This document shows, piece by piece, positions 1 through 64,000 of a stretch of 64,000 bases of DNA (within the stretch, counting starts at the first letter, position 1; the number at the start of each line of letters is the position of its first letter). This DNA comes from Glycomyces sp. YM15 (GTDB lineage: Bacteria > Actinomycetota > Actinomycetes > Mycobacteriales > Micromonosporaceae), in assembly GCF_016918015.1 (NCBI RefSeq), contig NZ_JAERMK010000016.1, positions 22,822-86,821 of the forward strand, read 5' to 3'. The notes beneath the pieces are model-generated. The model saw only the letters and a program-made list of their open reading frames with translations. It was not told where the DNA came from and made no database searches. A program made the translations under genes and the position numbers.

Positions 1-149
1 CCGGGGGTTTCGCTGGGTTTGGCGTCCATGGTTTTGGGGGGGGGGGCCGCCCGGGGGGGGGGGGCCCGCCACACTGTTGCCTCGGGTAGGGAACCGGTGA
101 CGACTCGGCTCGCTTCGATCTTGCCACAATCGGGCAACAACCACTGTTT
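1..149. other. left edge with long G homopolymers, no gene
   Basis: The first 70 bases hold two G-runs, at 36-46 and 53-64, around a short CCGCCC, so the stretch can fold on itself as GGGC/GCCC. No open frame with coding character covers it. It may be an assembly edge, a sequencing artefact or a natural replicon end; the window alone cannot tell. Confidence 0.5.
132..141 (+). promoter_or_regulatory. copy of the recurrent GCAACAAC element
   Basis: GGGCAACAAC lies 47 bases before the chosen start of the first gene. The same core occurs upstream of several other genes in this window in the same orientation relative to the gene, so it is listed as a candidate operator or promoter part. Function is inferred only from recurrence. 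Confidence 0.35.
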
Positions 150-188
150 TTGCAGGTCAAGTGCCATACTGCACGACAACATTGGGGT

Positions 189-965
189 ATGGAACCTGCA
201 GCGTTCAAGCGAGCCACTGCGCATCTTCGCCCCCCGATCTGGGTGATGCACCTTCCTGTCGACGGTGCATGGACCCTGGCTGGCACGTACCGGCACGACA
301 CCGGGTTCGGCCTGGCTGTGACGATCGAACGGGTGCTCGGCGACGCACCATTCCTCAGTGTTGCCTTGACGTGCCAGCGTCTTGACCAGCCCCACAGCCC
401 TGTCATGCCCCTCGCGGAAGCCACTCTCCCCGACCCGGGGGATCTCGTCAGCATGCGTGCCGCGCTGGCCCACTGCGACTCGGTCCTCATCCCATGGGAG
501 GTGGAGACGATCTTCAACTTCGACCCCGACCAGTACCGCCAGTTTGAGGCCGATCATGCCGTCGCGTACGCCGCCGAAGCAGCCGTCCAAGATGCGGACT
601 TCCCTGACGAGGACGACGGCTGGGAGGATGACTGGGACTGCGACGTTGACTGGTTCGCAGCCGAGTTCGAACGTGACGACGTGGACTTGTGGGAAGGCCA
701 GACAGCAGCTGACCTGACCAAGGAAGATCCCGGCCGCGACCAGGTGGACGTGTTCGACGCGCTCACCGCTGCCATCACAGCCGTAGCGGACCACGAGAGC
801 GCGGCCCCGGTCGTGTGCCGCGAGGTCCGGCACGCCCTCGTGAGGCTTGCTGTCGTCGTTGGCGACACCGTAGCCACACCCGCGGAACGAGCCGACCTTG
901 ACCGTGAGGTCATGGCGCTGGCCGATCGGCTCGTCCACATCGAACAGCGGGCGACGATAGACTGA
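189..965 (+). CDS. hypothetical acidic protein
   Basis: The product of about 258 residues is not recognised. The middle (around residues 105-165) is extremely acidic, with runs of Asp and Glu plus Trp. The C-terminal 80 residues look helical. There is no signal peptide and no membrane segment. I chose the ATG at 189; an upstream TTG at 150 and a downstream ATG at 246 are also possible, and none has a strong ribosome binding site. The gene converges on the RNA ligase gene, with a symmetric terminator between them. Confidence 0.6.
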   Translation: MEPAAFKRATAHLRPPIWVMHLPVDGAWTLAGTYRHDTGFGLAVTIERVLGDAPFLSVALTCQRLDQPHSPVMPLAEATLPDPGDLVSMRAALAHCDSVLIPWEVETIFNFDPDQYRQFEADHAVAYAAEAAVQDADFPDEDDGWEDDWDCDVDWFAAEFERDDVDLWEGQTAADLTKEDPGRDQVDVFDALTAAITAVADHESAAPVVCREVRHALVRLAVVVGDTVATPAERADLDREVMALADRLVHIEQRATID

Positions 966-1051
966 ACCTGTCGCCCCTAGCTAACCGCGACATGGCGGCG
1001 CTCTGCTGGTACCAGGGCCCGCATCGGCCGTTCACGGCAGGCAGGAACACC

Positions 1052-1084
1052 GAAGCCGCCGCACTCGATGAGTGCGGCGGCTTC
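1052..1084. terminator. bidirectional terminator hairpin
   Basis: A perfect 14-bp inverted repeat (1052-1065 with 1071-1084) has a 5-base loop and sits between two convergent genes, 10 bases past the stop of the RNA ligase gene. It lacks a clear T-run, as is common in actinomycetes. Confidence 0.8.
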
Positions 1085-1094
1085 ACGTTCGGCA

Positions 1095-1874
1095 TTACCG
1101 GCGTTGACGTGTCGCGTTCTCCAGGATCCGCGCATGCTTCTGGTAGTCAGGGTGTCGGAGCTTCGCAATCCGGTCCCTGCTCGCAGTTCGGATGACGATC
1201 CCTTCCGCTTGGCCTTTCCCGGTGCCGTCCAACCGGACCTGGGTTTCGGTGAGGACCGAAGTCAGCCACGCGTGCGCGCCCTCGATGTCGGTGGGAATGT
1301 CGTCCCCGTTCACGACGCCGAGCTCAGGGACACGCTCGAGCGGCAGGTCCATCTTCAGGTCCAGCGGCGCGAACTGCTGTCCTCCAGCGTCCCGCCACGC
1401 GGCCGCGGCCGCGGCGGTCTGCGTGAGGATGGCCGGGTCGATGAGCGCGACGTCGAAGATCCGCGCCCCGACCGTGTGCTTGTCCGTCGAGTAGTTCTGC
1501 CAGCCTGCTGCAGTGGCTGCACCGTACACTTCCGCCCAGATGACCAGCGCGTCCTTCCCGTCCCAGGCCGCAGCGGCCTGCTCGGCAGCGGGAACCAACG
1601 CCCGCGCCATGGCGAGGTTCACCGGGCCTTGGTTCGGGACGCGGTCACCGCGCGCGGTGATGAGGTCTTCCCGCGAGCCGATGAACCAGTCGCCGCCGGG
1701 CAGGATGATGATCCGACCGTTCGTCCCATCCACCTTCTCAGTAAGGATGACGTCCCGACCGCGAAAGTCAACGCATGGTGTTGCTTCCAGCTTGCCGCGA
1801 TGTTCAGGCTGCGGCTGGTGGTAGGCGAGAATCGACGGGTACTTCGTTGCTGAATTGAGGGTACGGAAGTCCAT
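1095..1874 (-). CDS. Rnl2-type RNA ligase family protein
   Basis: The 259-residue protein carries the nucleotidyltransferase motif I, EKVDGTNGR, with Lys47 as the predicted adenylated residue. Later motifs follow in order: VIWAEVYG (motif III-like), EGIVIR (motif IV) and AKLRHPDY (motif V). This layout fits the T4 Rnl2/RNA-editing ligase family (PF09414), which seals 3'-OH and 5'-phosphate RNA ends using ATP. The protein lacks a clear C-terminal extra domain and is short for Rnl2 itself, so its substrate is unknown. The ATG at 1874 has AAAGG upstream. An AT-richer intergenic region with a GCAACAAC element separates it from the divergent Lsr2 gene. A second RNA ligase of the Rnl1 type lies at 44.2-45.4 kb. 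Confidence 0.85.
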   Translation of the reverse strand: MDFRTLNSATKYPSILAYHQPQPEHRGKLEATPCVDFRGRDVILTEKVDGTNGRIIILPGGDWFIGSREDLITARGDRVPNQGPVNLAMARALVPAAEQAAAAWDGKDALVIWAEVYGAATAAGWQNYSTDKHTVGARIFDVALIDPAILTQTAAAAAAWRDAGGQQFAPLDLKMDLPLERVPELGVVNGDDIPTDIEGAHAWLTSVLTETQVRLDGTGKGQAEGIVIRTASRDRIAKLRHPDYQKHARILENATRQRR

Positions 1875-1969
1875 TAGCGACCTTTCGCGTAGGGGTGTTC
1901 ACTTGCTTGTGCTGCAAGTATATCTGCCTTCTGCCTGCTTGCAACCTTTCATTGTTGCGTTGCGACACA

Positions 1970-1980
1970 GTTGTTGCCGC
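1970..1980 (-). promoter_or_regulatory. copy of the recurrent GCAACAAC element
   Basis: GCGGCAACAAC on the minus strand lies 96 bases upstream of the RNA ligase start, inside the 198-base divergent region (1875-2072) shared with Lsr2. This region is noticeably richer in A and T than the flanking genes and must hold both promoters. Confidence 0.4.
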
Positions 1981-2072
1981 GTTGTGGTACGGCCCAGACA
2001 ACATTAAGAATGCAAGTAGGGAAACGTCATTGACCGTTTCCGCAACGCCTCAATTGGAAGGCCACATTCGAC

Positions 2073-2423
2073 ATGGCGAAGCAGCGCATCATCCACCTCA
2101 TTGACGACCTGGACGGCACGACCGCCGACGAAACGCTTCGGTTCGCGGTTGACGAGCAGGTGTACGAGATCGACCTGTCCACGGCGCACGCGAACGAGCT
2201 GCGGCGAGTGCTCTCCAGGTACCAGGTGAAAGGCCGCAAGCTCGGCCGGGCCCGCCTCCTGGCCCCCGGCGAACGGCCCAAGCGCCGCCGGGTCACCAAC
2301 GGGGAGCCCGCCCGTGTCCGCGAGTGGGCGAAACGGAACGGGTACGGCGTCCAGCCGTACGGGCGCGTCCCGAAACCGATCCTTGAGCTGTACCGAGCTG
2401 ACACCGCCGGGGCTGCTGCCTGA
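2073..2423 (+). CDS. lsr2: Lsr2-family nucleoid-associated protein
   Basis: Lsr2 is an actinobacterial H-NS-like protein that binds AT-rich DNA and silences horizontally acquired genes. The 116-residue product has the family's N-terminal oligomerisation domain (HLIDDLDG near the start, then DETLRFAVDEQVYEIDL) and the C-terminal DNA-binding segment REWAKRNGYGV. The usual RGR minor-groove motif is here Y96-G97-R98, so its first arginine is missing. The length is normal for the family. A terminator hairpin follows directly. A second, more diverged copy is at 9.1 kb. Plasmid- and phage-borne copies are known and may help the element silence itself or the host. Confidence 0.92.
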   Translation: MAKQRIIHLIDDLDGTTADETLRFAVDEQVYEIDLSTAHANELRRVLSRYQVKGRKLGRARLLAPGERPKRRRVTNGEPARVREWAKRNGYGVQPYGRVPKPILELYRADTAGAAA

Positions 2424-2459
2424 CCCGGTCGCACCGTATCGGGGCCCGGACAGGTGAAA

Positions 2460-2487
2460 ACCCGCTGACGCCTTGGCGTCAGCGGGT
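2460..2487. terminator. terminator after lsr2
   Basis: A 13-bp perfect inverted repeat (2460-2472 with 2475-2487) with a very short loop begins 37 bases after the lsr2 stop and is preceded by four A residues. It separates lsr2 from the next gene. Confidence 0.8.
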
Positions 2488-2605
2488 CCTGGGTCCCTAC
2501 CCCACGATAGGTCACACGTTCCGCGGCCGCGGAGCCGATCCAGCACCACGCCAGTCGCGGCGTGCCCACCGTCGTAGCGCACACGGATCGCTCTACGGTG
2601 AAGCC

Positions 2606-3535
2606 ATGAGCGACACCATCATCCGTCTGGCCTCGCGCGATTCGCCTATGGCGCTCGCCCAAGTCGAACGCGTCCGGGTTCTCCTCGAGGACCATCACCC
2701 GGGGATCACCGTCGAAGCGGTCACGACCACGACCGAAGGCGACAGGTGGACTGGCGCGCTCGCCGACCACGGCGGGAAGGCCCTGTTCTGCAAAGAAGTC
2801 GACCAGCTCGTCATCGGCGGCCGCGCAGACGTGGCCGTTCACTGCCTCAAGGACGTGCCGGGCGATTCGCCAATGCCCGAGGGCACCATGTTCGCGGCGT
2901 TCCGCGAACGGGACAGCCCCGCCGATTGCCTCGTCCACCCTGGAGGCCTCACGTTCAACCAGCTGCCCGCCGGCGCCCGCGTCGGTACGTCTTCGCCGCG
3001 CCGGACTGCGCAACTGCGAAGGCTCCGCGATGACCTCGACTACGTGCCCATCCGCGGCAACGCCGGGACCAGGCTTGCGAAGTTGCACGCTGGCGACGTT
3101 GACGCGCTCATCATGGCTGAAGCCGGTCTCGTCCGCGTCGGACAGATCGCCGCGGCCACGGACACGTTCAGCACTGACGACCTCCTGCCTGCGATCGGCG
3201 GCGGCATCATCGCGCTCCAATGCCGCGTAGACGACGCACCCACACGGGCGCTTCTGGCCCCGCTCGACCATCCCGCGACCCGCATTGAAGCGACGTGCGA
3301 ACGGGCGCTCCTGCGAACGCTCCGCGGGAACTGCCGAACTGCCGTTGCCGCGCACGCGATGTTCAACGGCCAAGACGTGTACGTGCACGCCCGCGTGTAC
3401 TCGCCGGACGGCCGCCGTGCCCTTGATGCATCCGGGACCGCAGGCAGCGGCGACGCCGCGAAGCTCGGCGACGCAGTCGCGCAGCGGCTCCTCGACGAAG
3501 GCGCGCGAGACCTCATCGACGCAGCGACACCGTGA
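2606..3535 (+). CDS. hemC: hydroxymethylbilane synthase (porphobilinogen deaminase) family
   Basis: HemC polymerises four porphobilinogen molecules into hydroxymethylbilane in haem biosynthesis. The 309-residue product aligns along the family's full length. It has LASRDSPMALAQ at the start, VAVHCLKDVP with the catalytic Asp83, GTSSPRR, the RGNAGTRLAKL substrate-binding segment, and Cys243 in RGNCRTAVA at the position of the dipyrromethane-cofactor cysteine. All key residues are present, so an active enzyme is plausible. No other haem gene is nearby, which is unusual because chromosomal hemC sits among haem genes. It may be a paralog with a different role. ATG at 2606. Confidence 0.9.
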   Translation: MSDTIIRLASRDSPMALAQVERVRVLLEDHHPGITVEAVTTTTEGDRWTGALADHGGKALFCKEVDQLVIGGRADVAVHCLKDVPGDSPMPEGTMFAAFRERDSPADCLVHPGGLTFNQLPAGARVGTSSPRRTAQLRRLRDDLDYVPIRGNAGTRLAKLHAGDVDALIMAEAGLVRVGQIAAATDTFSTDDLLPAIGGGIIALQCRVDDAPTRALLAPLDHPATRIEATCERALLRTLRGNCRTAVAAHAMFNGQDVYVHARVYSPDGRRALDASGTAGSGDAAKLGDAVAQRLLDEGARDLIDAATP

Positions 3536-3574
3536 ACGATGGCTTATCTGTGACGCCACGCCTACGATGACGGC

Positions 3575-3835
3575 ATGAGTGGCAACGAGCCCGCACCGGA
3601 AGCACACGTCACCCTGCCGTTGACGGCGGCCGAAATTGCCCGGATCAACGCGGCCGCCCAGCGCGCAGGGCTGACCCCAGAGGTTTGGATGGCGCGTGTG
3701 CTCCGCAGGGAATCCCGGCGTGCCCAGATCGCCGCCTATGAAGGCCCAGACCCGGACACGCAGGCGTGGATGGCCGCTGTCGACCGTGAGACCGAAGCGA
3801 TGCTCACAGAGGCCGCTATGCGCGACGAGCGCTGA
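3575..3835 (+). CDS. small ribbon-helix-helix-like hypothetical protein
   Basis: The 86-residue protein has a strand-like start (HVTLPLTAAEIARINAAA) followed by two helices (PEVWMARVLRRE), an arrangement seen in CopG-type DNA-binding proteins and antitoxins. The C-terminus is acidic and helical. There is no obvious toxin partner. The stop abuts the stop of the convergent membrane protein gene. The family assignment is weak. Confidence 0.6.
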   Translation: MSGNEPAPEAHVTLPLTAAEIARINAAAQRAGLTPEVWMARVLRRESRRAQIAAYEGPDPDTQAWMAAVDRETEAMLTEAAMRDER

Positions 3836-5149
3836 TCACTGCGGCAGCACCCACTCGAGAAGGTCCTTGCCCGTGACACCATCTGCAACCAGAAGTATCA
3901 AGACCACCGTGACCCCAGCGAGCAGCATCAGCGTCCGAACCGTCTTGTCCGTGAGTTCAACAGTGGTCGAGAGCCAACTCGACCATGACCGACGTTGAGG
4001 CGCGGCTTGGACCTGGTCTACCAGGTGCCGCGTTCGAACCTCGCAGCTTTCCAGGAACTCCCGCCCTGAAGCTCCCGCGAGCAGCAGCGTCATCCGTCGC
4101 AGCGTCACGTCGAGCTCGTCGGGAACGTGACCGCTGACCGACGCGAAGGTCGATAGGTGACCCCGAATCTGGGCGGCGCTCAAATGCAGGAGGTGCGCGA
4201 CAGGGTGGCGTACATCAAGGCCCTGCTTGCGTTGCAGACGATGCGCGTACCGCTCCGTTTCGGCAACGATCCGAACCAGCGCTGCACGCGATTGGGCCGC
4301 GCGGCGCTGGCGCGCCGGTGGCTGCACGTACGCGGCAGCGAGGCTGAGGGCGCGCAATCGTCTTCTGAACTGCTGGTCTATTACCCAGCCGAGCACCATC
4401 ACCACACCGAGCGCGACGGCGTACCCCAGCCCGGGGAACTGATTGGAGCGAGGCGGCAGCACCATGGGCAGCGCCGTCAACAACACCGTTGCCACCAGTG
4501 CAGACTTCAACAGGAACTGCTGCAGACCGAGGTGGTAGACGTTGACCGCAGCCGCGAACCGGTCATCACGCGTCACCCCAGCCCGGACGTCGGGAATCGA
4601 CAGCGGCCAACGGACATGAAGCGAATGCGGTGCCCCGGTGAGCTTGACAGCGTGCACCAACCCGATCCTTGCGCGAAGTGCCACCACCGCAGCAAGCAAG
4701 GCGAACACAACGATCCCTTCGTGCGCGAGACGTTCAGTGTCGCTGAACAAGGGGCGCCCATCGGCGATGACCTCGAACCGAAAACCCATCAGGACCACCG
4801 CGGCCCCAGCCAGACAGCAGCTGAGCACGAGACCGATGACCGCACTGCCGACTTTGCCAGCTGTGGACCACCATGTGCCACCGGCACGCGAGGAAGGATT
4901 GGTCCTCGCGATCCGTCGTCCTCGCCGCGCGACCATAAACGCCCGACGAAGCCCTCGCCTGGCGATCAGCCCTGCAGATCTCGCGGGAATCTCCGAAAGC
5001 ACCATCCCGAACGTCACACCCGCGGTGGTGAGCAGGAGCGCGAAAGCACCGAAGAACACCACCGCTTGCAGCGCGGGGAACACGAACGTGGAGGCGGCGG
5101 CCATGAGACCTGCTTTCGCGGGAGCGAGCCGCCGCAGCGGGGACCGCAC
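3836..5149 (-). CDS. multi-pass membrane protein of unknown function
   Basis: The 437-residue protein has hydrophobic segments at about residues 21-48, 100-124, 144-160, 213-235, 240-262 and 410-426, so roughly six membrane spans. A long soluble helical region, rich in Arg, Gln and His, lies between residues 265 and 405. The N-terminus is basic. No catalytic motif is visible. The start is a GTG at 5149; an ATG at 5104 is an alternative that would still keep the first membrane span. It stands alone between convergent and divergent neighbours. Confidence 0.7.
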   Translation of the reverse strand: MRSPLRRLAPAKAGLMAAASTFVFPALQAVVFFGAFALLLTTAGVTFGMVLSEIPARSAGLIARRGLRRAFMVARRGRRIARTNPSSRAGGTWWSTAGKVGSAVIGLVLSCCLAGAAVVLMGFRFEVIADGRPLFSDTERLAHEGIVVFALLAAVVALRARIGLVHAVKLTGAPHSLHVRWPLSIPDVRAGVTRDDRFAAAVNVYHLGLQQFLLKSALVATVLLTALPMVLPPRSNQFPGLGYAVALGVVMVLGWVIDQQFRRRLRALSLAAAYVQPPARQRRAAQSRAALVRIVAETERYAHRLQRKQGLDVRHPVAHLLHLSAAQIRGHLSTFASVSGHVPDELDVTLRRMTLLLAGASGREFLESCEVRTRHLVDQVQAAPQRRSWSSWLSTTVELTDKTVRTLMLLAGVTVVLILLVADGVTGKDLLEWVLPQ

Positions 5150-5276
5150 CTGAAGGGGGATGAGAAGGGGACCTCCGCATTATCCCTGCCTCCCAACAGA
5201 CCTGCGTCCCCGCGTTCGCTGGTGCAGCCTCGACGCTTGCACTCCGGTTTGGCTGCGCCGCACACGCGACCGTGGT

Positions 5277-6071
5277 TCAGTAGCTGGCGAGGAGCACACC
5301 GGTCGCGTCGTCGCTCGCTTTCCCGCGGCCGCCGGTCGCGCCGGCGGCACGGTCGGCTTCATGGACGACGCGAATGAGTTCCGGCACGCCGCGGGCCGCC
5401 CCTGCCTCGAGCAGACCCGCCCACGTCCACCCGTACCGTTCGACGAGCCGCGTGAGCCCGTCCGAGAGCAGCGCGATCGTCCCAGGCCGGTCGACGGGAA
5501 TCTGCCCCGACAGTCCCTCCGCCGCCGCTTGCGGGTCAGTGGACGCAACCCAGAATCCGCCCTTCGCATCCGGGTTGTTCCTCACCCGCGCGATGTAGTC
5601 GAGCGGGTAGCGGCGAACACCGTTGATGAGGACCGGTGCCGGCGGGTTCGGCAGCCGGTCCACGCGGTCGTCGCAGACCGCGACCGGCGCATCCCCGTCG
5701 ACCTGCCACACAACCGTGCAGTCCCCGAGCACCAGATACTCGCCGATGCCGCGCTGAACGCGGACGATCGCGACCTGCGCTGCCGGGCTCGTACGGTTCT
5801 CCAAGTCGCACGTGTCCCGGTGCGACTCGGCCACGTCGTGGATCGCCGCGGCAAGAATGGACTCCAAGCTCGTGGAGCCGCCAGGGAGGCGTGCGGCGAG
5901 GCCGTGCACGAGGCCTTTCACGAACCAGGGCACGTCGTGCACGCACCCGTCGTCGGGCGTGCGGGTGACGCCGTCGATGACGAGCGCCCAGCCGGGCCCG
6001 GTCGCGTACGCGTCCTCGTTCGGAACTGAGGGGGATCCGGGCAGCGTTGCTGCGGAGACGTTGTGAAGCAT
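5277..6071 (-). CDS. PP2C-like protein phosphatase
   Basis: The 264-residue product resembles PPM/PP2C metal-dependent Ser/Thr phosphatases. PNEDAYA near residue 18 corresponds to the metal-binding motif 1, followed by WALVIDGVT (motif 2, with its Asp). YLVLGDCTVVW corresponds to the central GDSR-like strand, ALLSDGLT to motif 8, and KASDDATGVLL carries the C-terminal Asp that binds metal. The order and spacing fit the family. The ATG at 6071 precedes the conserved part best; the frame stays open 42 bases further upstream. Bacterial members often oppose Ser/Thr kinases, but none is visible here. Confidence 0.75.
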   Translation of the reverse strand: MLHNVSAATLPGSPSVPNEDAYATGPGWALVIDGVTRTPDDGCVHDVPWFVKGLVHGLAARLPGGSTSLESILAAAIHDVAESHRDTCDLENRTSPAAQVAIVRVQRGIGEYLVLGDCTVVWQVDGDAPVAVCDDRVDRLPNPPAPVLINGVRRYPLDYIARVRNNPDAKGGFWVASTDPQAAAEGLSGQIPVDRPGTIALLSDGLTRLVERYGWTWAGLLEAGAARGVPELIRVVHEADRAAGATGGRGKASDDATGVLLASY

Positions 6072-6234
6072 CCGGTAAGCGTATCGGCTTTCGACTGCCC
6101 GCTCAGCAGTCAAAACTCCTCATCGAGTCTCTTTAGGACACTAGTTCGATTGCGGCGCAATAGAATCGATTGCTGGATGCTCAAGAACCAGTCGACTCTG
6201 CACGCGCCGCCAGCGACGACCTACCGTTTTCGTG

Positions 6235-6930
6235 TCAGTAGGCGGGGACGTCAGTACCAGGCCGATACGACGTCTCGCCGCATACCTTGATGCCGCCGTC
6301 GACCGAGTATTCGCGTCGAGCAACGAGAACCGCTGCGGTCTCAGCGAGTTCGAACCGGTCGCGGTCGACATCGTCGGCCAGACGGGCACAGTGGACCACC
6401 TTGCTGTGGACTGTGACACCGGTACGGTCGCTGTACATCTCCTGCCAAGGTCCGTGCAGCGCCCCCGCGAAATCCAGCTCGGGAACCACTGCCGCCAGGT
6501 CCGGGGCGAACCAGATGAAGTCGTGCTGAAGACACACACCACCTGATTCGATCCAGTGGAAGCGGCGAATCACGTCAGCGCCATCGAGACGTGCGCAGAC
6601 CCAAGCGGGGATGTCGCTGGTGCGCACCGGCTGGCCGTCATGCACAATCCGACTCGAGCTGGCCGGACCCGTGTGGCCGTACTGCGAGGCGATGAGGTCG
6701 GCAACTTCAACACCGACGCCCTGCACGCCTCTCAACAGTCCCTCACGCTTGAGGACGGCCCACGCCCTGTCGACCGTAGCCGTCGAGACGCCCGACTCCT
6801 TAGCGGTGACTCGAACCGACGGGAGTCTCGTTCCAGGTAGTGCCGTCCCCTGAATGATGAGCGACCGCGTGTAGTTGGCGAGTTGGATGTAGGGCGCCAG
6901 TGCGCCTTGCTGGCGGAACTCGGCGAACAT
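6235..6930 (-). CDS. GntR-family transcriptional regulator
   Basis: The 231-residue protein begins with a GntR winged helix-turn-helix (GTRLPSVRVTAKESGVSTATVDRA, split here as the turn SVRVTAKESGVSTATVDRAW) at about residues 30-75. A C-terminal domain like the UTRA ligand-binding fold of the HutC subgroup follows. The ATG at 6930 is preceded by AGGAGG at good spacing. The 160 bases downstream to the PP2C gene hold no gene. The ligand and target are unknown. The regulator could act on its own promoter in 6931-7176. Confidence 0.82.
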   Translation of the reverse strand: MFAEFRQQGALAPYIQLANYTRSLIIQGTALPGTRLPSVRVTAKESGVSTATVDRAWAVLKREGLLRGVQGVGVEVADLIASQYGHTGPASSSRIVHDGQPVRTSDIPAWVCARLDGADVIRRFHWIESGGVCLQHDFIWFAPDLAAVVPELDFAGALHGPWQEMYSDRTGVTVHSKVVHCARLADDVDRDRFELAETAAVLVARREYSVDGGIKVCGETSYRPGTDVPAY

Positions 6931-7176
6931 GGAACCTCCTGCGCAGTCAGCCCAGATGGTACGGAAGACACACCAGCTTGTCGACAGGCGTCAATCGTCC
7001 TCTTGCGGTCAAGTCGAAGGTCGGTGCTGGGGTGTGGGGGCGCTGAAGTCGATGTGGGCGCGGAAACGGTTGTCGGCGTCGACGCCAGCGCCGGCTCCGC
7101 CTGGCAGCGGGTAGCAGGCGCCGCCCACGCCTTCCGATCGACGTGCCGTGGCGGCGGCGTGCCGCGCCCACCTCGA
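6931..7176. other. intergenic region with a possible gene remnant
   Basis: This stretch holds the upstream region of the GntR gene. On the minus strand a 39-codon open frame from about 7130 looks mildly coding (it contains RAHIDFSAP) but has no convincing start, so I treat it as a possible remnant only. Confidence 0.3.
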
Positions 7177-8013
7177 TCACGACCTTGCGGTGGCCTTCGC
7201 CCGCTCCACGTCCACGACAGTGGTGAGCCGCTGATGCAGGTGCTGCAACCCCTTCACGGTGACGCGCACCTGGGGGGCATCCACCTGCCATTCCTCAGTT
7301 TTCGGGTTCCAGTGCGACTGGGCGCGTTCGGCCAGACGGCCAGTGTCGATTGCCGACTGGTAGACATGCCAGCACCCGTCGCCTTTGTGACGGTAGATCA
7401 GACCTTCCGTGTTGAGGAACTGGAACAAGCGGATCTTCCCGATGGTGACGCGGGAGTCCCGCGACAGGAGCTTCGCGGCGTCTTCCACCGAGTAGTCGCC
7501 GGTCGCGGACGCGAGGACACGCCACGCGGCCGCGTCGGGTTCCAGGACGGCCACTTGCGCTTCGGCAGCGTCGGCCCGGTCCGCTTCACGAATGACCAGT
7601 TCCGCGATCTCCCTTGGCGTGAGGGCCGCCCGCGGCGGGGCACCCACTTCGGCTTCCCTGGTCTTGACCGCGAAGTACGTTTGCGCGGCGGCCACTTCGG
7701 GCTTGTTCGGGTCGCCGTTCATCGCCACGAGGTAGGCGGCGTACCGCGTCAACCGGAAGTTGCCCCGCACGCGATTCGGCGTGTTTCCACTGGTCGTCAC
7801 GTCTTCGGTGATCCCCGCAAACGCAGCCTCCGCGTCGTGGCCGGAGTTGCGGGCGGCCTTCTTCGCCCGTTCGGTGATCTTCTTGAAGTCCTCCCACCGC
7901 TGATAGTCCAGCAGCGGCATGAGGTCACGCCCGGACCAGTACTCGCCGTACTCGTCCGTGCGACGGATCTGATCGAATGGGGAAGTGTTCGCGTCGATAG
8001 GCTCGGGAAGCAT
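7177..8013 (-). CDS. phage antirepressor with KilAC domain
   Basis: The 278-residue product joins two phage domains. The N-terminal half (about residues 10-110, with EYWSGRDLMPLLDYQRWEDF and a TRYAAYLVAMNGD segment) resembles the DinD/BRO-type N-terminal domain. The C-terminal half (about 165-240, with YSVEDAAKLL and GLIYRHKGDGCWHVYQS) is a KilAC DNA-binding domain (PF03374). Such proteins act as antirepressors or lytic-switch modulators in phages and phage-plasmids. The ATG at 8013 has GTGAGA upstream. Its presence supports a phage-related origin for the replicon. Confidence 0.85.
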   Translation of the reverse strand: MLPEPIDANTSPFDQIRRTDEYGEYWSGRDLMPLLDYQRWEDFKKITERAKKAARNSGHDAEAAFAGITEDVTTSGNTPNRVRGNFRLTRYAAYLVAMNGDPNKPEVAAAQTYFAVKTREAEVGAPPRAALTPREIAELVIREADRADAAEAQVAVLEPDAAAWRVLASATGDYSVEDAAKLLSRDSRVTIGKIRLFQFLNTEGLIYRHKGDGCWHVYQSAIDTGRLAERAQSHWNPKTEEWQVDAPQVRVTVKGLQHLHQRLTTVVDVERAKATARS

Positions 8014-8150
8014 CGCGTCTCACTTTCGCTCACAGTGCTGCCCACTGTCATGTCCGGACAGCAATCAAGGGGATTGACCTGGTGTTTCACCGGTTCTGCT
8101 TGCCCAAATGTATCGTCCTGATGTGACTGTGCTGCAGCGATTGCTACTGC

Positions 8151-8172
8151 GCTGCAACAACAATCGAGCAAC
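8151..8172 (+). promoter_or_regulatory. GCAACAAC element, long form
   Basis: This 22-base site matches a second site at 58015-58036 at 20 of 22 positions and extends four bases further left (GCGCA on the other strand is also shared). Here it ends 17 bases before the acetyltransferase start codon. In the other direction it is 138 bases upstream of the antirepressor gene. It is a candidate operator. Confidence 0.5.
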
Positions 8173-8189
8173 GACCTTGGAGGGCTTAC

Positions 8190-8675
8190 GTGCGAATTGC
8201 CGCTCTCACCACTGACCTGACCGGACCGGTGCGCGACCTCATGACCACCGGTGAACCGTGGGTTCGACCCCGTGACCCTTCCGACTACTGGCTGGCCGCG
8301 GCGCTGTTCGCCGACACGTGCCCTGTCGCTCTCGCCGACAACGGGACCGTCATCGGCGCCGCCATCGGATTCCGGTCCCAGACTCACCCGGTCGACGTGT
8401 ACGTCCAGGACGTCATCGTGCACCCGGACCACCGCCGGCAAGGCATCGCGGCCGAGCTCATCGGACATGTCCGAACCGTTGCGAGCGCAGCGGGAAGCAA
8501 GCGGATCTACTTGACGTCCGAACCGGCGAACTCGGCCGCGCACGCCTCGTGGCTGGCGCTCGGGTTCACGAACCGCCGCGGCGACTACCGCGACCAGCAG
8601 ACCGGCGTGGAGGTCGTCGCCGATTTCAAAGGGCCCGGGAAAGACCGCGCGGTGTACGACCTCAACCTTGCGTGA
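8190..8675 (+). CDS. GNAT-family N-acetyltransferase
   Basis: The 161-residue protein has the GNAT fold signature: a strand VYVQDVIVHPDH followed by the acetyl-CoA-binding loop RRQGIAAEL (motif A) and a helix. ANSAAHASWLALGF then matches the family's motif B, where a residue packs near the thiol. The substrate cannot be read from the sequence. The start is GTG at 8190 with GGAGG seven bases upstream. A terminator follows the stop, so it is probably monocistronic. Confidence 0.87.
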   Translation: MRIAALTTDLTGPVRDLMTTGEPWVRPRDPSDYWLAAALFADTCPVALADNGTVIGAAIGFRSQTHPVDVYVQDVIVHPDHRRQGIAAELIGHVRTVASAAGSKRIYLTSEPANSAAHASWLALGFTNRRGDYRDQQTGVEVVADFKGPGKDRAVYDLNLA

Positions 8676-8710
8676 ACTGCTCGGATTGACCCGGAGCGCG
8701 GTAGTGAAAA

Positions 8711-8739
8711 GCGGGTCTCCGGCACGAACGGAGACCCGC
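8711..8739. terminator. terminator after the GNAT gene
   Basis: An 11-bp perfect stem (8711-8721 with 8729-8739) with a 7-base loop, preceded by GAAAA, lies 36 bases beyond the acetyltransferase stop. Confidence 0.75.
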
Positions 8740-9115
8740 CAGCCGCGTTTCCCTGAGATCAACAGGGACCCGCGCTGCGAGCCTTCGACGCCATCGGAGG
8801 CCCGCTACCGAGTTGTGCCGCTCATCAGGACTGCGTTCGGTATGCCAGCCAGTCTGCCCGCCGAAACGGCAGACCCGAAACCATGTCTCGAACCTGGACG
8901 GAACCAGTCCCCGCACGCCGCCGAGGCACGCTACTGACCTGCGTTGACATTGCGGCTCAAGCGGCACAGCGCGAAATAAAAAGGGTGCGGTCCTTGCCGA
9001 GTGCTGTTCGACCTCGGCCTGTTGAAGGGGATCAACCGGTGAAGTCAGACCAGCTGGCAAACCAAAGGAACTGAAACAGTCTCACGAACCCGTTTCAGCA
9101 ACTACGGTCAGGCAG
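8740..9115. other. 376-base stretch without a supported gene
   Basis: Open frames exist on both strands but none has coding character. A small hairpin (8852-8858 with 8868-8874) and a T-loop-like string on the minus strand near 8890 are present, but no tRNA can be folded. The last 80 bases are richer in A and T and probably hold the promoter of the following Lsr2-like gene. Confidence 0.5.
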
Positions 9116-9481
9116 ATGCCCCCGTTCAAAGACGACCTCGACGGCCGCGAAGCCGACCTTGGGATCACGTTCGGTATCGACGGTGTCCTCTACCGCATCC
9201 GGCTCTCCGTCGAACACGCCGCCGACCTGTACGAGCTCCTTGGGCCGCTGCGCGAGCGCGCCCAGTTCGTCGGCCTCGTGCAGCTGCTCGAACCGGAAGT
9301 GCCGCTGCCGGCGGTGTCATTTCCTTCAGGCAAGGACCGCGCCGCCGCTGCGCGCGCTTGGGCCGCAGCTCGCGACATTGACGTGGCAGCCAGCGGACGA
9401 GTACCGCACGCGCTCGACGGGGCGTTCGGCCTGGAACGCGCCCTTGAAGAACGCGACAACGCTGACTGCGACTCGTTCTGA
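9116..9481 (+). CDS. diverged Lsr2-family protein
   Basis: The 121-residue product keeps the Lsr2 plan: DDLDGREADLGITFGIDG at the N-terminus, the LSVEHAADLYELL helix, then a C-terminal RAWAAARDIDVAASGRVP segment matching the DNA-binding module. The RGR motif is reduced to SGR, and the linker has lost most basic residues seen in the copy at 2.1 kb. The protein could pair with the first Lsr2 and tune its filaments rather than bind DNA strongly by itself. That role is inferred. Confidence 0.8.
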   Translation: MPPFKDDLDGREADLGITFGIDGVLYRIRLSVEHAADLYELLGPLRERAQFVGLVQLLEPEVPLPAVSFPSGKDRAAAARAWAAARDIDVAASGRVPHALDGAFGLERALEERDNADCDSF

Positions 9482-9497
9482 ACCCGATCAGGTCCGA

Positions 9498-10175
9498 TCA
9501 GTGGCGCAGGTAGCGTGCGAACACCACCTCGCCGATAGCGCGCGTCTCCGCGAGCCGGAACGGACTGTCAGGGCCCTGCGGGAACGGCGCGTCGTTGACG
9601 AACCGGGGCGCGCCAGGGTGACCGACGAGGAAGGGTGCAAGCGCAACGTGGACCTCATCCACCATGTCCCGAAACATGAACATCGTGTGCATCCTCGAGC
9701 CGCCCTCGACGAGGAGCCGCTCGATACCGCGCTCGGCAAGGTCATCAAGGACGTCCCACGGCAGGACATGCCCGCCCGCGTCAACCACGGTCGCGACGGT
9801 CCCGTGCGAAGCCTGCAGCGGCCCGGCCGAGCCGCCTGCCGCGTATACGATCTTGTCGACCGCTCCTTCGGTAAAGAACCTGGCGTCGTCAGCGATCTTC
9901 CCCGAGTACGTCATGGTCACCTTCACCGGCGAGAACGGCTTGCCGGCCGCGACCCGCGCGGCACGGCGGGCTTCTGAACGCACGAGCAGGCGCGGGTCGT
10001 CACGGCGGATTGTTTCCGCTCCAACGAGGATCGCGTCAACGCTGGCGCGAACCTCGTCGACGCGGTCGAAGTCTTCCTCGTTGGAGAGGATCAGGCGTTC
10101 ACCAGTGTCGTCGTCGATGTAGCCGTCAAGGCTCATTGCTACGGAAGCGATCACGTACGGGCGAGATTTGGACAC
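9498..10175 (-). CDS. RibD C-terminal/dihydrofolate-reductase-like oxidoreductase
   Basis: The 225-residue protein matches the RibD reductase domain (PF01872). ASVAMSLDGYIDD is the N-terminal strand and loop, GAETIRRDDPRL the NADPH-binding region, and LLVEGGSRMHTMF the characteristic glycine-rich late motif. Stand-alone members reduce pyrimidine or pterin-like substrates with NADPH; the true riboflavin role requires a deaminase partner that is not present. The start is the GTG at 10175, with GAGGAG eight bases upstream; the frame stays open further but without conservation. It is divergent from a Nudix gene. Confidence 0.85.
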   Translation of the reverse strand: MSKSRPYVIASVAMSLDGYIDDDTGERLILSNEEDFDRVDEVRASVDAILVGAETIRRDDPRLLVRSEARRAARVAAGKPFSPVKVTMTYSGKIADDARFFTEGAVDKIVYAAGGSAGPLQASHGTVATVVDAGGHVLPWDVLDDLAERGIERLLVEGGSRMHTMFMFRDMVDEVHVALAPFLVGHPGAPRFVNDAPFPQGPDSPFRLAETRAIGEVVFARYLRH

Positions 10176-10256
10176 GGTGCAGCTCCTCGAGTATGGGACC
10201 CTAAGATCACTGAGCGTATCGGTCACGCCAGACACCGCAACCGTCATGGAGCACGC

Positions 10257-10676
10257 ATGGACACGGCCCGCAGGACCGCTCGAGTGTTCCTCTTCAACAG
10301 CGAGAACCGCCTGGTCCTCATCAAACGGACTCGGCCCGGCCGAGACCCGTACTGGGTGCTGCCCGGCGGCGGGATCGAACCTGGCGAAACTCCGGAAGAT
10401 GCGGTGCACCGTGAAGCGTTCGAAGAACTCGGTGCTCACATCACCGCCGTGCACGACGCGGTGACGCTGCACAGCACCCCAACGCAGATACTGTTCATCG
10501 CGAAACTGGTCGACATGGACGTGAACGCCCGCACCGGAACCGAGTTCACCAAACCGGACCGCGGCACCTACGACATCGAACTGGTCCCTCCGGAAGCACT
10601 GTCGAGCATCAACTTGCAGCCGCCTGAAGCGCTCGCGTTTCTCCGCGAGAACCCCGCAGTGTTCTCCCGAACATGA
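10257..10676 (+). CDS. Nudix hydrolase
   Basis: The 139-residue protein is a single Nudix domain. The box begins at LPGGGIEPGETPEDAV and ends with REAFEELGA, giving G-x5-E-x7-RE-x2-EELG with all metal-binding glutamates present. Family members hydrolyse nucleoside diphosphates linked to another group. The substrate is not predictable. It is one of three intact Nudix genes in the window (with 29.9 and 37.8 kb). Confidence 0.9.
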   Translation: MDTARRTARVFLFNSENRLVLIKRTRPGRDPYWVLPGGGIEPGETPEDAVHREAFEELGAHITAVHDAVTLHSTPTQILFIAKLVDMDVNARTGTEFTKPDRGTYDIELVPPEALSSINLQPPEALAFLRENPAVFSRT

Positions 10677-10717
10677 CTTGACCCGCGACCTGTGGCGCCC
10701 CAGGACGTGCGTGTTGT

Positions 10718-11299
10718 TCAAAGCATGAAGCGCTTCTTGACGTCGCGGAGGCGGCCGTTCGCTGCGTCACGGTCGAACACGTCCGGTCGGAACTGTGCAG
10801 GGTCATCCAGACCAAGCCATTCCATCCAGTCATGATGATCTTCGTGACCAGGGTCCGCGACCACGGGCTTGACCATGTTCCACCGGTAAGCTCCACCTGC
10901 GTCCTCAGGAGGACAAGCGCCGGCACCGTCGGCGCAGTTCGGATAGAACAGTCCCTCCTTCGCGCGGCTCACTGAGCCCCGGGTGACCCGGTGCCGCCAG
11001 TTGTCGCCGAAGTCGTACGTGTACAGCAGTGTTCGTCCACCGTCGAGCAGGTCGGCAACCGTTGCGGTGGTCTCGTCTCGACCGTTGAACTCCGGGTCAG
11101 CTTCCCCGTACTCGATGCCGTCCTCGGTCTCGAACACGTGCAGGTGGCAGTCGTCCCAGCCCATCGCAGCTTGGATCACCTCGTGGAGCACTTCCAAGTC
11201 GATGCGCGGGTCGAGTTCCACCAAACGCCACACGACCGGGTTGTCCACTTCGACCATTTCGATCCTGAGCCGCCACACAGGCTGTCGTGCGAACAGCAC
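10718..11299 (-). CDS. pRiA4b ORF-3-like protein
   Basis: The 193-residue product matches the plasmid pRiA4b ORF-3-like family (PF07929). It has VWRLVELDPRIDLEVLHEVI near the start, then AMGWDDCHLHVFE, YTYDFGDNWRHRV and a Cys-containing CPPEDAGGAYRW segment typical of the family. The biochemical role of this plasmid-associated family is unknown. The start is GTG at 11299, with GGAAGGAG seven bases upstream. It lies downstream of two other leftward genes and may be co-transcribed with them. Confidence 0.85.
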   Translation of the reverse strand: MLFARQPVWRLRIEMVEVDNPVVWRLVELDPRIDLEVLHEVIQAAMGWDDCHLHVFETEDGIEYGEADPEFNGRDETTATVADLLDGGRTLLYTYDFGDNWRHRVTRGSVSRAKEGLFYPNCADGAGACPPEDAGGAYRWNMVKPVVADPGHEDHHDWMEWLGLDDPAQFRPDVFDRDAANGRLRDVKKRFML

Positions 11300-11348
11300 C
11301 TGCGTCTCCTTCCGGCCGCGGTAGCGGTAGAGCTTGGTTCGGGTTTGG

Positions 11349-11612
11349 TTACGCGAGCGGCCCGAACCGGCGGAAGTCCTCGACCTGCATTTCCTGCCAC
11401 GCATCGTCGCGGACGTGCAGCTCCTTAAGGATCTTCTGTCCCACCGCCGGTGACGGTGCCTCGTCGACCAGCTGCCGGTAGAACCGCACGCGCACCGCCT
11501 CCAGCAGCAACAACTGCTGCCGTGCACGGTCGATCGCCTGCCCCAGCGCGATTTCGACGTCCAGGTCCGGCTTCTCGGTCGGGCCGTCGCCAGCGAAGCC
11601 GCGTTCACGCAC
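11349..11612 (-). CDS. small helical hypothetical protein
   Basis: This 87-residue frame overlaps the end of the HEAT-repeat gene by 8 bases, with a GTG start at 11612. The product is helical and charged (ALGQAIDRARQQLLLLEAV, then EMQVEDFRRFG) and is not recognised. There is no good ribosome binding site, so it would rely on translational coupling. It could instead be a frameshifted tail of the upstream protein. Confidence 0.5.
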   Translation of the reverse strand: MRERGFAGDGPTEKPDLDVEIALGQAIDRARQQLLLLEAVRVRFYRQLVDEAPSPAVGQKILKELHVRDDAWQEMQVEDFRRFGPLA

Positions 11613-13440
11613 CGCATCGACGTAGATCCGCGTCAACGCTGCCGCAGCGCGGCTCTTGACCGGGCTGCCATTCGTAGCCGTGGTCGAGCAGGTTCCGCAA
11701 CTGCGGCAGCAGGCCGCTCGCCTCCGGGCCGATGCCGGCGGCGACATCGGCAGCTTCAGTGAGCCAGAAGGTGATGGTGCTGTCCAAGAGGTACTGGACA
11801 TGCGGCAGCACTATGCTGGCGTCTCGCGTGAGAGCCCACAGCGCTGCGACTGCCGCAGGCCGAGTGTGTGCATCGTCGGAGCCGATGAGCGCGCGGACGT
11901 GCGGAAGCGCCGCAGCCGCGTCGGATCCGAGCGCGGCAAGCGCCTGCAATGCAGCGGTGGTGGCCAAGCCGGGGCCTGTGGAACCGGGCGCGGGAAGCTG
12001 TTCAATGAGCACGGGAACGGCCGCAGGGTCGCCCAACGTGCGAAGCGCAGCCACGGCCGCGTTCCGAGTCATGTCATGCCCGTCGCCGCGCGGGAGGCCG
12101 CGGAGGTAGCCGGCGAGCAGGGGAACGAACTCGCCTGCGGCGCCCGGGAGATCCCCGACGACTTGCACAGCCCGCCACACGTCCATGCCCGAGTCGAACG
12201 CGTCCACGAGGGACGGCACTGCTCGCTCGTCACCGAGGCGAGCGAGCGCGCGTACCGTCTCCTGATGGCATTCGCGAACCACCGGGTCGGATGCCGCCCA
12301 GGCGGCAGGCCCGTACTCGGTGCGGTGGCGTGCGGCGGCGGCCGCGAGCGCCGGCCGGGCCGCTTCCGCGATCGGGGCCGCTGCACCGAGGGCACGGGCG
12401 GCTTCAGCGGCGGTCCGGTCGTCACCGTCAAGGAGTGACGCCAGAGCGGCGATGATCGGACCATGGTCGCCTCGCCACTCGCTCATGAACCCCTGCGCCT
12501 GTTTCACGCCGTCGAGACGCAGCGCGGGATCAGGGTGTGCAAGTGCGGCAGCGAGCAGCTGTGCACGCAGTTCAGTGCGGCCCGCGAGCCCGTCATGGAA
12601 CACCTCGAGCAGGTCGGAGACCACCGTCCGTTCCAGCGCGGCCCGGTCCATGTCCTCGAATGCCGCGCGGATCTGCGGCGGCACGTCACCGGCTATCGGC
12701 TTCGGGGCTGCAGGCTCGGGCAGGCCTGCCACGGGGAAGTCGCCGAGCAGGCGGACCGCCGCGGCCACATGCGCAGCGGTGGCGTCATCCGGAGCACACT
12801 TGACCCGGTAGGCGAGCGCCCCGAACCGGACCTCCGGCACCAGTCGCGGATCTTCAGCGACGGTGTCCAGCCACGCGGTCGCGGCCGCCGCCGTCTCTGG
12901 TGCGGATTCGACCAGGGCCGCCATTGCAGCCGCAAGCGCCAACTGGACATTCGGGTGCGGCTCGGCAGCGAACCGGCCCTTGATGAAAGCGGCCGCATCG
13001 TCTGGGGCGAGACCGCAGTGCACGACCGATTCGGCCGAGGCTGCACGCACGCGAGGGTCCGCGTCGGCCGTGAACTCTCGGAAACGGTCCGCGTTCACTG
13101 CGAAACAGTCAACGATCGCATCAGCGACACCGTCGCTTTCATACCCGGCGCCGAGCCAATACGACGCTTCCTTCCCGATGCTCGCCACGAGCGACACCAC
13201 GCTGCCCCGGTCGGGCGTACGAGCGTCGGCTGCGATGTCGATCAGGAACGGCAGTGCCGCAGCCGTCGACGAGTAGATCGAACCCTGATGATGGACCTTG
13301 ACCCAGAAGTCACTGAGCGCCTGGCGTCGCCGCTCCGGGTCCGGGGACCGCAGCAGCACCAGCAGCGCCGGTACTTCGCCCGCAGGGCCGTACGCGTGAT
13401 CCAGAGCGGCCCAGTTGATAGCGTCAAGTCCAGAGAACAT
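11605..13440 (-). CDS. HEAT-repeat protein
   Basis: The 611-residue product is an alpha-solenoid. Paired helices repeat through the whole protein, for example DPRVRAASAESVVHCGL near residue 140, ALAALASLL and AAVAALRTLGDPAAVPVLIEQL near 500, and AAVAALWALTRDASIVLPHV near 560. HEAT solenoids bind proteins or nucleic acids. No enzymatic domain is seen. I chose the ATG at 13440, which begins at FSGLDAINW; the frame is open 57 bases further. Similar stand-alone HEAT proteins are common in Streptomyces, with unknown roles. Confidence 0.75.
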   Translation of the reverse strand: MFSGLDAINWAALDHAYGPAGEVPALLVLLRSPDPERRRQALSDFWVKVHHQGSIYSSTAAALPFLIDIAADARTPDRGSVVSLVASIGKEASYWLGAGYESDGVADAIVDCFAVNADRFREFTADADPRVRAASAESVVHCGLAPDDAAAFIKGRFAAEPHPNVQLALAAAMAALVESAPETAAAATAWLDTVAEDPRLVPEVRFGALAYRVKCAPDDATAAHVAAAVRLLGDFPVAGLPEPAAPKPIAGDVPPQIRAAFEDMDRAALERTVVSDLLEVFHDGLAGRTELRAQLLAAALAHPDPALRLDGVKQAQGFMSEWRGDHGPIIAALASLLDGDDRTAAEAARALGAAAPIAEAARPALAAAAARHRTEYGPAAWAASDPVVRECHQETVRALARLGDERAVPSLVDAFDSGMDVWRAVQVVGDLPGAAGEFVPLLAGYLRGLPRGDGHDMTRNAAVAALRTLGDPAAVPVLIEQLPAPGSTGPGLATTAALQALAALGSDAAAALPHVRALIGSDDAHTRPAAVAALWALTRDASIVLPHVQYLLDSTITFWLTEAADVAAGIGPEASGLLPQLRNLLDHGYEWQPGQEPRCGSVDADLRRCGA

Positions 13441-13508
13441 GCACGCATTCTCGCAGCTTGCTGTGACACTTCGACGTACATGGCACTGGGGCCTCACGGC
13501 AGCGGCCG

Positions 13509-13763
13509 TCAGCGCTTCAACAGCTCGACCCGTTCCTGCAACATCGCGAGGTCACTGGTGAGATGGTCAGCGCGTTCGCGCATGGCCACCAGATCCACAC
13601 AGATCGCTGCCGCTTCGTGTGCGTGGCCTTCAGCGCCGAGCGCAGCGACCGCTGCAGTGAGCTGACCGAGGACGTCAGCGCCCGCGCCGATGCTTCCTGC
13701 GAGATCCGAAGCGTTGCTGGTGCTACGAGTGATGGCGTCGGCAGCGTCGTTGACGGACGGCAT
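13509..13763 (-). CDS. small helical protein resembling the N-terminal domain of the deaminase toxin
   Basis: The 84-residue all-helical protein aligns by eye with the first 85 residues of the deaminase toxin at 16.0-16.8 kb. Both start with S-[VI]-[ND]-[DE]-[AV]-A, share a central LTAA-[VI]-AA, and end in RVE-x-LK. It thus looks like an orphan copy of the toxin's N-terminal, possibly export-related, domain. It has no toxin attached. The ATG at 13763 has GGAGGTTCC just upstream. Confidence 0.65.
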   Translation of the reverse strand: MPSVNDAADAITRSTSNASDLAGSIGAGADVLGQLTAAVAALGAEGHAHEAAAICVDLVAMRERADHLTSDLAMLQERVELLKR

Positions 13764-13839
13764 GGAACCTCCAGTGTGCGGGCAGGACGACAGGATATGG
13801 CGTACCGAGAGGACCGTGAATCGGGAACGTTCGCTGAAC

Positions 13840-14520
13840 TCAGCTCACAGGCGGGCCCTCATCGAGCCCGAACCAGGAGCGAACCGGCGCGACACCATCA
13901 ACCTTGACGTCAGGCCGTGCCCTCGACCTCCAAACCGCCGCGGACATTCGGTACCGGTGCACCACATGGGCTTTGCCGTCCTCCTTTGCGACGATATCGA
14001 CCCCGTCCGGTTCGTACCCGAGCTTTTCGGAGACGCGGTTCGACGCGACGTTATGGTCGTACGTGAACGTGCGCGCCCAAGCACCGTCAAGATGGTCGAA
14101 CACCAAGGCGAGTGCCGCTTCGCGCATTTCCGTACCCAGCCCTTGCCCGTGCCGGTCAAGGCGAAGCCAGGACCCGGTCGTGACCTGCCGAGTGATCGCG
14201 TAATGCTCGGCGTGGACCGCTTGCACACCGATGGGCTCGCCGTCGACGAACGCAGCAAGCTCGAGTCGCCACTTCGTGGGTTTCCAGGCGCCGAGCGCGC
14301 TCAGATTCCATTGGATGAGGCTCATGGCGCGCTCCTGGGGAGGCAGCAGCGCCCACGATCTCTCACCGGGTCCAGCGAGGAAGGGCCGCTCATCCGGGCG
14401 GTGAATCCCGGATGCGGCGGCCGCCGCGACCGCGGGCAGCTCGTCAGGGTGCGGTAGGCGCAGTTCCAGGCGAGTCGAACGGATCAGCAAGCGAAACAGC
14501 GGGATGGTGTCGGCGAGCAT
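13840..14520 (-). CDS. GNAT-family N-acetyltransferase (RimJ/RimL-like), copy 1
   Basis: The 226-residue protein belongs to the RimJ/RimL-type acetyltransferases (PF13302/PF13420 group). STRLELRLPHPDELP is the typical start, LRLDRHGQGLGTEMRE contains the acetyl-CoA loop, and NVASNRVSEKLGYEPDG is the C-terminal signature. It is a tandem paralog of the next gene upstream: both start LAD-x-[IV]-PL-[FY] and share most of the core. The ATG at 14520 is chosen for that match. The substrate is unknown; such pairs often acetylate antibiotics or protein N-termini. Confidence 0.85.
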   Translation of the reverse strand: MLADTIPLFRLLIRSTRLELRLPHPDELPAVAAAAASGIHRPDERPFLAGPGERSWALLPPQERAMSLIQWNLSALGAWKPTKWRLELAAFVDGEPIGVQAVHAEHYAITRQVTTGSWLRLDRHGQGLGTEMREAALALVFDHLDGAWARTFTYDHNVASNRVSEKLGYEPDGVDIVAKEDGKAHVVHRYRMSAAVWRSRARPDVKVDGVAPVRSWFGLDEGPPVS

Positions 14521-14567
14521 CAGCACTCCATTGAAAATCGGACGGAAGGCAGCAGGTCGTTGCGTGA

Positions 14568-15233
14568 TCAGTGCGCAGCATCGAGGAAGTACGACAGGGC
14601 ATCGTCCAAGCCCGTGACGACTACGGGCGGCCGCGTTCGGGAACGCCACTGGTCGACGGAGATCCTGAAACGCTGCGCGGTGTGCGCTTGGCGGTTCTCG
14701 CGGGCAGCGATTTCGGTGCCGTCACGGTGATACCCGACCTTCTCGGACACGCGGCACGCGGCCCGGTTCGTGTCGAAGCTCCGGGTCAACGCAGTACGGG
14801 CCCCGAGTGCGAAGGCGAACACGAGCATCGCCTCCCGCATTTCAGTGCCGAGTCCTTGACCGTGGCGGGCCAGCGTCAACCAGGACGACGACGCTACTTC
14901 GCGAGTGACCGCGAAATGCTTCGCGTACACCACTTGGACGCCAACAGGATCGTCGTCGACGAACACACCGAGCGGCAAGACCCAAGCGTCACTCGACCAC
15001 GCACCGATCGCCGCGAACTGCTGCATGACGACCGCCCGCGCACGCTCGGGTGGTGGCAGCAGTACCCAGGACTGTTGTCCAGGTCGGGCGAGATAGGGCC
15101 GCTCGTCGGGCGCATGGATGCCGGCCGCGGCGGCGGCGCCCAGGCGCGGCAGCTCCTCAGGCGTTGCCAGGCGAAGCTCCAGGCGCTCGGAGCGGATTCG
15201 GATCCCGTACAAGGGAACAGCGTCAGCGAGCAT
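14568..15233 (-). CDS. GNAT-family N-acetyltransferase (RimJ/RimL-like), copy 2
   Basis: The 221-residue paralog of the preceding gene has LELRLATPEELPRLG, the acetyl-CoA loop in LTLARHGQGLGTEMRE, and NRAACRVSEKVGYHRDG. The two genes lie 47 bases apart on the same strand and probably arose by tandem duplication with considerable divergence. The start is the ATG at 15233. Confidence 0.85.
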   Translation of the reverse strand: MLADAVPLYGIRIRSERLELRLATPEELPRLGAAAAAGIHAPDERPYLARPGQQSWVLLPPPERARAVVMQQFAAIGAWSSDAWVLPLGVFVDDDPVGVQVVYAKHFAVTREVASSSWLTLARHGQGLGTEMREAMLVFAFALGARTALTRSFDTNRAACRVSEKVGYHRDGTEIAARENRQAHTAQRFRISVDQWRSRTRPPVVVTGLDDALSYFLDAAH

Positions 15234-15302
15234 GGCCCCAGCATCAATGCGGGTGTGGGTCCGACGCAACCGCAAAACCACAACGATCCAACTTGTGGGG
15301 CA

Positions 15303-16040
15303 TCAGGACGCTCGAACCCAACTCACTGATCCCGGTGGCGTCTCGGGTGCTTCGATGAGTTCCTCAAGTACTCCCTCAACGGCACTCCAAGGGATTCTGG
15401 CGCTCTCCGGTACCGGTTCCCTTGTCTCAAGGGCGGTGTACCAGGCGACGAGATGACGAAGCGTGTCATCGTCACGAACCGGTGGTGGGGATACTGCCAA
15501 CCAGGTGCGCGCGCGGTTGACATATTGCATTGCGAGGAAGTCTCCCTCCGCGGAGATATCCACGTGCAGGGCCCCATCGGATTCGACTTCGACTCGGAGT
15601 CGTCCGTGGCGTTGCGTATCTCGTTTGAACTGGCGAAACGCTTCGATGGTCTCGTGATGGCTGTGGCACAGCTTTACGACGTTCTCGTCGCCAGCGGTGT
15701 AGGTCAGACGCATCCAAGGTGGTGGAGTCCAGCCGTCAGCGGTCCATCCAGTGGACTCCCAGCCAGCGCCAGTCGGGTCAAAGTCGTCCTCGGGGTCAGC
15801 TTCAGGAACGTCATGAAGGCCCCACACCAGGATGCCCTCGTCCGCGCCAGGAAGCCAGATTTCAACAATGTCGGGAACCTGGTTCGCGCCGTCAAGACGC
15901 GGTGGTTGCAGGCCAAGATGCTCAGCAGCGAACTGGCCAAGTTCGCGCGACCCCATGCCTTCGCTGTCCTGGTGCCTCAATGCAGCTAGGAGCTCAGGAT
16001 CGTCGGTGACAGGGAAGACTTCACCTCCGTTGACGATCAC
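15303..16040 (-). CDS. probable immunity protein (Imm1-like) for the deaminase toxin
   Basis: The 245-residue protein overlaps the end of the deaminase toxin gene by the ATGA at 16037-16040, the usual toxin-immunity arrangement. The C-terminal 60 residues contain PESARIPWSAVEGVLEELI, then PPGSVSW, resembling the Imm1 ending in which a helix is followed by P-x-x-V-x-W. Imm1 proteins include DddI, the partner of DddA. The N-terminal part is acidic and Trp-rich and not recognised. No signal peptide is seen, as expected for a cytoplasmic antidote. The immunity role is inferred mainly from position. Confidence 0.65.
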   Translation of the reverse strand: MIVNGGEVFPVTDDPELLAALRHQDSEGMGSRELGQFAAEHLGLQPPRLDGANQVPDIVEIWLPGADEGILVWGLHDVPEADPEDDFDPTGAGWESTGWTADGWTPPPWMRLTYTAGDENVVKLCHSHHETIEAFRQFKRDTQRHGRLRVEVESDGALHVDISAEGDFLAMQYVNRARTWLAVSPPPVRDDDTLRHLVAWYTALETREPVPESARIPWSAVEGVLEELIEAPETPPGSVSWVRAS

Positions 16041-16846
16041 TTCAGAGCCTCCCCTGTTCCTGGATACTTGATCTTCTCACGCATGCCGTTCTCGTGGACA
16101 ATCCAAACGACCATGTGCGAGCCTTTCGGTAGCAGGTGCCGGAGATTTTCATGGCATCGCCACTGGTCCCGGGAGGCTTTGCCGCACGGGACGATATTGA
16201 TGTAGATCACTGCCGTATTGAGCTTGTACTGGCGCATGATCGCAGCGGCATGCCCTTCGATGTGCCACCGGGTTCTCATCCGTTCGTCTGAGGCCCACGG
16301 CTCCTTGAGATCTTTCATCTTGTCGGCTGGGCCGTTGCCGGCTTTGACGGTGCCGGTGATTGCCCGTCCATCGGAGTCGTAGATGCGGCCTCGTGCCGAA
16401 ATCTGGCCGTTCTCGTTCAAGGGCCAGCCGACGCGCTGGGTCTCCTCGACACAGGTGTCGTTTGGCCGTTCAGGATGGAAATCTGGGACGGGAGGGTTGT
16501 TGGCCCATGGTCGTTTGGGTGGGGTTGCCGTCAGCGATGGACCGGTCGGGTTCTGGCTACTGCCGCTGCCGCTGCCGCTGGAGCCGGCCAGTAAGCCTTT
16601 CAGCGCTTCGACACGAGCAAGAAGCTGGTCAAGCACATCCGCGAGCGCCACGGCGCGCCCCGTTGCCGCCTCAAGGTCATCGCCAATTGCGCTCGCGACT
16701 TCGGCCTTGGGCTCCAGGCTTGCGGCAGCGATCGCCGCCGTGAGCTTGTCGTGCTCCTCCTTCGTCCTGGCGATGCCGGCCGCAAGCTGACGGGCCTCAT
16801 CAGATCTCGCAGCGACGGCACTGGCAACCTCGTCGATATTGGACAC
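16037..16846 (-). CDS. SCP1.201-like (DddA-family) cytidine deaminase toxin
   Basis: The 269-residue product has three parts. Residues 1-85 form a helical domain, also found alone at 13.5 kb. Residues 88-115 are a Gly/Ser/Pro linker. The rest is a deaminase domain: WHIEGHAAA gives His195 as zinc ligand and Glu197 as proton shuttle, and Cys221 (in IVPCG) and Cys231 (in WRCHENL) complete the zinc site. The nearby LRHLLPKG matches the family's post-cysteine helix. This is the SCP1.201-like deaminase family (PF14428), whose member DddA deaminates cytosine in double-stranded DNA. The spacing between the two cysteines is nine residues, longer than in DddA. GTG start at 16846 with GGGAGG. Confidence 0.88.
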   Translation of the reverse strand: MSNIDEVASAVAARSDEARQLAAGIARTKEEHDKLTAAIAAASLEPKAEVASAIGDDLEAATGRAVALADVLDQLLARVEALKGLLAGSSGSGSGSSQNPTGPSLTATPPKRPWANNPPVPDFHPERPNDTCVEETQRVGWPLNENGQISARGRIYDSDGRAITGTVKAGNGPADKMKDLKEPWASDERMRTRWHIEGHAAAIMRQYKLNTAVIYINIVPCGKASRDQWRCHENLRHLLPKGSHMVVWIVHENGMREKIKYPGTGEALK

Positions 16847-17035
16847 GCGCCCTCCCGAGGGGTTGGGAGAGGCCAGGATAGGGATCCAGGGCCTTCAACG
16901 CAACCCTCACGGAGGGATCGAGGCGCTGGTGCTCGACCGCGGCCGAGTGGTTGGGGCGCTTCGTCTGTCCGGGAGCTCGCGCAAGGCGAACTCGAGGACC
17001 GAGCCCTCGATGCCCTCGTTGGTACGCTCACGCGC

Positions 17036-17410
17036 ATGGCCGACTTGCATTGGCACTACGCCCAACTTGAACTAGTGCCCGAAGACCTGATGGCACGGTC
17101 GCAGCTGTCACTTCCGGTGAGCACCCGCAAAGGAGCGCACCGGCAAGTTGAGGGTCTCCTCGACCGGTTCGGGAAGCAGGTGCCGCGAGCCAAGCAGCTC
17201 GCCGAAACGTGGCGTCGCGGAGCCAAGGACGACTGGGTGGCGTACGGGCTCTTCCAATGGACAATCTATGAGTGCACGGGGACGACATGCCGAGACTCTG
17301 CGCAGGGGTTTCTCGAGGATTGGGCCGAGACGACAAGGGACGCAGGCTTGAGTTGGGTGCAGACGCCGAAGCTGCCGGACAACTGGCCCGAGGCGCACAG
17401 GGAGGGTTAG
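17036..17410 (+). CDS. hypothetical protein
   Basis: The 124-residue product is not recognised. It is helical, with LDRFGKQVPRAKQLAETW and a Trp-rich middle (DDWVAYGLFQWTIYE), and contains two close cysteines (ECTGTTC). The ATG at 17036 is chosen because the frame upstream, though open, is low in coding character. It converges on the cyclo-ligase gene 34 bases away. Confidence 0.6.
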   Translation: MADLHWHYAQLELVPEDLMARSQLSLPVSTRKGAHRQVEGLLDRFGKQVPRAKQLAETWRRGAKDDWVAYGLFQWTIYECTGTTCRDSAQGFLEDWAETTRDAGLSWVQTPKLPDNWPEAHREG

Positions 17411-17444
17411 GCCGGGAGCAACGCGGTTGGGGTCGAGCCCTAGT

Positions 17445-18176
17445 TCACGAACCCGAACCTGCCCGAGGCCACCGTTCGGCAAGCGCTGGAATCGCTGCGA
17501 CTTTCTCCGCTGGCAGCACGTCCCAGTCGATCCCTCCGGGCCGCTGCGCGCGCTGGCATTCGATGACCTGGCTCGGTGTCACGATGAGGTCCAGGCGGAA
17601 GTCGTGAGGCTCCTCAGGGAAGTCGTCAATGCTGAGCACCTGGACGTCGTGGACGGTGGCGGCGAGGACCGTGGCGTCGTCGACGAGTCCCGCTTCGACG
17701 AGGAGACCCATTTCGATGTCGGCGTAGCCGGCGCCTTTCCCGAGCCGCGCACCTGCGTGGTTCACGGCGGTGCATCCGGAGACGACGAGGTCGATGTGTC
17801 CCATCGCTTCCAGGTCCACCAGCGGAGCGTGAGCGGCGACGACGGCACTCGTTGCGGCCTCTTCGGACGTGTGACTGTCCAGGATCGGGTTGACGTGGAA
17901 GAACGGCTTCGCCTCAGTGAGCGCAGGGACGGCCATGTAGAGCTGTTTGCCGTCCCGGAGCGCCTGGGCGCGCACAGGCGCCTGCGCCTTGTCGGGGTTG
18001 CACTTGATGACGCGAGCGGCCTGCCATTGTGGTGTGGCGGCCATACGTTCAGCGGCGGCCGCAGCGCCGTCGAAGTTCGGGATGCGCCCGTGCGGGTCGC
18101 CCACGACGGAACCAGTCCGGGCAAGCAGATCCCAGACGCGTTCGCGGACCTCCTGCTTACGTTCGCGAACGCTCAT
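17445..18176 (-). CDS. 5-formyltetrahydrofolate cyclo-ligase family protein
   Basis: The 243-residue protein matches the 5-FTHF cyclo-ligase family (PF01812). It has an N-terminal helix RERKQEVRERVWDLL, a central PHGRIPNFDGA segment, and GARLGKGAGYADIEMGLL corresponding to the ATP/folate-binding GRLGxGxGYYDR motif. The tyrosine-aspartate pair is changed to YADIE, as in the MTHFSD-like subgroup, so the exact reaction is uncertain. The ATG at 18176 overlaps the stop of the DUF397 gene upstream (ATGA), implying translational coupling to that operon. Confidence 0.8.
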   Translation of the reverse strand: MSVRERKQEVRERVWDLLARTGSVVGDPHGRIPNFDGAAAAAERMAATPQWQAARVIKCNPDKAQAPVRAQALRDGKQLYMAVPALTEAKPFFHVNPILDSHTSEEAATSAVVAAHAPLVDLEAMGHIDLVVSGCTAVNHAGARLGKGAGYADIEMGLLVEAGLVDDATVLAATVHDVQVLSIDDFPEEPHDFRLDLIVTPSQVIECQRAQRPGGIDWDVLPAEKVAAIPALAERWPRAGSGS

Positions 18177-18412
18177 GGTGTCTCGCGTACGAGCCGAGCG
18201 AGCTGTGCCCAGTCGCCGCGACCGAGCCACAGCACCGGACCACTCGAGCCTTCTTTCGTATCCCGAACGCCGACGCGTGCGGCGTCGGCGGCCACGGCGA
18301 CACAATCGCCGCCATTGCCGCCGCTCCGTGACGCCTTCCGCCAGGTGAGTCCGTCGCCGAAGTCGATGCGGGACGTCGAGCGCTCGCGAGTCCCGCTGGC
18401 GCGCGCCACCAT
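18173..18412 (-). CDS. DUF397 protein (second in row)
   Basis: The 79-residue product has the DUF397 pattern: LTWRKASRSGGNGGDCV, a central VAVAADAARVGVRDTKE, and a terminal PVLWLGRGDWAQL. DUF397 proteins are small partners of XRE/DUF5753 regulators in streptomycetes and can bind or antagonise them. The ATG at 18412 shares one base with the stop of the upstream DUF397 gene (TGATG). Confidence 0.9.
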   Translation of the reverse strand: MVARASGTRERSTSRIDFGDGLTWRKASRSGGNGGDCVAVAADAARVGVRDTKEGSSGPVLWLGRGDWAQLARLVRETP

Positions 18413-18609
18413 CAGCGGCCCAAGTGCCGGGTCAGGAGCGACCAGTCGCGGCGGCCGACCCAGAGCGCCGCGCCGGCGGGACCTTCTTTCGAGTCGCGGA
18501 CGCCGACACGGGTGGCGTCAACAGCGACGAACACGCATTGGCCGTCAGTATCGCTGTAGGAGGCCTTCCGCCAGGTGCGTCCGTCTCCGAAGTTCGTTCT
18601 CGTTGCCAT
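18412..18609 (-). CDS. DUF397 protein (first in row)
   Basis: The 65-residue product carries WRKASYSDTDGQCVFVAVDA, then VGVRDSKEG and ALWVGRRDWSLL, the complete DUF397 domain. I chose the ATG at 18609 because the conserved part begins there; an ATG six codons upstream is possible. It is about 44 percent identical by eye with its neighbour and separated from the XRE operon by a hairpin, so it may have its own promoter. Confidence 0.88.
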   Translation of the reverse strand: MATRTNFGDGRTWRKASYSDTDGQCVFVAVDATRVGVRDSKEGPAGAALWVGRRDWSLLTRHLGR

Positions 18610-18710
18610 GATCTTGAGCCCCTTCACTGTCGGGTATGGCCTGCTGCGCCAGTGTGTAGCGCGGAGCGTCTTCCGTCAACCTCAACGGGCGCAGTCCGAG
18701 AACACGACGA

Positions 18711-18735
18711 AGGGGCGTGCCGAGCACACGCCCCT
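18711..18735. terminator. terminator-like hairpin
   Basis: A 9-bp perfect stem (18711-18719 with 18727-18735) with a 7-base loop lies downstream of the XRE-DUF397 pair and upstream of the next DUF397 gene, all leftward. It probably ends the XRE transcript. Confidence 0.6.
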
Positions 18736-18874
18736 CCTGTTGTCCTGGGTGTCGTTCTGGGATCTTTGGTGACCTACTCGTCACACCGATCCGCTATGGT
18801 CGTTCAAGGTTGTCTTGCTTGCCGAAGCGAACCGTACGTGTCGAGCGGAGCGGTTCTACTCCCACCAAATGGAG

Positions 18875-19075
18875 CTAGCGCGAGGCGGCCTTGGCCAGGG
18901 AGGCCCACGTGTTCTGGTCGAACCAGATCACTGGGCCTTCCGGCCCCAGTTTGGAGTCTCTGACTCCAACCTGGTCGCCGTCGAAGGCTACGTACAGGCA
19001 CGCGCCGCCGTTTTCATTACTCTTGCTGGACTTGCGCCAGACGAACTGGTCGCCGAAGTCGCAGATCGTGGTCAT
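18875..19075 (-). CDS. DUF397 protein paired with the XRE regulator
   Basis: The 66-residue product shows FVWRKSSKSNENGGACLYVA, VGVRDSKLGPEG and PVIWFDQNTWASL. It overlaps the XRE/DUF5753 gene by four bases (ATGA at 19072-19075), the standard regulator-partner organisation. It likely binds the upstream regulator. Confidence 0.9.
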   Translation of the reverse strand: MTTICDFGDQFVWRKSSKSNENGGACLYVAFDGDQVGVRDSKLGPEGPVIWFDQNTWASLAKAASR

Positions 19076-19938
19076 GGGTACAGGCTGTCCTTCACTCGTT
19101 GCATCAGCTGGATCGACTTGTCGTCGTTCAGCGCGGTCTTCATGAGCTGTCGATGCGCCAGGTCGTACCGTTCGACCTCCGCGGGATGATCGTAGTAGTA
19201 GGTACCTCCGTGGTGTTCGACGTAGATCACCCCAAACTGCGGCGCAATGGCAAACCGCATCTGGATGAAGCTGGTTCCCATGGCCGGGTGGGCACCGATC
19301 GAGTTCGGAATGACCTGGATCGTGACGTTTTCAGTGTCGGCAATGCTGATGAGATGGTCAATCTGAGCGGACATGACCTTGGGCCCGCCGACCGCTCGAC
19401 TGAAGACGCTCTCGTGGATGATTGCCCAGAACTTCAGCGGGTTTTCGCCCTCCAGCAGGGCCTTGCGGGCCATCCTGGTCTCCAAATGCTCTTCAAGTTG
19501 GGAGCCGTGCTGCCCCACCTGAAGAACGGCGCGGGCGTACTCGCGGGTCTGCAGAAGCCCAGGGATGACGCTCAGTGAGAGCTCGGTGATCTGTGACGCT
19601 GCGCGCTCGAGGATCGCGTAGGACTGGAACCAGTTCGGTAGGCCTTTGACGGAGACTGCCTCGCTCGTTCGCTTGCGTGAGCCTTTGGCGATTTCCACCA
19701 ACGCTTCGAGCTCACCTCCGCTGACACCGAGGAACGAGAAGACACGACGAGCAGTGCTTGCGCTCATCGACGAGTAGCAGGTCTCGTATCTCGAAGTTGA
19801 ACCGCGGCTCATCTCGCACGCTTGGTCGACGTCGACCTGGTCGATGCCGGCGGCTTCACGGTGGCGCACCAGTTCGGCCGCGGCGATGCGGCGCAGCACT
19901 GTCGGCGAAGTCATTGTCATGCCCTGAGTCTGTACCAT
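19072..19938 (-). CDS. XRE-family regulator with DUF5753 domain
   Basis: The 288-residue protein has an N-terminal helix-turn-helix (about residues 15-70, with LVRHREAAGIDQVDVDQAC) and a C-terminal DUF5753 domain (LSVIPGLLQTREYARAVL, ENVTIQVIPNSIGAHPAMG, and a late FGVIYVEHHGGTYYYD). This is the Scr1 type of Streptomyces regulator. The start ATG at 19938 has GAGGAG six bases upstream. It is divergent from a hairpin-rich region and probably controls that promoter and its own. Confidence 0.9.
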   Translation of the reverse strand: MVQTQGMTMTSPTVLRRIAAAELVRHREAAGIDQVDVDQACEMSRGSTSRYETCYSSMSASTARRVFSFLGVSGGELEALVEIAKGSRKRTSEAVSVKGLPNWFQSYAILERAASQITELSLSVIPGLLQTREYARAVLQVGQHGSQLEEHLETRMARKALLEGENPLKFWAIIHESVFSRAVGGPKVMSAQIDHLISIADTENVTIQVIPNSIGAHPAMGTSFIQMRFAIAPQFGVIYVEHHGGTYYYDHPAEVERYDLAHRQLMKTALNDDKSIQLMQRVKDSLYP

Positions 19939-20083
19939 GCCGGGCTCCTCGAGGCTTGCGCCCTGTCATCCGATAGTAGGAAGCCTCAAGTTTAGCCGTC
20001 CTAAAATCAGATGTCTTATGTTAAGATTGATCCATGGCGCTCCTCACTGGAGTGGCGTCGTTCGTCTCAGGGGAGGTGTGGGC

Positions 20084-20563
20084 ATGGACCAGTCGTCACT
20101 AGACAGTCGAAGCCCCCTTCGCTCTGCGGCGCAACAGGCTTGCGCGTTCATCGGGTCGGCTGGCGCTGACCGCGGACGTGCCGACCGGTCACTGTCGACG
20201 CTCGCACTTGAGGGGTGCGCGAGCGTCGACAGTGACCACACGCCGGTGGCCCAGCCTCGACACCTGGCGCCCCCGGGAACGGCTGGGGCTCGACTCCCGT
20301 TGAGCCCCAGCCACACCTTGACTTTGATCCGCTGCTCTTTCGCGTCTGCGCTCCTGAGGGGTGGGTGCAGGCGTGAGCACGCAGCACACGGCGGACCGGG
20401 TGCTCCTGTCGGTCGCACGAGGCCCGCCGCGGGCCGGGCCGGTAGGGGGATCTACCGTCCCGGCCCCGAACTTGAACGTTGCCCCTCTGCGGCCGTCCGT
20501 CAATACCGAGCCTTGACGGACGGCCCAGCACAGGACGGAACCGCCCGAGGCGCACCGGCCTGA
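20084..20563 (+). CDS. doubtful open frame in a hairpin-rich region
   Basis: A 159-codon frame starts with ATG at 20084 after a strong GGGGAGG site. Its product is rich in Arg, Ala, Gly and Pro, matches nothing known to me, and spans three perfect inverted repeats. It could be a real leader gene near its 5' end only. I keep it because of the ribosome binding site, at low confidence. Confidence 0.22.
   Translation: MDQSSLDSRSPLRSAAQQACAFIGSAGADRGRADRSLSTLALEGCASVDSDHTPVAQPRHLAPPGTAGARLPLSPSHTLTLIRCSFASALLRGGCRREHAAHGGPGAPVGRTRPAAGRAGRGIYRPGPELERCPSAAVRQYRALTDGPAQDGTARGAPA
20187..20237. repeat. 19-bp perfect inverted repeat
   Basis: Arms 20187-20205 and 20219-20237 are exact reverse complements around a 13-base loop. 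It is the longest perfect hairpin in the window and lies in the region between the divergent XRE gene and the small-gene operon. Confidence 0.85.
20281..20312. repeat. 11-bp perfect inverted repeat
   Basis: Arms 20281-20291 and 20302-20312 flank a 10-base loop, 43 bases after the 19-bp hairpin. With its neighbours it makes this 550-base stretch highly structured. Confidence 0.75.
20491..20525. repeat. 13-bp perfect inverted repeat
   Basis: Arms 20491-20503 and 20513-20525 flank a 9-base loop. A 46-codon GTG frame (20372-20512) preceded by GAGGGG ends within it, so it could terminate a short transcript. Confidence 0.75.
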
Positions 20564-20613
20564 GCGGCGCGGTCCTTGGGAGGGGGCCGCGCCGCACCAA
20601 AACTCGCACAACG

Positions 20614-20649
20614 AAGCACTCAACAGGAGCACGAACCTGTTGAGTGCTT
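20614..20649 (+). terminator. intrinsic terminator hairpin
   Basis: A 14-bp perfect stem (20614-20627 with 20636-20649), an 8-base loop and a following TT sequence lie just before the start of the small-gene operon. It suggests that something is transcribed rightward through the hairpin region and ends here, or that the operon is attenuated. Confidence 0.7.
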
Positions 20650-20674
20650 TGCGTTTACCAACCCGGAGGTGGGG

Positions 20675-20956
20675 ATGGGCGTGGCAGAAGCAGTACCGGA
20701 TCTGCGCGACGACGTGTTCTATCTGGACGACGTCCTCGTTCGCATGGAAGCTGAACCCTGGTCAGGGCAAGTGATCCTGCATGTTGACGACGGTGCGGAA
20801 TGGCTGCGCATCGGATGGGTGGTCAGCGCCGACTCGATCCACCCGACCGTGCACGTCGTTCCCGACATGGAAGCGTGGGCGTCCCGCGGCGGGAACCGCG
20901 CCCGGATCGCTGCGTGCGCGGCCGACTATCTCAACGTCGTGCGGCAGCGGTTATGA
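20675..20956 (+). CDS. small acidic hypothetical protein
   Basis: The 93-residue product (VPDLRDDVFYLDDVLVRMEA at the start, VILHVDDGAEWLRIGWVV in the middle) is not recognised. It reads as a small alpha/beta protein. The ATG at 20675 has GGAGGTGGGG directly upstream, stronger than the other ATGs of the frame. It is first of a translationally coupled run of five or six genes; its stop overlaps the next start (ATGA). Confidence 0.7.
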   Translation: MGVAEAVPDLRDDVFYLDDVLVRMEAEPWSGQVILHVDDGAEWLRIGWVVSADSIHPTVHVVPDMEAWASRGGNRARIAACAADYLNVVRQRL

Positions 20957-21255
20957 CGTCCCCGTTCGAGCTCCGTGTCCTCCGGTACGGCGCGCAACAC
21001 TGCGGCACGTTCGACCTCGCAGGTTTGGCGTTCACCGTCCACCGCGACCGTGAACGCCAGCTGTGGGTGAGCGTTGCCGCCGCTGGCGACCCGGCAGTGC
21101 ACCATCTCGGCCTCATCACCGGCATTCCCGCCGGCGCCCCCGAACCCGCATTCGAGCGCGTCGCTATCGGCGACCGCGTCCTTTTCGACCCCGCTTGGAC
21201 ACTCGCTCATCTTGTGTTCGCCCAAGCACTCCAGATTGGATCCTCCACCTCATGA
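20953..21255 (+). CDS. hypothetical protein
   Basis: The 100-residue product begins SPFELRVLRYGAQHCGTFD and appears beta-rich, with TVHRDRERQLWVSVAAAGD in the middle. Unknown family. It overlaps both neighbours by four bases (ATGA), so it depends on translational coupling. Confidence 0.68.
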   Translation: MTSPFELRVLRYGAQHCGTFDLAGLAFTVHRDRERQLWVSVAAAGDPAVHHLGLITGIPAGAPEPAFERVAIGDRVLFDPAWTLAHLVFAQALQIGSSTS

Positions 21256-21623
21256 CCCCGTACACCACCCACGACCAAACGCAGCTCCTGGCCGTCATCA
21301 CCCCGGCTGAACCTGCGTTCGCTGAACAGCCGCAGCGCGCCAACGTGCCCGCCGAACAGGGCCTCATCGGCGCGTTCGACTACGGGTACCACCGGTACCT
21401 CGTGTACCGGCAAGGGGACCGCGGCGTGTGGGTGTACATGCATCCGTGGCGGCGCGACTACGCCCGCCAGGCGGTCGGGGCCGTCCTCGGCCTGGTGACC
21501 CCTGAGCAGCATGCCGTGTTCAGTGACGTGCACGCTGAGGGCTACCACGTATTCGACCCGAACTCGCATGTCGCGGTGACTGTTGAGGAAGTCGCGGCCG
21601 CGTTCTGGAGCGAAGCGCGGTGA
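21252..21623 (+). CDS. hypothetical protein
   Basis: The 123-residue product contains FDYGYHRYLVYRQGDRGVWV and WRRDYARQAVGAVLGLVT and ends with a helical segment. Not recognised. It starts at the ATGA overlap with the previous gene and ends in a GTGA overlap with the next. Confidence 0.68.
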   Translation: MTPYTTHDQTQLLAVITPAEPAFAEQPQRANVPAEQGLIGAFDYGYHRYLVYRQGDRGVWVYMHPWRRDYARQAVGAVLGLVTPEQHAVFSDVHAEGYHVFDPNSHVAVTVEEVAAAFWSEAR

Positions 21624-21844
21624 ACGAGCAGCCCCAACCGGCGAACAATGCTGCGCCGGGCACGGACACTGACCACTTCGAGAACGGTGTCCGCTGCGGC
21701 TTCTGCGGTCGTGCGTGGCCGTGCCCTGGGTACCAGTCGGATTACCAGGCGAGCATGCGAGCGCGGAACGCCGTCCAAGATCAGCAGTGGGCGCAGCCGA
21801 CCGTGACGCCGGTCGCGCCGGTGCCTCGGCAGCGGCGGCCGTAG
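21620..21844 (+). CDS. small cysteine-containing protein
   Basis: The 74-residue product has a short metal-binding-like knuckle GVRCGFCGRAWPCPG (C-x2-C-x4-C), then a polar Pro/Gln-rich tail. The start is the GTG at 21620, overlapping the previous stop. It may bind zinc; the function is unknown. Confidence 0.6.
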   Translation: MNEQPQPANNAAPGTDTDHFENGVRCGFCGRAWPCPGYQSDYQASMRARNAVQDQQWAQPTVTPVAPVPRQRRP

Positions 21845-22221
21845 TGGGCGGCCAGATCCGCTGGCGCCGGTACCGGTACCTGACCGGGGACCCGGAAACC
21901 ACCGTCTATGACCTGTCCGGGCGACGCAAGCCTCTATTTCCCGGCACTGACCCGCTCGTGTGGCACGTGGAGCCATGGCGGCACTTCGAGATCGAACCGG
22001 TCGCCAGCGAAGCGGCCGCGCTCACGTGGCTGCGTCACCACATGACCGAAGCCGCGAACGAGCTCCGGTCGCACGGCCAGCGCCTCCCCGCCATCGAAGA
22101 CGACATGGCCGCCGCGGCTCGCGCGTTGAACGACCGCGACCACGGGTTCGCGTACGACTGGCGGATCTGGCTTCCCGGCGACGCCGGCCTCGTCGTCGCC
22201 GTCCACACCCGATACGACTAG
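21844..22221 (+). CDS. hypothetical protein
   Basis: The 125-residue product starts at the GTG that shares one base with the preceding TAG. It contains YLTGDPETTVYDLSGRRKPL, a helical centre (AAALTWLRHHMTEAANELR) and ends in a strand (LVVAVHTRYD). Not recognised. It is part of the same coupled operon. Confidence 0.62.
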   Translation: MGGQIRWRRYRYLTGDPETTVYDLSGRRKPLFPGTDPLVWHVEPWRHFEIEPVASEAAALTWLRHHMTEAANELRSHGQRLPAIEDDMAAAARALNDRDHGFAYDWRIWLPGDAGLVVAVHTRYD

Positions 22222-22240
22222 CGACCGCGAGGGAGCCTTC

Positions 22241-22294
22241 ATGAACACCGTGACGACGAGCCCGAGACGCCGCCTGCACCTGCCGCGGCTGTGA
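22241..22294 (+). CDS. possible 17-codon leader frame
   Basis: ATG at 22241 follows GAGGGAG at ideal distance, but the frame ends after 17 codons of mostly Thr, Arg and Leu. Its stop overlaps the next GTG. It may serve only to load ribosomes for the downstream small gene. Confidence 0.3.
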   Translation: MNTVTTSPRRRLHLPRL

Positions 22295-22419
22295 CACTGA
22301 CCTGCGCGTGCGACTGCTCACGGAACCACGCCGGGTCGGCGCTCTGCACGGGGGCCGCCTCAGACGGTCGCCTCTGCGCCGCCTGTGCCGCCCACCTCCC
22401 GCTGCCACGGTTCATCTGA
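22291..22419 (+). CDS. tiny Cys-rich protein
   Basis: The 42-residue product has the pattern CACDC near the N-terminus, LCTG in the middle and LCAACAAH near the end, which would make a compact zinc-ribbon-like site (C-x-C-x-C ... C ... C-x2-C). It starts with GTG overlapping the stop of the leader frame. It is too short for automated callers but its cysteine spacing is not random-looking. Confidence 0.5.
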   Translation: MTLTCACDCSRNHAGSALCTGAASDGRLCAACAAHLPLPRFI

Positions 22420-22485
22420 CGTCGCGCGACCCGGAGGCGGAACGGAGCAGCCGGCGCATTGCCTCTCGCGCGCTTCGCCATGGAC

Positions 22486-23481
22486 TCAATCGTGCGACGG
22501 TGGAAGCCCGGATGCGCGGCCCTGCGAGCGCGCTGCCGACTCGATCCATTCGTTGATCTGTTCGTGCAGAATCCGCATTTCCTGCTGGCGCGGTGTCGGC
22601 ATGTCGAAGCCCGTGAACGGATCCGTGCCCGGGTGGTAGTAGAGCTCCTTGAATGCCGTATGCAGTGTGTACTGGTTCAGCCTGCGAGCGAAATCGGTGC
22701 CGCGAGAAACCCGCACATCTTGATCGGTACCGCCCACCCGACCGATCGACAGGCCAGCCCTCGCGCTTAGAGGAACGTACAGTTCTGGGGCGGTGGCAAT
22801 CCCGACACCGCGAATGCCCGCTGTCGCTGCGTCATCGCGAATCAGTGTGACTGGCGTGTCCGACGTTCCGATTGCATTTGAGGGGAAATCGATCAGGACC
22901 CACGGGCGGCGATCGAATACGGCTTGTGTTGCCGGTTCGAGTACGTCTTCGATCGACGCGAGATGAACGTGGTGGTCGACGGGTTGAGTGTCAGCGGTCG
23001 CAAGCATTTCTGCTCGTGTTCGTTCGACCTGATCATCGGGAGTGTCCTCCGGCAATCCAAGGTTCTCGCGAAGTTGGTCGGTCGTGGCCATGCCTACTTC
23101 GAGTTTAGCCAAAGATCGATGCATTTCCGCGACTGAGCGGCGTTTGTTCTTTCCTCGCAGGAACTGCAGCCCAATCCAAGCGGACATCGCGAGCCGGTGC
23201 TCTCGTGTAGGCGGCCACTCTCCGTCGCGCAGGATGGCAGCGAACGCTTTCCCTGCCTCGGTTTCGAAGTTGCGCAGCCACGATTCAAAGGCATCCGGCT
23301 CGACGCCGTCTCTGTAAACAGTGTAGAAGTCCTCATGCACTGTGAGGTTCCCGGCCGTTTTGAGATGCGCTGTCCCATCGAGGGGGCGGCACATGAGTCC
23401 CCCTCGTGGGTCCGCGAATCGCTTCAGGTAGAACTTGGAGACCACATGGTGGCGGCGCGCCGGATTCTGCTGTTCGGACAT
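22486..23481 (-). CDS. DUF4238 protein
   Basis: The 331-residue protein begins ARRHHVVSKFYLKRFAD, the signature of DUF4238 (PF14022), a family found beside mobile elements. The His-His pair and following aromatic residues are conserved in the family. Later parts (PWVLIDFPSNAIGTSDTPV, then LYVPLSARAGL) also fit. Its function is unknown. It is divergent from the DNA ligase gene, with 93 bases between the starts. Confidence 0.82.
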   Translation of the reverse strand: MSEQQNPARRHHVVSKFYLKRFADPRGGLMCRPLDGTAHLKTAGNLTVHEDFYTVYRDGVEPDAFESWLRNFETEAGKAFAAILRDGEWPPTREHRLAMSAWIGLQFLRGKNKRRSVAEMHRSLAKLEVGMATTDQLRENLGLPEDTPDDQVERTRAEMLATADTQPVDHHVHLASIEDVLEPATQAVFDRRPWVLIDFPSNAIGTSDTPVTLIRDDAATAGIRGVGIATAPELYVPLSARAGLSIGRVGGTDQDVRVSRGTDFARRLNQYTLHTAFKELYYHPGTDPFTGFDMPTPRQQEMRILHEQINEWIESAARSQGRASGLPPSHD

Positions 23482-23562
23482 GGCTCAGCATAGCGGCCGT
23501 CTCTGTTTGCAGATCACGTGTTCGCGCAGGTCAGCACTCAGGAAATTGTCGTACTCGCATGA

Positions 23563-25659
<2,097 letters not shown>

Positions 25660-25677
25660 CGTTCCAGCAGCACGAAT

Positions 25678-25718
25678 GACGGCCGGGCCCGCAGGTTCCT
25701 CCTGCGGGCCCGGCCGTC
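25678..25718. terminator. strong bidirectional terminator
   Basis: An 18-bp perfect stem (25678-25695 with 25701-25718) with a 5-base loop sits between the convergent ligA and the small repeat-protein gene. Confidence 0.9.
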
Positions 25719-25749
25719 CGCGTTCAAATGCGGTGTTCCAAAGCTGCGA

Positions 25750-26166
25750 CTACCAAGGACTATCGGTTTCTTCGCGCCTCGAAGGCCAGGTCCGATCCAC
25801 GACGTCTTGAAGCTCAAGCACTGACTTGACGCCGAGACCCCTCAGCATTCGGTCGCCGCCACCAGAAACGTCGAGATAGTTCACCATCTCGGGCTCCAGG
25901 CCCTCGTCGATCAGCAGCTGCTCGACTTGCCTGATGAACTGGTGCTCGTTGTACCGCTGCACCTGATCGAACGGCCCCAGTTCATCGGTGATCCCCTCCG
26001 GTTCGAACACAGCTTCAACGCCGAAACCCTTCAGCATTCGCGCTGCGCCGAACACGACATCGGCGCGGTTGACCACTGCCGCGTGAAGGCCAGCGTCGGA
26101 GAGCAGCTGCCTGACGTGCTCAATGAACTGGTCACGGTTGTACTCCTGCCAGGTCACTACTGCCAC
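25750..26166 (-). CDS. two-repeat hypothetical protein
   Basis: The 138-residue protein consists of two similar units of about 60 residues. Each begins YN-[RE]-[DH]-QFI, continues with a helix ending QLL-x-D, then VN and a late [RD]ML-[KR]-G-[FL]-GV. The family is unknown. It begins with GTG at 26166, overlapping the end of the purC-like gene by 10 bases, so it is probably co-transcribed with it. Confidence 0.65.
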   Translation of the reverse strand: MAVVTWQEYNRDQFIEHVRQLLSDAGLHAAVVNRADVVFGAARMLKGFGVEAVFEPEGITDELGPFDQVQRYNEHQFIRQVEQLLIDEGLEPEMVNYLDVSGGGDRMLRGLGVKSVLELQDVVDRTWPSRREETDSPW

Positions 26167-26987
26167 CTCTCCCCAGTAATCCGCTCGTACGCTTCGATGT
26201 AGCGGTTCCTGGTCGCTTCAACGATCGACTCGGGCACTTCGGGCGCCGGCGGCGTCTGGTCCCAGCCGGTCGACGTCGACCAGTCACGAACGAACTGCTT
26301 GTCGAACGAGAACTGGCTACGGCCAGGCTCCCACTGGTCCAAGGGCCAGAACCGGGACGAGTCGGACGTGAGTACTTCATCCCCGAGTGTGATCGCTCCT
26401 GAAGCGTCCCTGCCGAACTCGAGCTTCGTGTCCGCGATGATGACGCCCCTCTCGGCTGCGATCGCCGCACCGCGCCGGTAGATGTCGAGCGTGAGCTCGC
26501 GAAGCTGGTCGGCGGTGTCCTTGCCGATCTCGCGGGAGACGTCGTCGAAACTGATGAACTCGTCGTGGCCTTCAGTGGCCTTGGTCGTCGGAGTGAACAC
26601 CGGCTCAGGCAGCTTCGAGCCTTCCTTGAGCCCTGCGGGGAGGCCGACGCCGGAGATCGCGCCGTCACGCTGGTACTCACGCAGGCCGAGCCCGGCGAGG
26701 TAGCCGCGGGCGATGCATTCGACCGGAAGCATGTCGAGCTTCTTGCAGCGAATTGCCCGGCCGGCGAACTCGGCGGGCACGTCGTCAGCAGAGATGACGT
26801 GGTTGGGGACGACATCGGCAAGCTGGTCGAACCACCACAGGCTCAACGCCGTCAGCAGTTTCCCCTTGTCGGGAATGGGTGTTGGCAGGACCACGTCGTA
26901 GACCGATACTTTGTCGGAAGCGACCAGGATGATGTCGCCGCGGTCTTCGTACAGGTCGCGGATTTTGCCGGAGTGCAACAGTCGCAT
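26157..26987 (-). CDS. purC: SAICAR synthetase (PurC) family
   Basis: The 276-residue protein matches phosphoribosylaminoimidazole-succinocarboxamide synthase, which uses ATP to join aspartate to CAIR in purine synthesis. SGKIRDLYED is the ATP-binding start, SDKVSVYDVVLP and IPDKGKLLT follow, ECIARGYLAGLG is the substrate loop, and IIADTKLEFGRD is the catalytic stretch. The usual N-terminal extension is missing by about 15 residues. It lies 4 bases after a GntR gene, away from any purine genes, and opposite a biosynthetic-looking pair. PurC homologs also form amides in some natural products, so a role outside purine synthesis is possible. Confidence 0.92.
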   Translation of the reverse strand: MRLLHSGKIRDLYEDRGDIILVASDKVSVYDVVLPTPIPDKGKLLTALSLWWFDQLADVVPNHVISADDVPAEFAGRAIRCKKLDMLPVECIARGYLAGLGLREYQRDGAISGVGLPAGLKEGSKLPEPVFTPTTKATEGHDEFISFDDVSREIGKDTADQLRELTLDIYRRGAAIAAERGVIIADTKLEFGRDASGAITLGDEVLTSDSSRFWPLDQWEPGRSQFSFDKQFVRDWSTSTGWDQTPPAPEVPESIVEATRNRYIEAYERITGERWQ

Positions 26988-26991
26988 CGGT

Positions 26992-27753
26992 TCAGCTTTC
27001 GGTCGCAGGTTGAATGTCGTAGCTGTAGGTGGACCAGCGAAGTGCAGCCGAAACCGATTCGCCGTACTCGATGACGTCGCCGTCGGCGTCGAACATCCAG
27101 TTCCGGCCGCGCTGTACCGGTGCGCCAGGGTCGACGCCGAGAAGTTCAGCGTCGCGTTCGGTAGCGGCGTCAGCGGTGTGCTGCTCACGCCCGGCGGTGA
27201 TCCGCCGGCCGGTGGTCCGTTCGATATAGGCCGGGGTGCCTTCAGGAAGCCGCTCGGTTTCAAGAAGTGCCGGGCAGGCGGTGGCGAGCTCCCCTGCAAA
27301 CCAGCTTGTCGAGACCGACACGGGCTGCTCGGTGTCCTTATTGAGCGTGACACGCAGTCGGCGAATGACGGCCGCACCAGGTTCGACCCCGAGCCCCGAA
27401 GCGATTGGCTCTGCGGCCGTGGTCAGTTCCGCTTCTACGATGCGTGCATACTCGCTCTTGGGGTAGATCCGGCCAGTTGCCCGTGTGGTGCGGAGCCGGT
27501 CTTGCGCCGTGCGGTGTGGCTTGTGAGGCCGGGCAAAGGTGCCCTTTCCGTGCTCAGATTCGGTAAGTCCTTCACGATGCAGAGCCGCGAGCGCTTTTTG
27601 GACGGTGCTGGTGTGGGTGCCCCAATCTGCCGCAAGTTCTCGGACCGAGGGCAGGCGGGCCCCGTCGGCGATCGTGCCGTCGACGATTTGACCGCGAAGA
27701 TGTTCGTAGATCTGCTGGTACGCCGGCTTGGCGCGTTCAAGGTTAGGTGCCAT
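26992..27753 (-). CDS. GntR-family (HutC-type) regulator
   Basis: The 253-residue protein has the GntR winged helix (GARLPSVRELAADWGTHTST at about residues 27-46) and a C-terminal UTRA domain (IYPKSEYARIV, RRLRVTLNKDTEQPVSVS, late FDADGDVIEYGES). The ATG at 27753 has CAGGAGG upstream. Three palindromic GGTGT-n6-ACACC sites occur in its divergent promoter region, one between the -35 and -10 of the rightward promoter. It therefore likely represses both itself with purC and the acyltransferase operon. The effector is unknown. Confidence 0.9.
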   Translation of the reverse strand: MAPNLERAKPAYQQIYEHLRGQIVDGTIADGARLPSVRELAADWGTHTSTVQKALAALHREGLTESEHGKGTFARPHKPHRTAQDRLRTTRATGRIYPKSEYARIVEAELTTAAEPIASGLGVEPGAAVIRRLRVTLNKDTEQPVSVSTSWFAGELATACPALLETERLPEGTPAYIERTTGRRITAGREQHTADAATERDAELLGVDPGAPVQRGRNWMFDADGDVIEYGESVSAALRWSTYSYDIQPATES

Positions 27754-27770
27754 CGGAGCCTCCTGAACGG

Positions 27771-27786
27771 GGTGTACTGCTACACC
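27771..27786. promoter_or_regulatory. GntR operator site 1
   Basis: GGTGTACTGCTACACC is a perfect 6+4+6 palindrome 18 bases upstream of the GntR start codon, well placed for autorepression. Confidence 0.7.
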
Positions 27787-27841
27787 ATACGAAACTTCTG
27801 TCACGAGCGCAATGACCTGCGCTGATACCACGAAAGCGTGA

Positions 27842-27870
27842 TTGACAGGTGTACTAGCACACCATATAGT
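27842..27870 (+). promoter_or_regulatory. sigma70-type promoter with embedded GntR operator
   Basis: TTGACA at 27842-27847 and TATAGT at 27865-27870 are separated by exactly 17 bases. The second operator palindrome, GGTGTACTAGCACACC (27848-27863), fills the spacer. It faces the acyltransferase gene 100 bases downstream. Confidence 0.8.
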
Positions 27871-27886
27871 GTGTGTAGCGCCACAC
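27871..27886. promoter_or_regulatory. GntR operator site 3
   Basis: GTGTGTAGCGCCACAC is a near-palindrome sharing half-sites with the other two operators and covering the expected transcription start of the rightward promoter. Confidence 0.6.
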
Positions 27887-27972
27887 CCCTTGATGCCCTT
27901 ACCGGTCTCACATCTCAGGTACGGCGTGCGAACTGAAAACGGTCCCACCACATCGAGGACTTGGAGGTTCCC

Positions 27973-28755
27973 ATGACACCTACACCTATGGTGTCCACCT
28001 GGGCCGACCTGGCCGCCGAAGGCCTGGTCAACATCGCCCCCAGCGCGATCATCCATCCCACTGCCGTTGCCATCCCAACCGACCGAACCGGCCACCAACG
28101 ACGCATCATCATCGGACCCAACGCCGTCATCGGCGCATTCGCGATCCTTCACGGAGGCACCGAGATCGCCGCCGACGCAGAAATCGGCGACCACTGCAAC
28201 ATCGGCCTGCCCGAAACTGGGTACGCCCTGCGTGAGCACCACGCAGGAGAAGGCGCCTGCACGCTCATCGCCACCGGCGCTGTCCTTCGCTCGGGCGTCA
28301 TCGCTTACGCCGGCACCAAAGTCGGTCCTGGTTCGGCCGTCGGGCACCACACGCTCCTACGCACTGCCGTGGTCGTCGGCAAGGACGCCCAGCTGGGCCA
28401 CTCGATGACCGTCGAGCGCGGCACGCGCATCGGCGACGGGGTCCGCTGCTCGCCCCTAACCCACCTGACCGCGAACATGCGCATCGGCAACCGGGCATTC
28501 ATCGGAGCACGGGTTGCCACCATCAACGACAAGCACCTCATCTGGCGCGACCCTGAGCATGAAGCGCCGCTGGAACCGCCGCGTGTGGAGGCGGGCGCGA
28601 AGGTCGGCACCGGCGTCGTCCTCATGGCCGGCGTCGTCGTCGGCGCCGGTGCCTTGGTCGGAGCCGGATCGGTTGTCACCCGCTCGGTCGAACCCGGCGC
28701 CGTCGTCTACGGCAGCCCCGCCAAAGTTCACGGGAAAAATGAGGTGCTGCGGTGA
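27973..28755 (+). CDS. left-handed beta-helix (hexapeptide) acyltransferase
   Basis: The 260-residue protein shows repeated [LIV]-G-x4 hexapeptides through its length, for example IGPNAVIGAFAILHGG, AEIGDHCNIG, and VGTGVVLMAGVVVGAGALVG, ending with VVYGSPAKVHGKN. This is typical of acyl-CoA or acyl-ACP dependent acetyltransferases of sugar or serine-type substrates. The ATG at 27973 follows GGAGG. It is directly under the GntR-operator promoter and overlaps the dehydrogenase gene (GTGA), so they form an operon. Confidence 0.88.
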   Translation: MTPTPMVSTWADLAAEGLVNIAPSAIIHPTAVAIPTDRTGHQRRIIIGPNAVIGAFAILHGGTEIAADAEIGDHCNIGLPETGYALREHHAGEGACTLIATGAVLRSGVIAYAGTKVGPGSAVGHHTLLRTAVVVGKDAQLGHSMTVERGTRIGDGVRCSPLTHLTANMRIGNRAFIGARVATINDKHLIWRDPEHEAPLEPPRVEAGAKVGTGVVLMAGVVVGAGALVGAGSVVTRSVEPGAVVYGSPAKVHGKNEVLR

Positions 28756-29918
28756 ACGGCCCGCTCGACTGGCTCGGTGACCTGCGCCCGAGCCTGCGCG
28801 CAAGCAAAGAGGCATGGGCCGCCTGGCGGCGGCTCGACGCCGATCTTGAAACTCTGGCCGCCGCAGACCCGGGCCGGGGTGACCAGCGGGCGCGCTCATC
28901 CTGGCTCGCCCTCATCCGGCGGGACCTCGCCGCCCACGTCCCTCCAGAGGGCACCGGGGCCGCGCTGTGGCAGGCTGGGGCGCAGTTCATCTCCGGTTAC
29001 CGCGACCTCGACCTGCGCGAGGCCACGGGCGCCGGGCACGGCCAGATGATCCTCGACCACGCGGTCCCGGCCCTTGCAGATATGTGGCGGGCGCGTCTGG
29101 CCGGCGGTGACCTCGTCGGCATCGCTGCAACCGAAGCACATGGCGGCTCGCGAATCCAGGAGATCACCACTCGCGCCGCCGAGACCACAGACGGGGCCTG
29201 GAAAATCACGGGTGAGAAATGCTGGGTTTCCCGGCTGGAGGAATCGAGCGCGTTCGTCGTGTTCGTTCGCGACCCCGCCGGCCAGATCGCCGCGGTCGTC
29301 GTTGACGCTGACGCACCCGGCCTCCACCGGCAGGTCATCGACCCCGCTGGACTTGGCGGTTGGACTTGGGGCCTGGTCGCCTTCGACAATGTGACCGTCG
29401 ACCCCGAGCAGCACCTGCTCGGCGGTCCGGGGCAGGGCCTGGCGATCTTCCAGTCCCACTTCGCGCGTTTCCGGCCGCTGGTGACCGCGTGCGCGCTCGG
29501 CTGCGCGGCAGGCGTGCTTGACCAGGTCCGCTCGATGCTCGTTGCTAAGCGCGCCACCGGGATCCTGCCGCGCATCCGCGATAATGCGCTGATCGAGCTC
29601 GGCGCCGCTTGGGCGGACATCACTGCGTCGGCACTGCTGGCCTTCCATGGACTTGCGGAGGCAGGCGCCGCAAGCGACCTGGCGGCTCGGCTGGGCAAGG
29701 CGCACGGCGTCGACGCCGCCTGTCGGGCGGTGAACCGGCTCGCACCCCTCGTCGGCGCCGCCGGGTTCCAGCGACACCACCCGATTGCTAAGGCCCGCTT
29801 TGACCTCGCGGCTTTGCAGTACGCGGACGGCATCCATGACTCGCTGTACCGCTCGGGCGGGTCGGAGCTGCTTCGCACGGTGGGTTCCCCGGCGGCCGCA
29901 TGGGGACGTGCGGCCTGA
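28752..29918 (+). CDS. acyl-CoA dehydrogenase-like flavoprotein
   Basis: The 388-residue protein fits the acyl-CoA dehydrogenase fold. A helical N-terminal domain precedes a middle domain with VGIAATEAHGGSRIQEI (counterpart of the TEPxxGSD flavin loop), WKITGEKCWVS and WGLVAFDNVTVD. A helical C-terminal domain ends in YRSGGSELLRTVGS. In biosynthetic clusters such proteins oxidise carrier-bound acyl chains or hydroxylate amines. It begins at GTG 28752 overlapping the acyltransferase stop. The substrate is unknown; the GntR control suggests an inducible small-molecule pathway. Confidence 0.85.
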   Translation: MNGPLDWLGDLRPSLRASKEAWAAWRRLDADLETLAAADPGRGDQRARSSWLALIRRDLAAHVPPEGTGAALWQAGAQFISGYRDLDLREATGAGHGQMILDHAVPALADMWRARLAGGDLVGIAATEAHGGSRIQEITTRAAETTDGAWKITGEKCWVSRLEESSAFVVFVRDPAGQIAAVVVDADAPGLHRQVIDPAGLGGWTWGLVAFDNVTVDPEQHLLGGPGQGLAIFQSHFARFRPLVTACALGCAAGVLDQVRSMLVAKRATGILPRIRDNALIELGAAWADITASALLAFHGLAEAGAASDLAARLGKAHGVDAACRAVNRLAPLVGAAGFQRHHPIAKARFDLAALQYADGIHDSLYRSGGSELLRTVGSPAAAWGRAA

Positions 29919-29934
29919 GGGAACATTGGGACGG

Positions 29935-30459
29935 CTATTCGGTGGGTTTCGACCCGACCGGATAGCCGTTCTCCATGTAGAGGGTCTCGCCGGTCGCGAT
30001 CGCCGTCAGCGAAGCCTCGATCCGGCGGGCCACGAGCGAGCGCATCCGCTCGTGGACCTCTTCGACCGTGCACCACGACCAGGACTCGATCTCGGTGGCG
30101 TCCAGGATGATCGCGTCGGTCTGCTCAGGAGTGAGACGGCCGCCGTCGAACACGAAGATGATCCCTTCGGTGCGGCTGGTCGCCGGAACGTAGTCGATGC
30201 AGACCAGGCGGCCGGGCTCGACAACGAGTCCCAGTTCTTCCTTGACCTCGCGTGCGGCGGTGTCCCGCGGAGACTCGTCCAGCTCACCGGCTCCGCCCGG
30301 CACCTCGGCGACCTCTTTGTACGTCGGCTGGCACAGCAGCACACGACCGTCTTCGTCGGTGAACACCATCGACGCGGCGGTGCGTTTGGTCGGGATAGTC
30401 CTGGTGTGCTCGGAGGAACCGATGTCCTTGCCCTGCTCGAGCTCCGGAGAATCATTCAC
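29935..30459 (-). CDS. Nudix hydrolase
   Basis: The 174-residue protein has a canonical Nudix box: VPGGAGELDESPRDTAA followed by REVKEELGL, all metal ligands kept. N-terminal residues 1-30 are polar, and the C-terminus ends in a short extension. It starts at GTG 30459, overlapping the M20 peptidase-like gene by 8 bases, so the two are co-translated. Substrate not predictable. Confidence 0.9.
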   Translation of the reverse strand: MNDSPELEQGKDIGSSEHTRTIPTKRTAASMVFTDEDGRVLLCQPTYKEVAEVPGGAGELDESPRDTAAREVKEELGLVVEPGRLVCIDYVPATSRTEGIIFVFDGGRLTPEQTDAIILDATEIESWSWCTVEEVHERMRSLVARRIEASLTAIATGETLYMENGYPVGSKPTE

Positions 30460-31807
30460 CCTGCGAACCTAGCAGCCGATTACACCCTGAACCGTCTACC
30501 GACCCGCAACGATGTGCTGAGAAGTTCGCCGTCTCTGAGAAGCTACGAGACAAGCGGAGTGCGCATAACCACCCGTGTGTAGGCGAAGGTGCTACGGAGA
30601 CTCCGAGTAGTTGCAAGGCTGTGGCGTGATAGGTCGCTTGAACTGCGGGTATCGACTCGATCCTGATGCGTTCGTTTGTTGCGTGGAGCCCCACGTAGTC
30701 GACGCCGAAACCAGCAGTTGCGGGGATCCCAAGCCCCGCCAGGTAATTGCCGATGTTCGAAGGACCTGCAACCTTCGGCACGGGGTGCAACCCGAACAAC
30801 CGAGCGGATGGAAGCAACGCGGCTGGCAGTGGCGATTCAGGGGGCAGCGCGTACGGCTGCCACGAGGACACGACCTCGGTGACCGTCGCTGCTGTGTCAG
30901 GCCAGCGTGCGTCAATGTGCGAGATGATTTCGTTTGCGACGGCATCCGCGAGGCCGCCGTCGAACGCAGGCGTGGTTCGCACGTCAACGTTTAGCGTGCA
31001 CCGGTCAGGGTTCACGGAGAAGCCCTCGCCGCCGGTGACAGCCGTGACCGTGATCTTCCCCGGGAGGGGGAAATTTGAGCTGCGGTCGGCCGCTGGCAAG
31101 TTCACCTTGCTGAGTTCAGTGATGATCTCGGCAGCTTTCACGATCGCGTTCGGGCTCGACTTGCTCGACCCTGAATGTGCTGACTGCCCGAACACGTCGA
31201 GTTTGAGCCGGTGAAGGCCTCTGCCGCCGGTGACAAGGTGGTCGACACCCGGGTAGGCGATCATCACGGCCGCGACGTTGCGCTCCTTGGCGAAAAACAC
31301 TTTCGCGCCGCCGAACACGCCTGTGTGCTCGTCCAAATCGAGCAGCACCACGAGGCGGCCGTGCAACTGGCCGGCGGCCGCGGCAAGTCGTACCGCAAGA
31401 TGGCAGAGGATAGCCACTGCTGCTTTCGAGTCGGCACTGCCGCGCCCGTACAGCCAGCCGTCTTCGACGACGGCGGACGTCGGTCCGTGCGTCCAAGCGT
31501 CCTCGTCACCGAACCCTGCCGTATCCAGGCACGCGTCGAACACCCATGTGGGGCCGGGCCCCGCTCCTTCGACCGTGAGAGCCAAGCCGACCACCGCGCC
31601 GCTCTCGTTGTGCAGCACTTCCGGTGCAACGCCGCGTGGAGTCGACCACGCTGCAAGAAGGTCTATCGCTGGCTGGTAGGAGTCGATGCCGCCGCGTGTG
31701 GGCACTTGCACGAGTGAACGGGTCAGTTCTAGGACTGAGTCCGCATCCTCATGCGCAGCAACAAGCAGGTGTTCAGGATTGAGCGATACGGCAGGATCCG
31801 TGTTCAT
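30452..31807 (-). CDS. M20-family peptidase-like protein with altered metal ligands
   Basis: The 451-residue protein follows the ArgE/DapE/CPG2 plan: N-terminal part with LVQVPTRGG, YGRGSADSKAAVA (the conserved bridging Asp), a dimerisation insert with QSAHSG, and late GLHATNERI with the C-terminal His ligand. Two usual zinc ligands differ: the HxD motif reads CLD, and the EE pair reads DEHTG, so the second Glu is His. It may bind another metal, or be inactive. The last 40 residues (after LLGVSVAP) are not typical. The ATG at 31807 follows GGAGG. Confidence 0.82.
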   Translation of the reverse strand: MNTDPAVSLNPEHLLVAAHEDADSVLELTRSLVQVPTRGGIDSYQPAIDLLAAWSTPRGVAPEVLHNESGAVVGLALTVEGAGPGPTWVFDACLDTAGFGDEDAWTHGPTSAVVEDGWLYGRGSADSKAAVAILCHLAVRLAAAAGQLHGRLVVLLDLDEHTGVFGGAKVFFAKERNVAAVMIAYPGVDHLVTGGRGLHRLKLDVFGQSAHSGSSKSSPNAIVKAAEIITELSKVNLPAADRSSNFPLPGKITVTAVTGGEGFSVNPDRCTLNVDVRTTPAFDGGLADAVANEIISHIDARWPDTAATVTEVVSSWQPYALPPESPLPAALLPSARLFGLHPVPKVAGPSNIGNYLAGLGIPATAGFGVDYVGLHATNERIRIESIPAVQATYHATALQLLGVSVAPSPTHGWLCALRLSRSFSETANFSAHRCGSVDGSGCNRLLGSQGE

Positions 31808-32048
31808 GCAGAACCTCCAGTTCCGGTGCATTCATAGTCTCCGCAAGCACGTCGGCACCGTCAAGCTGGCAATGCCCGGCGGCGCATGCAACGTCGGCGA
31901 ACCGTGGGCAGCGACGGTGGCCCGTGAATCGCGTGAGGAGATCGGCCTCGCACTCAACCCGGCCGCGCTGCGCCTGGCGGACGTGTTCGACAACCGCGCC
32001 GTCACCGCCCGTCGGAATCGAGCAGTTTTGGACTACGTCCGCTCGTAG
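31806..32048 (+). pseudogene. truncated Nudix hydrolase remnant
   Basis: An 80-codon frame contains a clear Nudix box (MPGGACNVGEPWAATVA, then RESREEIGLAL), but only about 25 residues precede it and the frame stops 35 residues after it, so both ends of the fold are missing. Its only ATG overlaps the start codon of the opposite-strand peptidase gene. I read it as a decaying gene fragment. The following 250 bases hold no gene. Confidence 0.6.
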
Positions 32049-32298
32049 CCCACAACGTAGCGTTGAAGCTGAGTCACAAGCTGACCACACCGGGTGCGTT
32101 GCTGCCATTCCAGGTCAGCGGGCCCTCGTACGCTCCAAGGTTGAGCACACACCTTGACGCGGAGGCGGCATCATGCCAACAGACATACCAATTGGCAAGA
32201 TGCCGAACTGGTGTTCCCGCGGCGCTGAGGGTGGTTGCGGACGCCGTAGATGCCAGCAGCCCGGTTGGACCGGGCCGCTGGCGTGAGGTCTCCGTGTC

Positions 32299-32511
32299 TT
32301 ACGGTCCGGCAGTCGGGAACTCCGCTGCCAGCGCCGCCTGAGCAACCCGCACATGCTCCGGTCCTGCAGGCCCGTCGAACGGCGGGAGAACGGCCAGGCC
32401 GACGCCGTCCACATGCATGAACCGAACTTCTGCCTGGTCGGCGAACGTCACGTACCCGGATGGTGCAGTGTCGCTGCCGAGGTTCGCGATGTACACGATG
32501 ACAGGTTCCAT
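32299..32511 (-). CDS. small hypothetical protein
   Basis: The 70-residue product (VIVYIANLGSDTAPSGYV, then VRFMHVDGVGLAVLPPFDG) looks like a small beta-rich fold. It is not recognised. GAGGAGG eight bases before the ATG at 32511 supports it strongly. It lies downstream of the HAD gene on the same strand. Confidence 0.65.
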   Translation of the reverse strand: MEPVIVYIANLGSDTAPSGYVTFADQAEVRFMHVDGVGLAVLPPFDGPAGPEHVRVAQAALAAEFPTAGP

Positions 32512-32591
32512 GGTCGGCCTCCTCGATCGATGGGGGAGCAGTGGTGGCGGAGTGTCGGCCGGACCGCTGGGGAGCGGCCCGGCCGGTCCGC

Positions 32592-33143
32592 CTACTGGTG
32601 GGTCTTGATGAAGTCAGCGATGCGGACCATGTGGTCTTGGGACAGGCCACGCTCGGAGTCGGGCCGGATCGCCAGGTAGTTCGGGCCCTCGAAGTTCACG
32701 GCGACATGGTCGTCGGTGTGGATGACGGGTCGCCCGGTGTCGAGGGCGACTTGCAGCGACGCGAGTTTGAGCAGCATCGCGGGCTCGCCGTTGCAGTACC
32801 AGTTCCACGCTTCGACGGTGCGGGCCTTCGCCGGGTCGGGGGAGTAGCCGGGCAGGTCGAACACGTCAAGCATCCGGTCGACGCGTCCGCACCACGTGGT
32901 CGACCAGATGACGTCTACGGCCTGTTCGCGGACGAGGTCTTGAATCCAGTGGATGAGCGACGGTGCGAACTTCACGGAAAAGCCTGCACTGGTGCGGGTG
33001 CGGGGCAATTCGGGCCAGTCCGGGTCGGCGTCGAACGCGCGCAGGACACCGTCAATGTCAAGGAGCCACAAGGGACGATTTGAATCGGTCAGTGCGCGGA
33101 GGTATTCGTTTGCGAGTTCGTCAGTGATGCTGAGACCGGTCAC
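32592..33143 (-). CDS. HAD-like hydrolase
   Basis: The 183-residue protein has the HAD motif I as LWLLDIDGVLRAF (DxDG), a mid-protein DVIWSTTW resembling motif II with its Thr, and late VIHTDDHVAVN, where paired Asp residues fit motif IV. This minimal HAD without a cap resembles those associated with nucleic-acid repair and phage nucleotide metabolism. The start is GTG at 33143, with AAGGAG seven bases upstream. A GCAACAAC element lies 91 bases upstream. The substrate is unknown. Confidence 0.75.
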   Translation of the reverse strand: MTGLSITDELANEYLRALTDSNRPLWLLDIDGVLRAFDADPDWPELPRTRTSAGFSVKFAPSLIHWIQDLVREQAVDVIWSTTWCGRVDRMLDVFDLPGYSPDPAKARTVEAWNWYCNGEPAMLLKLASLQVALDTGRPVIHTDDHVAVNFEGPNYLAIRPDSERGLSQDHMVRIADFIKTHQ

Positions 33144-33234
33144 GGGGATCTCCTTGGGGTGAGCGTTGTTTCCTTTCCGCAATTCTATCGCCGATATCGA
33201 GTGTTTCCCCAGGTCAAGACCGCTTTGTGGTGAG

Positions 33235-33245
33235 GTTGTTGCTGC
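33235..33245 (-). promoter_or_regulatory. copy of the recurrent GCAACAAC element
   Basis: GCAGCAACAAC on the minus strand, 91 bases upstream of the HAD gene. The 33144-33428 stretch around it has no gene; it is partly AT-rich and carries the HAD promoter. Confidence 0.4.
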
Positions 33246-33428
33246 CTTGTAGTCAGTGATGGAATATCTCTTTGCGACGTTCGATGGCGATCGTTCACGA
33301 CTGCGCAGGAGAAAAGAAGTTGCCCGGCCGGTGCTTGGTGGGCGACACGGCCGGGCCTTCACCCGCGGCATATACCCGAACGCGGGCGCACCCGCCGCGC
33401 TCGGGGGAGCTGGCGGGAGACGAGGGGC

Positions 33429-33457
33429 GGGCCGCCGCCGCTCGGAGGCGGCGGCCC
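33429..33457 (-). terminator. GC-rich terminator hairpin
   Basis: An 11-bp perfect stem (33429-33439 with 33447-33457) and 7-base loop lies 15 bases downstream of the leftward three-gene operon ending at 33473. Confidence 0.75.
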
Positions 33458-33472
33458 AAACCAGGAGGAAAG

Positions 33473-33709
33473 TCAGGTACCAATGTCAATCGGTGTTACG
33501 GCGAGGAAGTCAAGCAGCACCCGTTTGAACTCGAGCTCGTCAATGTCGATCCACGACGTGACCCGCAGCCCGCCTACGCCGCGCTCGGCAACGGGAACGG
33601 GCGGGTCCACGTCGACGCGTTTGCAGTACAGGACCAAGCCCCACAGCGACTTCATGGATTCGACCTCGATCACCCAGTCGCCGAACTCGAACGTGCCTAG
33701 AACCGTCAC
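33473..33709 (-). CDS. small hypothetical protein
   Basis: The 78-residue product (VTVLGTFEFGDWVIEVESMK, then a strand-rich middle and ELEFKRVLLDFLA at the end) is not recognised. It starts with GTG at 33709, four bases after the stop of the upstream gene, and ends just before a terminator. It is the last gene of a small operon. Confidence 0.55.
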   Translation of the reverse strand: MTVLGTFEFGDWVIEVESMKSLWGLVLYCKRVDVDPPVPVAERGVGGLRVTSWIDIDELEFKRVLLDFLAVTPIDIGT

Positions 33710-33713
33710 GGGG

Positions 33714-34082
33714 TCAACGCGCCTGCCCGGTCCAGTGCGCAGCGATCGTTTCCGCAGCCCATGCTTCGGCGCGGTCCATCCACGCCCCCGCGCCGCCCTT
33801 TTCGCTGTCGCCATCGTCGTGTCGGTGCTTTTTGTGCCACTGGTCCCATTCGAACGCCGTGATGTGCCCTGCCGAGTGACTGAGGGCCGCAGCAACATCG
33901 GGGCCGCGCTCGGAACTGCGGTGCCGGCGGATGACCGCTGTTTCCGGGCCGGTGGCATGCAGCGTCAGCAGGACGGCGCTGGATGGGCGGAGCGTCCCAA
34001 GGTGTCGTTCCGGTTGCCCTGCCTCCAACGATTCGAGTACAGGGTTCAGGGACGCGAACTTGCCGATAGTGTCGGCGTCCAT
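33714..34082 (-). CDS. hypothetical protein
   Basis: The 122-residue product is polar, with a His/Lys/Asp-rich centre (WHKKHRHDDGDSEKGG) and a helical C-terminus. Not recognised. The ATG at 34082 shares a base with the stop of the preceding gene (TAATG). Confidence 0.6.
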   Translation of the reverse strand: MDADTIGKFASLNPVLESLEAGQPERHLGTLRPSSAVLLTLHATGPETAVIRRHRSSERGPDVAAALSHSAGHITAFEWDQWHKKHRHDDGDSEKGGAGAWMDRAEAWAAETIAAHWTGQAR

Positions 34083-34381
34083 TACCGCTGCCCCCGGTAC
34101 ACCGCTGCGGCGGTCGCCGCTTGCTCCTGCAGAAATGACTCCGGCCGGTCGAGGTCACCCGTCCACGACACGGTGAACGCTTCGTTGGCTTCCGCAATCG
34201 TTGCAGCGCACACACACCCGCGAGGAATGGCGAGCAGGCGCCCGTCCCCTGCATGAACGTCGACCCACAGTTCAAAGTTGAGGCCGCCGGCGCTCCACTC
34301 GTCGATGTGTCGCATTCGGTCCGGAATCCGCGTCAAGTCTTGCCCTGCCGCAGGTTCACCTTCTACTCTGATGTCAGCCAC
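34082..34381 (-). CDS. hypothetical protein
   Basis: The 99-residue product has LNFELWVDVHAGDGRLLAIP and a C-terminal helix ESFLQEQAATAAAVYRG. Not recognised. It begins the three-gene leftward operon, with AGAGAGGAAG upstream of the ATG at 34381, and is divergent from the XRE regulator at 34.6 kb. Confidence 0.62.
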   Translation of the reverse strand: MADIRVEGEPAAGQDLTRIPDRMRHIDEWSAGGLNFELWVDVHAGDGRLLAIPRGCVCAATIAEANEAFTVSWTGDLDRPESFLQEQAATAAAVYRGQR

Positions 34382-34579
34382 TGGAGGCTTCCTCTCTCGT
34401 GGTCAGGGCCGCCAGGCTGGTTGGACAGCCAGGTGGCCCATATCGTTTCGAATCAGCAGGCCGTCCGCGCCGTCGATGGGCGCCAACCTGCATGAGGCCA
34501 TCTCTGTAGTGTGGAACAGGAGCCTGCGGATATACCAGGCCTGCAGCGATTCCATTCGATTCCATGCGGAGGAACGGCA

Positions 34580-35776
34580 ATGACGGTCAGCGAGAACGGA
34601 CGCGTTCTCGGACGTACCATCCGAACGTTGCGTGAGCGAGCTGGCCGGTTCTCGCGGACCGAGTTCGCGCGCGCTTGCCACACTTCCGAATCGCACCTGA
34701 GGAACATCGAGAACGGCCACAAGGTGCCCTCGAAGGCGCTGCTGGCAGCCATTGAAAACGAGTTGGGCACCTCCGGTGTCCTGGCTCAACTCGCCGAGAG
34801 CACGCACCTTCCGACCCAGCGGCGGTCGCTCCTGCGAACCCTGAACCTCGCGGGCGCCGTGTTCCCCGACATTGATGAAGCCACGCCCGCGGCACGCATC
34901 GACCCTGCCGTCATGCGGTCGATGACGACTACGCTTCGCGACCTGGACAACCGGCACGGCGGCGGCCACGCCCACCATTCGATCGCCGCGTACTTCGACA
35001 ACCTCGCGAACCCGACGCTCACCGGGGCCCGCTCCGACGCGGAACGCCAGCTTCTTGCGCCCGTCGTCGCCGAACTTGCGTTGGTCGCCGGATGGTCCGC
35101 GTTCGATGCTGGCATCGCATCGGCGGCCCGCCGCTACTTCGACCAGGCCCGCACCATCGCGCATACGGCGAGCTTGAAAGCCCTGGAGTGCGAAATCGTC
35201 ATCGCGATCTCGAACCGGGCCGCTATCGCCGGTGACGCGAACGAAGCCGTGAACGCCGCCGAAGGTGCGGTCCGTGCGGCTGCGGCGATCGGCGACTGGT
35301 CCTTGACCGGTGAAGCGCGCATGGCGCTCGCCCACGGCATCGCACTCACTGGCGACGCCAAAGCCACCTCCCGCGCCATCAACGCAGCGGCTACCAATTT
35401 CGACCGGGCCGACCGCGTCGACGCCCCCGCGTGGATCGCCCACGTCGGTGAAGGCTGGTTCGACGGACGCATAGCCCAATGCCTGCGCCTGACCGCCGAC
35501 CATCGCAGTGCCGCGGCCGCCGCTGAACGCACCGCCGCGCTCGCGAAACCGGGGCCTCGAGGCAACTCGCTCAATCTCGCCCACTGCGCGCTCGTCATGT
35601 TCGCCGCAAGCCGCCCCGAAGAAGCCGCCCGCTACGCTATGCAGGCACTGCAAGCAGGCCGGACCGTTCACTCGGCTCGACTCGACAGCTACCGGTGGCA
35701 GATCGCCGCGGCCGCGCGCCCGTTCACCGGTGTCGAAGCGGTCGCCGAACTGGAATCGGTCCTGGCTGAACACTGA
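34580..35776 (+). CDS. XRE-family regulator with helical-repeat C-terminus
   Basis: The 398-residue protein has an N-terminal helix-turn-helix (FSRTEFARACHTSESHLRNI at about residues 24-43) and a long C-terminal region of TPR-like helix pairs (for example ARRYFDQARTIAHTASLKAL). This resembles Streptomyces regulators of the NsdA/BldD-neighbour type. The ATG at 34580 has GGAGGA upstream; the frame is open 69 bases earlier without conservation. Seven bases separate it from the SLOG-like gene, so the two are co-expressed. Confidence 0.85.
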   Translation: MTVSENGRVLGRTIRTLRERAGRFSRTEFARACHTSESHLRNIENGHKVPSKALLAAIENELGTSGVLAQLAESTHLPTQRRSLLRTLNLAGAVFPDIDEATPAARIDPAVMRSMTTTLRDLDNRHGGGHAHHSIAAYFDNLANPTLTGARSDAERQLLAPVVAELALVAGWSAFDAGIASAARRYFDQARTIAHTASLKALECEIVIAISNRAAIAGDANEAVNAAEGAVRAAAAIGDWSLTGEARMALAHGIALTGDAKATSRAINAAATNFDRADRVDAPAWIAHVGEGWFDGRIAQCLRLTADHRSAAAAAERTAALAKPGPRGNSLNLAHCALVMFAASRPEEAARYAMQALQAGRTVHSARLDSYRWQIAAAARPFTGVEAVAELESVLAEH

Positions 35777-35783
35777 GGAGAAC

Positions 35784-36275
35784 ATGGTGCGCATCGGCAT
35801 CACCGGACACATGAACCTGTCACCGGACACTGCAGACCTCATCAGGGACACATTCTTGGCCGCGCTCACCGAATCTGAGCGCACGGGAGGCGAACTGGTC
35901 GGCGTCTCCTGCCTTGCCGAAGGCGCCGACGCCATCTTCGCCCAAGCCGTCCTGGACACCGGCAGCATCCTTGAAGCGCTCCTGCCTGCCCCCGACTACC
36001 GCGACACCCGCGTCAGCGAATCGCACCTGCCGACGTTCGACGCGCTCGTCCAGCAGGCCCACACCGTCCGCTACGCCGCCGATGTCTCCTCGATGGACGC
36101 GTACGAAGCAGCGAACGCCGCCATGCTCGACTCCATCGACGTCCTGTGGGCCGTGTGGGACGGACAGCCGTCCCCAGCGTGGAAACACGGCGGCACGGCT
36201 GACGCGGTAGCGGCCGCTGAAGCTCGCGGTGTTCCCGTCCGCCGGTTCTGGCCGGCAGGCGCCGAACGCTCCTGA
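35784..36275 (+). CDS. SLOG-like nucleotide-binding protein
   Basis: The 163-residue protein resembles SLOG/LOG Rossmann folds. It has a first strand and loop VRIGITGHMNL, VGVSCLAEGADAIFAQ, ALLPAPDYR, and a late VLWAVWDGQPSPAWKHGGTADAV where the GGT contacts phosphate. SLOG proteins sense or process nucleotide derivatives in signalling and defence. The ATG at 35784 has GAGGAG upstream. It sits between an XRE regulator and a CYTH phosphohydrolase, hinting at a nucleotide-linked pathway. Confidence 0.72.
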   Translation: MVRIGITGHMNLSPDTADLIRDTFLAALTESERTGGELVGVSCLAEGADAIFAQAVLDTGSILEALLPAPDYRDTRVSESHLPTFDALVQQAHTVRYAADVSSMDAYEAANAAMLDSIDVLWAVWDGQPSPAWKHGGTADAVAAAEARGVPVRRFWPAGAERS

Positions 36276-36293
36276 CCGTTCAAAGCGACCACC

Positions 36294-36884
36294 GTGATCG
36301 AGGCCGAACTCAAAGCCCGCGTTGACAAACCCGCCCGCGTCCGCGCCGCACTCGCGGCACTCGCCGACGCCGAGAACGCCACCTACCGCGACACGTACTT
36401 CGACTGGCCCAGCCACCAGCTCGACGCCGAAGGCACCGAAGTGCGCCTCCGCACGATCGAGACGGCCGCCGGCGCCCGCCATCTCCTCACGTACAAGCAG
36501 CCTGCCGTGGACGCCTCCGGATCCAAACCCGAACACGAGACCACGGTCGCCGCCCCGGAACCGGTCGCAGCCATGCTGACAGGCCTGGGCATGGTCATCC
36601 TTGTGGCGTTGACGAAGCACTGTGTGAACTACCGGTTCGACCGCGCTGGCCGATCGATGCTGGCCACGCTCGTGACTGTCCCCGAACTCGACGGGTATTT
36701 CCTCGAAGTTGAGACAGTGTGCGAACCGGACGCCGTTGACGCTGCGCTCGCGGAGATCCGTGCGGTGCTTGAGGAGTTCGGACTTGCCGATCGTCTCGAC
36801 ACCAGTACCTACACAGGGTCGGTCAAAGCCGCCCGTGCAGGTGAGGGCACTGGAAAGGGAGCCTCGTCGGCGGCTGGAAGCTGA
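36294..36884 (+). CDS. CYTH-domain protein (class IV adenylate cyclase-like)
   Basis: The 196-residue product begins with EAELKAR, the ExExK signature of CYTH enzymes, which act on nucleoside triphosphates, thiamine triphosphate or polyphosphate. Further family features are VRLRTIETAAGARHLLTYKQP, alternating charged strands, and a late GYFLEVETV with metal-binding Glu residues. The start is GTG at 36294, 18 bases after the SLOG-like gene. Whether it is a cyclase or a phosphatase cannot be told. A second CYTH gene is at 42.3 kb. Confidence 0.85.
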   Translation: MIEAELKARVDKPARVRAALAALADAENATYRDTYFDWPSHQLDAEGTEVRLRTIETAAGARHLLTYKQPAVDASGSKPEHETTVAAPEPVAAMLTGLGMVILVALTKHCVNYRFDRAGRSMLATLVTVPELDGYFLEVETVCEPDAVDAALAEIRAVLEEFGLADRLDTSTYTGSVKAARAGEGTGKGASSAAGS

Positions 36885-37055
36885 AGCTTCGCATGCAGTG
36901 CCGGGGAGTCTCATTGATGGTCTCCGTCGCGTGGCCGGGCCGGGGTGTCGGTCTCCTTCATGGTGGTTGACGGGACAGGACGACTGAACTACACAATGGG
37001 ACGCAAAGGGACGTCTTCAATGCCAGAAGTCGTCCCCAGCTGAGGAAGAGGCCCC

Positions 37056-37823
37056 ATGCCCAACGAACGGTTGAAAGATGCGCTGCAGGCGGCGGGAATG
37101 ACTCCCGAATCTCTAGCTGCCGCAATCGAAGTCGATGACAAGACCGTGCGGCGCTGGATCACGAGCAGTCGGACGCCGTACCCGCGCCACCGTTCAACGG
37201 TCGCAGCGATCCTCGATGAGACTGAGGAATACCTGTGGCCGAGTATCGACACCGCCGAGCGTCAGGCTCGGGTGTCGCAGTCCGAAATCGTCGCCACCTA
37301 CCCGCGCCGCTATCAAGTACCGCCTGACCTGTGGCAGCGACTGTTCGACAACGCCACTGAACGCATCAGCATCCTCGTATACGCCGGGCTGTTCCTACCC
37401 GAGCATGACTTGCACCTGATCGCGGGCCTCAAACGGAAAGCCGCAGCCGGTACGAAGATCACGATCCTGCTCGGCGACCCCGACTGCGAAGCGGTGGCGG
37501 TCCGCGGCCGGGAGGAAGGCATTGGGGACGCGCTTGCAGCGAAGATCCGGAACGTGCTCGCTTTCTATCAGGAACTGCAAGGGACCGAGGGTGTCTTCGT
37601 CGGCTTCCACACCGCGACGCTGTACAACTCGATCTATCAGTTCGACGGCGAGATGCTGGTCAACACCCACCTGTATGGCTTCCCTGCTGCACACGCCCCG
37701 ATCCTCCACCTGCGCAGGCTTGCCGGTGGTGCACTGTTCTCCTCCTACGCTGACAGTTTCGACCGGGTCTGGAGCGCCGCCCGTGACGTCTGGACCGGCG
37801 ACCATGGCAAGGTGAGGCCATGA
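37056..37823 (+). CDS. HTH regulator with DUF5919 C-terminal domain
   Basis: The 255-residue protein has an N-terminal HTH (MTPESLAAAIEVDDKTVRRW) and a C-terminal domain typical of DUF5919, with ISILVYAGLFLPEHDLHL, TKITILLGDPD and LVNTHLYGFPAAHAPILHLR, resembling a phospholipase-D-like sensor. Such genes are widespread in Streptomyces next to small metabolic genes. It overlaps the following Nudix gene (ATGA), so it probably regulates or senses its product. Confidence 0.82.
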   Translation: MPNERLKDALQAAGMTPESLAAAIEVDDKTVRRWITSSRTPYPRHRSTVAAILDETEEYLWPSIDTAERQARVSQSEIVATYPRRYQVPPDLWQRLFDNATERISILVYAGLFLPEHDLHLIAGLKRKAAAGTKITILLGDPDCEAVAVRGREEGIGDALAAKIRNVLAFYQELQGTEGVFVGFHTATLYNSIYQFDGEMLVNTHLYGFPAAHAPILHLRRLAGGALFSSYADSFDRVWSAARDVWTGDHGKVRP

Positions 37824-38290
37824 GCCGAATCGACCACATCAACAACCCGAACGCGCCCGCGCCCAACAGCGTCGTGCCCTCGACAGTCGCGTTCGTGACC
37901 GACAGCGAGGGGCGGGTGCTGCTCATCCAACGGTCGGACAACGGAGACTGGGCCCTACCCGGCGGCGGCCACGACCTGGGTGAGCGCATAGCGGACACCG
38001 CGGTCCGCGAAACGAAGGAGGAGACGGGCCTCGACATCGAAATCACCGGTGTCATCGGCCTCTACACCGACCCCGGGCACCTCATCGAATACAGCGACGG
38101 TGAAGTGCGGCAGCAGTTCTCGATAGCGTTCCGCGGCAAACCGGTCGGAGGCTCGCTCGCCACCAGCGCCGAATCAGTCAAAGTCGCCTGGGTGGGCGCT
38201 GGCGAACTCGATGCCCTGCCGATTAACCCGTCGATGCGACTGCGGATCGAACACGGCTTCGCCGATCGACCCGACCCGTATATCGGCTAG
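37820..38290 (+). CDS. Nudix hydrolase
   Basis: The 156-residue protein has a Nudix box LPGGGHDLGERIADTAVRE ending TKEETGL, with all glutamates conserved. VLLIQRSDNGDW precedes the box as usual. It is coupled to the DUF5919 regulator by an ATGA overlap. Its stop CTAG is shared with the convergent HD gene (38287-38290), a four-base overlap of two stops. Confidence 0.9.
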   Translation: MSRIDHINNPNAPAPNSVVPSTVAFVTDSEGRVLLIQRSDNGDWALPGGGHDLGERIADTAVRETKEETGLDIEITGVIGLYTDPGHLIEYSDGEVRQQFSIAFRGKPVGGSLATSAESVKVAWVGAGELDALPINPSMRLRIEHGFADRPDPYIG

Positions 38291-38844
38291 CGCTCCTGCA
38301 GCCTGGCCTCAACACGTTCGGCAACGTCGAAGAACTCGCCCGCGCTAGCGCTGATGAACTCGTAGACGACCGAACCGGGCACATAGCGCTCCTGGACTTC
38401 AGCAACGCGTTCCTCGACAGTGACGTCCTGCCCGTCAGGCCCGGTGGTCAGGTCGCAATACCAGAGCAAGTCCGCCACAGGGCCGACCTCTCGAACGAAC
38501 TCACTGGACAGCTCCTTGTCCAGGCCGCGGAGCTCCGCTTCCGCGAGCGCGTTCGTGTGGTGCGCAACCAAGGCGGCGACGCGGTCGTCGAAACGTTCCG
38601 CTCGAAGCCAGCGCGCGCCATCAAGCGGATGGAAGCCGCTGGAGGCGACCTTCGGGGCGTAGCCGACGTCGTGCAGGACCGCGGACGCGACAAGGACCGA
38701 TTGGTCACGTGGATCAGGCAGTGTGGCGGCCAACGCGTCGGCTTTGGCGGCCACCGCCTCGACATGCCGCCATCGGCGAGGCAGCGTCGTTCCCAGGTTC
38801 AGCTTCGCGAGCGAGCTTGCGCATCTGACCAAGTTCGTTTGCAC
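38287..38844 (-). CDS. HD-domain phosphohydrolase
   Basis: The 185-residue protein carries the HD metal-binding pattern: His27 (WRHVEA), His58-Asp59 (SAVLHDVGYAP), and a later Asp in LLWYCDLTT. HD proteins hydrolyse phosphate esters of nucleotides, including dNTPs and alarmones. The start is GTG at 38844. A member of this size without extra domains is likely to act on small nucleotides; the exact substrate is unknown. Confidence 0.85.
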   Translation of the reverse strand: MQTNLVRCASSLAKLNLGTTLPRRWRHVEAVAAKADALAATLPDPRDQSVLVASAVLHDVGYAPKVASSGFHPLDGARWLRAERFDDRVAALVAHHTNALAEAELRGLDKELSSEFVREVGPVADLLWYCDLTTGPDGQDVTVEERVAEVQERYVPGSVVYEFISASAGEFFDVAERVEARLQER

Positions 38845-38940
38845 TCGCCGATCCTAGACCGCGTGAGACTCCCGTTGAGGGGCTCTGAACCTCGACTTAC
38901 ACGGCAGGTGGCCTCCCTCCAAAGCCACCAGTACTTGGGG

Positions 38941-39972
38941 CTACTTCGCTCCCGAAGCGAGACTGGCCGCGTCGGCAGCGGTCGCCAGCAGAACCCGTTC
39001 GATCGCTACAGGGATGGCGTGCATTGCCGCCCGCGGATCCTCGAACGGCTCCCCGCCGTCCTGCATCCACGCCCACGTGTCCCTGACTGTGTCAGCGAGC
39101 GGCCGCGGTGCGAATCCAGCCGCGAGCGCCCGTGACGGGTCGACCTGCCATGTTCCCGTGGCGGTTCGCCACAGTGGCGGCTGCGTCCACTCCCGAAGGT
39201 CGGCAGCCTGCAACTGGGCATCAGTGACCCACACCGGTGCGCCGGCAGCGCCAGTTGCCGCGAGGCACGCGTCGATGAGGCCGCCGAACGTGTCGCGGTC
39301 GAGCGGCGCCGCGAGGTTGAAGACGCCCGTGCTGGCGGCGGCCGCGTGGTCGAGGACGAACGCGGCAACGTCGCGAACGTCAACAGGCTGGATCCGCGTG
39401 CCCGGATCGCCGGGGGCAACGAAACGGCCCCCAGCGGCGATGCGCTCCAGCCACCACGTGAGCCGCCCCGAGTACTCCCACGGGCCGAGAATTACGCCGG
39501 GGCGGATAATGAGCGCCTGGCCGTCCGTCTCCCGCTCCACGGCGGCCTCCGCACCGGCCTTGTATATGCCGTACACGCCCGCTCCCCAGTCCCACGACGC
39601 CACGTCCACGTCCGGGTCGCCAGCGCGCCGCGGCGAGCCTTCATCGACCGGCTGGGCGGGCCAGTCCTGGTAGGCCGACACCGTGGACACGAACACGTAC
39701 CGGCCCGCAAGCGGGGCCAGGACGCGGGCGGCGTCGCGAACCTCCGCGGGGATCACGCCAGGAACGTCAACAACGACATCCCACGGGCCGTGCCCGGCCA
39801 GTCGGGCAAGGTCGGCCACGTTTCGACGGTCGCCCTGCACCGCTTCGCACCGTTCCGGTGCAGGCCCGGAGGATCCGCGGTTGAACACGGTGACCGACCA
39901 GCCGCGTCCGGCGGCATCGTCGACCACGGCACGGCCGAGAAACCTGGTGCCGCCCAAAACGAGTATGCGCAT
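38941..39972 (-). CDS. NAD-dependent epimerase/dehydratase (extended SDR)
   Basis: The 343-residue protein begins RILVLGGTRFLGRAV with the GxxGxxG NAD-binding loop. VFVSTVSAYQDW holds the catalytic Ser region, GVYGIYKAGAEAAV contains YxxxK, and RPGVILGPWEYSGR follows, all as in extended SDRs. It resembles the isoflavone-reductase/mRNA-binding CSP41-like group. The ATG at 39972 fits the family start. It is divergent from the TrmO-like gene. The substrate is unknown. Confidence 0.87.
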   Translation of the reverse strand: MRILVLGGTRFLGRAVVDDAAGRGWSVTVFNRGSSGPAPERCEAVQGDRRNVADLARLAGHGPWDVVVDVPGVIPAEVRDAARVLAPLAGRYVFVSTVSAYQDWPAQPVDEGSPRRAGDPDVDVASWDWGAGVYGIYKAGAEAAVERETDGQALIIRPGVILGPWEYSGRLTWWLERIAAGGRFVAPGDPGTRIQPVDVRDVAAFVLDHAAAASTGVFNLAAPLDRDTFGGLIDACLAATGAAGAPVWVTDAQLQAADLREWTQPPLWRTATGTWQVDPSRALAAGFAPRPLADTVRDTWAWMQDGGEPFEDPRAAMHAIPVAIERVLLATAADAASLASGAK

Positions 39973-40096
39973 ACACCGATACTGCACTGATATACGCAAC
40001 GGCACCAGACACGAAGCTGCCATCATGTCAGGACCAGAGGAACCGGCACCCGGCAAGAGCGCCTACGCTCGAACTCTGAGCACCCCAAGGAGTCGC

Positions 40097-40579
40097 ATGC
40101 CAGAGGAATTCACCGTCCGACCAGTCGCCCACGTCATCGGCGGCAGAGAGCAACCCACGGACGACTACTGGGGCGGCACGAAGTCGATCATCCGCATTGA
40201 CGACCCGCGGTTCGACGAAGAGTCCACTCGGGGTTTGGAAGAGTTCACCCACCTTGAAGTCGTGTTCTACTTCCACTTGACCGACCCCGCAGACCTGCAC
40301 TTCGGCGCTCGCGCCGCCCGCGACAACCCCGAATGGCCGAAAGTCGGCGTGTTCGGTCACCGGAACATGCGGCGCGTCAACTGGCTCGGCGTCAGCCGCT
40401 GCAAACTCCTCAAAGTCGACAGACTTGACCTGCACGTGGAAGACCTCGACGCTGTAGACGGCACCCCCATCTTGGACATTAAGCCCTGGTTTGCCGAGAT
40501 GGGTCCGCAAGGCGAGACGGGACAGCCTTCGTGGGTTACTGCGATGCTCGTGGACTACTTCGCTCCCAAGCAGACCTGA
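40097..40579 (+). CDS. TrmO/TsaA-family tRNA methyltransferase-like protein
   Basis: The 160-residue protein fits the TsaA/TrmO beta-barrel family, which methylates N6-threonylcarbamoyladenosine at tRNA position 37 using SAM. VRPVAHVIGGREQP starts the barrel, LEEFTHLEVVFYFHL corresponds to GFSHIWVLFxFH, and AVDGTPILDIKPWF to the invariant DGTPVLDIKPY. The middle RPNPIG motif is changed (HRNMRRVNWLGVS), so the activity may differ. The start ATG at 40097 follows AAGGAG. Confidence 0.82.
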   Translation: MPEEFTVRPVAHVIGGREQPTDDYWGGTKSIIRIDDPRFDEESTRGLEEFTHLEVVFYFHLTDPADLHFGARAARDNPEWPKVGVFGHRNMRRVNWLGVSRCKLLKVDRLDLHVEDLDAVDGTPILDIKPWFAEMGPQGETGQPSWVTAMLVDYFAPKQT

Positions 40580-40606
40580 CCACCGACCTCAACTCGGGAG
40601 CACCTT

Positions 40607-40942
40607 GTGACGATCGTGATTGACATCCGCTCCGGTGAAGTCCTCGAGGAGCTGCAGCAGGCGGTAGCGGACCGCGGCATCCGCAACGCGGCCATAACCC
40701 TAGTGGGCGGCGTTGACGCGTTTACGATTTCGACCATGCCAGCGCACAACGCCCTCCAGGACGACATCACCACGTACGACCAGCGCGGCGAACTCACCGG
40801 CACTGGCGAGGTCGTCGACGGCCGAGTCCATGTGCACGTCGTGTGCGGGATCGAAGGCGACGTGGCGAAAGAGGGCCACCTGCACGCTGCGACCGTGGCC
40901 ACGTTCTTCGTGCGCGCCTACGTCAACGAGATCACTGAATGA
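40607..40942 (+). CDS. PPC/DUF296-domain protein
   Basis: The 111-residue protein is a single PPC domain: RNAAITLVGGVDAFTISTMP, then ELTGTGEVVDGRVHVHVV and GDVAKEGHLHAATVATFF, where the His residues in the HxH and GHL positions can bind metal. Bacterial members are trimers of unknown function, some linked to flavin or folate biology. GTG start at 40607. It overlaps the flavoprotein gene by ATGA, so a joint role is likely. Confidence 0.85.
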   Translation: MTIVIDIRSGEVLEELQQAVADRGIRNAAITLVGGVDAFTISTMPAHNALQDDITTYDQRGELTGTGEVVDGRVHVHVVCGIEGDVAKEGHLHAATVATFFVRAYVNEITE

Positions 40943-41469
40943 GCACGGTCTACCTGATCGTCTGCGGCGCAGGCCCAGCAGCGCGCGCCCACGAGTTCAC
41001 TGAGCACACCGCGGCACGGGGATGGGAATGCCACGTGATCGCCACCGACATGGGCGCCCGCTTCATCGACCGCGAACGCCTCGAGACCGCCACCGGCCAC
41101 CGGGTAATCACGACCCACCGGGAACCGGGAACACCCCGCCGGGACCGGCCCGCAGCGGACGCGGTCGTGATTGCCCCAGCGACCGCGAACACCATCTGCA
41201 AACTCGCCGCCGGGATCACCGACACGTACGCTCTCGATGTCGCCTCCGAATGCATCGGTCTCAGCGTGCCCACCGTCATCGCCCCGTTCGCGAATACCGC
41301 CCTGACCGGGAGAGCGCCTTACCAGCGCGCCGTCCAAGCGCTGGCCGCTGAGGGCGTCACGATCCTGGACGTGCCCAGCCACCGCCCGCATGAGGGCGCT
41401 CGGCACCTCGACCGTTTCCCATGGGCGCAAGCGTTCGACGCCGCGCTCGCCTCTGTTCGGAGTGGATGA
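40939..41469 (+). CDS. flavoprotein of the PPC-decarboxylase family
   Basis: The 176-residue protein matches the Flavoprotein family (PF02441) that includes CoaC and Dfp. YLIVCGAGPAARAHEFTEH starts the Rossmann-like fold, and ADAVVIAPATANTICKLAAG with ITDTYALD is the FMN-binding signature. VPTVIAPFANTAL follows where decarboxylases have the PAMN clamp. The clamp is altered, so the reaction may not be phosphopantothenoylcysteine decarboxylation. Coupled to the PPC gene by ATGA. Confidence 0.85.
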   Translation: MSTVYLIVCGAGPAARAHEFTEHTAARGWECHVIATDMGARFIDRERLETATGHRVITTHREPGTPRRDRPAADAVVIAPATANTICKLAAGITDTYALDVASECIGLSVPTVIAPFANTALTGRAPYQRAVQALAAEGVTILDVPSHRPHEGARHLDRFPWAQAFDAALASVRSG

Positions 41470-41583
41470 CCCCGGAACGAGCTGCCTGTGCGGGGGATGG
41501 CGCCCCTATGCCTCGCATGCGTACGCTGACTGCTCAAGGTGTTGCGCGCGTGGGAGTCCACCGTGAACGGGTGAGGTGGTGTG

Positions 41584-42186
41584 ATGATCGAGTTCGGGAA
41601 CGGTGAGATTGGATGCGACCATGACGCGTTCCGTAAACGCTTCAACACGTCCGACTGGAAGTCGATTACGCCCGCGACAGGCGACGAGGGCCTGCGCGCC
41701 GACATGTACAGCGACCCCGACGCCGGTCCAGGGCACGTGCGAGCCATTGTCGCCGAAGCGACCAAGATCGGCGACGTCTGGCAGATGCGGCTCTGCGCGA
41801 CCGTGGTCGACAATGACGGTCAGGCGCACACAGGAACCCTCGGGAAGCACTATAAGGAACTGACCTCAGCGGCCTCGGCGAAGATGCAGGCGACACGGAA
41901 CGCGCACGGGTTCGCGCGGGGCAACCGCGTGGAGTTCGAACCTGACGTTCACAGCGGGCCGTGGCAGCCCGGCGACTGGGTGATCGACGCGGCCGGTGCT
42001 GTATGGGTTCGCGCCTCAGAAACGGATGCGGCCGCGGGCATGGCCTGGGCGAAACCGCCAGCGGCGGCGAGACGCCAGCGCGCGAGCACGACCGTCGTTG
42101 CCGTTCCCGCGGGCCGCGTGGACGATGCGCGGGTGACCCTTCCGGTGCACCTGCTCATTCGGAACGGGTACCCAGTGCAGGCCTGA
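41584..42186 (+). CDS. hypothetical protein
   Basis: The 200-residue product is not recognised. It has mixed alpha/beta character, with RADMYSDPDAGPGHVRAIVA and WQMRLCATVVDNDGQ in the first half and a basic helical stretch (AAARRQRASTT) near residue 165. I chose the ATG at 41584 over the adjacent GTG at 41581. AGGTGG lies upstream. Confidence 0.62.
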   Translation: MIEFGNGEIGCDHDAFRKRFNTSDWKSITPATGDEGLRADMYSDPDAGPGHVRAIVAEATKIGDVWQMRLCATVVDNDGQAHTGTLGKHYKELTSAASAKMQATRNAHGFARGNRVEFEPDVHSGPWQPGDWVIDAAGAVWVRASETDAAAGMAWAKPPAAARRQRASTTVVAVPAGRVDDARVTLPVHLLIRNGYPVQA

Positions 42187-42303
42187 CGGCGCCGCCCGGC
42201 ACCAACGCGCACCACCGGGCCCCGGTCACCTGGGCAACTCGGTACGGTCTCATCTGGACGCCCGAGGTGAGCGAGTGTCGGCCCCAGCGCTTACCGTTAC
42301 CGG

Positions 42304-42870
42304 ATGCGTCACGAAGTCGAATGCAAGTACCGCCTGGGCGACCCCGCCGAACTCGTCATCGCCCGCCTCGCCGGCCACGGGGCCATCTGGTCCGATTCGA
42401 AGCTCCAGGATGACCAGGCGTACGCCGAAGTTGGCTGGAGGCACGGCATGGCGAAAGTCGGATACACGTTCGCGCGCCTCCGCACCGAGAACGGGACGCG
42501 GACGTGGTTCACGGTCAAGGAGCCCCGGGTCAACAGCATGGCCAGCCTTGAGCAGGAAACCGAAGTGCTCGACCGTGACGCCATGCACGAAGCGCTCCTC
42601 ATCATGGGTTACCGGCCGACCGTCCGCATCCGCAAGACCCGCCGGGCCGCCACCGTCGACGGGATCGTGATCTGCCTCGACGACGTGGAAGGCCTCGGAA
42701 TGTTCCTTGAAGCGGAAGTCATGATCGGTGAGGATGCCGACGCGATCGCCACGCAAGCACTGCTGCATGAGCGGGTGACCGCGTTCGGATTCGACCTCGA
42801 GCGCGTCGAGGACACGTACGACACGCTGCTGGCGAACGCCAGTGGTGCCGCGTCTGCGATCGCGGCGTGA
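42304..42870 (+). CDS. CYTH-domain protein (CyaB-like)
   Basis: The 188-residue protein begins MRHEVECKYRL, the ExExK signature in its EVECKYR form typical of class IV adenylate cyclases. FARLRTENGTRTWFTVKEPR, RIRKTRRAATVD and LGMFLEAEVM with the paired Glu ligands follow. It differs clearly from the CYTH protein at 36.3 kb, so the two are not recent duplicates. The product nucleotide or phosphate substrate is unknown. Confidence 0.88.
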   Translation: MRHEVECKYRLGDPAELVIARLAGHGAIWSDSKLQDDQAYAEVGWRHGMAKVGYTFARLRTENGTRTWFTVKEPRVNSMASLEQETEVLDRDAMHEALLIMGYRPTVRIRKTRRAATVDGIVICLDDVEGLGMFLEAEVMIGEDADAIATQALLHERVTAFGFDLERVEDTYDTLLANASGAASAIAA

Positions 42871-42959
42871 TGATGGACGTTGACTGTGGGCGTTGACCTC
42901 TCCGCTCTTCGGACGAACCGACACGGTAAACCTGGTGACAGTCTTGCGATCATGAACGC

Positions 42960-44012
42960 ATGGCTTTGAACGATGAGACGTGCGCTGCGCCCGGGTGTTC
43001 GAATCTGAGCTCCCGACACGGCGAGCATGTGCTTCCGAACTGGCTCATGCGTGCCTTCACTAGCCACGTGTGGCCGCGAGGGCCGTATTCAGCCGGGAAT
43101 TCCAGGTCGGGCCTGGAGCTCGAGTCGACCCAGCCCGCGTACGCGAAGCTGCCCTGCTGCAAGGTGCACAATGCACAGCTTGACACCGTGTTCGAAACGC
43201 ATGGTCACAAAGCTGCGAAACGCCTGTTCGGCATCGAATCGCTACGAAACGACAAGGGCCGCACCGACTACGCGTTGCTGCCCCTGGAGCAGCAACCACC
43301 GCTTGATCAAGCCGAGGCGGACCGGTTCGCGCGGTGGCTCGCGAAGACCATGGTGTTGCTCAACCACCCGCGGACCGTGGAGGCAATGAACAGCCAGCCG
43401 GTGTGGGCTGACCGTGACCGTGCCGCATTTCCGACTTCGGTGTTCACCGACATCTTCAACGGGACGGTGCCCGAAGGGTTGCACCTGTGGATCACCGTCT
43501 CCGAACTGGGAGCGGGCGAGACCGAGTATGTAGACGTTGGCGCTCGCGTGCAGTTGGACCGTTCACTTCGACATCCAGTCGCAGGGGCGTCGCGCGGACT
43601 TGCCCTGCGGCCCGGTGCCGCGGGACTGTTCCTGAACGTCCAGGTCGTGTGGGCGCCGGGGCTCATCGTGGTCCACCCTGATGAGGAGACCGGAGCGGCA
43701 GTCCGCGTTTGGCCGTGTCCGCCGGCGCCGCTTCGGATCGCGGACCTGCCGGTCTTGGACGAGTGGACGGCGAGCCGGTTCCGGTCGACGTTCTACATCG
43801 GTGGGGTTGGGTTCGCGCACGAAGCAGGGCGCACACCGGTGATCGCTGAAGGCGTGTCCACGCTCGCGGTCACCGACACTGCTCGCGGACATGACCTGCA
43901 CTGGTGGGATTTCATGAACGCGGATGCCCGGATTGACGCCGTCGTATTGCACCTGCGGCGCACTGGTGTGCTTCAAGGCGAAATCACGAGGAATGGAAGC
44001 CTCACCGACTAA
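42960..44012 (+). CDS. HNH-like protein with N-terminal zinc site
   Basis: The 350-residue protein begins with a treble-clef-like site: CAAPGC, then GEHVLPNWLMRAF, then KLPCCKVHNAQLDT. The E-H-V and H-N elements resemble HNH-nuclease proteins of the type often seen near defence or repair genes. The rest (residues 110-350) is beta-rich and not recognised. An ATG at 42960 follows the GATC region without a strong SD. It lies upstream of the RNA ligase gene in the same direction, 157 bases away, so it may be functionally linked. Confidence 0.65.
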   Translation: MALNDETCAAPGCSNLSSRHGEHVLPNWLMRAFTSHVWPRGPYSAGNSRSGLELESTQPAYAKLPCCKVHNAQLDTVFETHGHKAAKRLFGIESLRNDKGRTDYALLPLEQQPPLDQAEADRFARWLAKTMVLLNHPRTVEAMNSQPVWADRDRAAFPTSVFTDIFNGTVPEGLHLWITVSELGAGETEYVDVGARVQLDRSLRHPVAGASRGLALRPGAAGLFLNVQVVWAPGLIVVHPDEETGAAVRVWPCPPAPLRIADLPVLDEWTASRFRSTFYIGGVGFAHEAGRTPVIAEGVSTLAVTDTARGHDLHWWDFMNADARIDAVVLHLRRTGVLQGEITRNGSLTD

Positions 44013-44169
44013 TTGAGACTGTCACATCGTGGCAAGTTCGCACGTAGTTCCTCTTCGAGTAGATCACACCACGATACGACTACAACTCGCAAATGATCTG
44101 GGAAAATGATGAGCATTTCGCATAGAATTGAGACACCTCAAACGATTCAATGCGAAGGACGCCCCAGTC
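44013..44169 (+). promoter_or_regulatory. AT-rich promoter region of the Rnl1-type ligase
   Basis: The region between the HNH-like gene and the RNA ligase is conspicuously AT-rich for this window, especially at 44080-44130 (for example AAATGATCTGGGAAAATGATG and CATAGAATTG). It very likely holds the ligase promoter. The -10-like CATAGAAT at 44121-44128 is a candidate, with the -35 unclear. Confidence 0.4.
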
Positions 44170-45369
44170 ATGCTCGCTCTTTCTACTGTCCTTGATGGAC
44201 TCAACGATGCGATTCGAGACGGTCTCGTTACCGCTCGGTGGCACCCCACGCTGCCGTTGACCGTGTACAACTACACGAACGCCTGCCAGTACGCGTGGGC
44301 GTGGACTCCGATCACGACCGCTGCCCGTGGCCTGGTCATTGACGACCACGGGCAAGTCGTTGCTCGCCCGTGGGCGAAGATCTTCAACGCACATGAGCAC
44401 GACCGCGGCCATGCTTTCGCCCCGCCGCTGCCGGACGAGCCGTTCGAGGTGTACGAAAAAGTCGATGGGTCCCTCGCCATCATCTTCTGGTACCAGGGCG
44501 CATGGCGGGTCGCCACGCGGAGCACGTTTGAGTCCGCGCAAGCGCAATGGGCGCAGGCGTGGCTTGACAAGTCCGACACCAGCCGCCTGATCCCTGGCGT
44601 CGTGTACCTCGCCGAGGCCGTGTACCCGCTCAACCGGATCGTGGTCGATTACGGCCCGCGTGAAGACCTCGTGCTGCTCGGCGCGACTCGTTCGGACGGG
44701 TCGGAGTTGCGACTTGCGGAAGCTGCCGAACACTGGCAGGGGATCGGGTCAGTCGTTACGGCGTTCCCGCCGGTGACGTTCCTGGAGTTGTCCCGGCGAG
44801 CCGCCGCCGGTCTTGACCTGACTGGTAAGCCCGTGACCGGCATCGAGTCGGAAGGCTGGGTCATCCGCTACGAGTCCGGTCTGCGCGTCAAGGTCAAGAA
44901 CGAAGACTATGTGCGGCTTGCCGCCGTCGTCGGCGAGATCGGCACTGAGGACGTGTGGCGGTGGACAGCAATCGCTAAGTTCGGCCCGCACTTCCCCGTG
45001 AAGGTGCTCGCCAGGATGCTTTCCTGCCCGTGGTCGGACATTCTCGACCTCGACGGTGACTTCGAAGCCCCCTCACGAGCGGTCATCGAGCAGATCCCCG
45101 ACGAGTACTACCAGCAGTACCGCGACGCTGTCACCCGGTTCGAACAAGAGGCCAGCGCTGTGGTGGAGACCTTGCGGAGCGAGTTTGACCGGCTGCGGCA
45201 TTTGACCGACCGGACCGTGTTCTCGGCTGAGGTGCGGAAGATACCGGACCCTACTGTCCAGCAAGGCCTGTTCCTGCTCTTTGACGGCCGCGACCGGTCA
45301 GTGGAACTGCATGCGTGGAAAGCCGTACGGCCCAAACCTGAGCGGCTGTTCCGCACGTTCAGCTCCTAG
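44170..45369 (+). CDS. T4 Rnl1-type RNA ligase
   Basis: The 399-residue protein resembles the T4 RNA ligase 1 family (PF09511). ARGLVIDDHGQVVARPWAK with IFN precedes the adenylation motif YEKVDGSLAII (Lys97 the predicted nucleophile). GVVYLAEAVYP is motif III-like, ESEGWVIRY motif IV, and RVKVKNEDYVRL motif V. A C-terminal helical domain of about 140 residues follows, as in Rnl1. Rnl1 repairs broken tRNA anticodon loops. The ATG at 44170 has AAGGA 10 bases upstream; a TTG at 44128 is a poorer choice. A terminator follows. The Ro60, Y RNA and RlaP genes lie within 5 kb. Confidence 0.9.
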   Translation: MLALSTVLDGLNDAIRDGLVTARWHPTLPLTVYNYTNACQYAWAWTPITTAARGLVIDDHGQVVARPWAKIFNAHEHDRGHAFAPPLPDEPFEVYEKVDGSLAIIFWYQGAWRVATRSTFESAQAQWAQAWLDKSDTSRLIPGVVYLAEAVYPLNRIVVDYGPREDLVLLGATRSDGSELRLAEAAEHWQGIGSVVTAFPPVTFLELSRRAAAGLDLTGKPVTGIESEGWVIRYESGLRVKVKNEDYVRLAAVVGEIGTEDVWRWTAIAKFGPHFPVKVLARMLSCPWSDILDLDGDFEAPSRAVIEQIPDEYYQQYRDAVTRFEQEASAVVETLRSEFDRLRHLTDRTVFSAEVRKIPDPTVQQGLFLLFDGRDRSVELHAWKAVRPKPERLFRTFSS

Positions 45370-45382
45370 CCCCTGCGCCTTT

Positions 45383-45414
45383 GCGGCCCTGCCCGTTTCG
45401 ACGGGCGGGGCCGC
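45383..45414 (+). terminator. terminator with TTCG loop
   Basis: A 14-bp stem with one G-T pair (45383-45396 with 45401-45414) closed by a TTCG tetraloop lies 13 bases after the RNA ligase stop. Confidence 0.82.
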
Positions 45415-45455
45415 GCCCATGACCAACTCCCGATATGAGAAGACCGCTGCCAACC

Positions 45456-45992
45456 ATGACTCGCACACCAGCTTCTGCCGCTCGAGCGGTTCGTCTCGGA
45501 CACTGCGCCGGAACACTGCTCAGCCCCGCGCTCGCTGCGGCCGCCGCCACCGAAACCGCCGCTGCCCTCTGGCCAGCGCTTCACCTCACGCTCGGCCTGG
45601 CCCAATGGGCGCTCATCGCCGCTGGGCTCATCACGTACGCGACCGTCGGCCGCGCCCACGCGACCGGTGGTCCCTGTCGGCGCTGCACCCGGCGCCCCGC
45701 GGCCGGCACGCGCTGGCACCGGTTCGCGGGCACCCTCGTACAGGCGCTCCTCCGCAGCATTGCGCGCGTGCACCAGCGCACACGCATCCCCGTGAACTTG
45801 TGGACCGTCACGGCCGCGACCGGCGCGTCAGCGCTCGCGCTTATTGCGGTACTCACCTGGATCGTGCCCGGATTCGAGTTCGCGATTGTGCTCGCATTGT
45901 TGGGAGCCACCATCACGGCGCTCCGCAGTAACGATCCCGCCGCCGCTGTTCCCGAAGACGCAAGCGACGCAATGGCAACAGGTCGGCTCTGA
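45456..45992 (+). CDS. small membrane protein
   Basis: The 178-residue protein has a hydrophobic stretch at residues 22-66 that can form two spans, a basic cytoplasmic loop with a CRRC motif, and two more spans near the C-terminus (TAATGASALALIAVLTWIV and FAIVLALLGATITAL). Unknown family. I chose the ATG at 45456; an ATG seven codons earlier is possible. Confidence 0.6.
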   Translation: MTRTPASAARAVRLGHCAGTLLSPALAAAAATETAAALWPALHLTLGLAQWALIAAGLITYATVGRAHATGGPCRRCTRRPAAGTRWHRFAGTLVQALLRSIARVHQRTRIPVNLWTVTAATGASALALIAVLTWIVPGFEFAIVLALLGATITALRSNDPAAAVPEDASDAMATGRL

Positions 45993-46023
45993 ATCCGCGG
46001 ACGCGCTCGGTAAGGTCGTGGAC

Positions 46024-46530
46024 ATGAACGTGCACTTCACTCACCCGTCCGTTCCACCGCTGCATCGCAAGCTCAACCGCGAGGTGAGCCACCGCCTTGC
46101 AGTGATCCTGTTTACGGACGGAGACGGGCACGGTTTCGGAGTCGTCGAGGGAAACACCGGCAACTGTCTCGCGTGGGACGGCCTCTACCGGAACGAGGAC
46201 GTGCCCTCCACGACACCGCTCGACGAGCTCGACTGGGAAACGTGGGACGACATGAGTTCCAAGCTCGTGTTCAAGACGCAGCGTCCCTGGCTTGCCGGCC
46301 CGCTCGGCTTTTGGCTGATGCCGTCCTACAGCGTCGCGAAAGAAGCCGCGGAGCTTGTGAGCAGCTGGGCCGATGACCGCATTGGCGAGGGGCGCCACCA
46401 TGCGAGTTCGACGCTGCGCTGCTACCTCCCGCTGACCGACGAAGCCGCATACGAGGCGCATCTTGCAGCCGAGGACGAGCGACACCAACGGATCCGTTCG
46501 CATCTGGCTGGCGGTCCGAGCGAAACCTGA
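46024..46530 (+). CDS. hypothetical protein
   Basis: The 168-residue product contains RLAVILFTDGDGHGFGVVEG, a Trp-rich LDELDWETWDDM and a late helical SVAKEAAELVSSWADD. Not recognised; it reads as soluble alpha/beta. It lies between the membrane protein and a shared terminator, facing the Ro60 gene. Confidence 0.62.
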   Translation: MNVHFTHPSVPPLHRKLNREVSHRLAVILFTDGDGHGFGVVEGNTGNCLAWDGLYRNEDVPSTTPLDELDWETWDDMSSKLVFKTQRPWLAGPLGFWLMPSYSVAKEAAELVSSWADDRIGEGRHHASSTLRCYLPLTDEAAYEAHLAAEDERHQRIRSHLAGGPSET

Positions 46531-46576
46531 CCGCACGCCCGCCGGTAGCGCGCCGAACTAGGACGCCAGCGAACGC

Positions 46577-46614
46577 AGCGGGCCTTGCACACCACGAGGT
46601 GTGCAGGGCCCGCT
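46577..46614. terminator. bidirectional terminator
   Basis: A 17-bp stem with a single G-T pair (46577-46593 with 46598-46614) and an ACGA loop lies between two convergent genes, 21 bases beyond the Ro60 stop on the other strand. Confidence 0.85.
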
Positions 46615-46635
46615 CTCGTCTGCGTCTAGCTGTCG

Positions 46636-48261
46636 CTAGAACGGCCAGGTGGCGTTCCGCCCGGACTCAAGCAGGCCGATCAAGCGGAAAGCCGCGTCCG
46701 AGAAACCGCCGAACTCGTGCCGGTTTCCAGACCCGGTCGGCATGGCCGCGTTCGCGTACCCGACCAAGTTCCACCCGTAGACGGGGATGTTCGCCGGGAC
46801 TGCCGAGTTCACGTCCCGCCCGTAGTACCCGGACATCGTCTGCATGTCCGACAGCAGCACCACGCGGTCATGCCCCTTGAACGAGCGACGCATCGACTCG
46901 CCAATCTCGGTGCCGTGCCCGACTTCACCGACGCGCTTGCAGAACCGCTGCACCTCCTGCAGGACCGACCCTCCCTTGGGAATGTCATGCCGGAACGTGC
47001 CGGAAGCGAACCCGACAAGGTCAACGTTCGCGCCCCGATAGGCAAGCGCGACACCGAACAGTGCCGCGGCCTGCACCGCCGACACCTGCGACCGCGCCGA
47101 CAGCTTCGCCCCCATGGACGCGGACGTGTCCACCAGGACCAAGGTCCGGCCGGGCAGCGCGGGGATGTTCTCGCACGCCGTGTCCAAAGCCCGCTCGAGC
47201 GCATGCCCCCACCGGAGCGACGGCGCAGCCAGGTACGCGGACAGGAACCGGAACGGCAACTGCCGCGACCGGCGAACCTGGTCAGGGTCGGCGATCCGCG
47301 CGGCCAGCGTCGCCGCCGCAGCGTCGGACACACCGGCTTCGTCCATGGCCCGAAGGTTCCGGATCGCGGCCATGTAACCCATGGACGGCATCAGGGCCTC
47401 CCACAGTCGGGCCTTGTCCACGCTGTCACCGGCGAGCGACAGCGCGTCCTCCCACGTGAACCCGGCGGCCTTCAACCGGTCCGCGTCCAGCAGGACACGC
47501 AGGTTGTCGGCAGCGTCGGCGCGCAGCTGCCGGTTCGCAGCGATCATCTCCAGCGACTGGGGCAGCGGCACGTCATTGTCGAACCGGCGGTTCTGCAGGA
47601 ACGCGAACAGGTCGTCCTGGCGGGTGTCACCGGGGACCGCATGCACCCGGTTGAGGACGTCAGCGAACCGGAGGCCCTTCGATGCCGTGTCGTACTTCAG
47701 TGCCGCGTACTCGGTGTACAGCCGCCGGGTCGCGTCCGCGATGCCGCGCTTGACGGCTTTCGGCTCGTTCCGGCCGAACCGGGAGTGCCAGTACGCCAGG
47801 AACTCGCCGGGCTCGTCCGCGCGCTGCAAGACCGAAGCGACGATCTGCCGCGGCGTCGACGGCACTACCGTCGCGCTGAACTCGTCGTCCAGGTTGAGAC
47901 GCACCTCCTGGTACGCGGCAGGGTTCGCGATGAGGGCCTTGACGGCCTCGGCTGCGCCAACGAGAGACGCCGACCGCATGTTCGCGCCGTTGCGCAGCCA
48001 CGCGAGGAACCGCACAGTCCACTCACGGTCGACTAGAACGACGTCGCGGATCAGTTCAGCGAAGCGGGAGTCGCGGTCGCCCGCAGGCTCATAGAAGGTG
48101 GCTTCGCCGACCATGTTCGAGACCGCAAGCAAGAAAAGTTCCGACTTAGCGTCCCGCGCGAAGCCGGGACCGCCTTCGAACGTGGTCGTGGACGGGGTCG
48201 TCTCGGTCCGGACCGGGGAGGTCACCGCGGCGCGCGTGGTCGGCTTGTTGAACTTTGCCAT
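46636..48261 (-). CDS. rsr: Ro60-family RNA-binding protein (TROVE domain, Rsr)
   Basis: Ro60 forms a ring of HEAT-like helices that holds Y RNA outside and threads misfolded RNA ends through its centre; bacterial Rsr works with exonucleases and in RNA repair. The 541-residue product has the TROVE region (RDAKSELFLLAVSNMVGEAT, WTVRFLAWLRNGANMRSAS, AVKRGIADATRRLYTEYAALKY) and a C-terminal von Willebrand A domain with the MIDAS motif VLVDTSASMGAK near residue 377 and VVLLSDMQT. The length matches Deinococcus Rsr. The ATG at 48261 lies at the end of a terminator hairpin whose arm contains the only AAGGA. A Y RNA gene is directly upstream. Confidence 0.95.
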   Translation of the reverse strand: MAKFNKPTTRAAVTSPVRTETTPSTTTFEGGPGFARDAKSELFLLAVSNMVGEATFYEPAGDRDSRFAELIRDVVLVDREWTVRFLAWLRNGANMRSASLVGAAEAVKALIANPAAYQEVRLNLDDEFSATVVPSTPRQIVASVLQRADEPGEFLAYWHSRFGRNEPKAVKRGIADATRRLYTEYAALKYDTASKGLRFADVLNRVHAVPGDTRQDDLFAFLQNRRFDNDVPLPQSLEMIAANRQLRADAADNLRVLLDADRLKAAGFTWEDALSLAGDSVDKARLWEALMPSMGYMAAIRNLRAMDEAGVSDAAAATLAARIADPDQVRRSRQLPFRFLSAYLAAPSLRWGHALERALDTACENIPALPGRTLVLVDTSASMGAKLSARSQVSAVQAAALFGVALAYRGANVDLVGFASGTFRHDIPKGGSVLQEVQRFCKRVGEVGHGTEIGESMRRSFKGHDRVVLLSDMQTMSGYYGRDVNSAVPANIPVYGWNLVGYANAAMPTGSGNRHEFGGFSDAAFRLIGLLESGRNATWPF

Positions 48262-48266
48262 AGGAA

Positions 48267-48301
48267 AAGGGGGTCCTTCCGCATAGCGGGAGGACCCCCT
48301 T
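48267..48301 (-). terminator. terminator between Y RNA and rsr
   Basis: In the leftward direction a 16-bp stem with one wobble pair (48267-48282 with 48286-48301) and a 3-base loop is followed by TTTTCCT and then the rsr ATG. It should end the Y RNA transcript. The rsr ribosome binding site candidate GGAAGGA lies in its downstream arm, so read-through messages would have it masked. Confidence 0.85.
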
Positions 48302-48306
48302 GTTGC

Positions 48307-48458
48307 CATAGTGGATGCCCGAGAATAAGTCGGCGCGGGGAAACGTAGCGCTCTAGGCCACTGAGCTACCCGCCCTTGCGGGCGGGCCGGGATTCGAACC
48401 CGGGTCACTCTCTTAGCAGGAGAAGTAACCCGCGCCTGCGCACCGGGCATCCACTATG
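48307..48458 (-). ncRNA. yrlA: bacterial Y RNA (YrlA-like) with permuted tRNA-like module
   Basis: Ends 48307-48321 and 48444-48458 form a perfect 15-bp stem; after an internal loop, 48332-48339 and 48429-48436 form 8 bp more. Inside, read leftward, come an anticodon-arm-like hairpin (48424-48408, loop CTGCTAA), a T arm (stem CCGGG, loop TTCGAAT, 48403-48387), a 7-bp acceptor-like stem (48386-48380 with 48375-48369) closed by GCAA, and a D arm (GCTC, loop AGTGGCCTA, GAGC, 48366-48350). This is tRNA in permuted order, with the acceptor end sealed, as expected for tRNA-mimicking Y RNAs. The Ro60 gene follows directly. It cannot be a working tRNA, since no CCA end can form. Confidence 0.88.
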
Positions 48459-48477
48459 CAAAGGTCAGTCCTCCCGA

Positions 48478-48508
48478 GAATTAGGCGGCCACGGGTGTAT
48501 CGCGTCAA
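48478..48508 (-). promoter_or_regulatory. putative promoter of the Y RNA
   Basis: On the minus strand TTGACG (48508-48503) and TAATTC (48483-48478) are separated by 19 bases; a one- or two-base shifted -10 gives 17-18. The expected start falls near 48470, about 12 bases before the terminal stem of the Y RNA. Confidence 0.5.
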
Positions 48509-48597
48509 TACCAGAAATTGATGAAGTATCCGTAACCTTCGCACCGGGAGGCGCGTCTCCAAGTTTAACGCACTGTACCTGTTGCAGGCCAAGGGAT

Positions 48598-48645
48598 ATT
48601 CGCGAATGTAGTCGCGACTACACTTTGCACAGTGTTGCACTGCAA
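48598..48645. promoter_or_regulatory. palindromic operator-like cluster
   Basis: Three symmetric elements are packed here: ATTCGCGAAT (48598-48607), a perfect 16-bp palindrome TGTAGTCGCGACTACA (48607-48622), and TTGCACTGCAA (48635-48645) with a second TTGCAC ten bases earlier. They lie 90-140 bases upstream of the Y RNA promoter and just downstream of the nucleotidyltransferase stop, so they could bind a regulator of the Y RNA-Ro60 unit. Confidence 0.5.
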
Positions 48646-48712
48646 CGACAGTGCAGGACGGAGCATCAACCGAGCGCGTCACTGCGTATGCCGCATCGCC
48701 CGGTTGAAAACC

Positions 48713-49495
48713 CTAGGCAGCATCCCAGTGGCGACGGTGCGCTGCCACTGCCCAAGCCGACACGCGCTCCACATCGGCAGAGGGACGCAACGGCGTCCGA
48801 CTGGCGTCCAGTGCCGCGGCGGCTCGCGCGCGAAGGTCAGCGACCTCAGCGAACACGTCCTCGAGGCTGACGCCGCCGGTCTTGATCGCCAGCGCCCGCT
48901 CTCGGTCAGGGGACCGCATCGGGAGGGTCAACGTGCCGTCTTCGGCAAGTTCGACTGCTTCGGCGCCGAGCCGGTAGGCGTGACTGGCGGCTTTCACGTC
49001 GAAGCCCCACTTCTCGATCAGTTCGGTCCGGACGGGGATGCGGTGCTTGCGGCCTTCACCTTTGAGCTGGTCCACTTGACTGTCGAGGAACCCGAGGAAA
49101 CGACGGACGGCCTGCTGGGACACGACCGCGGGCGCGAGCGCTCGGAGTTCCCCGCCGAGCTCCGTCGACGCATACACCGACGATTCGGGTGCGTACAGGG
49201 GCACGAGCAGGTTCGGGTTGCCGGCGACGACCAAGGTGAGGAATTTCCGCAGACTGTAGATCGTGCCTTCGGAGTCGTCGGCTTGCGACCGGTGGCCTTC
49301 CGGCTGGTCGCGCCACACGTACTGTTCGATCGCGCCGGCGAGGCCGATGACATGCTCGGCCGGTTCGATGAACACGCCGATCTCATCCCGGTCGCTCACC
49401 CCGGGGATCGCAAGGCCGTGAACGCCGGACCCGTCGAGGGTCCGCAGGATCGTGTTCGCGCGGGCGATCGCGCCGCGGTCAGTGTCGGTGGTCAA
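48713..49495 (-). CDS. RlaP-type nucleotidyltransferase (RNA repair pathway)
   Basis: The 260-residue protein matches the predicted nucleotidyltransferase family PF10127 (DNA polymerase beta superfamily, RNA-repair associated). LDGSGVHGLAIPGVSDRDE contains the GSG-x2-HG-x5-SDxD active site, then IGVFIEPAEHVIGL. SLRKFLTLVVAGNPNLLVPLY and the later KAASHAYRLG helix are typical of the family, which occurs beside RNA ligases and Ro60. Its reaction is not established. The most plausible start is TTG at 49495; no ATG or GTG precedes the conserved part at a suitable position. It lies upstream of the Y RNA-rsr unit in the same direction. Confidence 0.85.
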   Translation of the reverse strand: MTTDTDRGAIARANTILRTLDGSGVHGLAIPGVSDRDEIGVFIEPAEHVIGLAGAIEQYVWRDQPEGHRSQADDSEGTIYSLRKFLTLVVAGNPNLLVPLYAPESSVYASTELGGELRALAPAVVSQQAVRRFLGFLDSQVDQLKGEGRKHRIPVRTELIEKWGFDVKAASHAYRLGAEAVELAEDGTLTLPMRSPDRERALAIKTGGVSLEDVFAEVADLRARAAAALDASRTPLRPSADVERVSAWAVAAHRRHWDAA

Positions 49496-49637
49496 GGTGG
49501 TGATCCGTTCTGATGGGGCAGAGAGTTGACGGTAGTCGCGGGGGGAGCAGGCATCGCGACCAAGTTTCGGCCGTTCGGCTGCCGCCCTTGTCGTCTCGGG
49601 GGAGTACGCGTGGCGCATTCGCCCGGAGAATGGTCGG

Positions 49638-50150
49638 ATGGATATCGAGGCGTTCATTCGCGCGGAGATCGACGCTAATGAAGCGTGGGCGCTGGCATGC
49701 TCGGTCCCACCGGTTGAAGGGCAGGACTTGGTCAGCGGCGGTGTGCACTGGCAGTGGGTTCGCGGTCCTGAGGAAACGCCGATCCCCGTGCCGCGGATGC
49801 CGCCCGACGACACCGAGTTGCCACTTGCCGAGTACGGCACCTTGGTCTGGCTTGCAACGAAGGAAACCTGGCCAGTAGAGGACCCTGAAGGAGAAACCGT
49901 GGAAGTGACAGGCGGCTACTCGGCCGGCATCCACGACTTGGACCTCGCCGCGGCCGCGAGCATCGCCCGCTACGACCCCGCACGTGTCCTCGCCGGCGTC
50001 GCGACCAAGCGCGCCCTGCTCGAGCTGGTGCTTGCCGACCAGAACGCGAACGGTGGGAAGAACTCGGACGCCTGGAACCAGGTGATGCGCCTCCTGGCGT
50101 TGGAGTACCGGGACCGTCCGGAATACCGGAAGGCGTGGGCGCCGCGGTAG
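49638..50150 (+). CDS. DUF6221 protein
   Basis: The 170-residue protein fits DUF6221, a streptomycete family: an N-terminal helix DIEAFIRAEIDANEAWAL, an insertion rich in Pro, then ASIARYDPARVLAGVATKRAL and a terminal VMRLLALEYRDRPEYRKAW. The function is unknown; it is frequent on plasmids and prophages. It starts at ATG 49638, divergent from the nucleotidyltransferase gene. Confidence 0.82.
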   Translation: MDIEAFIRAEIDANEAWALACSVPPVEGQDLVSGGVHWQWVRGPEETPIPVPRMPPDDTELPLAEYGTLVWLATKETWPVEDPEGETVEVTGGYSAGIHDLDLAAAASIARYDPARVLAGVATKRALLELVLADQNANGGKNSDAWNQVMRLLALEYRDRPEYRKAWAPR

Positions 50151-50481
50151 CGCTTCGCTGCCGTGAGCGCGCGTATCTGATCGCCGCTTCGTGGTCGGTG
50201 GGGCGGGGTACGGTCGCGGTGTTGCGCCGGACGGAGATCGCAAGGGACTCGCGGCCATGGAGGGCGGGTATGGAAGGTCCCCGGCAGCCAGCTCGGAACT
50301 GGAATGAAGTCCGTGTCCCCGCCCTCCACCTTTCATCGCATCGGGCGGCGCCAGGTGTGCTTCCATGAGAGCTTGAGCTTCAAGCTGGTTGCATCGACGG
50401 GGTCTTTATGCAGGTCGTTGCCCGCTTCGACAGTCATTGCGGCCTTTCAAGTAGCTTTCAAGCTGTTCCTGTGCGGCCCGG
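50151..50481. other. 331 bases with at most a very short gene
   Basis: No convincing gene is seen. On the minus strand a 34-codon frame at 50333-50437 starts with ATG, has AAGG upstream, and encodes a basic peptide ending WKHTWRRPMR; it is possible but weak. A second frame beginning at its stop is not supported downstream, where it would run into DUF6221. Confidence 0.35.
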
Positions 50482-50895
50482 TCACGGCTCCGGGTTGATG
50501 ATCGCGAGCGTGCCGTCGTCGAACAGTTCACTGTCGACCATGACGTGCTGGTAGCTGCCGTTCGTGGCCACGAGCGTCCACCGGTGGTCTTCGGCGGTTT
50601 CCGGCTCGATGAGCGCACGCTGCTGCAGGCGCGTTGCCAGCGCGATGGCGATTTGCAACGTGGCCAGGCCGCCAGTGTGGGCGGCGAACGCGTCGAAGCC
50701 TACGAACTCGGCAGACACCCCTTCCATCGGTGAGGCGGCGACTTGCGCGATCCCTGGGCTGGTTGCCGGTGACGTGAACTGGCGGCCGTTCCAGGTTTCG
50801 ATCTGCTCGAGCGGTACCGCGAACGCTTCCGCGGCAGCTTGCGCGAGCGTGGACAGGTCTACTGGGTCGATGAACATGACGGTGCAGGTCGACAT
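50482..50895 (-). CDS. hypothetical protein
   Basis: The 137-residue product starts CTVMFIDPVDLSTLAQAAAE and has a mid helix LQIAIALATRLQQRALIE and a late VATNGSYQHVMVDSELF. It is not recognised; the middle is a mix of strands and helices. It is the last gene of the long leftward operon that begins at 60.8 kb. GGAGG lies just before the ATG. Confidence 0.62.
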   Translation of the reverse strand: MSTCTVMFIDPVDLSTLAQAAAEAFAVPLEQIETWNGRQFTSPATSPGIAQVAASPMEGVSAEFVGFDAFAAHTGGLATLQIAIALATRLQQRALIEPETAEDHRWTLVATNGSYQHVMVDSELFDDGTLAIINPEP

Positions 50896-50904
50896 CGGTC
50901 CTCC

Positions 50905-51132
50905 TTACTGGTGCTTGCGTTCGATGGCGGCCAGGTAGCCGTCCACGGTTGCGTCCGACAGTTCGAGCGCGTCGCAGATGCGCGTGATGCCGATGCCTCG
51001 CTCATGCCGGAGCCACCATGCGGCGGCGGGCCGTTCGTGATCCGGTATCGGCACCGACAGGTCCCCGTTGAGACGCCGGTCGAGCGCGACCGTGTCGACT
51101 GGCCCTGCCGGGGTGACCGCAGTGAGGCTCAT
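50905..51132 (-). CDS. small helix-turn-helix protein
   Basis: The 75-residue protein has a C-terminal HTH-like element (RGIGITRICDALELSDATVD) preceded by an acidic/basic linker. It could be a small DNA-binding regulator. The ATG at 51132 overlaps the stop of a 21-residue frame upstream (ATGA). Confidence 0.62.
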   Translation of the reverse strand: MSLTAVTPAGPVDTVALDRRLNGDLSVPIPDHERPAAAWWLRHERGIGITRICDALELSDATVDGYLAAIERKHQ

Positions 51133-51194
51133 GCACGCTCCCGCGCCGCGGTACGTTCGATGACGAGGGTCGCGCGGAATGAAGTCAGGTTCAT
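51129..51194 (-). CDS. 21-residue micro-protein
   Basis: ATG at 51194 overlaps the stop of the upstream gene (ATGA), and its own stop overlaps the ATG of the next (ATGA). The peptide starts MNLTSFRATLVIERTAA. The double overlap suggests it is translated as part of the coupled chain; whether the peptide has a role is unknown. Confidence 0.5.
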   Translation of the reverse strand: MNLTSFRATLVIERTAARERA

Positions 51195-51502
51195 GTGGTC
51201 TCCGGAATGAAGGAAGGCACCTCGGTGGGGCACATGCCCAGCAGCGTCGCGAACGCGAGCGCTTTCGCTGGGGTTGGTTCGTGCAGGGTCACGCGGTCGT
51301 AGCCGTGGTGCAGTGTGAGCGTCCACTTGCCAGGCTGGGACCGGTCGAGTTCGACGGTGTAGTGCCCGGTCCCCGTAGCTGCCCAGTAGTACCAAGTGCT
51401 GTAGCCGACGCTGTCGCTGTCGCGGTAGTACCCGGCTGCGCGGGCGGCGGCGCGAAGGCCCGCCCACGTGGGCGGTTCCGAGCGATCCTCAGTGCTGGTC
51501 AG
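51191..51502 (-). CDS. hypothetical protein
   Basis: The 103-residue product contains WAGLRAAARAAGYYRDSDSV, YTVELDRSQPGKWTLTLHHG and a helical C-terminus. Not recognised. No ATG, GTG or TTG stands near the coding start; the likely start is CTG at 51502, which overlaps the upstream stop (CTGA) and has GGGAG eight bases before it. Confidence 0.5.
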   Translation of the reverse strand: MTSTEDRSEPPTWAGLRAAARAAGYYRDSDSVGYSTWYYWAATGTGHYTVELDRSQPGKWTLTLHHGYDRVTLHEPTPAKALAFATLLGMCPTEVPSFIPETT

Positions 51503-51852
51503 TTCGCGTTCTCCCGGTGCAGGGCTCGGGCGTGGTCGTATCCGACCCAGTTGTCGACCCCCGCAGCTTCCAGCGCGCCGAGGAACGCCGTGTCGGCTTC
51601 CAGTTCGGTGATGCGGGAACGGAGCCGGTTGCATTCGTCGAGGAGCGCCGGGATGTCGTCGCGGGCGTGGGCGATGAACTCCGCGTCGCGTTTGAAGAAG
51701 CCGTGGTGTGCGCTTCGGGCGGGGCCGGTGATGTCATGGTCAACGTAGCGGCCGTGACCGCCGGAGACGACGGTCCACGGCCCGGGGGAGGCGTTCTCCG
51801 AGCGCGCGCGCATGGCGGCGAGGTCGGTCAGGGGGATTGCTGTGGTGGTCAT
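51499..51852 (-). CDS. hypothetical phage/plasmid protein
   Basis: The 117-residue product has a typical mobile-element pattern: MRARSENASPGPWTVV, a His/Gly-rich centre, then DAEFIAHARDDIPALLDE followed by a coiled-coil CNRLRSRITELEADTAF. Similar proteins are common in phage early regions; function unknown. ATG at 51852 after AGAGGA. Confidence 0.7.
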   Translation of the reverse strand: MTTTAIPLTDLAAMRARSENASPGPWTVVSGGHGRYVDHDITGPARSAHHGFFKRDAEFIAHARDDIPALLDECNRLRSRITELEADTAFLGALEAAGVDNWVGYDHARALHRENAN

Positions 51853-51875
51853 CGGGTTCCTCTGCTTTCGTTGGT

Positions 51876-52220
51876 TTACGGGGTGCCGTTGGCATGTCCG
51901 TGGCATTCGCGAATGGAATCTCGCAGACGGTCGCGGTCGTCTTCAAGGTCGACGTATTCGAGTTCGAGCTGGTGCGTGCGTTCACGGGCCGCCTTGAGTT
52001 GTGCCGTGAGGTCAGTGATAGTCGTCGCCGCGTTCACGCAGTGGGTGAGGGCCGCATCTGCGCCGGGGTGGTCGCCGAACGCGGCGATGACCGTGCCGTC
52101 AGCGGCGACGATCAGGCGGACGGTCGCGCCGGTGCTGGTGCGGGCCACGACGGGTTGCCACGTGTCCGGTGTGGTGCCGGCGGGGCCGCCGGAAGCGGTC
52201 GTCTCGCGTGTGGTGTGCAA
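51876..52220 (-). CDS. hypothetical coiled-coil protein
   Basis: The 114-residue product has a beta-like first half (TGATVRLIVAADGTVIAAF) and a long C-terminal coiled coil (AQLKAARERTHQLELEYVD). Its first half aligns by eye with the 52.3-52.7 kb protein, with the shared pattern TG-x-T-[VI]-RL and DxPGxD. The start seems to be TTG at 52220. A GCAACAAC element lies 107 bases upstream. Confidence 0.58.
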   Translation of the reverse strand: MHTTRETTASGGPAGTTPDTWQPVVARTSTGATVRLIVAADGTVIAAFGDHPGADAALTHCVNAATTITDLTAQLKAARERTHQLELEYVDLEDDRDRLRDSIRECHGHANGTP

Positions 52221-52319
52221 CGGGGTGGTCCCGATCGTTAGAATCCATTGTGGTGCTTCAAGTTTACCCAGTTAGAGGTCCATTCGCGTTGCTCTCTCAG
52301 TGTTGTAGTGCGATCGTGG

Positions 52320-52739
52320 TCAGGTCGTTGTTGCGCCCGTCGACGCGAGACCGTCGCCCTGGTCATCCTCAGGGGCGTAAGCGTCAACATGGTCGTGTTC
52401 GCACGCTTCGATAGAGGCCCACAAGCGGGCGTTGTCGACGTGGAGGCTGTCGCGTTCGTTCATGACCTGATGCCAGTGGTTCTGGGACCGGATGTCGCTG
52501 CCCCGCATCCACGCAAGGAGCCGCGGAGCGTCAGTGAACGCGGTGAACATGCTGTCCATGCCAGGCAGGTCGGTGAAGCTCGCGACGACGCGGCCGGTGT
52601 GGTCGGTCAGGAGCCGGATCGTGGTGCCGTCCGTGTGCTCGTGCACGATGGGGATGAGGCCGGTGCCCTCGTAGACCAGGTCGCGGATAGCTTCAGCGTT
52701 GGCCTCGCAGGCGTCAGTGTCGTAGCCGTTCTCGATCAT
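52320..52739 (-). CDS. hypothetical protein related to its neighbour
   Basis: The 139-residue product has a helical start (CEANAEAIRDLVYEGTGL), the segment TDGTTIRLLTDHTGRVVASF and a late helix HQVMNERDSLHVDNARLWAS. It is a probable paralog of the 51.9-52.2 kb product. ATG at 52739 overlaps the upstream stop (ATGA). Confidence 0.62.
   Translation of the reverse strand: MIENGYDTDACEANAEAIRDLVYEGTGLIPIVHEHTDGTTIRLLTDHTGRVVASFTDLPGMDSMFTAFTDAPRLLAWMRGSDIRSQNHWHQVMNERDSLHVDNARLWASIEACEHDHVDAYAPEDDQGDGLASTGATTT
52327..52336 (-). promoter_or_regulatory. copy of the recurrent GCAACAAC element
   Basis: GCGCAACAAC on the minus strand overlaps the end of the preceding gene and lies 107 bases before the TTG start at 52220. 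Confidence 0.3.
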
Positions 52740-53269
52740 GCGGCTCTCACCATCTCGGACGCGGCGCTCGCGGCCGGGGAGTCGGATGAGGCTTCGTTGC
52801 GGGTGCGCCACACGGCCCGCCTGGCTGCCGTGATCGCCTCGTCGAAGCCGTACTCGGTGAGCATTCGCCATCCGATCGCGGTCACGGCCGCGTGCTCGCC
52901 GTCGACTTCAATCCAGCCGCGGTCGATCATGGCCCACGTCGTGTTCGATGCCGTCCATGTCGAGCCGTACCCGACGCGGAGACCGCGGCCGCGGCGGACG
53001 TCGATCCGCGGCAGGTACGCGATGCGTCGCAACGCCGCCCACGTGCCCGCGGTCGGAGCGGAACGGACCCACCGCGGCCAGTACCGGATCAACGCTCCGC
53101 CGTTCCCGTACGTCCAGAACGTCCGCCACTGGTCGATCGCGACCGTGCCACCGGCCTTGTCGACCGCCGCGAGCGCCGCCGCAACCTCAACCGTTGCCAG
53201 CGGCCGTTCGACGGAACCAGTGCTTGACGAGTGCGCTGTCCAGGTCGTACGTACGCACTGGCCGATCAT
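52736..53269 (-). CDS. hypothetical protein with winged-helix-like C-terminus
   Basis: The 177-residue product has a Trp-rich middle (TVAIDQWRTFWTYGNGGALI) and a C-terminal AMIDRGWIEVDGEHAAVTAI similar to the gene at 53.8 kb. The shared IDRGW-x-x-V-x-G pattern resembles winged-helix wings. I chose the ATG at 53269, just after the upstream stop; an ATG at 53326 is open too. Confidence 0.55.
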   Translation of the reverse strand: MIGQCVRTTWTAHSSSTGSVERPLATVEVAAALAAVDKAGGTVAIDQWRTFWTYGNGGALIRYWPRWVRSAPTAGTWAALRRIAYLPRIDVRRGRGLRVGYGSTWTASNTTWAMIDRGWIEVDGEHAAVTAIGWRMLTEYGFDEAITAARRAVWRTRNEASSDSPAASAASEMVRAA

Positions 53270-53279
53270 GCTGCTGCTG

Positions 53280-53690
53280 TTAGCCACGGTCGCCGTCCAG
53301 GCCGTACCGGCCAGGGGCACACCCATGTCCGCCTCTGGCGAGCACCTGCTCGTCGGGGTCGAACTTGTTGGCGAAACCGCGCAGGACCCTCTCGGCATAT
53401 CCACCGTCCAGTACAGCGCCAACGGCTTTGCGTCTCACAGCGTCGTGTTCCAGGACCGAAGCGGCAGCGCGAAGCACGATCGCGGCAATGTGCGGCGCGG
53501 CAGCGGCGACGCCAGCGCGGGCGAGCACGCCGTCAGCGAGACATTCGCTCGCGCCTGCTTGCTCGATCGCTTCCTCAATCGCGCGGTGCGCGGCGTCTTC
53601 AGCCCAGGTGAGCTGTCGCGGTTCGGCCCGGATCGCGTCGTGCGCGATCCGGACGGGAGAGTCCGCAGTCGTGTACGGAAGACTTTCCAC
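53280..53690 (-). CDS. hypothetical helical protein
   Basis: The 136-residue product is Ala-rich and helical (WAEDAAHRAIEEAIEQAGAS, IAAIVLRAAASVLEHDAV), ending in a Gly/Arg-rich tail. Not recognised. GTG start at 53690, with AAAGGAA upstream. It lies in the leftward operon. Confidence 0.6.
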   Translation of the reverse strand: MESLPYTTADSPVRIAHDAIRAEPRQLTWAEDAAHRAIEEAIEQAGASECLADGVLARAGVAAAAPHIAAIVLRAAASVLEHDAVRRKAVGAVLDGGYAERVLRGFANKFDPDEQVLARGGHGCAPGRYGLDGDRG

Positions 53691-53824
53691 CTGGTTCCTT
53701 TCGTCGTGTTTCCTTGCGCTGCTTCAATTCTAGTCGACCTCGACGTGCGTTTTTGCTGCTCAGGCGGGTTGTAGTCGCTTCGATGTTGGATCGTTGTCGA
53801 CGCGCGCGAACAGGTCCTGAGGGG

Positions 53825-54280
53825 TTAAGCGCTCGCGGCCGCGAGCCGGTGGGCCAGCATCAGGTACCCGATCGCGGTCACGGTCCCGCGGCCGCCGGTC
53901 ACGGTGACCCAGCCGCGGTCAATGAGCATCGCCGAACCCACTGCGTCGATTAGCCTGCCGGTCAAGCGGAGCCGGATCTGCCCGAGCCGGTCAAACTCTC
54001 CTGTGAAAGCGGGTGCGTCCGCGACACGTGCGAGCAGTTCCCACTGCCACGGCAGCGGACGAACACCGACGTGCGCAGGCGTGAACGTGACCCGTTCGGC
54101 CGGGTCGCTGCGGTCGATGACGATCCTGCGGTCGGCGTCGACGGTGATGGCTGCGCCGACATGTTCGGCTTCGGTGATCTCGTGGCACGCGAGCGCAGTG
54201 TTGATCTCAGCCCGCCCGGTCCGGTTCGAAAGGCGGACCCACGTGGTTGTGCTGTTGACGTCGTCAGGGTCGTGGCGCAT
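53825..54280 (-). CDS. hypothetical protein with winged-helix-like C-terminus
   Basis: The 151-residue product has a strand-rich N-terminus (VGAAITVDADRRIVIDRS) and a C-terminal MLIDRGWVTVTGGRGTVTAI paralogous to the 52.7-53.3 kb protein. Function unknown. The 134 bases downstream, before the next gene, hold no gene. Confidence 0.62.
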   Translation of the reverse strand: MRHDPDDVNSTTTWVRLSNRTGRAEINTALACHEITEAEHVGAAITVDADRRIVIDRSDPAERVTFTPAHVGVRPLPWQWELLARVADAPAFTGEFDRLGQIRLRLTGRLIDAVGSAMLIDRGWVTVTGGRGTVTAIGYLMLAHRLAAASA

Positions 54281-54314
54281 GCGGTGGTGTCTCCAAGTGA
54301 GGTTCTCGGTCGGA

Positions 54315-54342
54315 CGCGGGACGGCCAGGTGGCCGCCCCGCG
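54315..54342 (-). terminator. hairpin after the loader-like gene
   Basis: A 12-bp stem with one mismatch (54315-54326 with 54331-54342) and a 4-base loop lies 4 bases past the stop at 54347, between two genes of the leftward operon. It may reduce expression of the distal part. Confidence 0.6.
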
Positions 54343-54346
54343 TGGC

Positions 54347-54967
54347 CTATTCGGCGGGTTGGGTGTGGCGTCGTGTCTGCAGAAGCCGCGCGGTGTCGAT
54401 GACGGCCTGGCCGAGCGGCGCGGGGTCGCTGCTGCGTTTGCGTGTCGCGCGGTGCGCGGCCGCGGCAGCCGCGGCACGATGGTCACGCTCCCGATCAGGT
54501 TCCACAGCTGCCGGGGCCGCAGCCGCTTTCCGGCGTTCAGCGAGAGCAGCGTCAATGAGCGCTCGCCCACGGCGGATGCGATCGACAGCTGTCGCTGCAC
54601 CGAGCTCCGGCCGCGGAACGCTTGCAGTGGTGACAGGCCCGCGCAGCAGCGCACGCACGCGTTCGCCGTAGTCGGGTGCGTCAGCGGGAACAGCTCGCAA
54701 CGCCGCCTGCAACGCCGCCCCGGCGCCGGGGCGTTCACGCATGAGCCGCCTGCGGTCCTTGACGCGGGCGATCACATGGCCGACGTTCATGCGATTTCCG
54801 GGCTCCTTCGCCACTTGCTCCATGACGGCCCAGCGCGCTTCGGCCAGCGTGACGCGCTCCCGCTGCAGGGCGGCGAGCCACAACGCGATGTCGTCTTTCG
54901 CGACAGTGCGCGCGTCAATGCCGGCGATGACCGCGAGCAGGTCGCCGACTTCATCGGGGGCGATCAC
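54347..54967 (-). CDS. possible helicase-loader-like protein
   Basis: The 206-residue protein has an N-terminal helical domain (DEVGDLLAVIAGIDARTVAK, ALWLAALQRERVTLAEARWA, MNVGHVIARVKDRRRLMRE) whose helix pattern recalls phage helicase-loader N-terminal domains. The C-terminal half is Ala/Arg-rich and low in complexity. It starts at GTG 54967, overlapping the stop of the replication initiator (GTGA), the usual place of a loader. The role is inferred from position and is uncertain. Confidence 0.6.
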   Translation of the reverse strand: MIAPDEVGDLLAVIAGIDARTVAKDDIALWLAALQRERVTLAEARWAVMEQVAKEPGNRMNVGHVIARVKDRRRLMRERPGAGAALQAALRAVPADAPDYGERVRALLRGPVTTASVPRPELGAATAVDRIRRGRALIDAALAERRKAAAAPAAVEPDRERDHRAAAAAAAHRATRKRSSDPAPLGQAVIDTARLLQTRRHTQPAE

Positions 54968-56355
54968 GCGGGCCTGCCTTCGGAGTCGATGACGTGCCCG
55001 CCGCCCGGCCACGCCGGTGGGTCGATCCCGGCGGGGCCCGCATCCATGTCCGCTTTGAACGCCGCTACGGCCTCGTCGATTTCGCGGCGTCGACGAACCG
55101 CGAGCGGTTCGGTGCGCTGCAGCAGGGCGTGCTGCGAGGCGCGGTCGACCGGTTCAGGTGCGTTTTCCCAGCAGCGGTTGTGCAGCCACGTCTTCGCAAG
55201 CTTGGTGTACTTCGCGTCTTCGCCTTCGCGTTCAGCGCGGTACCGTGCCGCGCCGGCAATGATGACTTCCGGGTCGACGCCTTCAGCGACGCGCTGCGTC
55301 CACTTGTCCCACGCCGCCTGCTTGTCACGGCGGCGCGGGTACGCCGCCCAGAATGCGAGGAACGGCGCATCGTACGGAACAGGTGCTGCGCCTCCCCGGC
55401 GGTCGTCCTCACCGTCTGACTGCTCGTCTGGATCAGCGAACTCGTCGACCAGGGCGCTGTTCGGCTCCAGGGGGGTCACGTCCTTGAGCCCGCGAATGAG
55501 GTTCTTGCCGAACGCGACCGTCCGCGAATTCCACGTCACTCGCTGGCGCAACTGTGCAACCAGCGCATCCACCGTCCAGCCGCGGTCGAGGAGAGCGCCG
55601 GTCAAGGTCCGAATGTCGGCGACCTCTTCGGGTTTCGTGAGCCTCGCCCGCTGCGGCGCGCCGTACACGCCTCGGACGACGGCGCGGATCGTCGCCACCC
55701 GGTCCGCTTCAGACGTAGCGGGGTCTGCGTTCGCGGCGGCGGAGCCGTCGTCGACACACACACCTGGTTCTACTTGCTCTGGTTGTAGTTCCCCTAGTTC
55801 TACTTCGTCCCCCGTGGACGGGGGGAGGGCTTCCCCAGCTCGGCGGGGGAGGGGTACCCCCGTGGAGCGGGGGAGGGTCTGTTCTCCTCCCTGTTCGGAC
55901 CCTTCCCCCGTGGAGAGGGGGAGGGTGCCGGAACCCTGTCGCTTCGCGCGTTGCCGCTGCCGCCGGGCCTCATCCCACTCGCTGATGTACAGGAAGCCTC
56001 TGTAGTCGTCAGGGACTGTCGTCTCGATCTCGTACACGTTCGTCAGGTTCGCCCCGTCCGCGCCCCAGCGGCGCTTCGGCTCCGACACTGCGCCCATGGC
56101 GATGAGCGCATTCAAGTGCGGGTCGACCGATTCGGGCTTCTTCAAGCCGATGAACTCGGCCATGGCGGCTTTCGACGGCCAGACCGTGTACCGCTGGTTC
56201 GCCTCGTCCACGTGCGCACGCAGGTACAGGTACAACTCGGTCGACTTGGCAGTCTTCAACGGGTGCATGGCAATCCAAGCCATGGTGATGACGAACTGAG
56301 GACGGCCGGGTTTGATCCGCCCTCGGTACTCGACCACTGGTGCAAGGTCGGTCAT
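54964..56355 (-). CDS. replication initiator-like protein
   Basis: The 463-residue protein has a winged-helix N-terminal domain (residues 25-110, with HPLKTAKSTELYLYLRAHVD and WPSKAAMAEFIGLKKPESVD). A low-complexity linker (about 145-225) is encoded by the 24-bp-period repeats. The C-terminal region has FLAFWAAYPRRRDKQAAWDK and YTKLAKTWLHNRCWEN, a module frequent in phage replication proteins of the O/DnaD-like type. The ATG at 56355 shares a base with the GIY-YIG stop. Together with the loader-like gene and the in-gene repeats it resembles the lambda O-P plan, in which the origin lies within the initiator gene. Confidence 0.75.
   Translation of the reverse strand: MTDLAPVVEYRGRIKPGRPQFVITMAWIAMHPLKTAKSTELYLYLRAHVDEANQRYTVWPSKAAMAEFIGLKKPESVDPHLNALIAMGAVSEPKRRWGADGANLTNVYEIETTVPDDYRGFLYISEWDEARRQRQRAKRQGSGTLPLSTGEGSEQGGEQTLPRSTGVPLPRRAGEALPPSTGDEVELGELQPEQVEPGVCVDDGSAAANADPATSEADRVATIRAVVRGVYGAPQRARLTKPEEVADIRTLTGALLDRGWTVDALVAQLRQRVTWNSRTVAFGKNLIRGLKDVTPLEPNSALVDEFADPDEQSDGEDDRRGGAAPVPYDAPFLAFWAAYPRRRDKQAAWDKWTQRVAEGVDPEVIIAGAARYRAEREGEDAKYTKLAKTWLHNRCWENAPEPVDRASQHALLQRTEPLAVRRRREIDEAVAAFKADMDAGPAGIDPPAWPGGGHVIDSEGRPA
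55809..55928. repeat. iteron-like repeats of 24-bp period inside the initiator gene
   Basis: Three nearly identical 22-base units, CCCCCGTGGA plus two variable bases plus GGGGGAGGGY, start at 55809, 55857 and 55905, exactly 48 bases apart. A degenerate unit sits midway at 55833 and a strongly diverged one at 55881. Each good unit can form a C5/G5 hairpin. They encode Leu-Pro-x-Ser-Thr-Gly units in the protein linker. A binding site array for the initiator is plausible. Confidence 0.7.
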
Positions 56356-57017
56356 CACCGTGACCCGCCTTCCGAATGGCGACCGAGCATCGGCGCCGAC
56401 ACCTCGTTGTCTTCCCAGATGCGGGCCTTTCGTGGAGCTGGCTCGACCCGAACGGTGGCCCATTCGGTGATGACCCCCCGCCGGTTGAACTTCGGTGCTT
56501 CGTCCCTGATCGCGAGTGCTTCGGCGATTGCGGCCGCTCTACGGCCGATGAACTGCGCTTCAGCACAGTGGTCGAACTCATCCCACCAGCGGCTACGTGC
56601 CTGGTGTGCCTTCATCCGCTGCTGAAGGTCCTTGGTCATGCCGACGTACAGCAGATCTCCTGCGGCATCGAAGCATCGGTAGACGGTGTGCAGTCGGCCT
56701 TCCGGTTCCCAGGGGTCGATGGGCTCGGGGACGGGTGGTTCACCGTTCGGCGTCAGAATGTACTCGACCTGATGGTTGCCGCCGTTCTCGTCGCTGTACG
56801 CAACGCGGAGAAGGAAACGGCGCTCTTGAAGCTTCCGGAGAGCCTTGCTCGCGCGAGTTTGTCCCATGTCAGGAATGTGGTTTCGCAGCTCGCTGACGGT
56901 GACAGTGCGACCAGCCGCATGAGCCTCCATGATTTGCAGTGCCACTGCAATCTCCTCCGCGGTGAGGCGGGCTTGCGTGAACGCTCGCGGCACGTGGATC
57001 TCGTTTGACTCGTTCAC
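56355..57017 (-). CDS. winged-helix and GIY-YIG nuclease-domain protein
   Basis: The 220-residue protein has an N-terminal winged helix (TVSELRNHIPDMGQTRASKAL at about 38-58, without its last residue shown) and a C-terminal GIY-YIG domain. HTVYRCFDAAGDLLYVGMTK contains the paired VYR and LYVG motifs, followed by the Arg of QQRMKAHQAR and a late Glu. It may be an endonuclease that cuts specific DNA or a regulator that kept the fold. ATG at 57017 overlaps the upstream stop (ATGA). Confidence 0.78.
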   Translation of the reverse strand: MNESNEIHVPRAFTQARLTAEEIAVALQIMEAHAAGRTVTVSELRNHIPDMGQTRASKALRKLQERRFLLRVAYSDENGGNHQVEYILTPNGEPPVPEPIDPWEPEGRLHTVYRCFDAAGDLLYVGMTKDLQQRMKAHQARSRWWDEFDHCAEAQFIGRRAAAIAEALAIRDEAPKFNRRGVITEWATVRVEPAPRKARIWEDNEVSAPMLGRHSEGGSR

Positions 57018-57271
57018 GACTGGCCTCCGTTCGCGGCTTCGGTCAGCTCGTCGACCTCGTCAATGAGCGCGGTGACGGCGTACTGGAGGGCGAGCACGCC
57101 CGGAAGCGCGGCGAGCGCATGATCGGGGCGCTCCGCGAGGTACACGCGGGCTTCTTCGCGCAGGTATGCTCGTTCGTCCTCAAGGTCCATGATCTGGTTG
57201 AACAGGCCCTCGGCCCACGCTTCGATCGCGCTGGCGTCCAAGGGCGGGGGAGTGGATTCCGTGCCGGTCAC
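57014..57271 (-). CDS. small acidic helical protein
   Basis: The 85-residue product is a predicted helical hairpin or coiled coil (IEAWAEGLFNQIMDLEDERA, ALQYAVTALIDEVDELTEAA). Not recognised. It overlaps the GIY-YIG gene by ATGA and is first gene after a hairpin. Confidence 0.62.
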   Translation of the reverse strand: MTGTESTPPPLDASAIEAWAEGLFNQIMDLEDERAYLREEARVYLAERPDHALAALPGVLALQYAVTALIDEVDELTEAANGGQS

Positions 57272-57375
57272 TGCCCACCGCCAACCGTGAAGTGCAACGA
57301 CATATCTCTTACGCGAGGTATACGCTGGCGCGTCGGACGGGTCGCGGCCCGCGCCGCCCGGGGAAGGAGAAAGGA

Positions 57376-57390
57376 GGCCCCTTCGGGGCC
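57376..57390 (-). terminator. short hairpin between operon segments
   Basis: GGCCCCTTCGGGGCC forms a 6-bp stem closed by TTC (or TTCG). In the leftward direction it is followed by TCCTTTCTCC. It lies 30 bases after the stop of the 57.4 kb gene and is a modest terminator candidate. Confidence 0.5.
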
Positions 57391-57419
57391 GCAGCCATGA
57401 AAAAGCAGGTCACGGGCCA

Positions 57420-57755
57420 TCATTGAGGGAACACCGCCTCGTGTCCGTCGACGGACACCCCAGCATCAGCGGCGATGATCGCGGGGATCATCTCGAGGTC
57501 GAACAGGAACTGCACCACCCGGCGCAGCTGCTCACGACTGCGGCGCGGGACGCGGAGGTCGCGCGCGAGCGCGCCCAACGTGACCGGTTCGCCAGCGCCG
57601 ACGCGGCGCACGAGGGCCGCGTACACAACGAGCGCGAACCGGTTCCCGGTGGCCGCCAACGCCATCGTGACGGCACCGGGCACGGCGACGCAGTCGTCGT
57701 CAACGACAGCCGACAGGGCAACCGCTTTGCCCCAAGATTCCAAAAATGTCTGCAT
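57420..57755 (-). CDS. small HTH-like hypothetical protein
   Basis: The 111-residue product contains NRFALVVYAALVRRVGAGEP and LGALARDLRVPRRSREQLRR, a helix-turn-helix-like stretch. It may be a small regulator or replication accessory. The ATG at 57755 has GGAGA upstream; the frame stays open to a start at 57824. Confidence 0.6.
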   Translation of the reverse strand: MQTFLESWGKAVALSAVVDDDCVAVPGAVTMALAATGNRFALVVYAALVRRVGAGEPVTLGALARDLRVPRRSREQLRRVVQFLFDLEMIPAIIAADAGVSVDGHEAVFPQ

Positions 57756-57925
57756 AGGTGGGTCTCCTATTGGGTAGGGGAGACCGGCGACGCGGCCCTT
57801 ACGGGCTCCATCGACAGCGCACACACGTACCGGAGTGCGCTATCGTCAGTAGGGCGAACAGGCCGCTCGGTTGGCCTGTCGCCACGTCGCACGGGGAGCT
57901 TCCTTAGGCTCTTCTCCGTGTTCGG

Positions 57926-57959
57926 AAGGTCAAGCGTTGGCGCGCTTGACCTTCGTCAT
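57926..57959 (-). promoter_or_regulatory. 9-codon leader frame overlapping a hairpin
   Basis: ATG at 57959, with GGGGAGAAA just upstream, opens a 9-codon frame that ends at 57930 inside a perfect 11-bp hairpin (57926-57936 with 57943-57953). The arrangement, 170 bases before the next leftward gene, is typical of a leader peptide with attenuator, but it may also just be a terminator. The surrounding stretch (57756-58069) holds no other gene. Confidence 0.4.
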
Positions 57960-58010
57960 TTTCTCCCCAAAGTCTACAATCGAACGCCGACGCTGATCTC
58001 CGCAAAGACC

Positions 58011-58036
58011 TTGCGCGGCAACAACAATCAAGCAAC
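58011..58036 (+). promoter_or_regulatory. GCAACAAC element, long form
   Basis: Positions 58015-58036 match 8151-8172 at 20 of 22 bases, and the preceding GCG is shared. It lies between the stop of the 58.1 kb gene and the leader frame, 52 bases upstream of that leader on the minus strand. No rightward gene follows here. Confidence 0.45.
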
Positions 58037-58069
58037 ACCAGGGCGTGCCGGACACCCCGATGCTCCCGG

Positions 58070-58510
58070 TCAAGGCACCGTGTGCACGCCGCCCGCTTCG
58101 AACGTCGCCGGCCAGCCGTACCGGCACACGTCGCTCACGCTGATCCCGAACCACCGTGCGGTTTCCGCCGCGGTCCAGTCCTCGTCGTACGTCCGCCGGA
58201 TCAGCACCTCACGCCCGTGCAGGCGCGCTTTCGCCCACCGGCGACGGTCCGCAGCCCGCTGCATGAGGGCCGTTTCACCAAGGCCTTCCTCATCGCCGGG
58301 GACCGGCACGACCAGGGCCGTAGCGACCGCGAGCCCTTCCCGGGACGACGGCGCTGCAGTGAAATCCCACCGCGGTTCGCACTCGAGCTCGACGCCGTCA
58401 CCGAGGCACGCGAACGCGAGCAGGTCACGAGCCCTCGTGGCCGCAAGCGACATCGGCAAGTCCGCGTCAACCGGGAACAGGAACCGGCGCAGCGCCGGCG
58501 CGGCCGTCAC
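58070..58510 (-). CDS. hypothetical protein
   Basis: The 146-residue product contains LRRFLFPVDADLPMSLAATR and a late helical HTH-like portion TAAETARWFGISVSDVCRYG. The latter could bind nucleic acid. It starts at GTG 58510 overlapping the upstream stop (GTGA) and ends before a GCAACAAC site. Not recognised. Confidence 0.6.
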   Translation of the reverse strand: MTAAPALRRFLFPVDADLPMSLAATRARDLLAFACLGDGVELECEPRWDFTAAPSSREGLAVATALVVPVPGDEEGLGETALMQRAADRRRWAKARLHGREVLIRRTYDEDWTAAETARWFGISVSDVCRYGWPATFEAGGVHTVP

Positions 58511-58779
58511 CGGCCCGCCCCGGCGGCCACCGGGGCCAAGTCGATCTGCAGGAACAGCGTGCTCGGATCCGCTGGCGTCGCCTCCACCGTGACGTCGACG
58601 ACGTCGAGCGCGTCGGTGGGCGCGAGCAGCGGATGAAACGCGGCCCGGTGCTCGTCGCGATGCTCGATCGCCCAGTCGTGCACCGACGACGCGAGTGTCG
58701 ACTTGCGGTAGGCGTTGCACGGGCATTCAGCGATCCACGACCCGCTGGCCTTGTACACCTTGATGTGTTCGGTTGTCAT
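58507..58779 (-). CDS. small Cys-containing hypothetical protein
   Basis: The 90-residue product begins EHIKVYKASGSWIAECPCNA and continues with VHDWAIEHRDEHRAAF. Its C-x-C and spaced His residues could bind metal. It resembles the 58.8-59.1 kb product, which has lost one of the two cysteines. The ATG at 58779 is preceded by GAGC. Confidence 0.62.
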   Translation of the reverse strand: MTTEHIKVYKASGSWIAECPCNAYRKSTLASSVHDWAIEHRDEHRAAFHPLLAPTDALDVVDVTVEATPADPSTLFLQIDLAPVAAGAGR

Positions 58780-58831
58780 TCGTGCTCCGAAGCGAAAGTT
58801 GAGGGAAAGGAGAGGGCGCCTAGTACGGCGG

Positions 58832-59074
58832 TCACGCGCTCACAGGTAGTGCTGTTGGACCGCCGAGCCGCACGAACGGGCCCGTACCGGTTGGGTTGCT
58901 GCTCAGTGGGATGAGCGCCGGCAGGTAGTGGAAGACGGACCAGTGCCGTGTGGTCCACCCGATCGCTTCAGAGAAGGTGTCTTCGGCATGCAGGTGCTTG
59001 TGGACAGCGCAGTGGACGAACCACCGTCTGTCCCTTTTGCGGATCCGAATTGCAGATGCAGGTTTGTGGGTCAT
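58832..59074 (-). CDS. hypothetical protein related to its neighbour
   Basis: The 80-residue product (AIRIRKRDRRWFVHCAVHKH, then TRHWSVFHYLPALIPL) has the same layout as the next gene: a strand with a terminal Trp, a Cys/His group, then a helix. It probably arose from the same ancestor. ATG at 59074. Confidence 0.58.
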   Translation of the reverse strand: MTHKPASAIRIRKRDRRWFVHCAVHKHLHAEDTFSEAIGWTTRHWSVFHYLPALIPLSSNPTGTGPFVRLGGPTALPVSA

Positions 59075-59169
59075 GGGTGTGCTCCGAAAGGGTTGGGGAT
59101 GGGAACACCGGTAGGTAGGTAGGCGGTGCTGGACCGGGAGGATCAGTCCGCTCCGTACAAGGTTGAGCC

Positions 59170-59196
59170 CCGGGGCGGGCACGCGGCCCGCCCCGG
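59170..59196 (-). terminator. terminator after the recT-like gene
   Basis: A 10-bp perfect stem (59170-59179 with 59187-59196) and 7-base loop lies 6 bases beyond the stop of the recT-like gene in the leftward direction. Confidence 0.7.
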
Positions 59197-59202
59197 AGTC
59201 AG

Positions 59203-60000
59203 TCAGCCGGAACCTTCGGCAGTGACGGCCTCAGCCTCCACGCTGGGCACGTCCACTGGCGTCAGGGCCGGTTCAGGAACCGCAGCTGGAGCCTTCCGCG
59301 ACTTGCGCGCCCGCTTCGGCTGCTCGTCCGGCTCGACGTCAAGCATTTCCTCAGTCGAGTAGTGAATACCGCCGAGCGCGTCCGCAGCCGTCAACCGGCA
59401 GCATTCACTCGTCGCACGCGCCACAAGCATGTTCTGCGGCATGTTCTGCCAGTTCGACTTGCCTGTCAGGCGCAGCTGCGCGGCCCGTTCGAACGTCCAC
59501 ACGGACACTTCGGGGTCCAGGTCGAACTGGCCCTTCCGCCACCCGTGCACGACCGCGCGTTTCGGCGTTGCCTCCACCAAGTGGATGCGGTGTCCGGCCG
59601 CTTGCAGCAACGCGCGCATTGACTCGGCTTTGAGCGTCGGCGTTCCCTGGATCGGGACGATCGCCCTGATAGCCGCCATTGGCCGCATGCCCAGTTCAAG
59701 GCCCGTCAGGATCGCCGCCGTTACCTCGTACGGCATCTCCCGATACTGAGCGGGCACGAACGACGTGGCCGCAAGCTTGACCGACATGCGGTAAATCTCG
59801 GAGGCGTCCGAGACCCACTGCGCCATCGGCGACACTGCGGCAGCAGGGACCGCCGGGTTGGCCAAAGCCGCTGGCCGTTCCAGGACGGCAACCGCGGCCG
59901 CGGCGACGTTGGACTCATCAGGGTTGGACTCGTCGGTGGGATGCTCCACGGGAACCGGTTCGGGGACCAGCTCGACGGTGGTCGCCAGTTCGTCGCTCAC
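59203..60000 (-). CDS. recT: RecT-family single-strand annealing protein
   Basis: The 265-residue protein fits actinophage RecT-like recombinases. The core (residues 65-215) contains MSVKLAATSFVPAQYREMPY, AAILTGLELGMRPMAAIRAI, VPIQGTPTLKAESMRALLQA and a late MLVARATSECCRLTAADALG. The N- and C-terminal tails are acidic/Pro-rich and basic, respectively. It anneals complementary single strands generated by the exonuclease encoded just upstream, whose stop it overlaps (GTGA at 59997-60000). The start is GTG. Confidence 0.85.
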   Translation of the reverse strand: MSDELATTVELVPEPVPVEHPTDESNPDESNVAAAAVAVLERPAALANPAVPAAAVSPMAQWVSDASEIYRMSVKLAATSFVPAQYREMPYEVTAAILTGLELGMRPMAAIRAIVPIQGTPTLKAESMRALLQAAGHRIHLVEATPKRAVVHGWRKGQFDLDPEVSVWTFERAAQLRLTGKSNWQNMPQNMLVARATSECCRLTAADALGGIHYSTEEMLDVEPDEQPKRARKSRKAPAAVPEPALTPVDVPSVEAEAVTAEGSG

Positions 60001-60797
60001 GCTTCCACCTCCGCAGCGAAACCGGAGCGGACCGGCGCCCCGATCCAGTCGGCTTTCTGCACGGTCTTCATCTGGTGGTAGAGCCACACGAGGTGCTGCA
60101 TCACCTGCCACACGATCGGGCCCGCGTTCAGGTCGTACACGTGCCAGCCGCCGTGGTCCTGCAAGTGAAGGACTTGGACCGCTTCGATGCCGAGGTCGGC
60201 AACGGACTGCTCGTCGCCGGCGGCGTCGACGTAAATCTCCGCGTTGCGGTACGCGTCGAGCTGCAGGGCGACTTCGACGTAGAGCGAACGGCCGGTCTTG
60301 AAGTCCAGCAGGGTGCGCACGCCGTCAATGTCGGCGATGAGGTCCACCGTTCCTGCGTACCGCCAGGTCCGGTTCGCCACCGACTGTTCGATAAGGACCG
60401 GGACGGGCTGGACCTCGCGGTGCCAGTCCAGGAACGCCCGCATGTATCCGGCGATGTCCGGCGCGGCGATACCGCCGGTGCCGTGGCGGAGGAACTTCTC
60501 GGCGGCATGGTGCACGCGGGTGCCGCGTGCGGCCGCGGCGCGCTTGTACTGCTCGGGAACGGCCGCGAGCTCGTCGGCGGTTGCGAACAGGGACGTGACG
60601 TCGCCGGTGTGCTCGTACGCTTCCCACGCGTCGAAGGCCGCTTCGGCGACTTTGGCCGCGGCCCAGTCGATCAGGCTCGGTTTGGCGAGTGTCTTGTCGA
60701 GGATCGTGGTCACGCCGGGCACTTGGCGGCCGTCGAGATAGTAGGCGTGCCAAGCCTTTCCAGTGGTGGACGTGTAGTCGTGTCGTTTCAGGCCCAC
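59997..60797 (-). CDS. PD-(D/E)XK exonuclease (RecE/Cas4-like)
   Basis: The 266-residue protein has the PD-(D/E)XK order: an early GTRVHHAAEKFL, then RYAGTVDLIADIDGVRTLLD with the active-site Asp, DFKTG (the DxK part), and VALQLDAYRNAEIYV (the Q-x3-Y motif). This is the RecB/Cas4-like phage exonuclease family that prepares 3' tails for the RecT partner encoded downstream. It is the first gene of the long leftward operon, facing the repressor-like gene at 61.2 kb across 417 bases. Confidence 0.87.
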   Translation of the reverse strand: MGLKRHDYTSTTGKAWHAYYLDGRQVPGVTTILDKTLAKPSLIDWAAAKVAEAAFDAWEAYEHTGDVTSLFATADELAAVPEQYKRAAAARGTRVHHAAEKFLRHGTGGIAAPDIAGYMRAFLDWHREVQPVPVLIEQSVANRTWRYAGTVDLIADIDGVRTLLDFKTGRSLYVEVALQLDAYRNAEIYVDAAGDEQSVADLGIEAVQVLHLQDHGGWHVYDLNAGPIVWQVMQHLVWLYHQMKTVQKADWIGAPVRSGFAAEVEA

Positions 60798-61214
60798 GCG
60801 GGGCCTCCCGGTTGTACTGGGGGGACACCCTGCTGTCGCGAATGTGACAGCACGGTAACCCGCCGGGTTCGGCTAAGGTAAGGCTTCACGGCATCCTCTC
60901 GGTGAAGTCGAGTTGATTGCCGGGCGAGCCGCGGACTGCAATCCGCGGCGCGCCCGTACTCAAGGTAGGTATCTCCCTTGTGGTCCGGTCTGACCGGACC
61001 TGGTGGGCCACAAGGGAGATGCGTTCGAGTGATGCAACCGTACCGCTTGTCGGTGGTGCGTGCATGACCCGGAATGTCGTTAAGTATCAACCGAAAGTAT
61101 GAATCGTTGCACCTCACTCGGTGTGCGATCGGTTTGAGGGTAGACCTCGGCCATGTAGGGGCGTAACGTTTCCTGAATCAGGAAGTGTTACGAGGATACA
61201 GAGGATACGAGATC
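60798..61214. promoter_or_regulatory. divergent control region between exonuclease and repressor genes
   Basis: No gene is seen. The region has an 8-bp perfect hairpin (60928-60935 with 60942-60949), a nested hairpin (outer 13 bp 60971-60983 with 61008-61020, inner TCCGGT/ACCGGA), and further right the operator-like palindrome at 61170-61184. It should hold the promoters for the leftward operon and the rightward XRE gene. Confidence 0.6.
61170..61184. promoter_or_regulatory. operator-like palindrome at the repressor gene
   Basis: TTCCTGAATCAGGAA is a perfect 7+1+7 palindrome, with AAC/GTT matches three bases further out. It lies 30 bases before the chosen start of the XRE gene, where an autorepressor would bind. 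Confidence 0.6.
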
Positions 61215-61661
61215 GTGACGGACGGTGCAACCCAGTACGGGCACCAACCCACCGACCCGCGGTTCATCGAAGCATGCCCGACAATCAACAACTGGATCCG
61301 TGCCGTCGTCGTTTCTCACCGAGACCGGTTCGGACACTCGCTTGAGGATCTGTCGAAGCTGACCGGTGTCCCCCGTCCCATGATCTCCAACTGGCAGCGG
61401 ACCGGTGGCCACCGGCCACGCAGCCAAAACCTCGTCCGGTTCTGCCTTGGGCTCGACCTCGACCCTGACCCCGTGTTGCGCCACTTCGGTTACATCGCCG
61501 CTCCCGGGGCGGTTCGCGCCCGCAAAGTCAAGGCAGCCATAGACGCGATCGAGGAGGTTCTCGCAGATCCGGACCTGCCGGCGGAGGAACGCCGAGAATA
61601 CGAGCACCAGACACTCCTGTTGCTAGAGTTGGCTACCGGGATTAAACGAAACTCCCAATGA
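61215..61661 (+). CDS. XRE-family repressor-like protein
   Basis: The 148-residue protein has an HTH in HSLEDLSKLTGVPRPMISNW (about residues 45-65) followed by a basic RTGGHRPRSQNL, then a C-terminal helical part ending EHQTLLLLELATG. It is divergent from the recombination-replication operon, the place of a phage or plasmid repressor. I chose GTG at 61215, with AGAGGA upstream; a GTG at 61185 overlaps the operator. Confidence 0.78.
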   Translation: MTDGATQYGHQPTDPRFIEACPTINNWIRAVVVSHRDRFGHSLEDLSKLTGVPRPMISNWQRTGGHRPRSQNLVRFCLGLDLDPDPVLRHFGYIAAPGAVRARKVKAAIDAIEEVLADPDLPAEERREYEHQTLLLLELATGIKRNSQ

Positions 61662-61708
61662 GACACTGCTCACGGGTGTAACCGTTCCCATGTGCCAAAC
61701 GTGTCCCT

Positions 61709-62164
61709 ATGGTGACAGTACATACCCCAAACCCACGTAGACCCTGGCTCATCATGACCATCGCCACCGGCGCGACCGTCATCTTCATCCTCTGCGCACT
61801 CCTGGCCCCGATGCAGAAGTTCGTCGCGATCTGGTGCACGCTTGCCGCCTGCTCCATCGTCACCATCATCTTCATGCTGTGCCTGCAGCTGTTCCTCTCC
61901 GAGGCCACCGCGCAAAACGCGGCCGTGCACGCCCGGCTCGACGAAGCCGACATGATCCACAGCGCCACGCAGTCACACGTGAACGACATCGGGAACGCGC
62001 TCGCGCAAATCCTGACGCGCCTTCCCGCAGGAACCATCGACGACGAAACGAGACGACGCCTCGACGAACTCGAAGCAGCCCAGTCGAGACTCCGCGGCGT
62101 TCTCGCCAAAACCGTCAGCGACGACCTGGCCCTCACCGCAACTGAGCCCGACGCTCTCACCTGA
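61709..62164 (+). CDS. membrane-anchored coiled-coil protein
   Basis: The 151-residue protein has two membrane spans (residues 14-34 and 39-65) and a C-terminal coiled coil (residues 66-140). It is a small membrane-anchored helical protein of unknown function. It follows the repressor-like gene by 47 bases and may be co-transcribed with it; superinfection exclusion is one speculative role. Confidence 0.65.
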   Translation: MVTVHTPNPRRPWLIMTIATGATVIFILCALLAPMQKFVAIWCTLAACSIVTIIFMLCLQLFLSEATAQNAAVHARLDEADMIHSATQSHVNDIGNALAQILTRLPAGTIDDETRRRLDELEAAQSRLRGVLAKTVSDDLALTATEPDALT

Positions 62165-62208
62165 AGACGCACCGTCCCGCCGGCACCGGGACCTCGCGCA
62201 CGCACGGC

Positions 62209-62814
62209 TCAGACTCGCTCGGGAACCGGTACACGCCGCGCCCACCCGCAATGCCCGCACACCAAAGCCGCCGCCCGGCCCTCCGCCTCCGGGATCAGCG
62301 CGATCGCAGGGACCCTCACCCGCTGATCCTCAACCCACGCCTCCGTCATCGACGCCTCGCAATGCGGGCACGCCGCACCCCAGATACGCCGCACCGTCTT
62401 CGACGGGTTCAGCAACTGCTCGATCCGGTCCGCCCACGCCCGAACGTCACCGACGAACCGAACAACGTCGTCTTCCCCGCGGCCGCTCACACGCTTCCCT
62501 GCCGCCTGCCACAGCGCCCGCACCTGCGCCACCCGGTCCAGCCCAGCGCACACGGCGCCCGCGTCCACATCGCATGAAGCCGCCCAGTCCCGCGCTGACT
62601 CGTCAACGGCCCGCCACAACTCGAACGCCCCCAGGTCGATCGGCGGCACCGAATGCGCGAACGACCGCAGCCCGTCCCCCGCCTCACCTGAGTTCGCGAG
62701 CGCGTCCGCCAGCTGCTCCAATTTCGCGGGCACGTGCGCGGCCTGGCCTCCGATCGTGACCGCAGCCGGGTCGCACAACGCCGCGACGGCCTCCGTGACC
62801 TCATTCGATCCCAT
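62209..62814 (-). CDS. hypothetical protein with C-terminal zinc ribbon
   Basis: The 201-residue protein is helical over its first 150 residues (KLEQLADALANSGEAGDGLR, VAQVRALWQAAGKRVSG) and ends in a zinc ribbon with CPHC near residue 158 and CGHC near 190. Similar proteins occur in actinophages. The ATG at 62814 follows AAGGAGG. Confidence 0.7.
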   Translation of the reverse strand: MGSNEVTEAVAALCDPAAVTIGGQAAHVPAKLEQLADALANSGEAGDGLRSFAHSVPPIDLGAFELWRAVDESARDWAASCDVDAGAVCAGLDRVAQVRALWQAAGKRVSGRGEDDVVRFVGDVRAWADRIEQLLNPSKTVRRIWGAACPHCEASMTEAWVEDQRVRVPAIALIPEAEGRAAALVCGHCGWARRVPVPERV

Positions 62815-63140
62815 AACGCCTCCTTGTAGACAGTGAGGCCACGGACCGTAACGCGCACAAGCGAAACCAGCAAGAAAGTTCATGACGAACTCTGCCGCAC
62901 CGCAGGTCAAGGCGCCCAGTGCGACACACTGATCGGCCCTGGCACATCTACACGTCGGCGTATCACCTGAACGATCGGGCCTAGGGCGACGCTAAGTCGC
63001 CCGTAGGGCCGGTGAGGCCACCATCAATGCCTCGGTCCTCAGCGCTGTGCGCCAAGGCTGCAGCGGGTCTCAGCACATGGTGATTCTCAGGTAACGTCGA
63101 GTGCGGAAACCCTCAGCCGCGCAACACGACAGGACCCCCA
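62815..63140. other. 326-base intergenic region with one bulged hairpin
   Basis: No gene is supported. A 7-bp core hairpin (62984-62990 with 62996-63002) extends through a one-base bulge to about 62978-63010. The region contains the divergent promoters of its neighbours. Confidence 0.45.
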
Positions 63141-63557
63141 TTGCAACACGACGACCTCGAAACCCTCCGAATCCTCGATGACGCCACTCGCGCCGACATC
63201 CAACACATAGCCACCACTTGGAACCTCCACCCCGCCACCGTGATCCGTTCCATGATCCGGTCCGGGCTCGCCGTCGAGTCCCTGCCCTGCACCGCAGGAC
63301 GCGAATCCGACCTCCTGTTCCACCTGACCGCCTACCTGGCAATGCACGGCTGGCAGCCCGGCCGCGTCCCCGACACCACCCAGGTCGCCGTCATCCTCTG
63401 GTACCACCCGACCGGACTTGCCGCCGCCGTCCCCGCCAGCGCCGACACCCCAGGCTTCTCCGACCTGTACCGGTCCGCTGCCGAACACATCGCCGAAGCA
63501 GAACAGCGACCCATCACCGCCCTCGCCGACGACCTCACGCCCGCACGCAGGACTTGA
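63141..63557 (+). CDS. small RHH-like hypothetical protein
   Basis: The 138-residue product starts HDDLETLRILDDATRADIQH and has HPATVIRSMIRSGLAVE, a pattern like a ribbon-helix-helix domain, followed by an unrecognised C-terminal half (VAVILWYHPTGLAAAV). The start is TTG at 63141 with AGGA six bases upstream. Confidence 0.6.
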   Translation: MQHDDLETLRILDDATRADIQHIATTWNLHPATVIRSMIRSGLAVESLPCTAGRESDLLFHLTAYLAMHGWQPGRVPDTTQVAVILWYHPTGLAAAVPASADTPGFSDLYRSAAEHIAEAEQRPITALADDLTPARRT

Positions 63558-63622
63558 GGAGGCCCGCCCCGTAACCGTGTTGATACGCTCACAGCCGATC
63601 CGCGACGGAAAGGGCACCTCCG

Positions 63623-64000
63623 ATGAGCGACACCACCACCGAGACGATCGACTGGGCATGGGCGGTCCTCGACCGCGTCATCACGCCGACGCAAACCGGT
63701 TTCAGGGAATCCCACACGGTCACGATCGCCACCGTTCCCGACCCGCGCAAGGCCGACTACCTCACCAGCCCCGAACATCTGATGAACGTCAGCGGCGACA
63801 TCTACCCTGACTACCCAGTGCGCGAACACGGATGGGAAACCGTCAGCGACTTCGACTACCTTGCCACCACCGTGGTGAAGCCAGTCGACACGAACACCAG
63901 CTTCGGGATCCTCCCGCACTACCGCGCCGCCGCCCGCATCCGCCGCCAAGGCCTCGCCATCCCCAGCGGCGAAGCGGAAACCGTGCCGTACGGCAACGAA
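63623..64000 (+). CDS. partial hypothetical protein, runs off the window
   Basis: An ATG at 63623, with GGAAAGGG upstream, opens a frame that remains open to the last base (126 codons seen). The product so far contains DWAWAVLDRVITPTQTGF and a late GILPHYRAAARIRRQGLAIP. Not recognised. It is the start of a gene whose end is outside this window. Confidence 0.72.
   Translation, partial: MSDTTTETIDWAWAVLDRVITPTQTGFRESHTVTIATVPDPRKADYLTSPEHLMNVSGDIYPDYPVREHGWETVSDFDYLATTVVKPVDTNTSFGILPHYRAAARIRRQGLAIPSGEAETVPYGNE

Follow-up and report, generated by a model that had tools for sequence, protein, structure and literature searches.

A predicted YrlA-type Y RNA with an anticodon arm in its permuted tRNA-like head, upstream of a Ro60 gene in Glycomyces sp. 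YM15

Results

The Ro60 locus and its surroundings

The window analysed here is a 64,000-nt stretch of contig NZ_JAERMK010000016.1 from Glycomyces sp. YM15. Within it, a Ro60 gene is preceded on the same strand by two tandem genes for predicted Y RNAs, and RNA-repair genes lie on both sides of this set (Table 1). The Ro60 product was identified by its TROVE domain (PF05731, E = 2.4e-17, 63.7 bits, cut-off 23); a vWA match (VWA_2, E = 2.3e-5) scored 25.4 bits, just under the cut-off of 27, and a MIDAS-type DTSAS motif was present. The protein also matched phrog_850 (2.3e-48) and the TROVE structures 9l5y/9kop in the PDB (2.7e-17), while PADLOC returned no match for it. It was the sole Ro60 match in the genome of the window (on contig C8), and the nearest of 15 named genome loci was the Ro60 of Glycomyces amatae, 79% identical. 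The ATG at 48261 is located 45 nt beyond the tRNA-like Y RNA on the same strand, that is, 46 positions past the last base of the RNA, exactly where an earlier note on this DNA, made from the letters alone, had placed it.

Table 1. Position of the features of the Ro60 locus in the window
Feature	Position	Strand	Basis
T4 Rnl1-type RNA ligase, motifs KVDGS, EGWV, VKVK	44128..45369	+	PF09511, 4.1e-13
Ro60 (TROVE, probable vWA, MIDAS-type motif DTSAS), 541 aa	46636..48261	-	Pfam, PHROGs and PDB matches
Hairpin between Y RNA and Ro60 start, GGAAGGA in 3' arm	48267..48301	-	-28.8 kcal/mol, z -5.7
Predicted YrlA-type Y RNA with complete permuted tRNA-like head ("closed" type)	48307..48458	-	Fold, RF02553 match, module search
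Terminal (Ro60-side) stem, 5' strand, pairing with 48307-48321	48444..48458	-	Pair probabilities 0.94-1.0; covaries in relatives
U8-A9, D arm (GCUC-AGUGGCCUA-GAGC), position 26	48349..48368	-	Aligned to YrlA consensus
7-bp acceptor stem, 3' strand first, GCAA-closed, without CCA end	48369..48386	-	Probabilities 0.97-1.0
T arm CCGGG-UUCGAAU-CCCGG	48387..48403	-	Sequence, YrlA match, pair probabilities
Variable region UGAC; C48 would pair with D-loop G15	48404..48407	-	15-48 pairing in relatives
Anticodon arm UUCUC-CUGCUAA-GAGAG, triplet GCU at 48415-48417	48408..48424	-	Loop, U33 and stem as in relatives
Second, short predicted Y RNA without tRNA-like head, tandem upstream	48467..48551	-	Ro-side motifs, weak Deinococcus match
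Perfect 16-nt palindrome TGTAGTCGCGACTACA, candidate operator	48607..48622	-	Expected 0.02 per window at <=1 mismatch
RlaP, RNA-repair Pol-beta nucleotidyltransferase (N-terminal start uncertain)	48713..49840	-	PF10127, 1.7e-22; phrog_388, 1.6e-47

To the right of the set, PHROGs matches pointed to a phage-type gene for replication initiation and to genes for GIY-YIG, exonuclease and RecT proteins; on the left lie chromosomal genes, LigA among them. PHROGs yielded neither capsid nor terminase for the window proteins submitted to it, and the locus is therefore called a phage-derived island here rather than a proven prophage. A tblastn search with the window replication protein against phages found nothing.

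The rlaP gene lies upstream of the Y RNAs on the same strand, and the ligase gene beyond Ro60 on the opposite strand. The ligase scored 50.1 bits with PF09511 (cut-off 28.3), and KVDGS, EGWV and VKVK are presumably its nucleotidyltransferase motifs. No RtcB or RtcA match was obtained among the window proteins given to Pfam. Near the ligase gene, a CYTH-domain protein (PF01928) is encoded at 42304-42870. RlaP is predicted to restore lost nucleotides ahead of ligation (PMC7824862).

Linkage of such genes to Ro60 was assessed by single-sequence searches of flanks of unequal length, in which RlaP was found near Ro60 in 7/147 loci and the Rnl1-type ligase in 1/147, the window's own locus being counted in both. 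These numbers are too thin for a fixed Ro60-repair operon, and this candidate was set aside. Both genes are widespread among phages (529 phage records for RlaP, 371 for the Rnl1-type ligase), so that finding them at this locus means less; the main support for the repair link comes from the window itself. In Streptomyces phage Kela, an annotated RNA ligase directly precedes the Ro gene and was missed by the single-sequence search.

Fold and YrlA identity of the tRNA-like Y RNA

Folding of the 152-nt RNA (48458-48307, minus strand) yielded a minimum free energy (MFE) of -83.7 kcal/mol against -58.0 +/- 4.3 for shuffled sequences (z -6.0), none of the 200 shuffles being as stable. The 15-bp terminal stem drawn by hand in the earlier note was recovered as perfect, with pair probabilities of 0.94-1.0. 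Its inner stem was likewise present, with 7 bp in the MFE structure rather than the 8 proposed. In the single-sequence fold, the T stem had pair probabilities of 0.57-0.99 and the D stem was weak (0.32-0.33).

The covariance-model search that the earlier note had suggested was carried out with cmscan on 48150-48720 (571 bases). RF02553 (YrlA) gave a significant match to the core (E = 4.9e-6), at 35.3 bits and thus below the family cut-off of 69; a whole-window Rfam search at the family cut-off gave no match. The match covers model positions 27-81, comprising T arm, acceptor and D arm in permuted order with the tRNA loop bases, and together with the fold it bears out the proposed order of T arm, GCAA-sealed acceptor and D arm. 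The gathering score of 69 was reached in 0/296 genomes of the phylum. Matches at E <= 0.001 occurred in 82 of the 296 (best 56.2 bits), part of these being tandem tRNA genes as judged by eye (e.g., L021, L029).

The permuted order of T arm, acceptor and D arm was found at one place in the window, the Y RNA, and four times in total in 40 dinucleotide-shuffled windows (about 0.1 per window). Since about one chance case arises per ten shuffled windows, the module order by itself is no proof; the case is carried by fold, YrlA match, gene order and relatives. ARAGORN found no tRNA genes in the 64-kb window. On its sequence, 48307-48458 (minus strand) is a YrlA-type Y RNA, in a structural variant with an anticodon arm.

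The short RNA upstream and the frames of relatives

The short RNA at 48467-48551 shares lower-stem motifs (CCCGGUGCG...GG.UACUUC...CUCGGG) with the tRNA-like Y RNA and with the 89 short frames of relatives described below. Its match to the Deinococcus Y RNA model was weak (24.2 bits, E = 0.055, cut-off 80). Because its own fold was not significant (z -1.0), its assignment as a second Y RNA is comparative.

Upstream of Ro60 genes, 236 frames of the Y RNA kind were collected, 213 of them distinct: 124 with a tRNA-like head and 89 short ones without. The frame finder was loose; by eye, the "short" frame of L065 resembles coding sequence, and that of L092 is a tRNA-like head that the T-loop pattern failed to catch. 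In a test in which the search motif fixes two of the seven pairs, the terminal stem was paired in 828/868 cells of the tRNA-like frames (shuffled mean 674, max 703) and in 579/623 cells of the short frames (shuffled mean 489, max 505). One short plus one tRNA-like frame was the commonest arrangement (34 loci, near-duplicates counted). The prophage GD43A-5 record carries about five Y RNA frames in a row, as counted by eye.

Candidate regulatory elements

The hairpin between the Y RNA and Ro60 is terminator-like, and the GGAAGGA in its 3' arm is purine-rich; it could stop transcription of the Y RNA, mask the ribosome site, or do both. The terminator scan did not call it. Immediately ahead of the Ro60 start, folding reached z < -2 in 63/142 loci, own and near-duplicate loci included, using mononucleotide shuffles, simple-pattern start codons and the start position only. 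The hairpin with a GGAAGGA-type site in the window and its relatives is a possible attenuator or translational switch. The palindrome upstream of the Y RNAs is a possible operator of the Y RNA unit, and a near copy, TGTAGTCGTAACTACA, was seen by eye upstream of the Glycomyces relative L035. Scans for sigma70 promoters and terminators found none; TAAACT at 48562-48567 was picked by eye as a candidate -10 box.

The anticodon arm and its conservation

In the window, a 5-bp stem with a 7-nt loop carrying U33, followed by a 4-nt variable region, directly precedes the T arm. All three arms named in the earlier note were present, and an anticodon arm in addition. The inner three pairs of the anticodon stem had probabilities of 0.79-0.95 and the 7-nt loop was formed in the MFE structure; the outer two pairs as drawn had 0.02 and 0.49, an alternative register being favoured. 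The head seems to be a tRNA with all four arms, its point of permutation lying between the D arm and the anticodon arm.

Relatives were collected using a module search for T arm, acceptor and D arm that is blind to the stretch before the T arm. The plus strands of loci L001-L177, fetched for Ro60 or Y RNA likeness, and the window segment were searched. From 162 places, 146 distinct modules were obtained; six without a Ro motif were set aside (by eye, four resemble tRNA pairs or unrelated sequence and two Y RNAs), and the remaining 140 were reduced to 113 below 85% identity. A perfect anticodon stem with a 7-nt loop (variable region 4-5 nt) was present in 47/113 modules, compared with 0-5/113 for loops of 4-6 and 8-11 nt and with a mean of 3.1 (max 9) in 100 dinucleotide shuffles. 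U33 occurred in 46 of these 47 arms, versus 26% of shuffled cases, and the perfect arms carry 25 different triplets. With one mismatch allowed, 77/113 modules had the arm, 70 of them with U33 (shuffled means 22.3 and 5.8). By source, these 70 comprise the window (1/1), phage records (8/15), plasmids (3/3), genomes (13/21) and viral contigs (45/73), shares that follow where searching was done. As 43/113 modules had no such arm even at 4/5 pairs plus U33, the arm is not required everywhere.

Loop positions outside the selection were tRNA-like: a pyrimidine at 32 and a purine at 37 in 43/46 each, and A at 38 in 42/46. The tertiary pair 15-48 was G-C or A-U in 39/42 perfect modules (shuffled mean 21.7, max 31). 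An alignment of 36 of these 42 (A3; six were omitted by the analyst) had C-G in 23 rows, U-A in 12 and another combination in one. The whole A3 structure gave 199 double-change cells, against 57.8 when shuffled and 27-40 when slid. Stem-pairing counts from the 80 closed modules, the 42 perfect modules and A3 were made on modules that had been selected for their pairing, a bias that does not touch U33, positions 32/37/38 or the 15-48 pair. The modules are kin by descent, and the counts represent non-independent events.

A score far below that of other Y RNAs, combined with stems lacking covariation in homologs, had been named in the earlier note as speaking against its reading. The stems covary, so that at most half of this combination was seen, and a permuted tRNA-like Y RNA next to Ro60, as the earlier note had proposed, is borne out by the YrlA core match, the Pfam TROVE neighbour and the covarying stems. 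The anticodon arm, the second Y RNA, the hairpin before Ro60 and the RNA-repair neighbours were absent from that note.

Open and closed topologies

In the Rfam YrlA consensus (full-length matches), the strand before the T arm pairs with the strand after the D arm, which makes the anticodon stem continuous with the lower stem and leaves no anticodon loop. The window Y RNA can form at most 3/5 pairs of this open form, versus 5/5 for the local anticodon arm of the closed form. A tally of 118 modules gave 34 open, 82 closed (looser rule; 80 with U33) and two that were neither; a stricter filter had removed 28 of the 146, including many true Y RNAs. Both forms occur together in single clusters (L002, L130, L164 and Xanthomonas phage Olaya). 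The closed form was found in 2/9 Ro60 loci from other groups, with two copies in Xanthomonas phage Olaya and one on a Deinococcus taeanensis plasmid, where 4/5 open pairs fit too. A module-like match in a Microcystis phage was rejected as a real tRNA pair. ARAGORN on un-permuted modules was discarded as a test for the arm: it called a tRNA in 80/80 modules, but also in 68/80 with the arm shuffled and in 25/34 un-permuted open-type modules, and is therefore uninformative on this point.

Origin of the tRNA-like heads

Bodies and triplets of 70 closed modules were compared with the 47 tRNAs of the genome to which the window belongs. Agreement between triplet and body exceeded chance, with a mean isotype rank of 7.3 (shuffled 10.15, min 8.16) and agreement of the best match in 9/70 modules (shuffled 4.0, p = 0.009). 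Stop anticodons were found in none of the 70. A34, which is rare in bacterial tRNAs apart from ACG, occurred in 7/70 loops (AGG three times; ACC, ACG, ACT and ATG once each). Some heads thus retain a trace of the tRNA they came from, while the triplets drifted. For the window head, tRNA-Ser(gct) came out on top over the whole length (0.71), but with free gaps this comparison is biased towards long tRNAs, and the body taken alone gave no support for Ser parentage.

Spread and annotation

By tblastn, Ro60 relatives were found in 80/50,697 phage records and 23/72,556 plasmid records, some records duplicating one phage. The earlier note had called a phage or plasmid location unusual for the pair, a view that these records do not support. 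Y RNAs had already been found in mycobacteriophages, according to a paper that cites Chen et al. 2014 (PMC12282133). A Streptomyces sp. NBC_01558 plasmid (L003), outside the 23 Ro60 plasmid records, carries a closed-type Y RNA with triplet GTC.

Four annotated phage tRNAs located just before Ro genes overlap permuted modules (L002:3813-3891, Thr-tgt; L056:2704-2775, Arg-tct; L170:1667-1741, Arg-cct; L171:1745-1835, Pro-tgg), and are probably misannotations. ARAGORN on the 80 closed modules in native order made 26 tRNA calls. The model R1 matched 389/394 genomes of the class at E <= 1e-4; it was set aside for mapping the class, as tandem tRNAs probably fit it. In the window's own genome, a contig without Ro60 holds two more tandem permuted T-acceptor-D modules (L178, C2:4800-5400, minus strand), with acceptor loops ACCACAA and ACCACAT that contain a CCA-like end. 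Read by eye, these are either orphan open-type Y RNAs or permuted tRNA-like genes.

Discussion

The RNA resembles YrlA (RF02553) in its place next to Ro60, its long terminal stem and the order of T arm, acceptor and D arm, and differs from it by a complete anticodon arm before the T arm and a score below the family cut-off. In circularly permuted tRNA genes of red algae and archaea, the 3' half also comes first and the transcript is cut anew to give a functional tRNA, whereas here the module is GCAA-sealed inside a larger stem. The Deinococcus Y RNA is not known to carry a tRNA-like head. In the Deinococcus RYPER complex (Rsr-Y RNA-PNPase), the Y RNA tethers PNPase to Ro60 (PMC8058203; PMC4726728); the short upstream RNA of the window is weakly similar to this Y RNA. 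In the family, Rsr/Ro60 binds the Y RNA stem and tRNA enzymes modify the tRNA-like domain (PMC8394870; PMC8058203; PMC4726728), and tRNA mimicry by YrlA is already known (PMC8394870; PMC12282133). The Salmonella rsr-yrlBA-rtcBA operon similarly unites Ro60, Y RNAs and RNA-repair enzymes (PMC7790460); at the Glycomyces locus, RlaP and an ATP-dependent Rnl1-type ligase are found instead, with a Y RNA that has an anticodon arm.

The triplet varies while the loop shape stays constant, which points to recognition of tRNA shape rather than decoding, and selection seems to keep loop shape rather than decoding identity. From the observed anatomy, conservation and gene order we infer binding, partner and effect as follows. 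The full explanation that we favour, with a probability of roughly 0.6, is a tRNA mimic that is tethered to Ro60 and works in RNA repair or quality control. The two tandem Y RNAs and Ro60 would form one ribonucleoprotein unit, in which Ro60 would hold the lower stem of the Y RNA, as known for the family. The head of the second RNA would be a full tRNA mimic: with its acceptor closed by a tetraloop it would presumably not be chargeable, and it would keep the D/T-loop elbow bases and the anticodon arm with a normal U-turn-type loop. Such a head could serve as the docking site for a protein that binds tRNAs by their overall shape. The most likely partner would be an enzyme of RNA processing or repair, a part that PNPase plays in the known Deinococcus machine and for which RlaP and the Rnl1-type ligase are candidates here. 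Docking would let Ro60 present damaged or misfolded RNA to the enzyme, or would hold the enzyme back. This explanation is supported by the YrlA core match with a TROVE gene 45 nt downstream by the anticodon arms, 15-48 pairs and covarying terminal stems of relatives, and by the RNA-repair genes on both sides. It is weakened by the YrlA score below the cut-off, the weak D stem, the 43/113 modules that lack the arm, the thin linkage of RlaP and ligase to Ro60 and the kinship of the modules.

Possible, though on balance unlikely, is a bait or inhibitor of anticodon nucleases, of which the uncharged loop would occupy, or be cut by, the host's tRNA-cutting defences while RlaP and Rnl1 mend the real tRNAs. 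Normal anticodon loops with many triplets, the adjoining RlaP and Rnl1-type ligase and the many copies in phages would fit, although viral collections were searched most. The Salmonella authors suggest YrlA as a competitive inhibitor of an anticodon nuclease, one named possibility among several, and report that YrlA was uncut by the active nuclease (PMC7790460). The absence of cutting argues against a bait, as do the rarity of adjacent repair genes and the A34 loops (7/70), by which the triplets are no simple copy of targets. In a wider form, doubtful as it stands, actinobacterial mobile elements, joined by a Deinococcus plasmid and one or more Xanthomonas phages, would display batteries of complete, uncharged permuted pseudo-tRNAs with varied anticodons on Ro60. 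These would lure or sense defences that cut anticodons and, together with RlaP and RNA ligase, would make up one tRNA-protection system.

The anticodon arm might also be a leftover of heads copied from host tRNA genes, with no role of its own. The agreement of triplet and body above chance and the lack of stop anticodons among 70 modules would be expected of such copies. We consider it improbable, given that U33, purine 37, A38, stem covariation and the 15-48 pair outlast the drift of triplet and acceptor, and that the body of the window head does not point to Ser.

Far less probable still is a cis-acting leader controlling Ro60 rather than a free RNA. The strong hairpin directly before the start codon, with folds of z < -2 at that place in 63/142 loci, would suit a leader, but hairpin and Y RNA are distinct elements, the Y RNAs are tandem and vary in number, and the Streptomyces plasmid carries a copy without Ro60. 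A tandem tRNA gene junction, or a permuted tRNA gene giving a working tRNA, is hardly credible: such pairs do imitate the motif, as model R1 illustrates (389/394 genomes), and of five loci away from Ro60 three were tandem tRNA-Asn and two lacked a module, yet ARAGORN finds no tRNA in the window, both acceptor strands pair together across 4 nt, and the flanks are Ro-stem sequence with neither D or anticodon arm nor CCA.

In the open-licence literature, we found no description of an anticodon arm in YrlA or in a permuted module, and none joining permuted tRNA with Y RNA. We regard the anticodon arm in a permuted Y RNA module as new, although an earlier description is a real possibility.

The finding bears on annotation, as phage tRNA calls overlap such modules and the Rfam cut-off passes 0/296 genomes of the phylum. 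This class also bears on the purpose of the tRNA-like head in bacterial Y RNAs. Its full anticodon arm, with constant loop shape and changing triplet, would provide matched RNAs that have or lack the loop, in some cases from the same gene cluster, and these would allow bait, repair-platform and tether models to be compared directly. With an anticodon-like loop that is absent from the standard family model, the suspected role of these Y RNAs in RNA repair would become testable.
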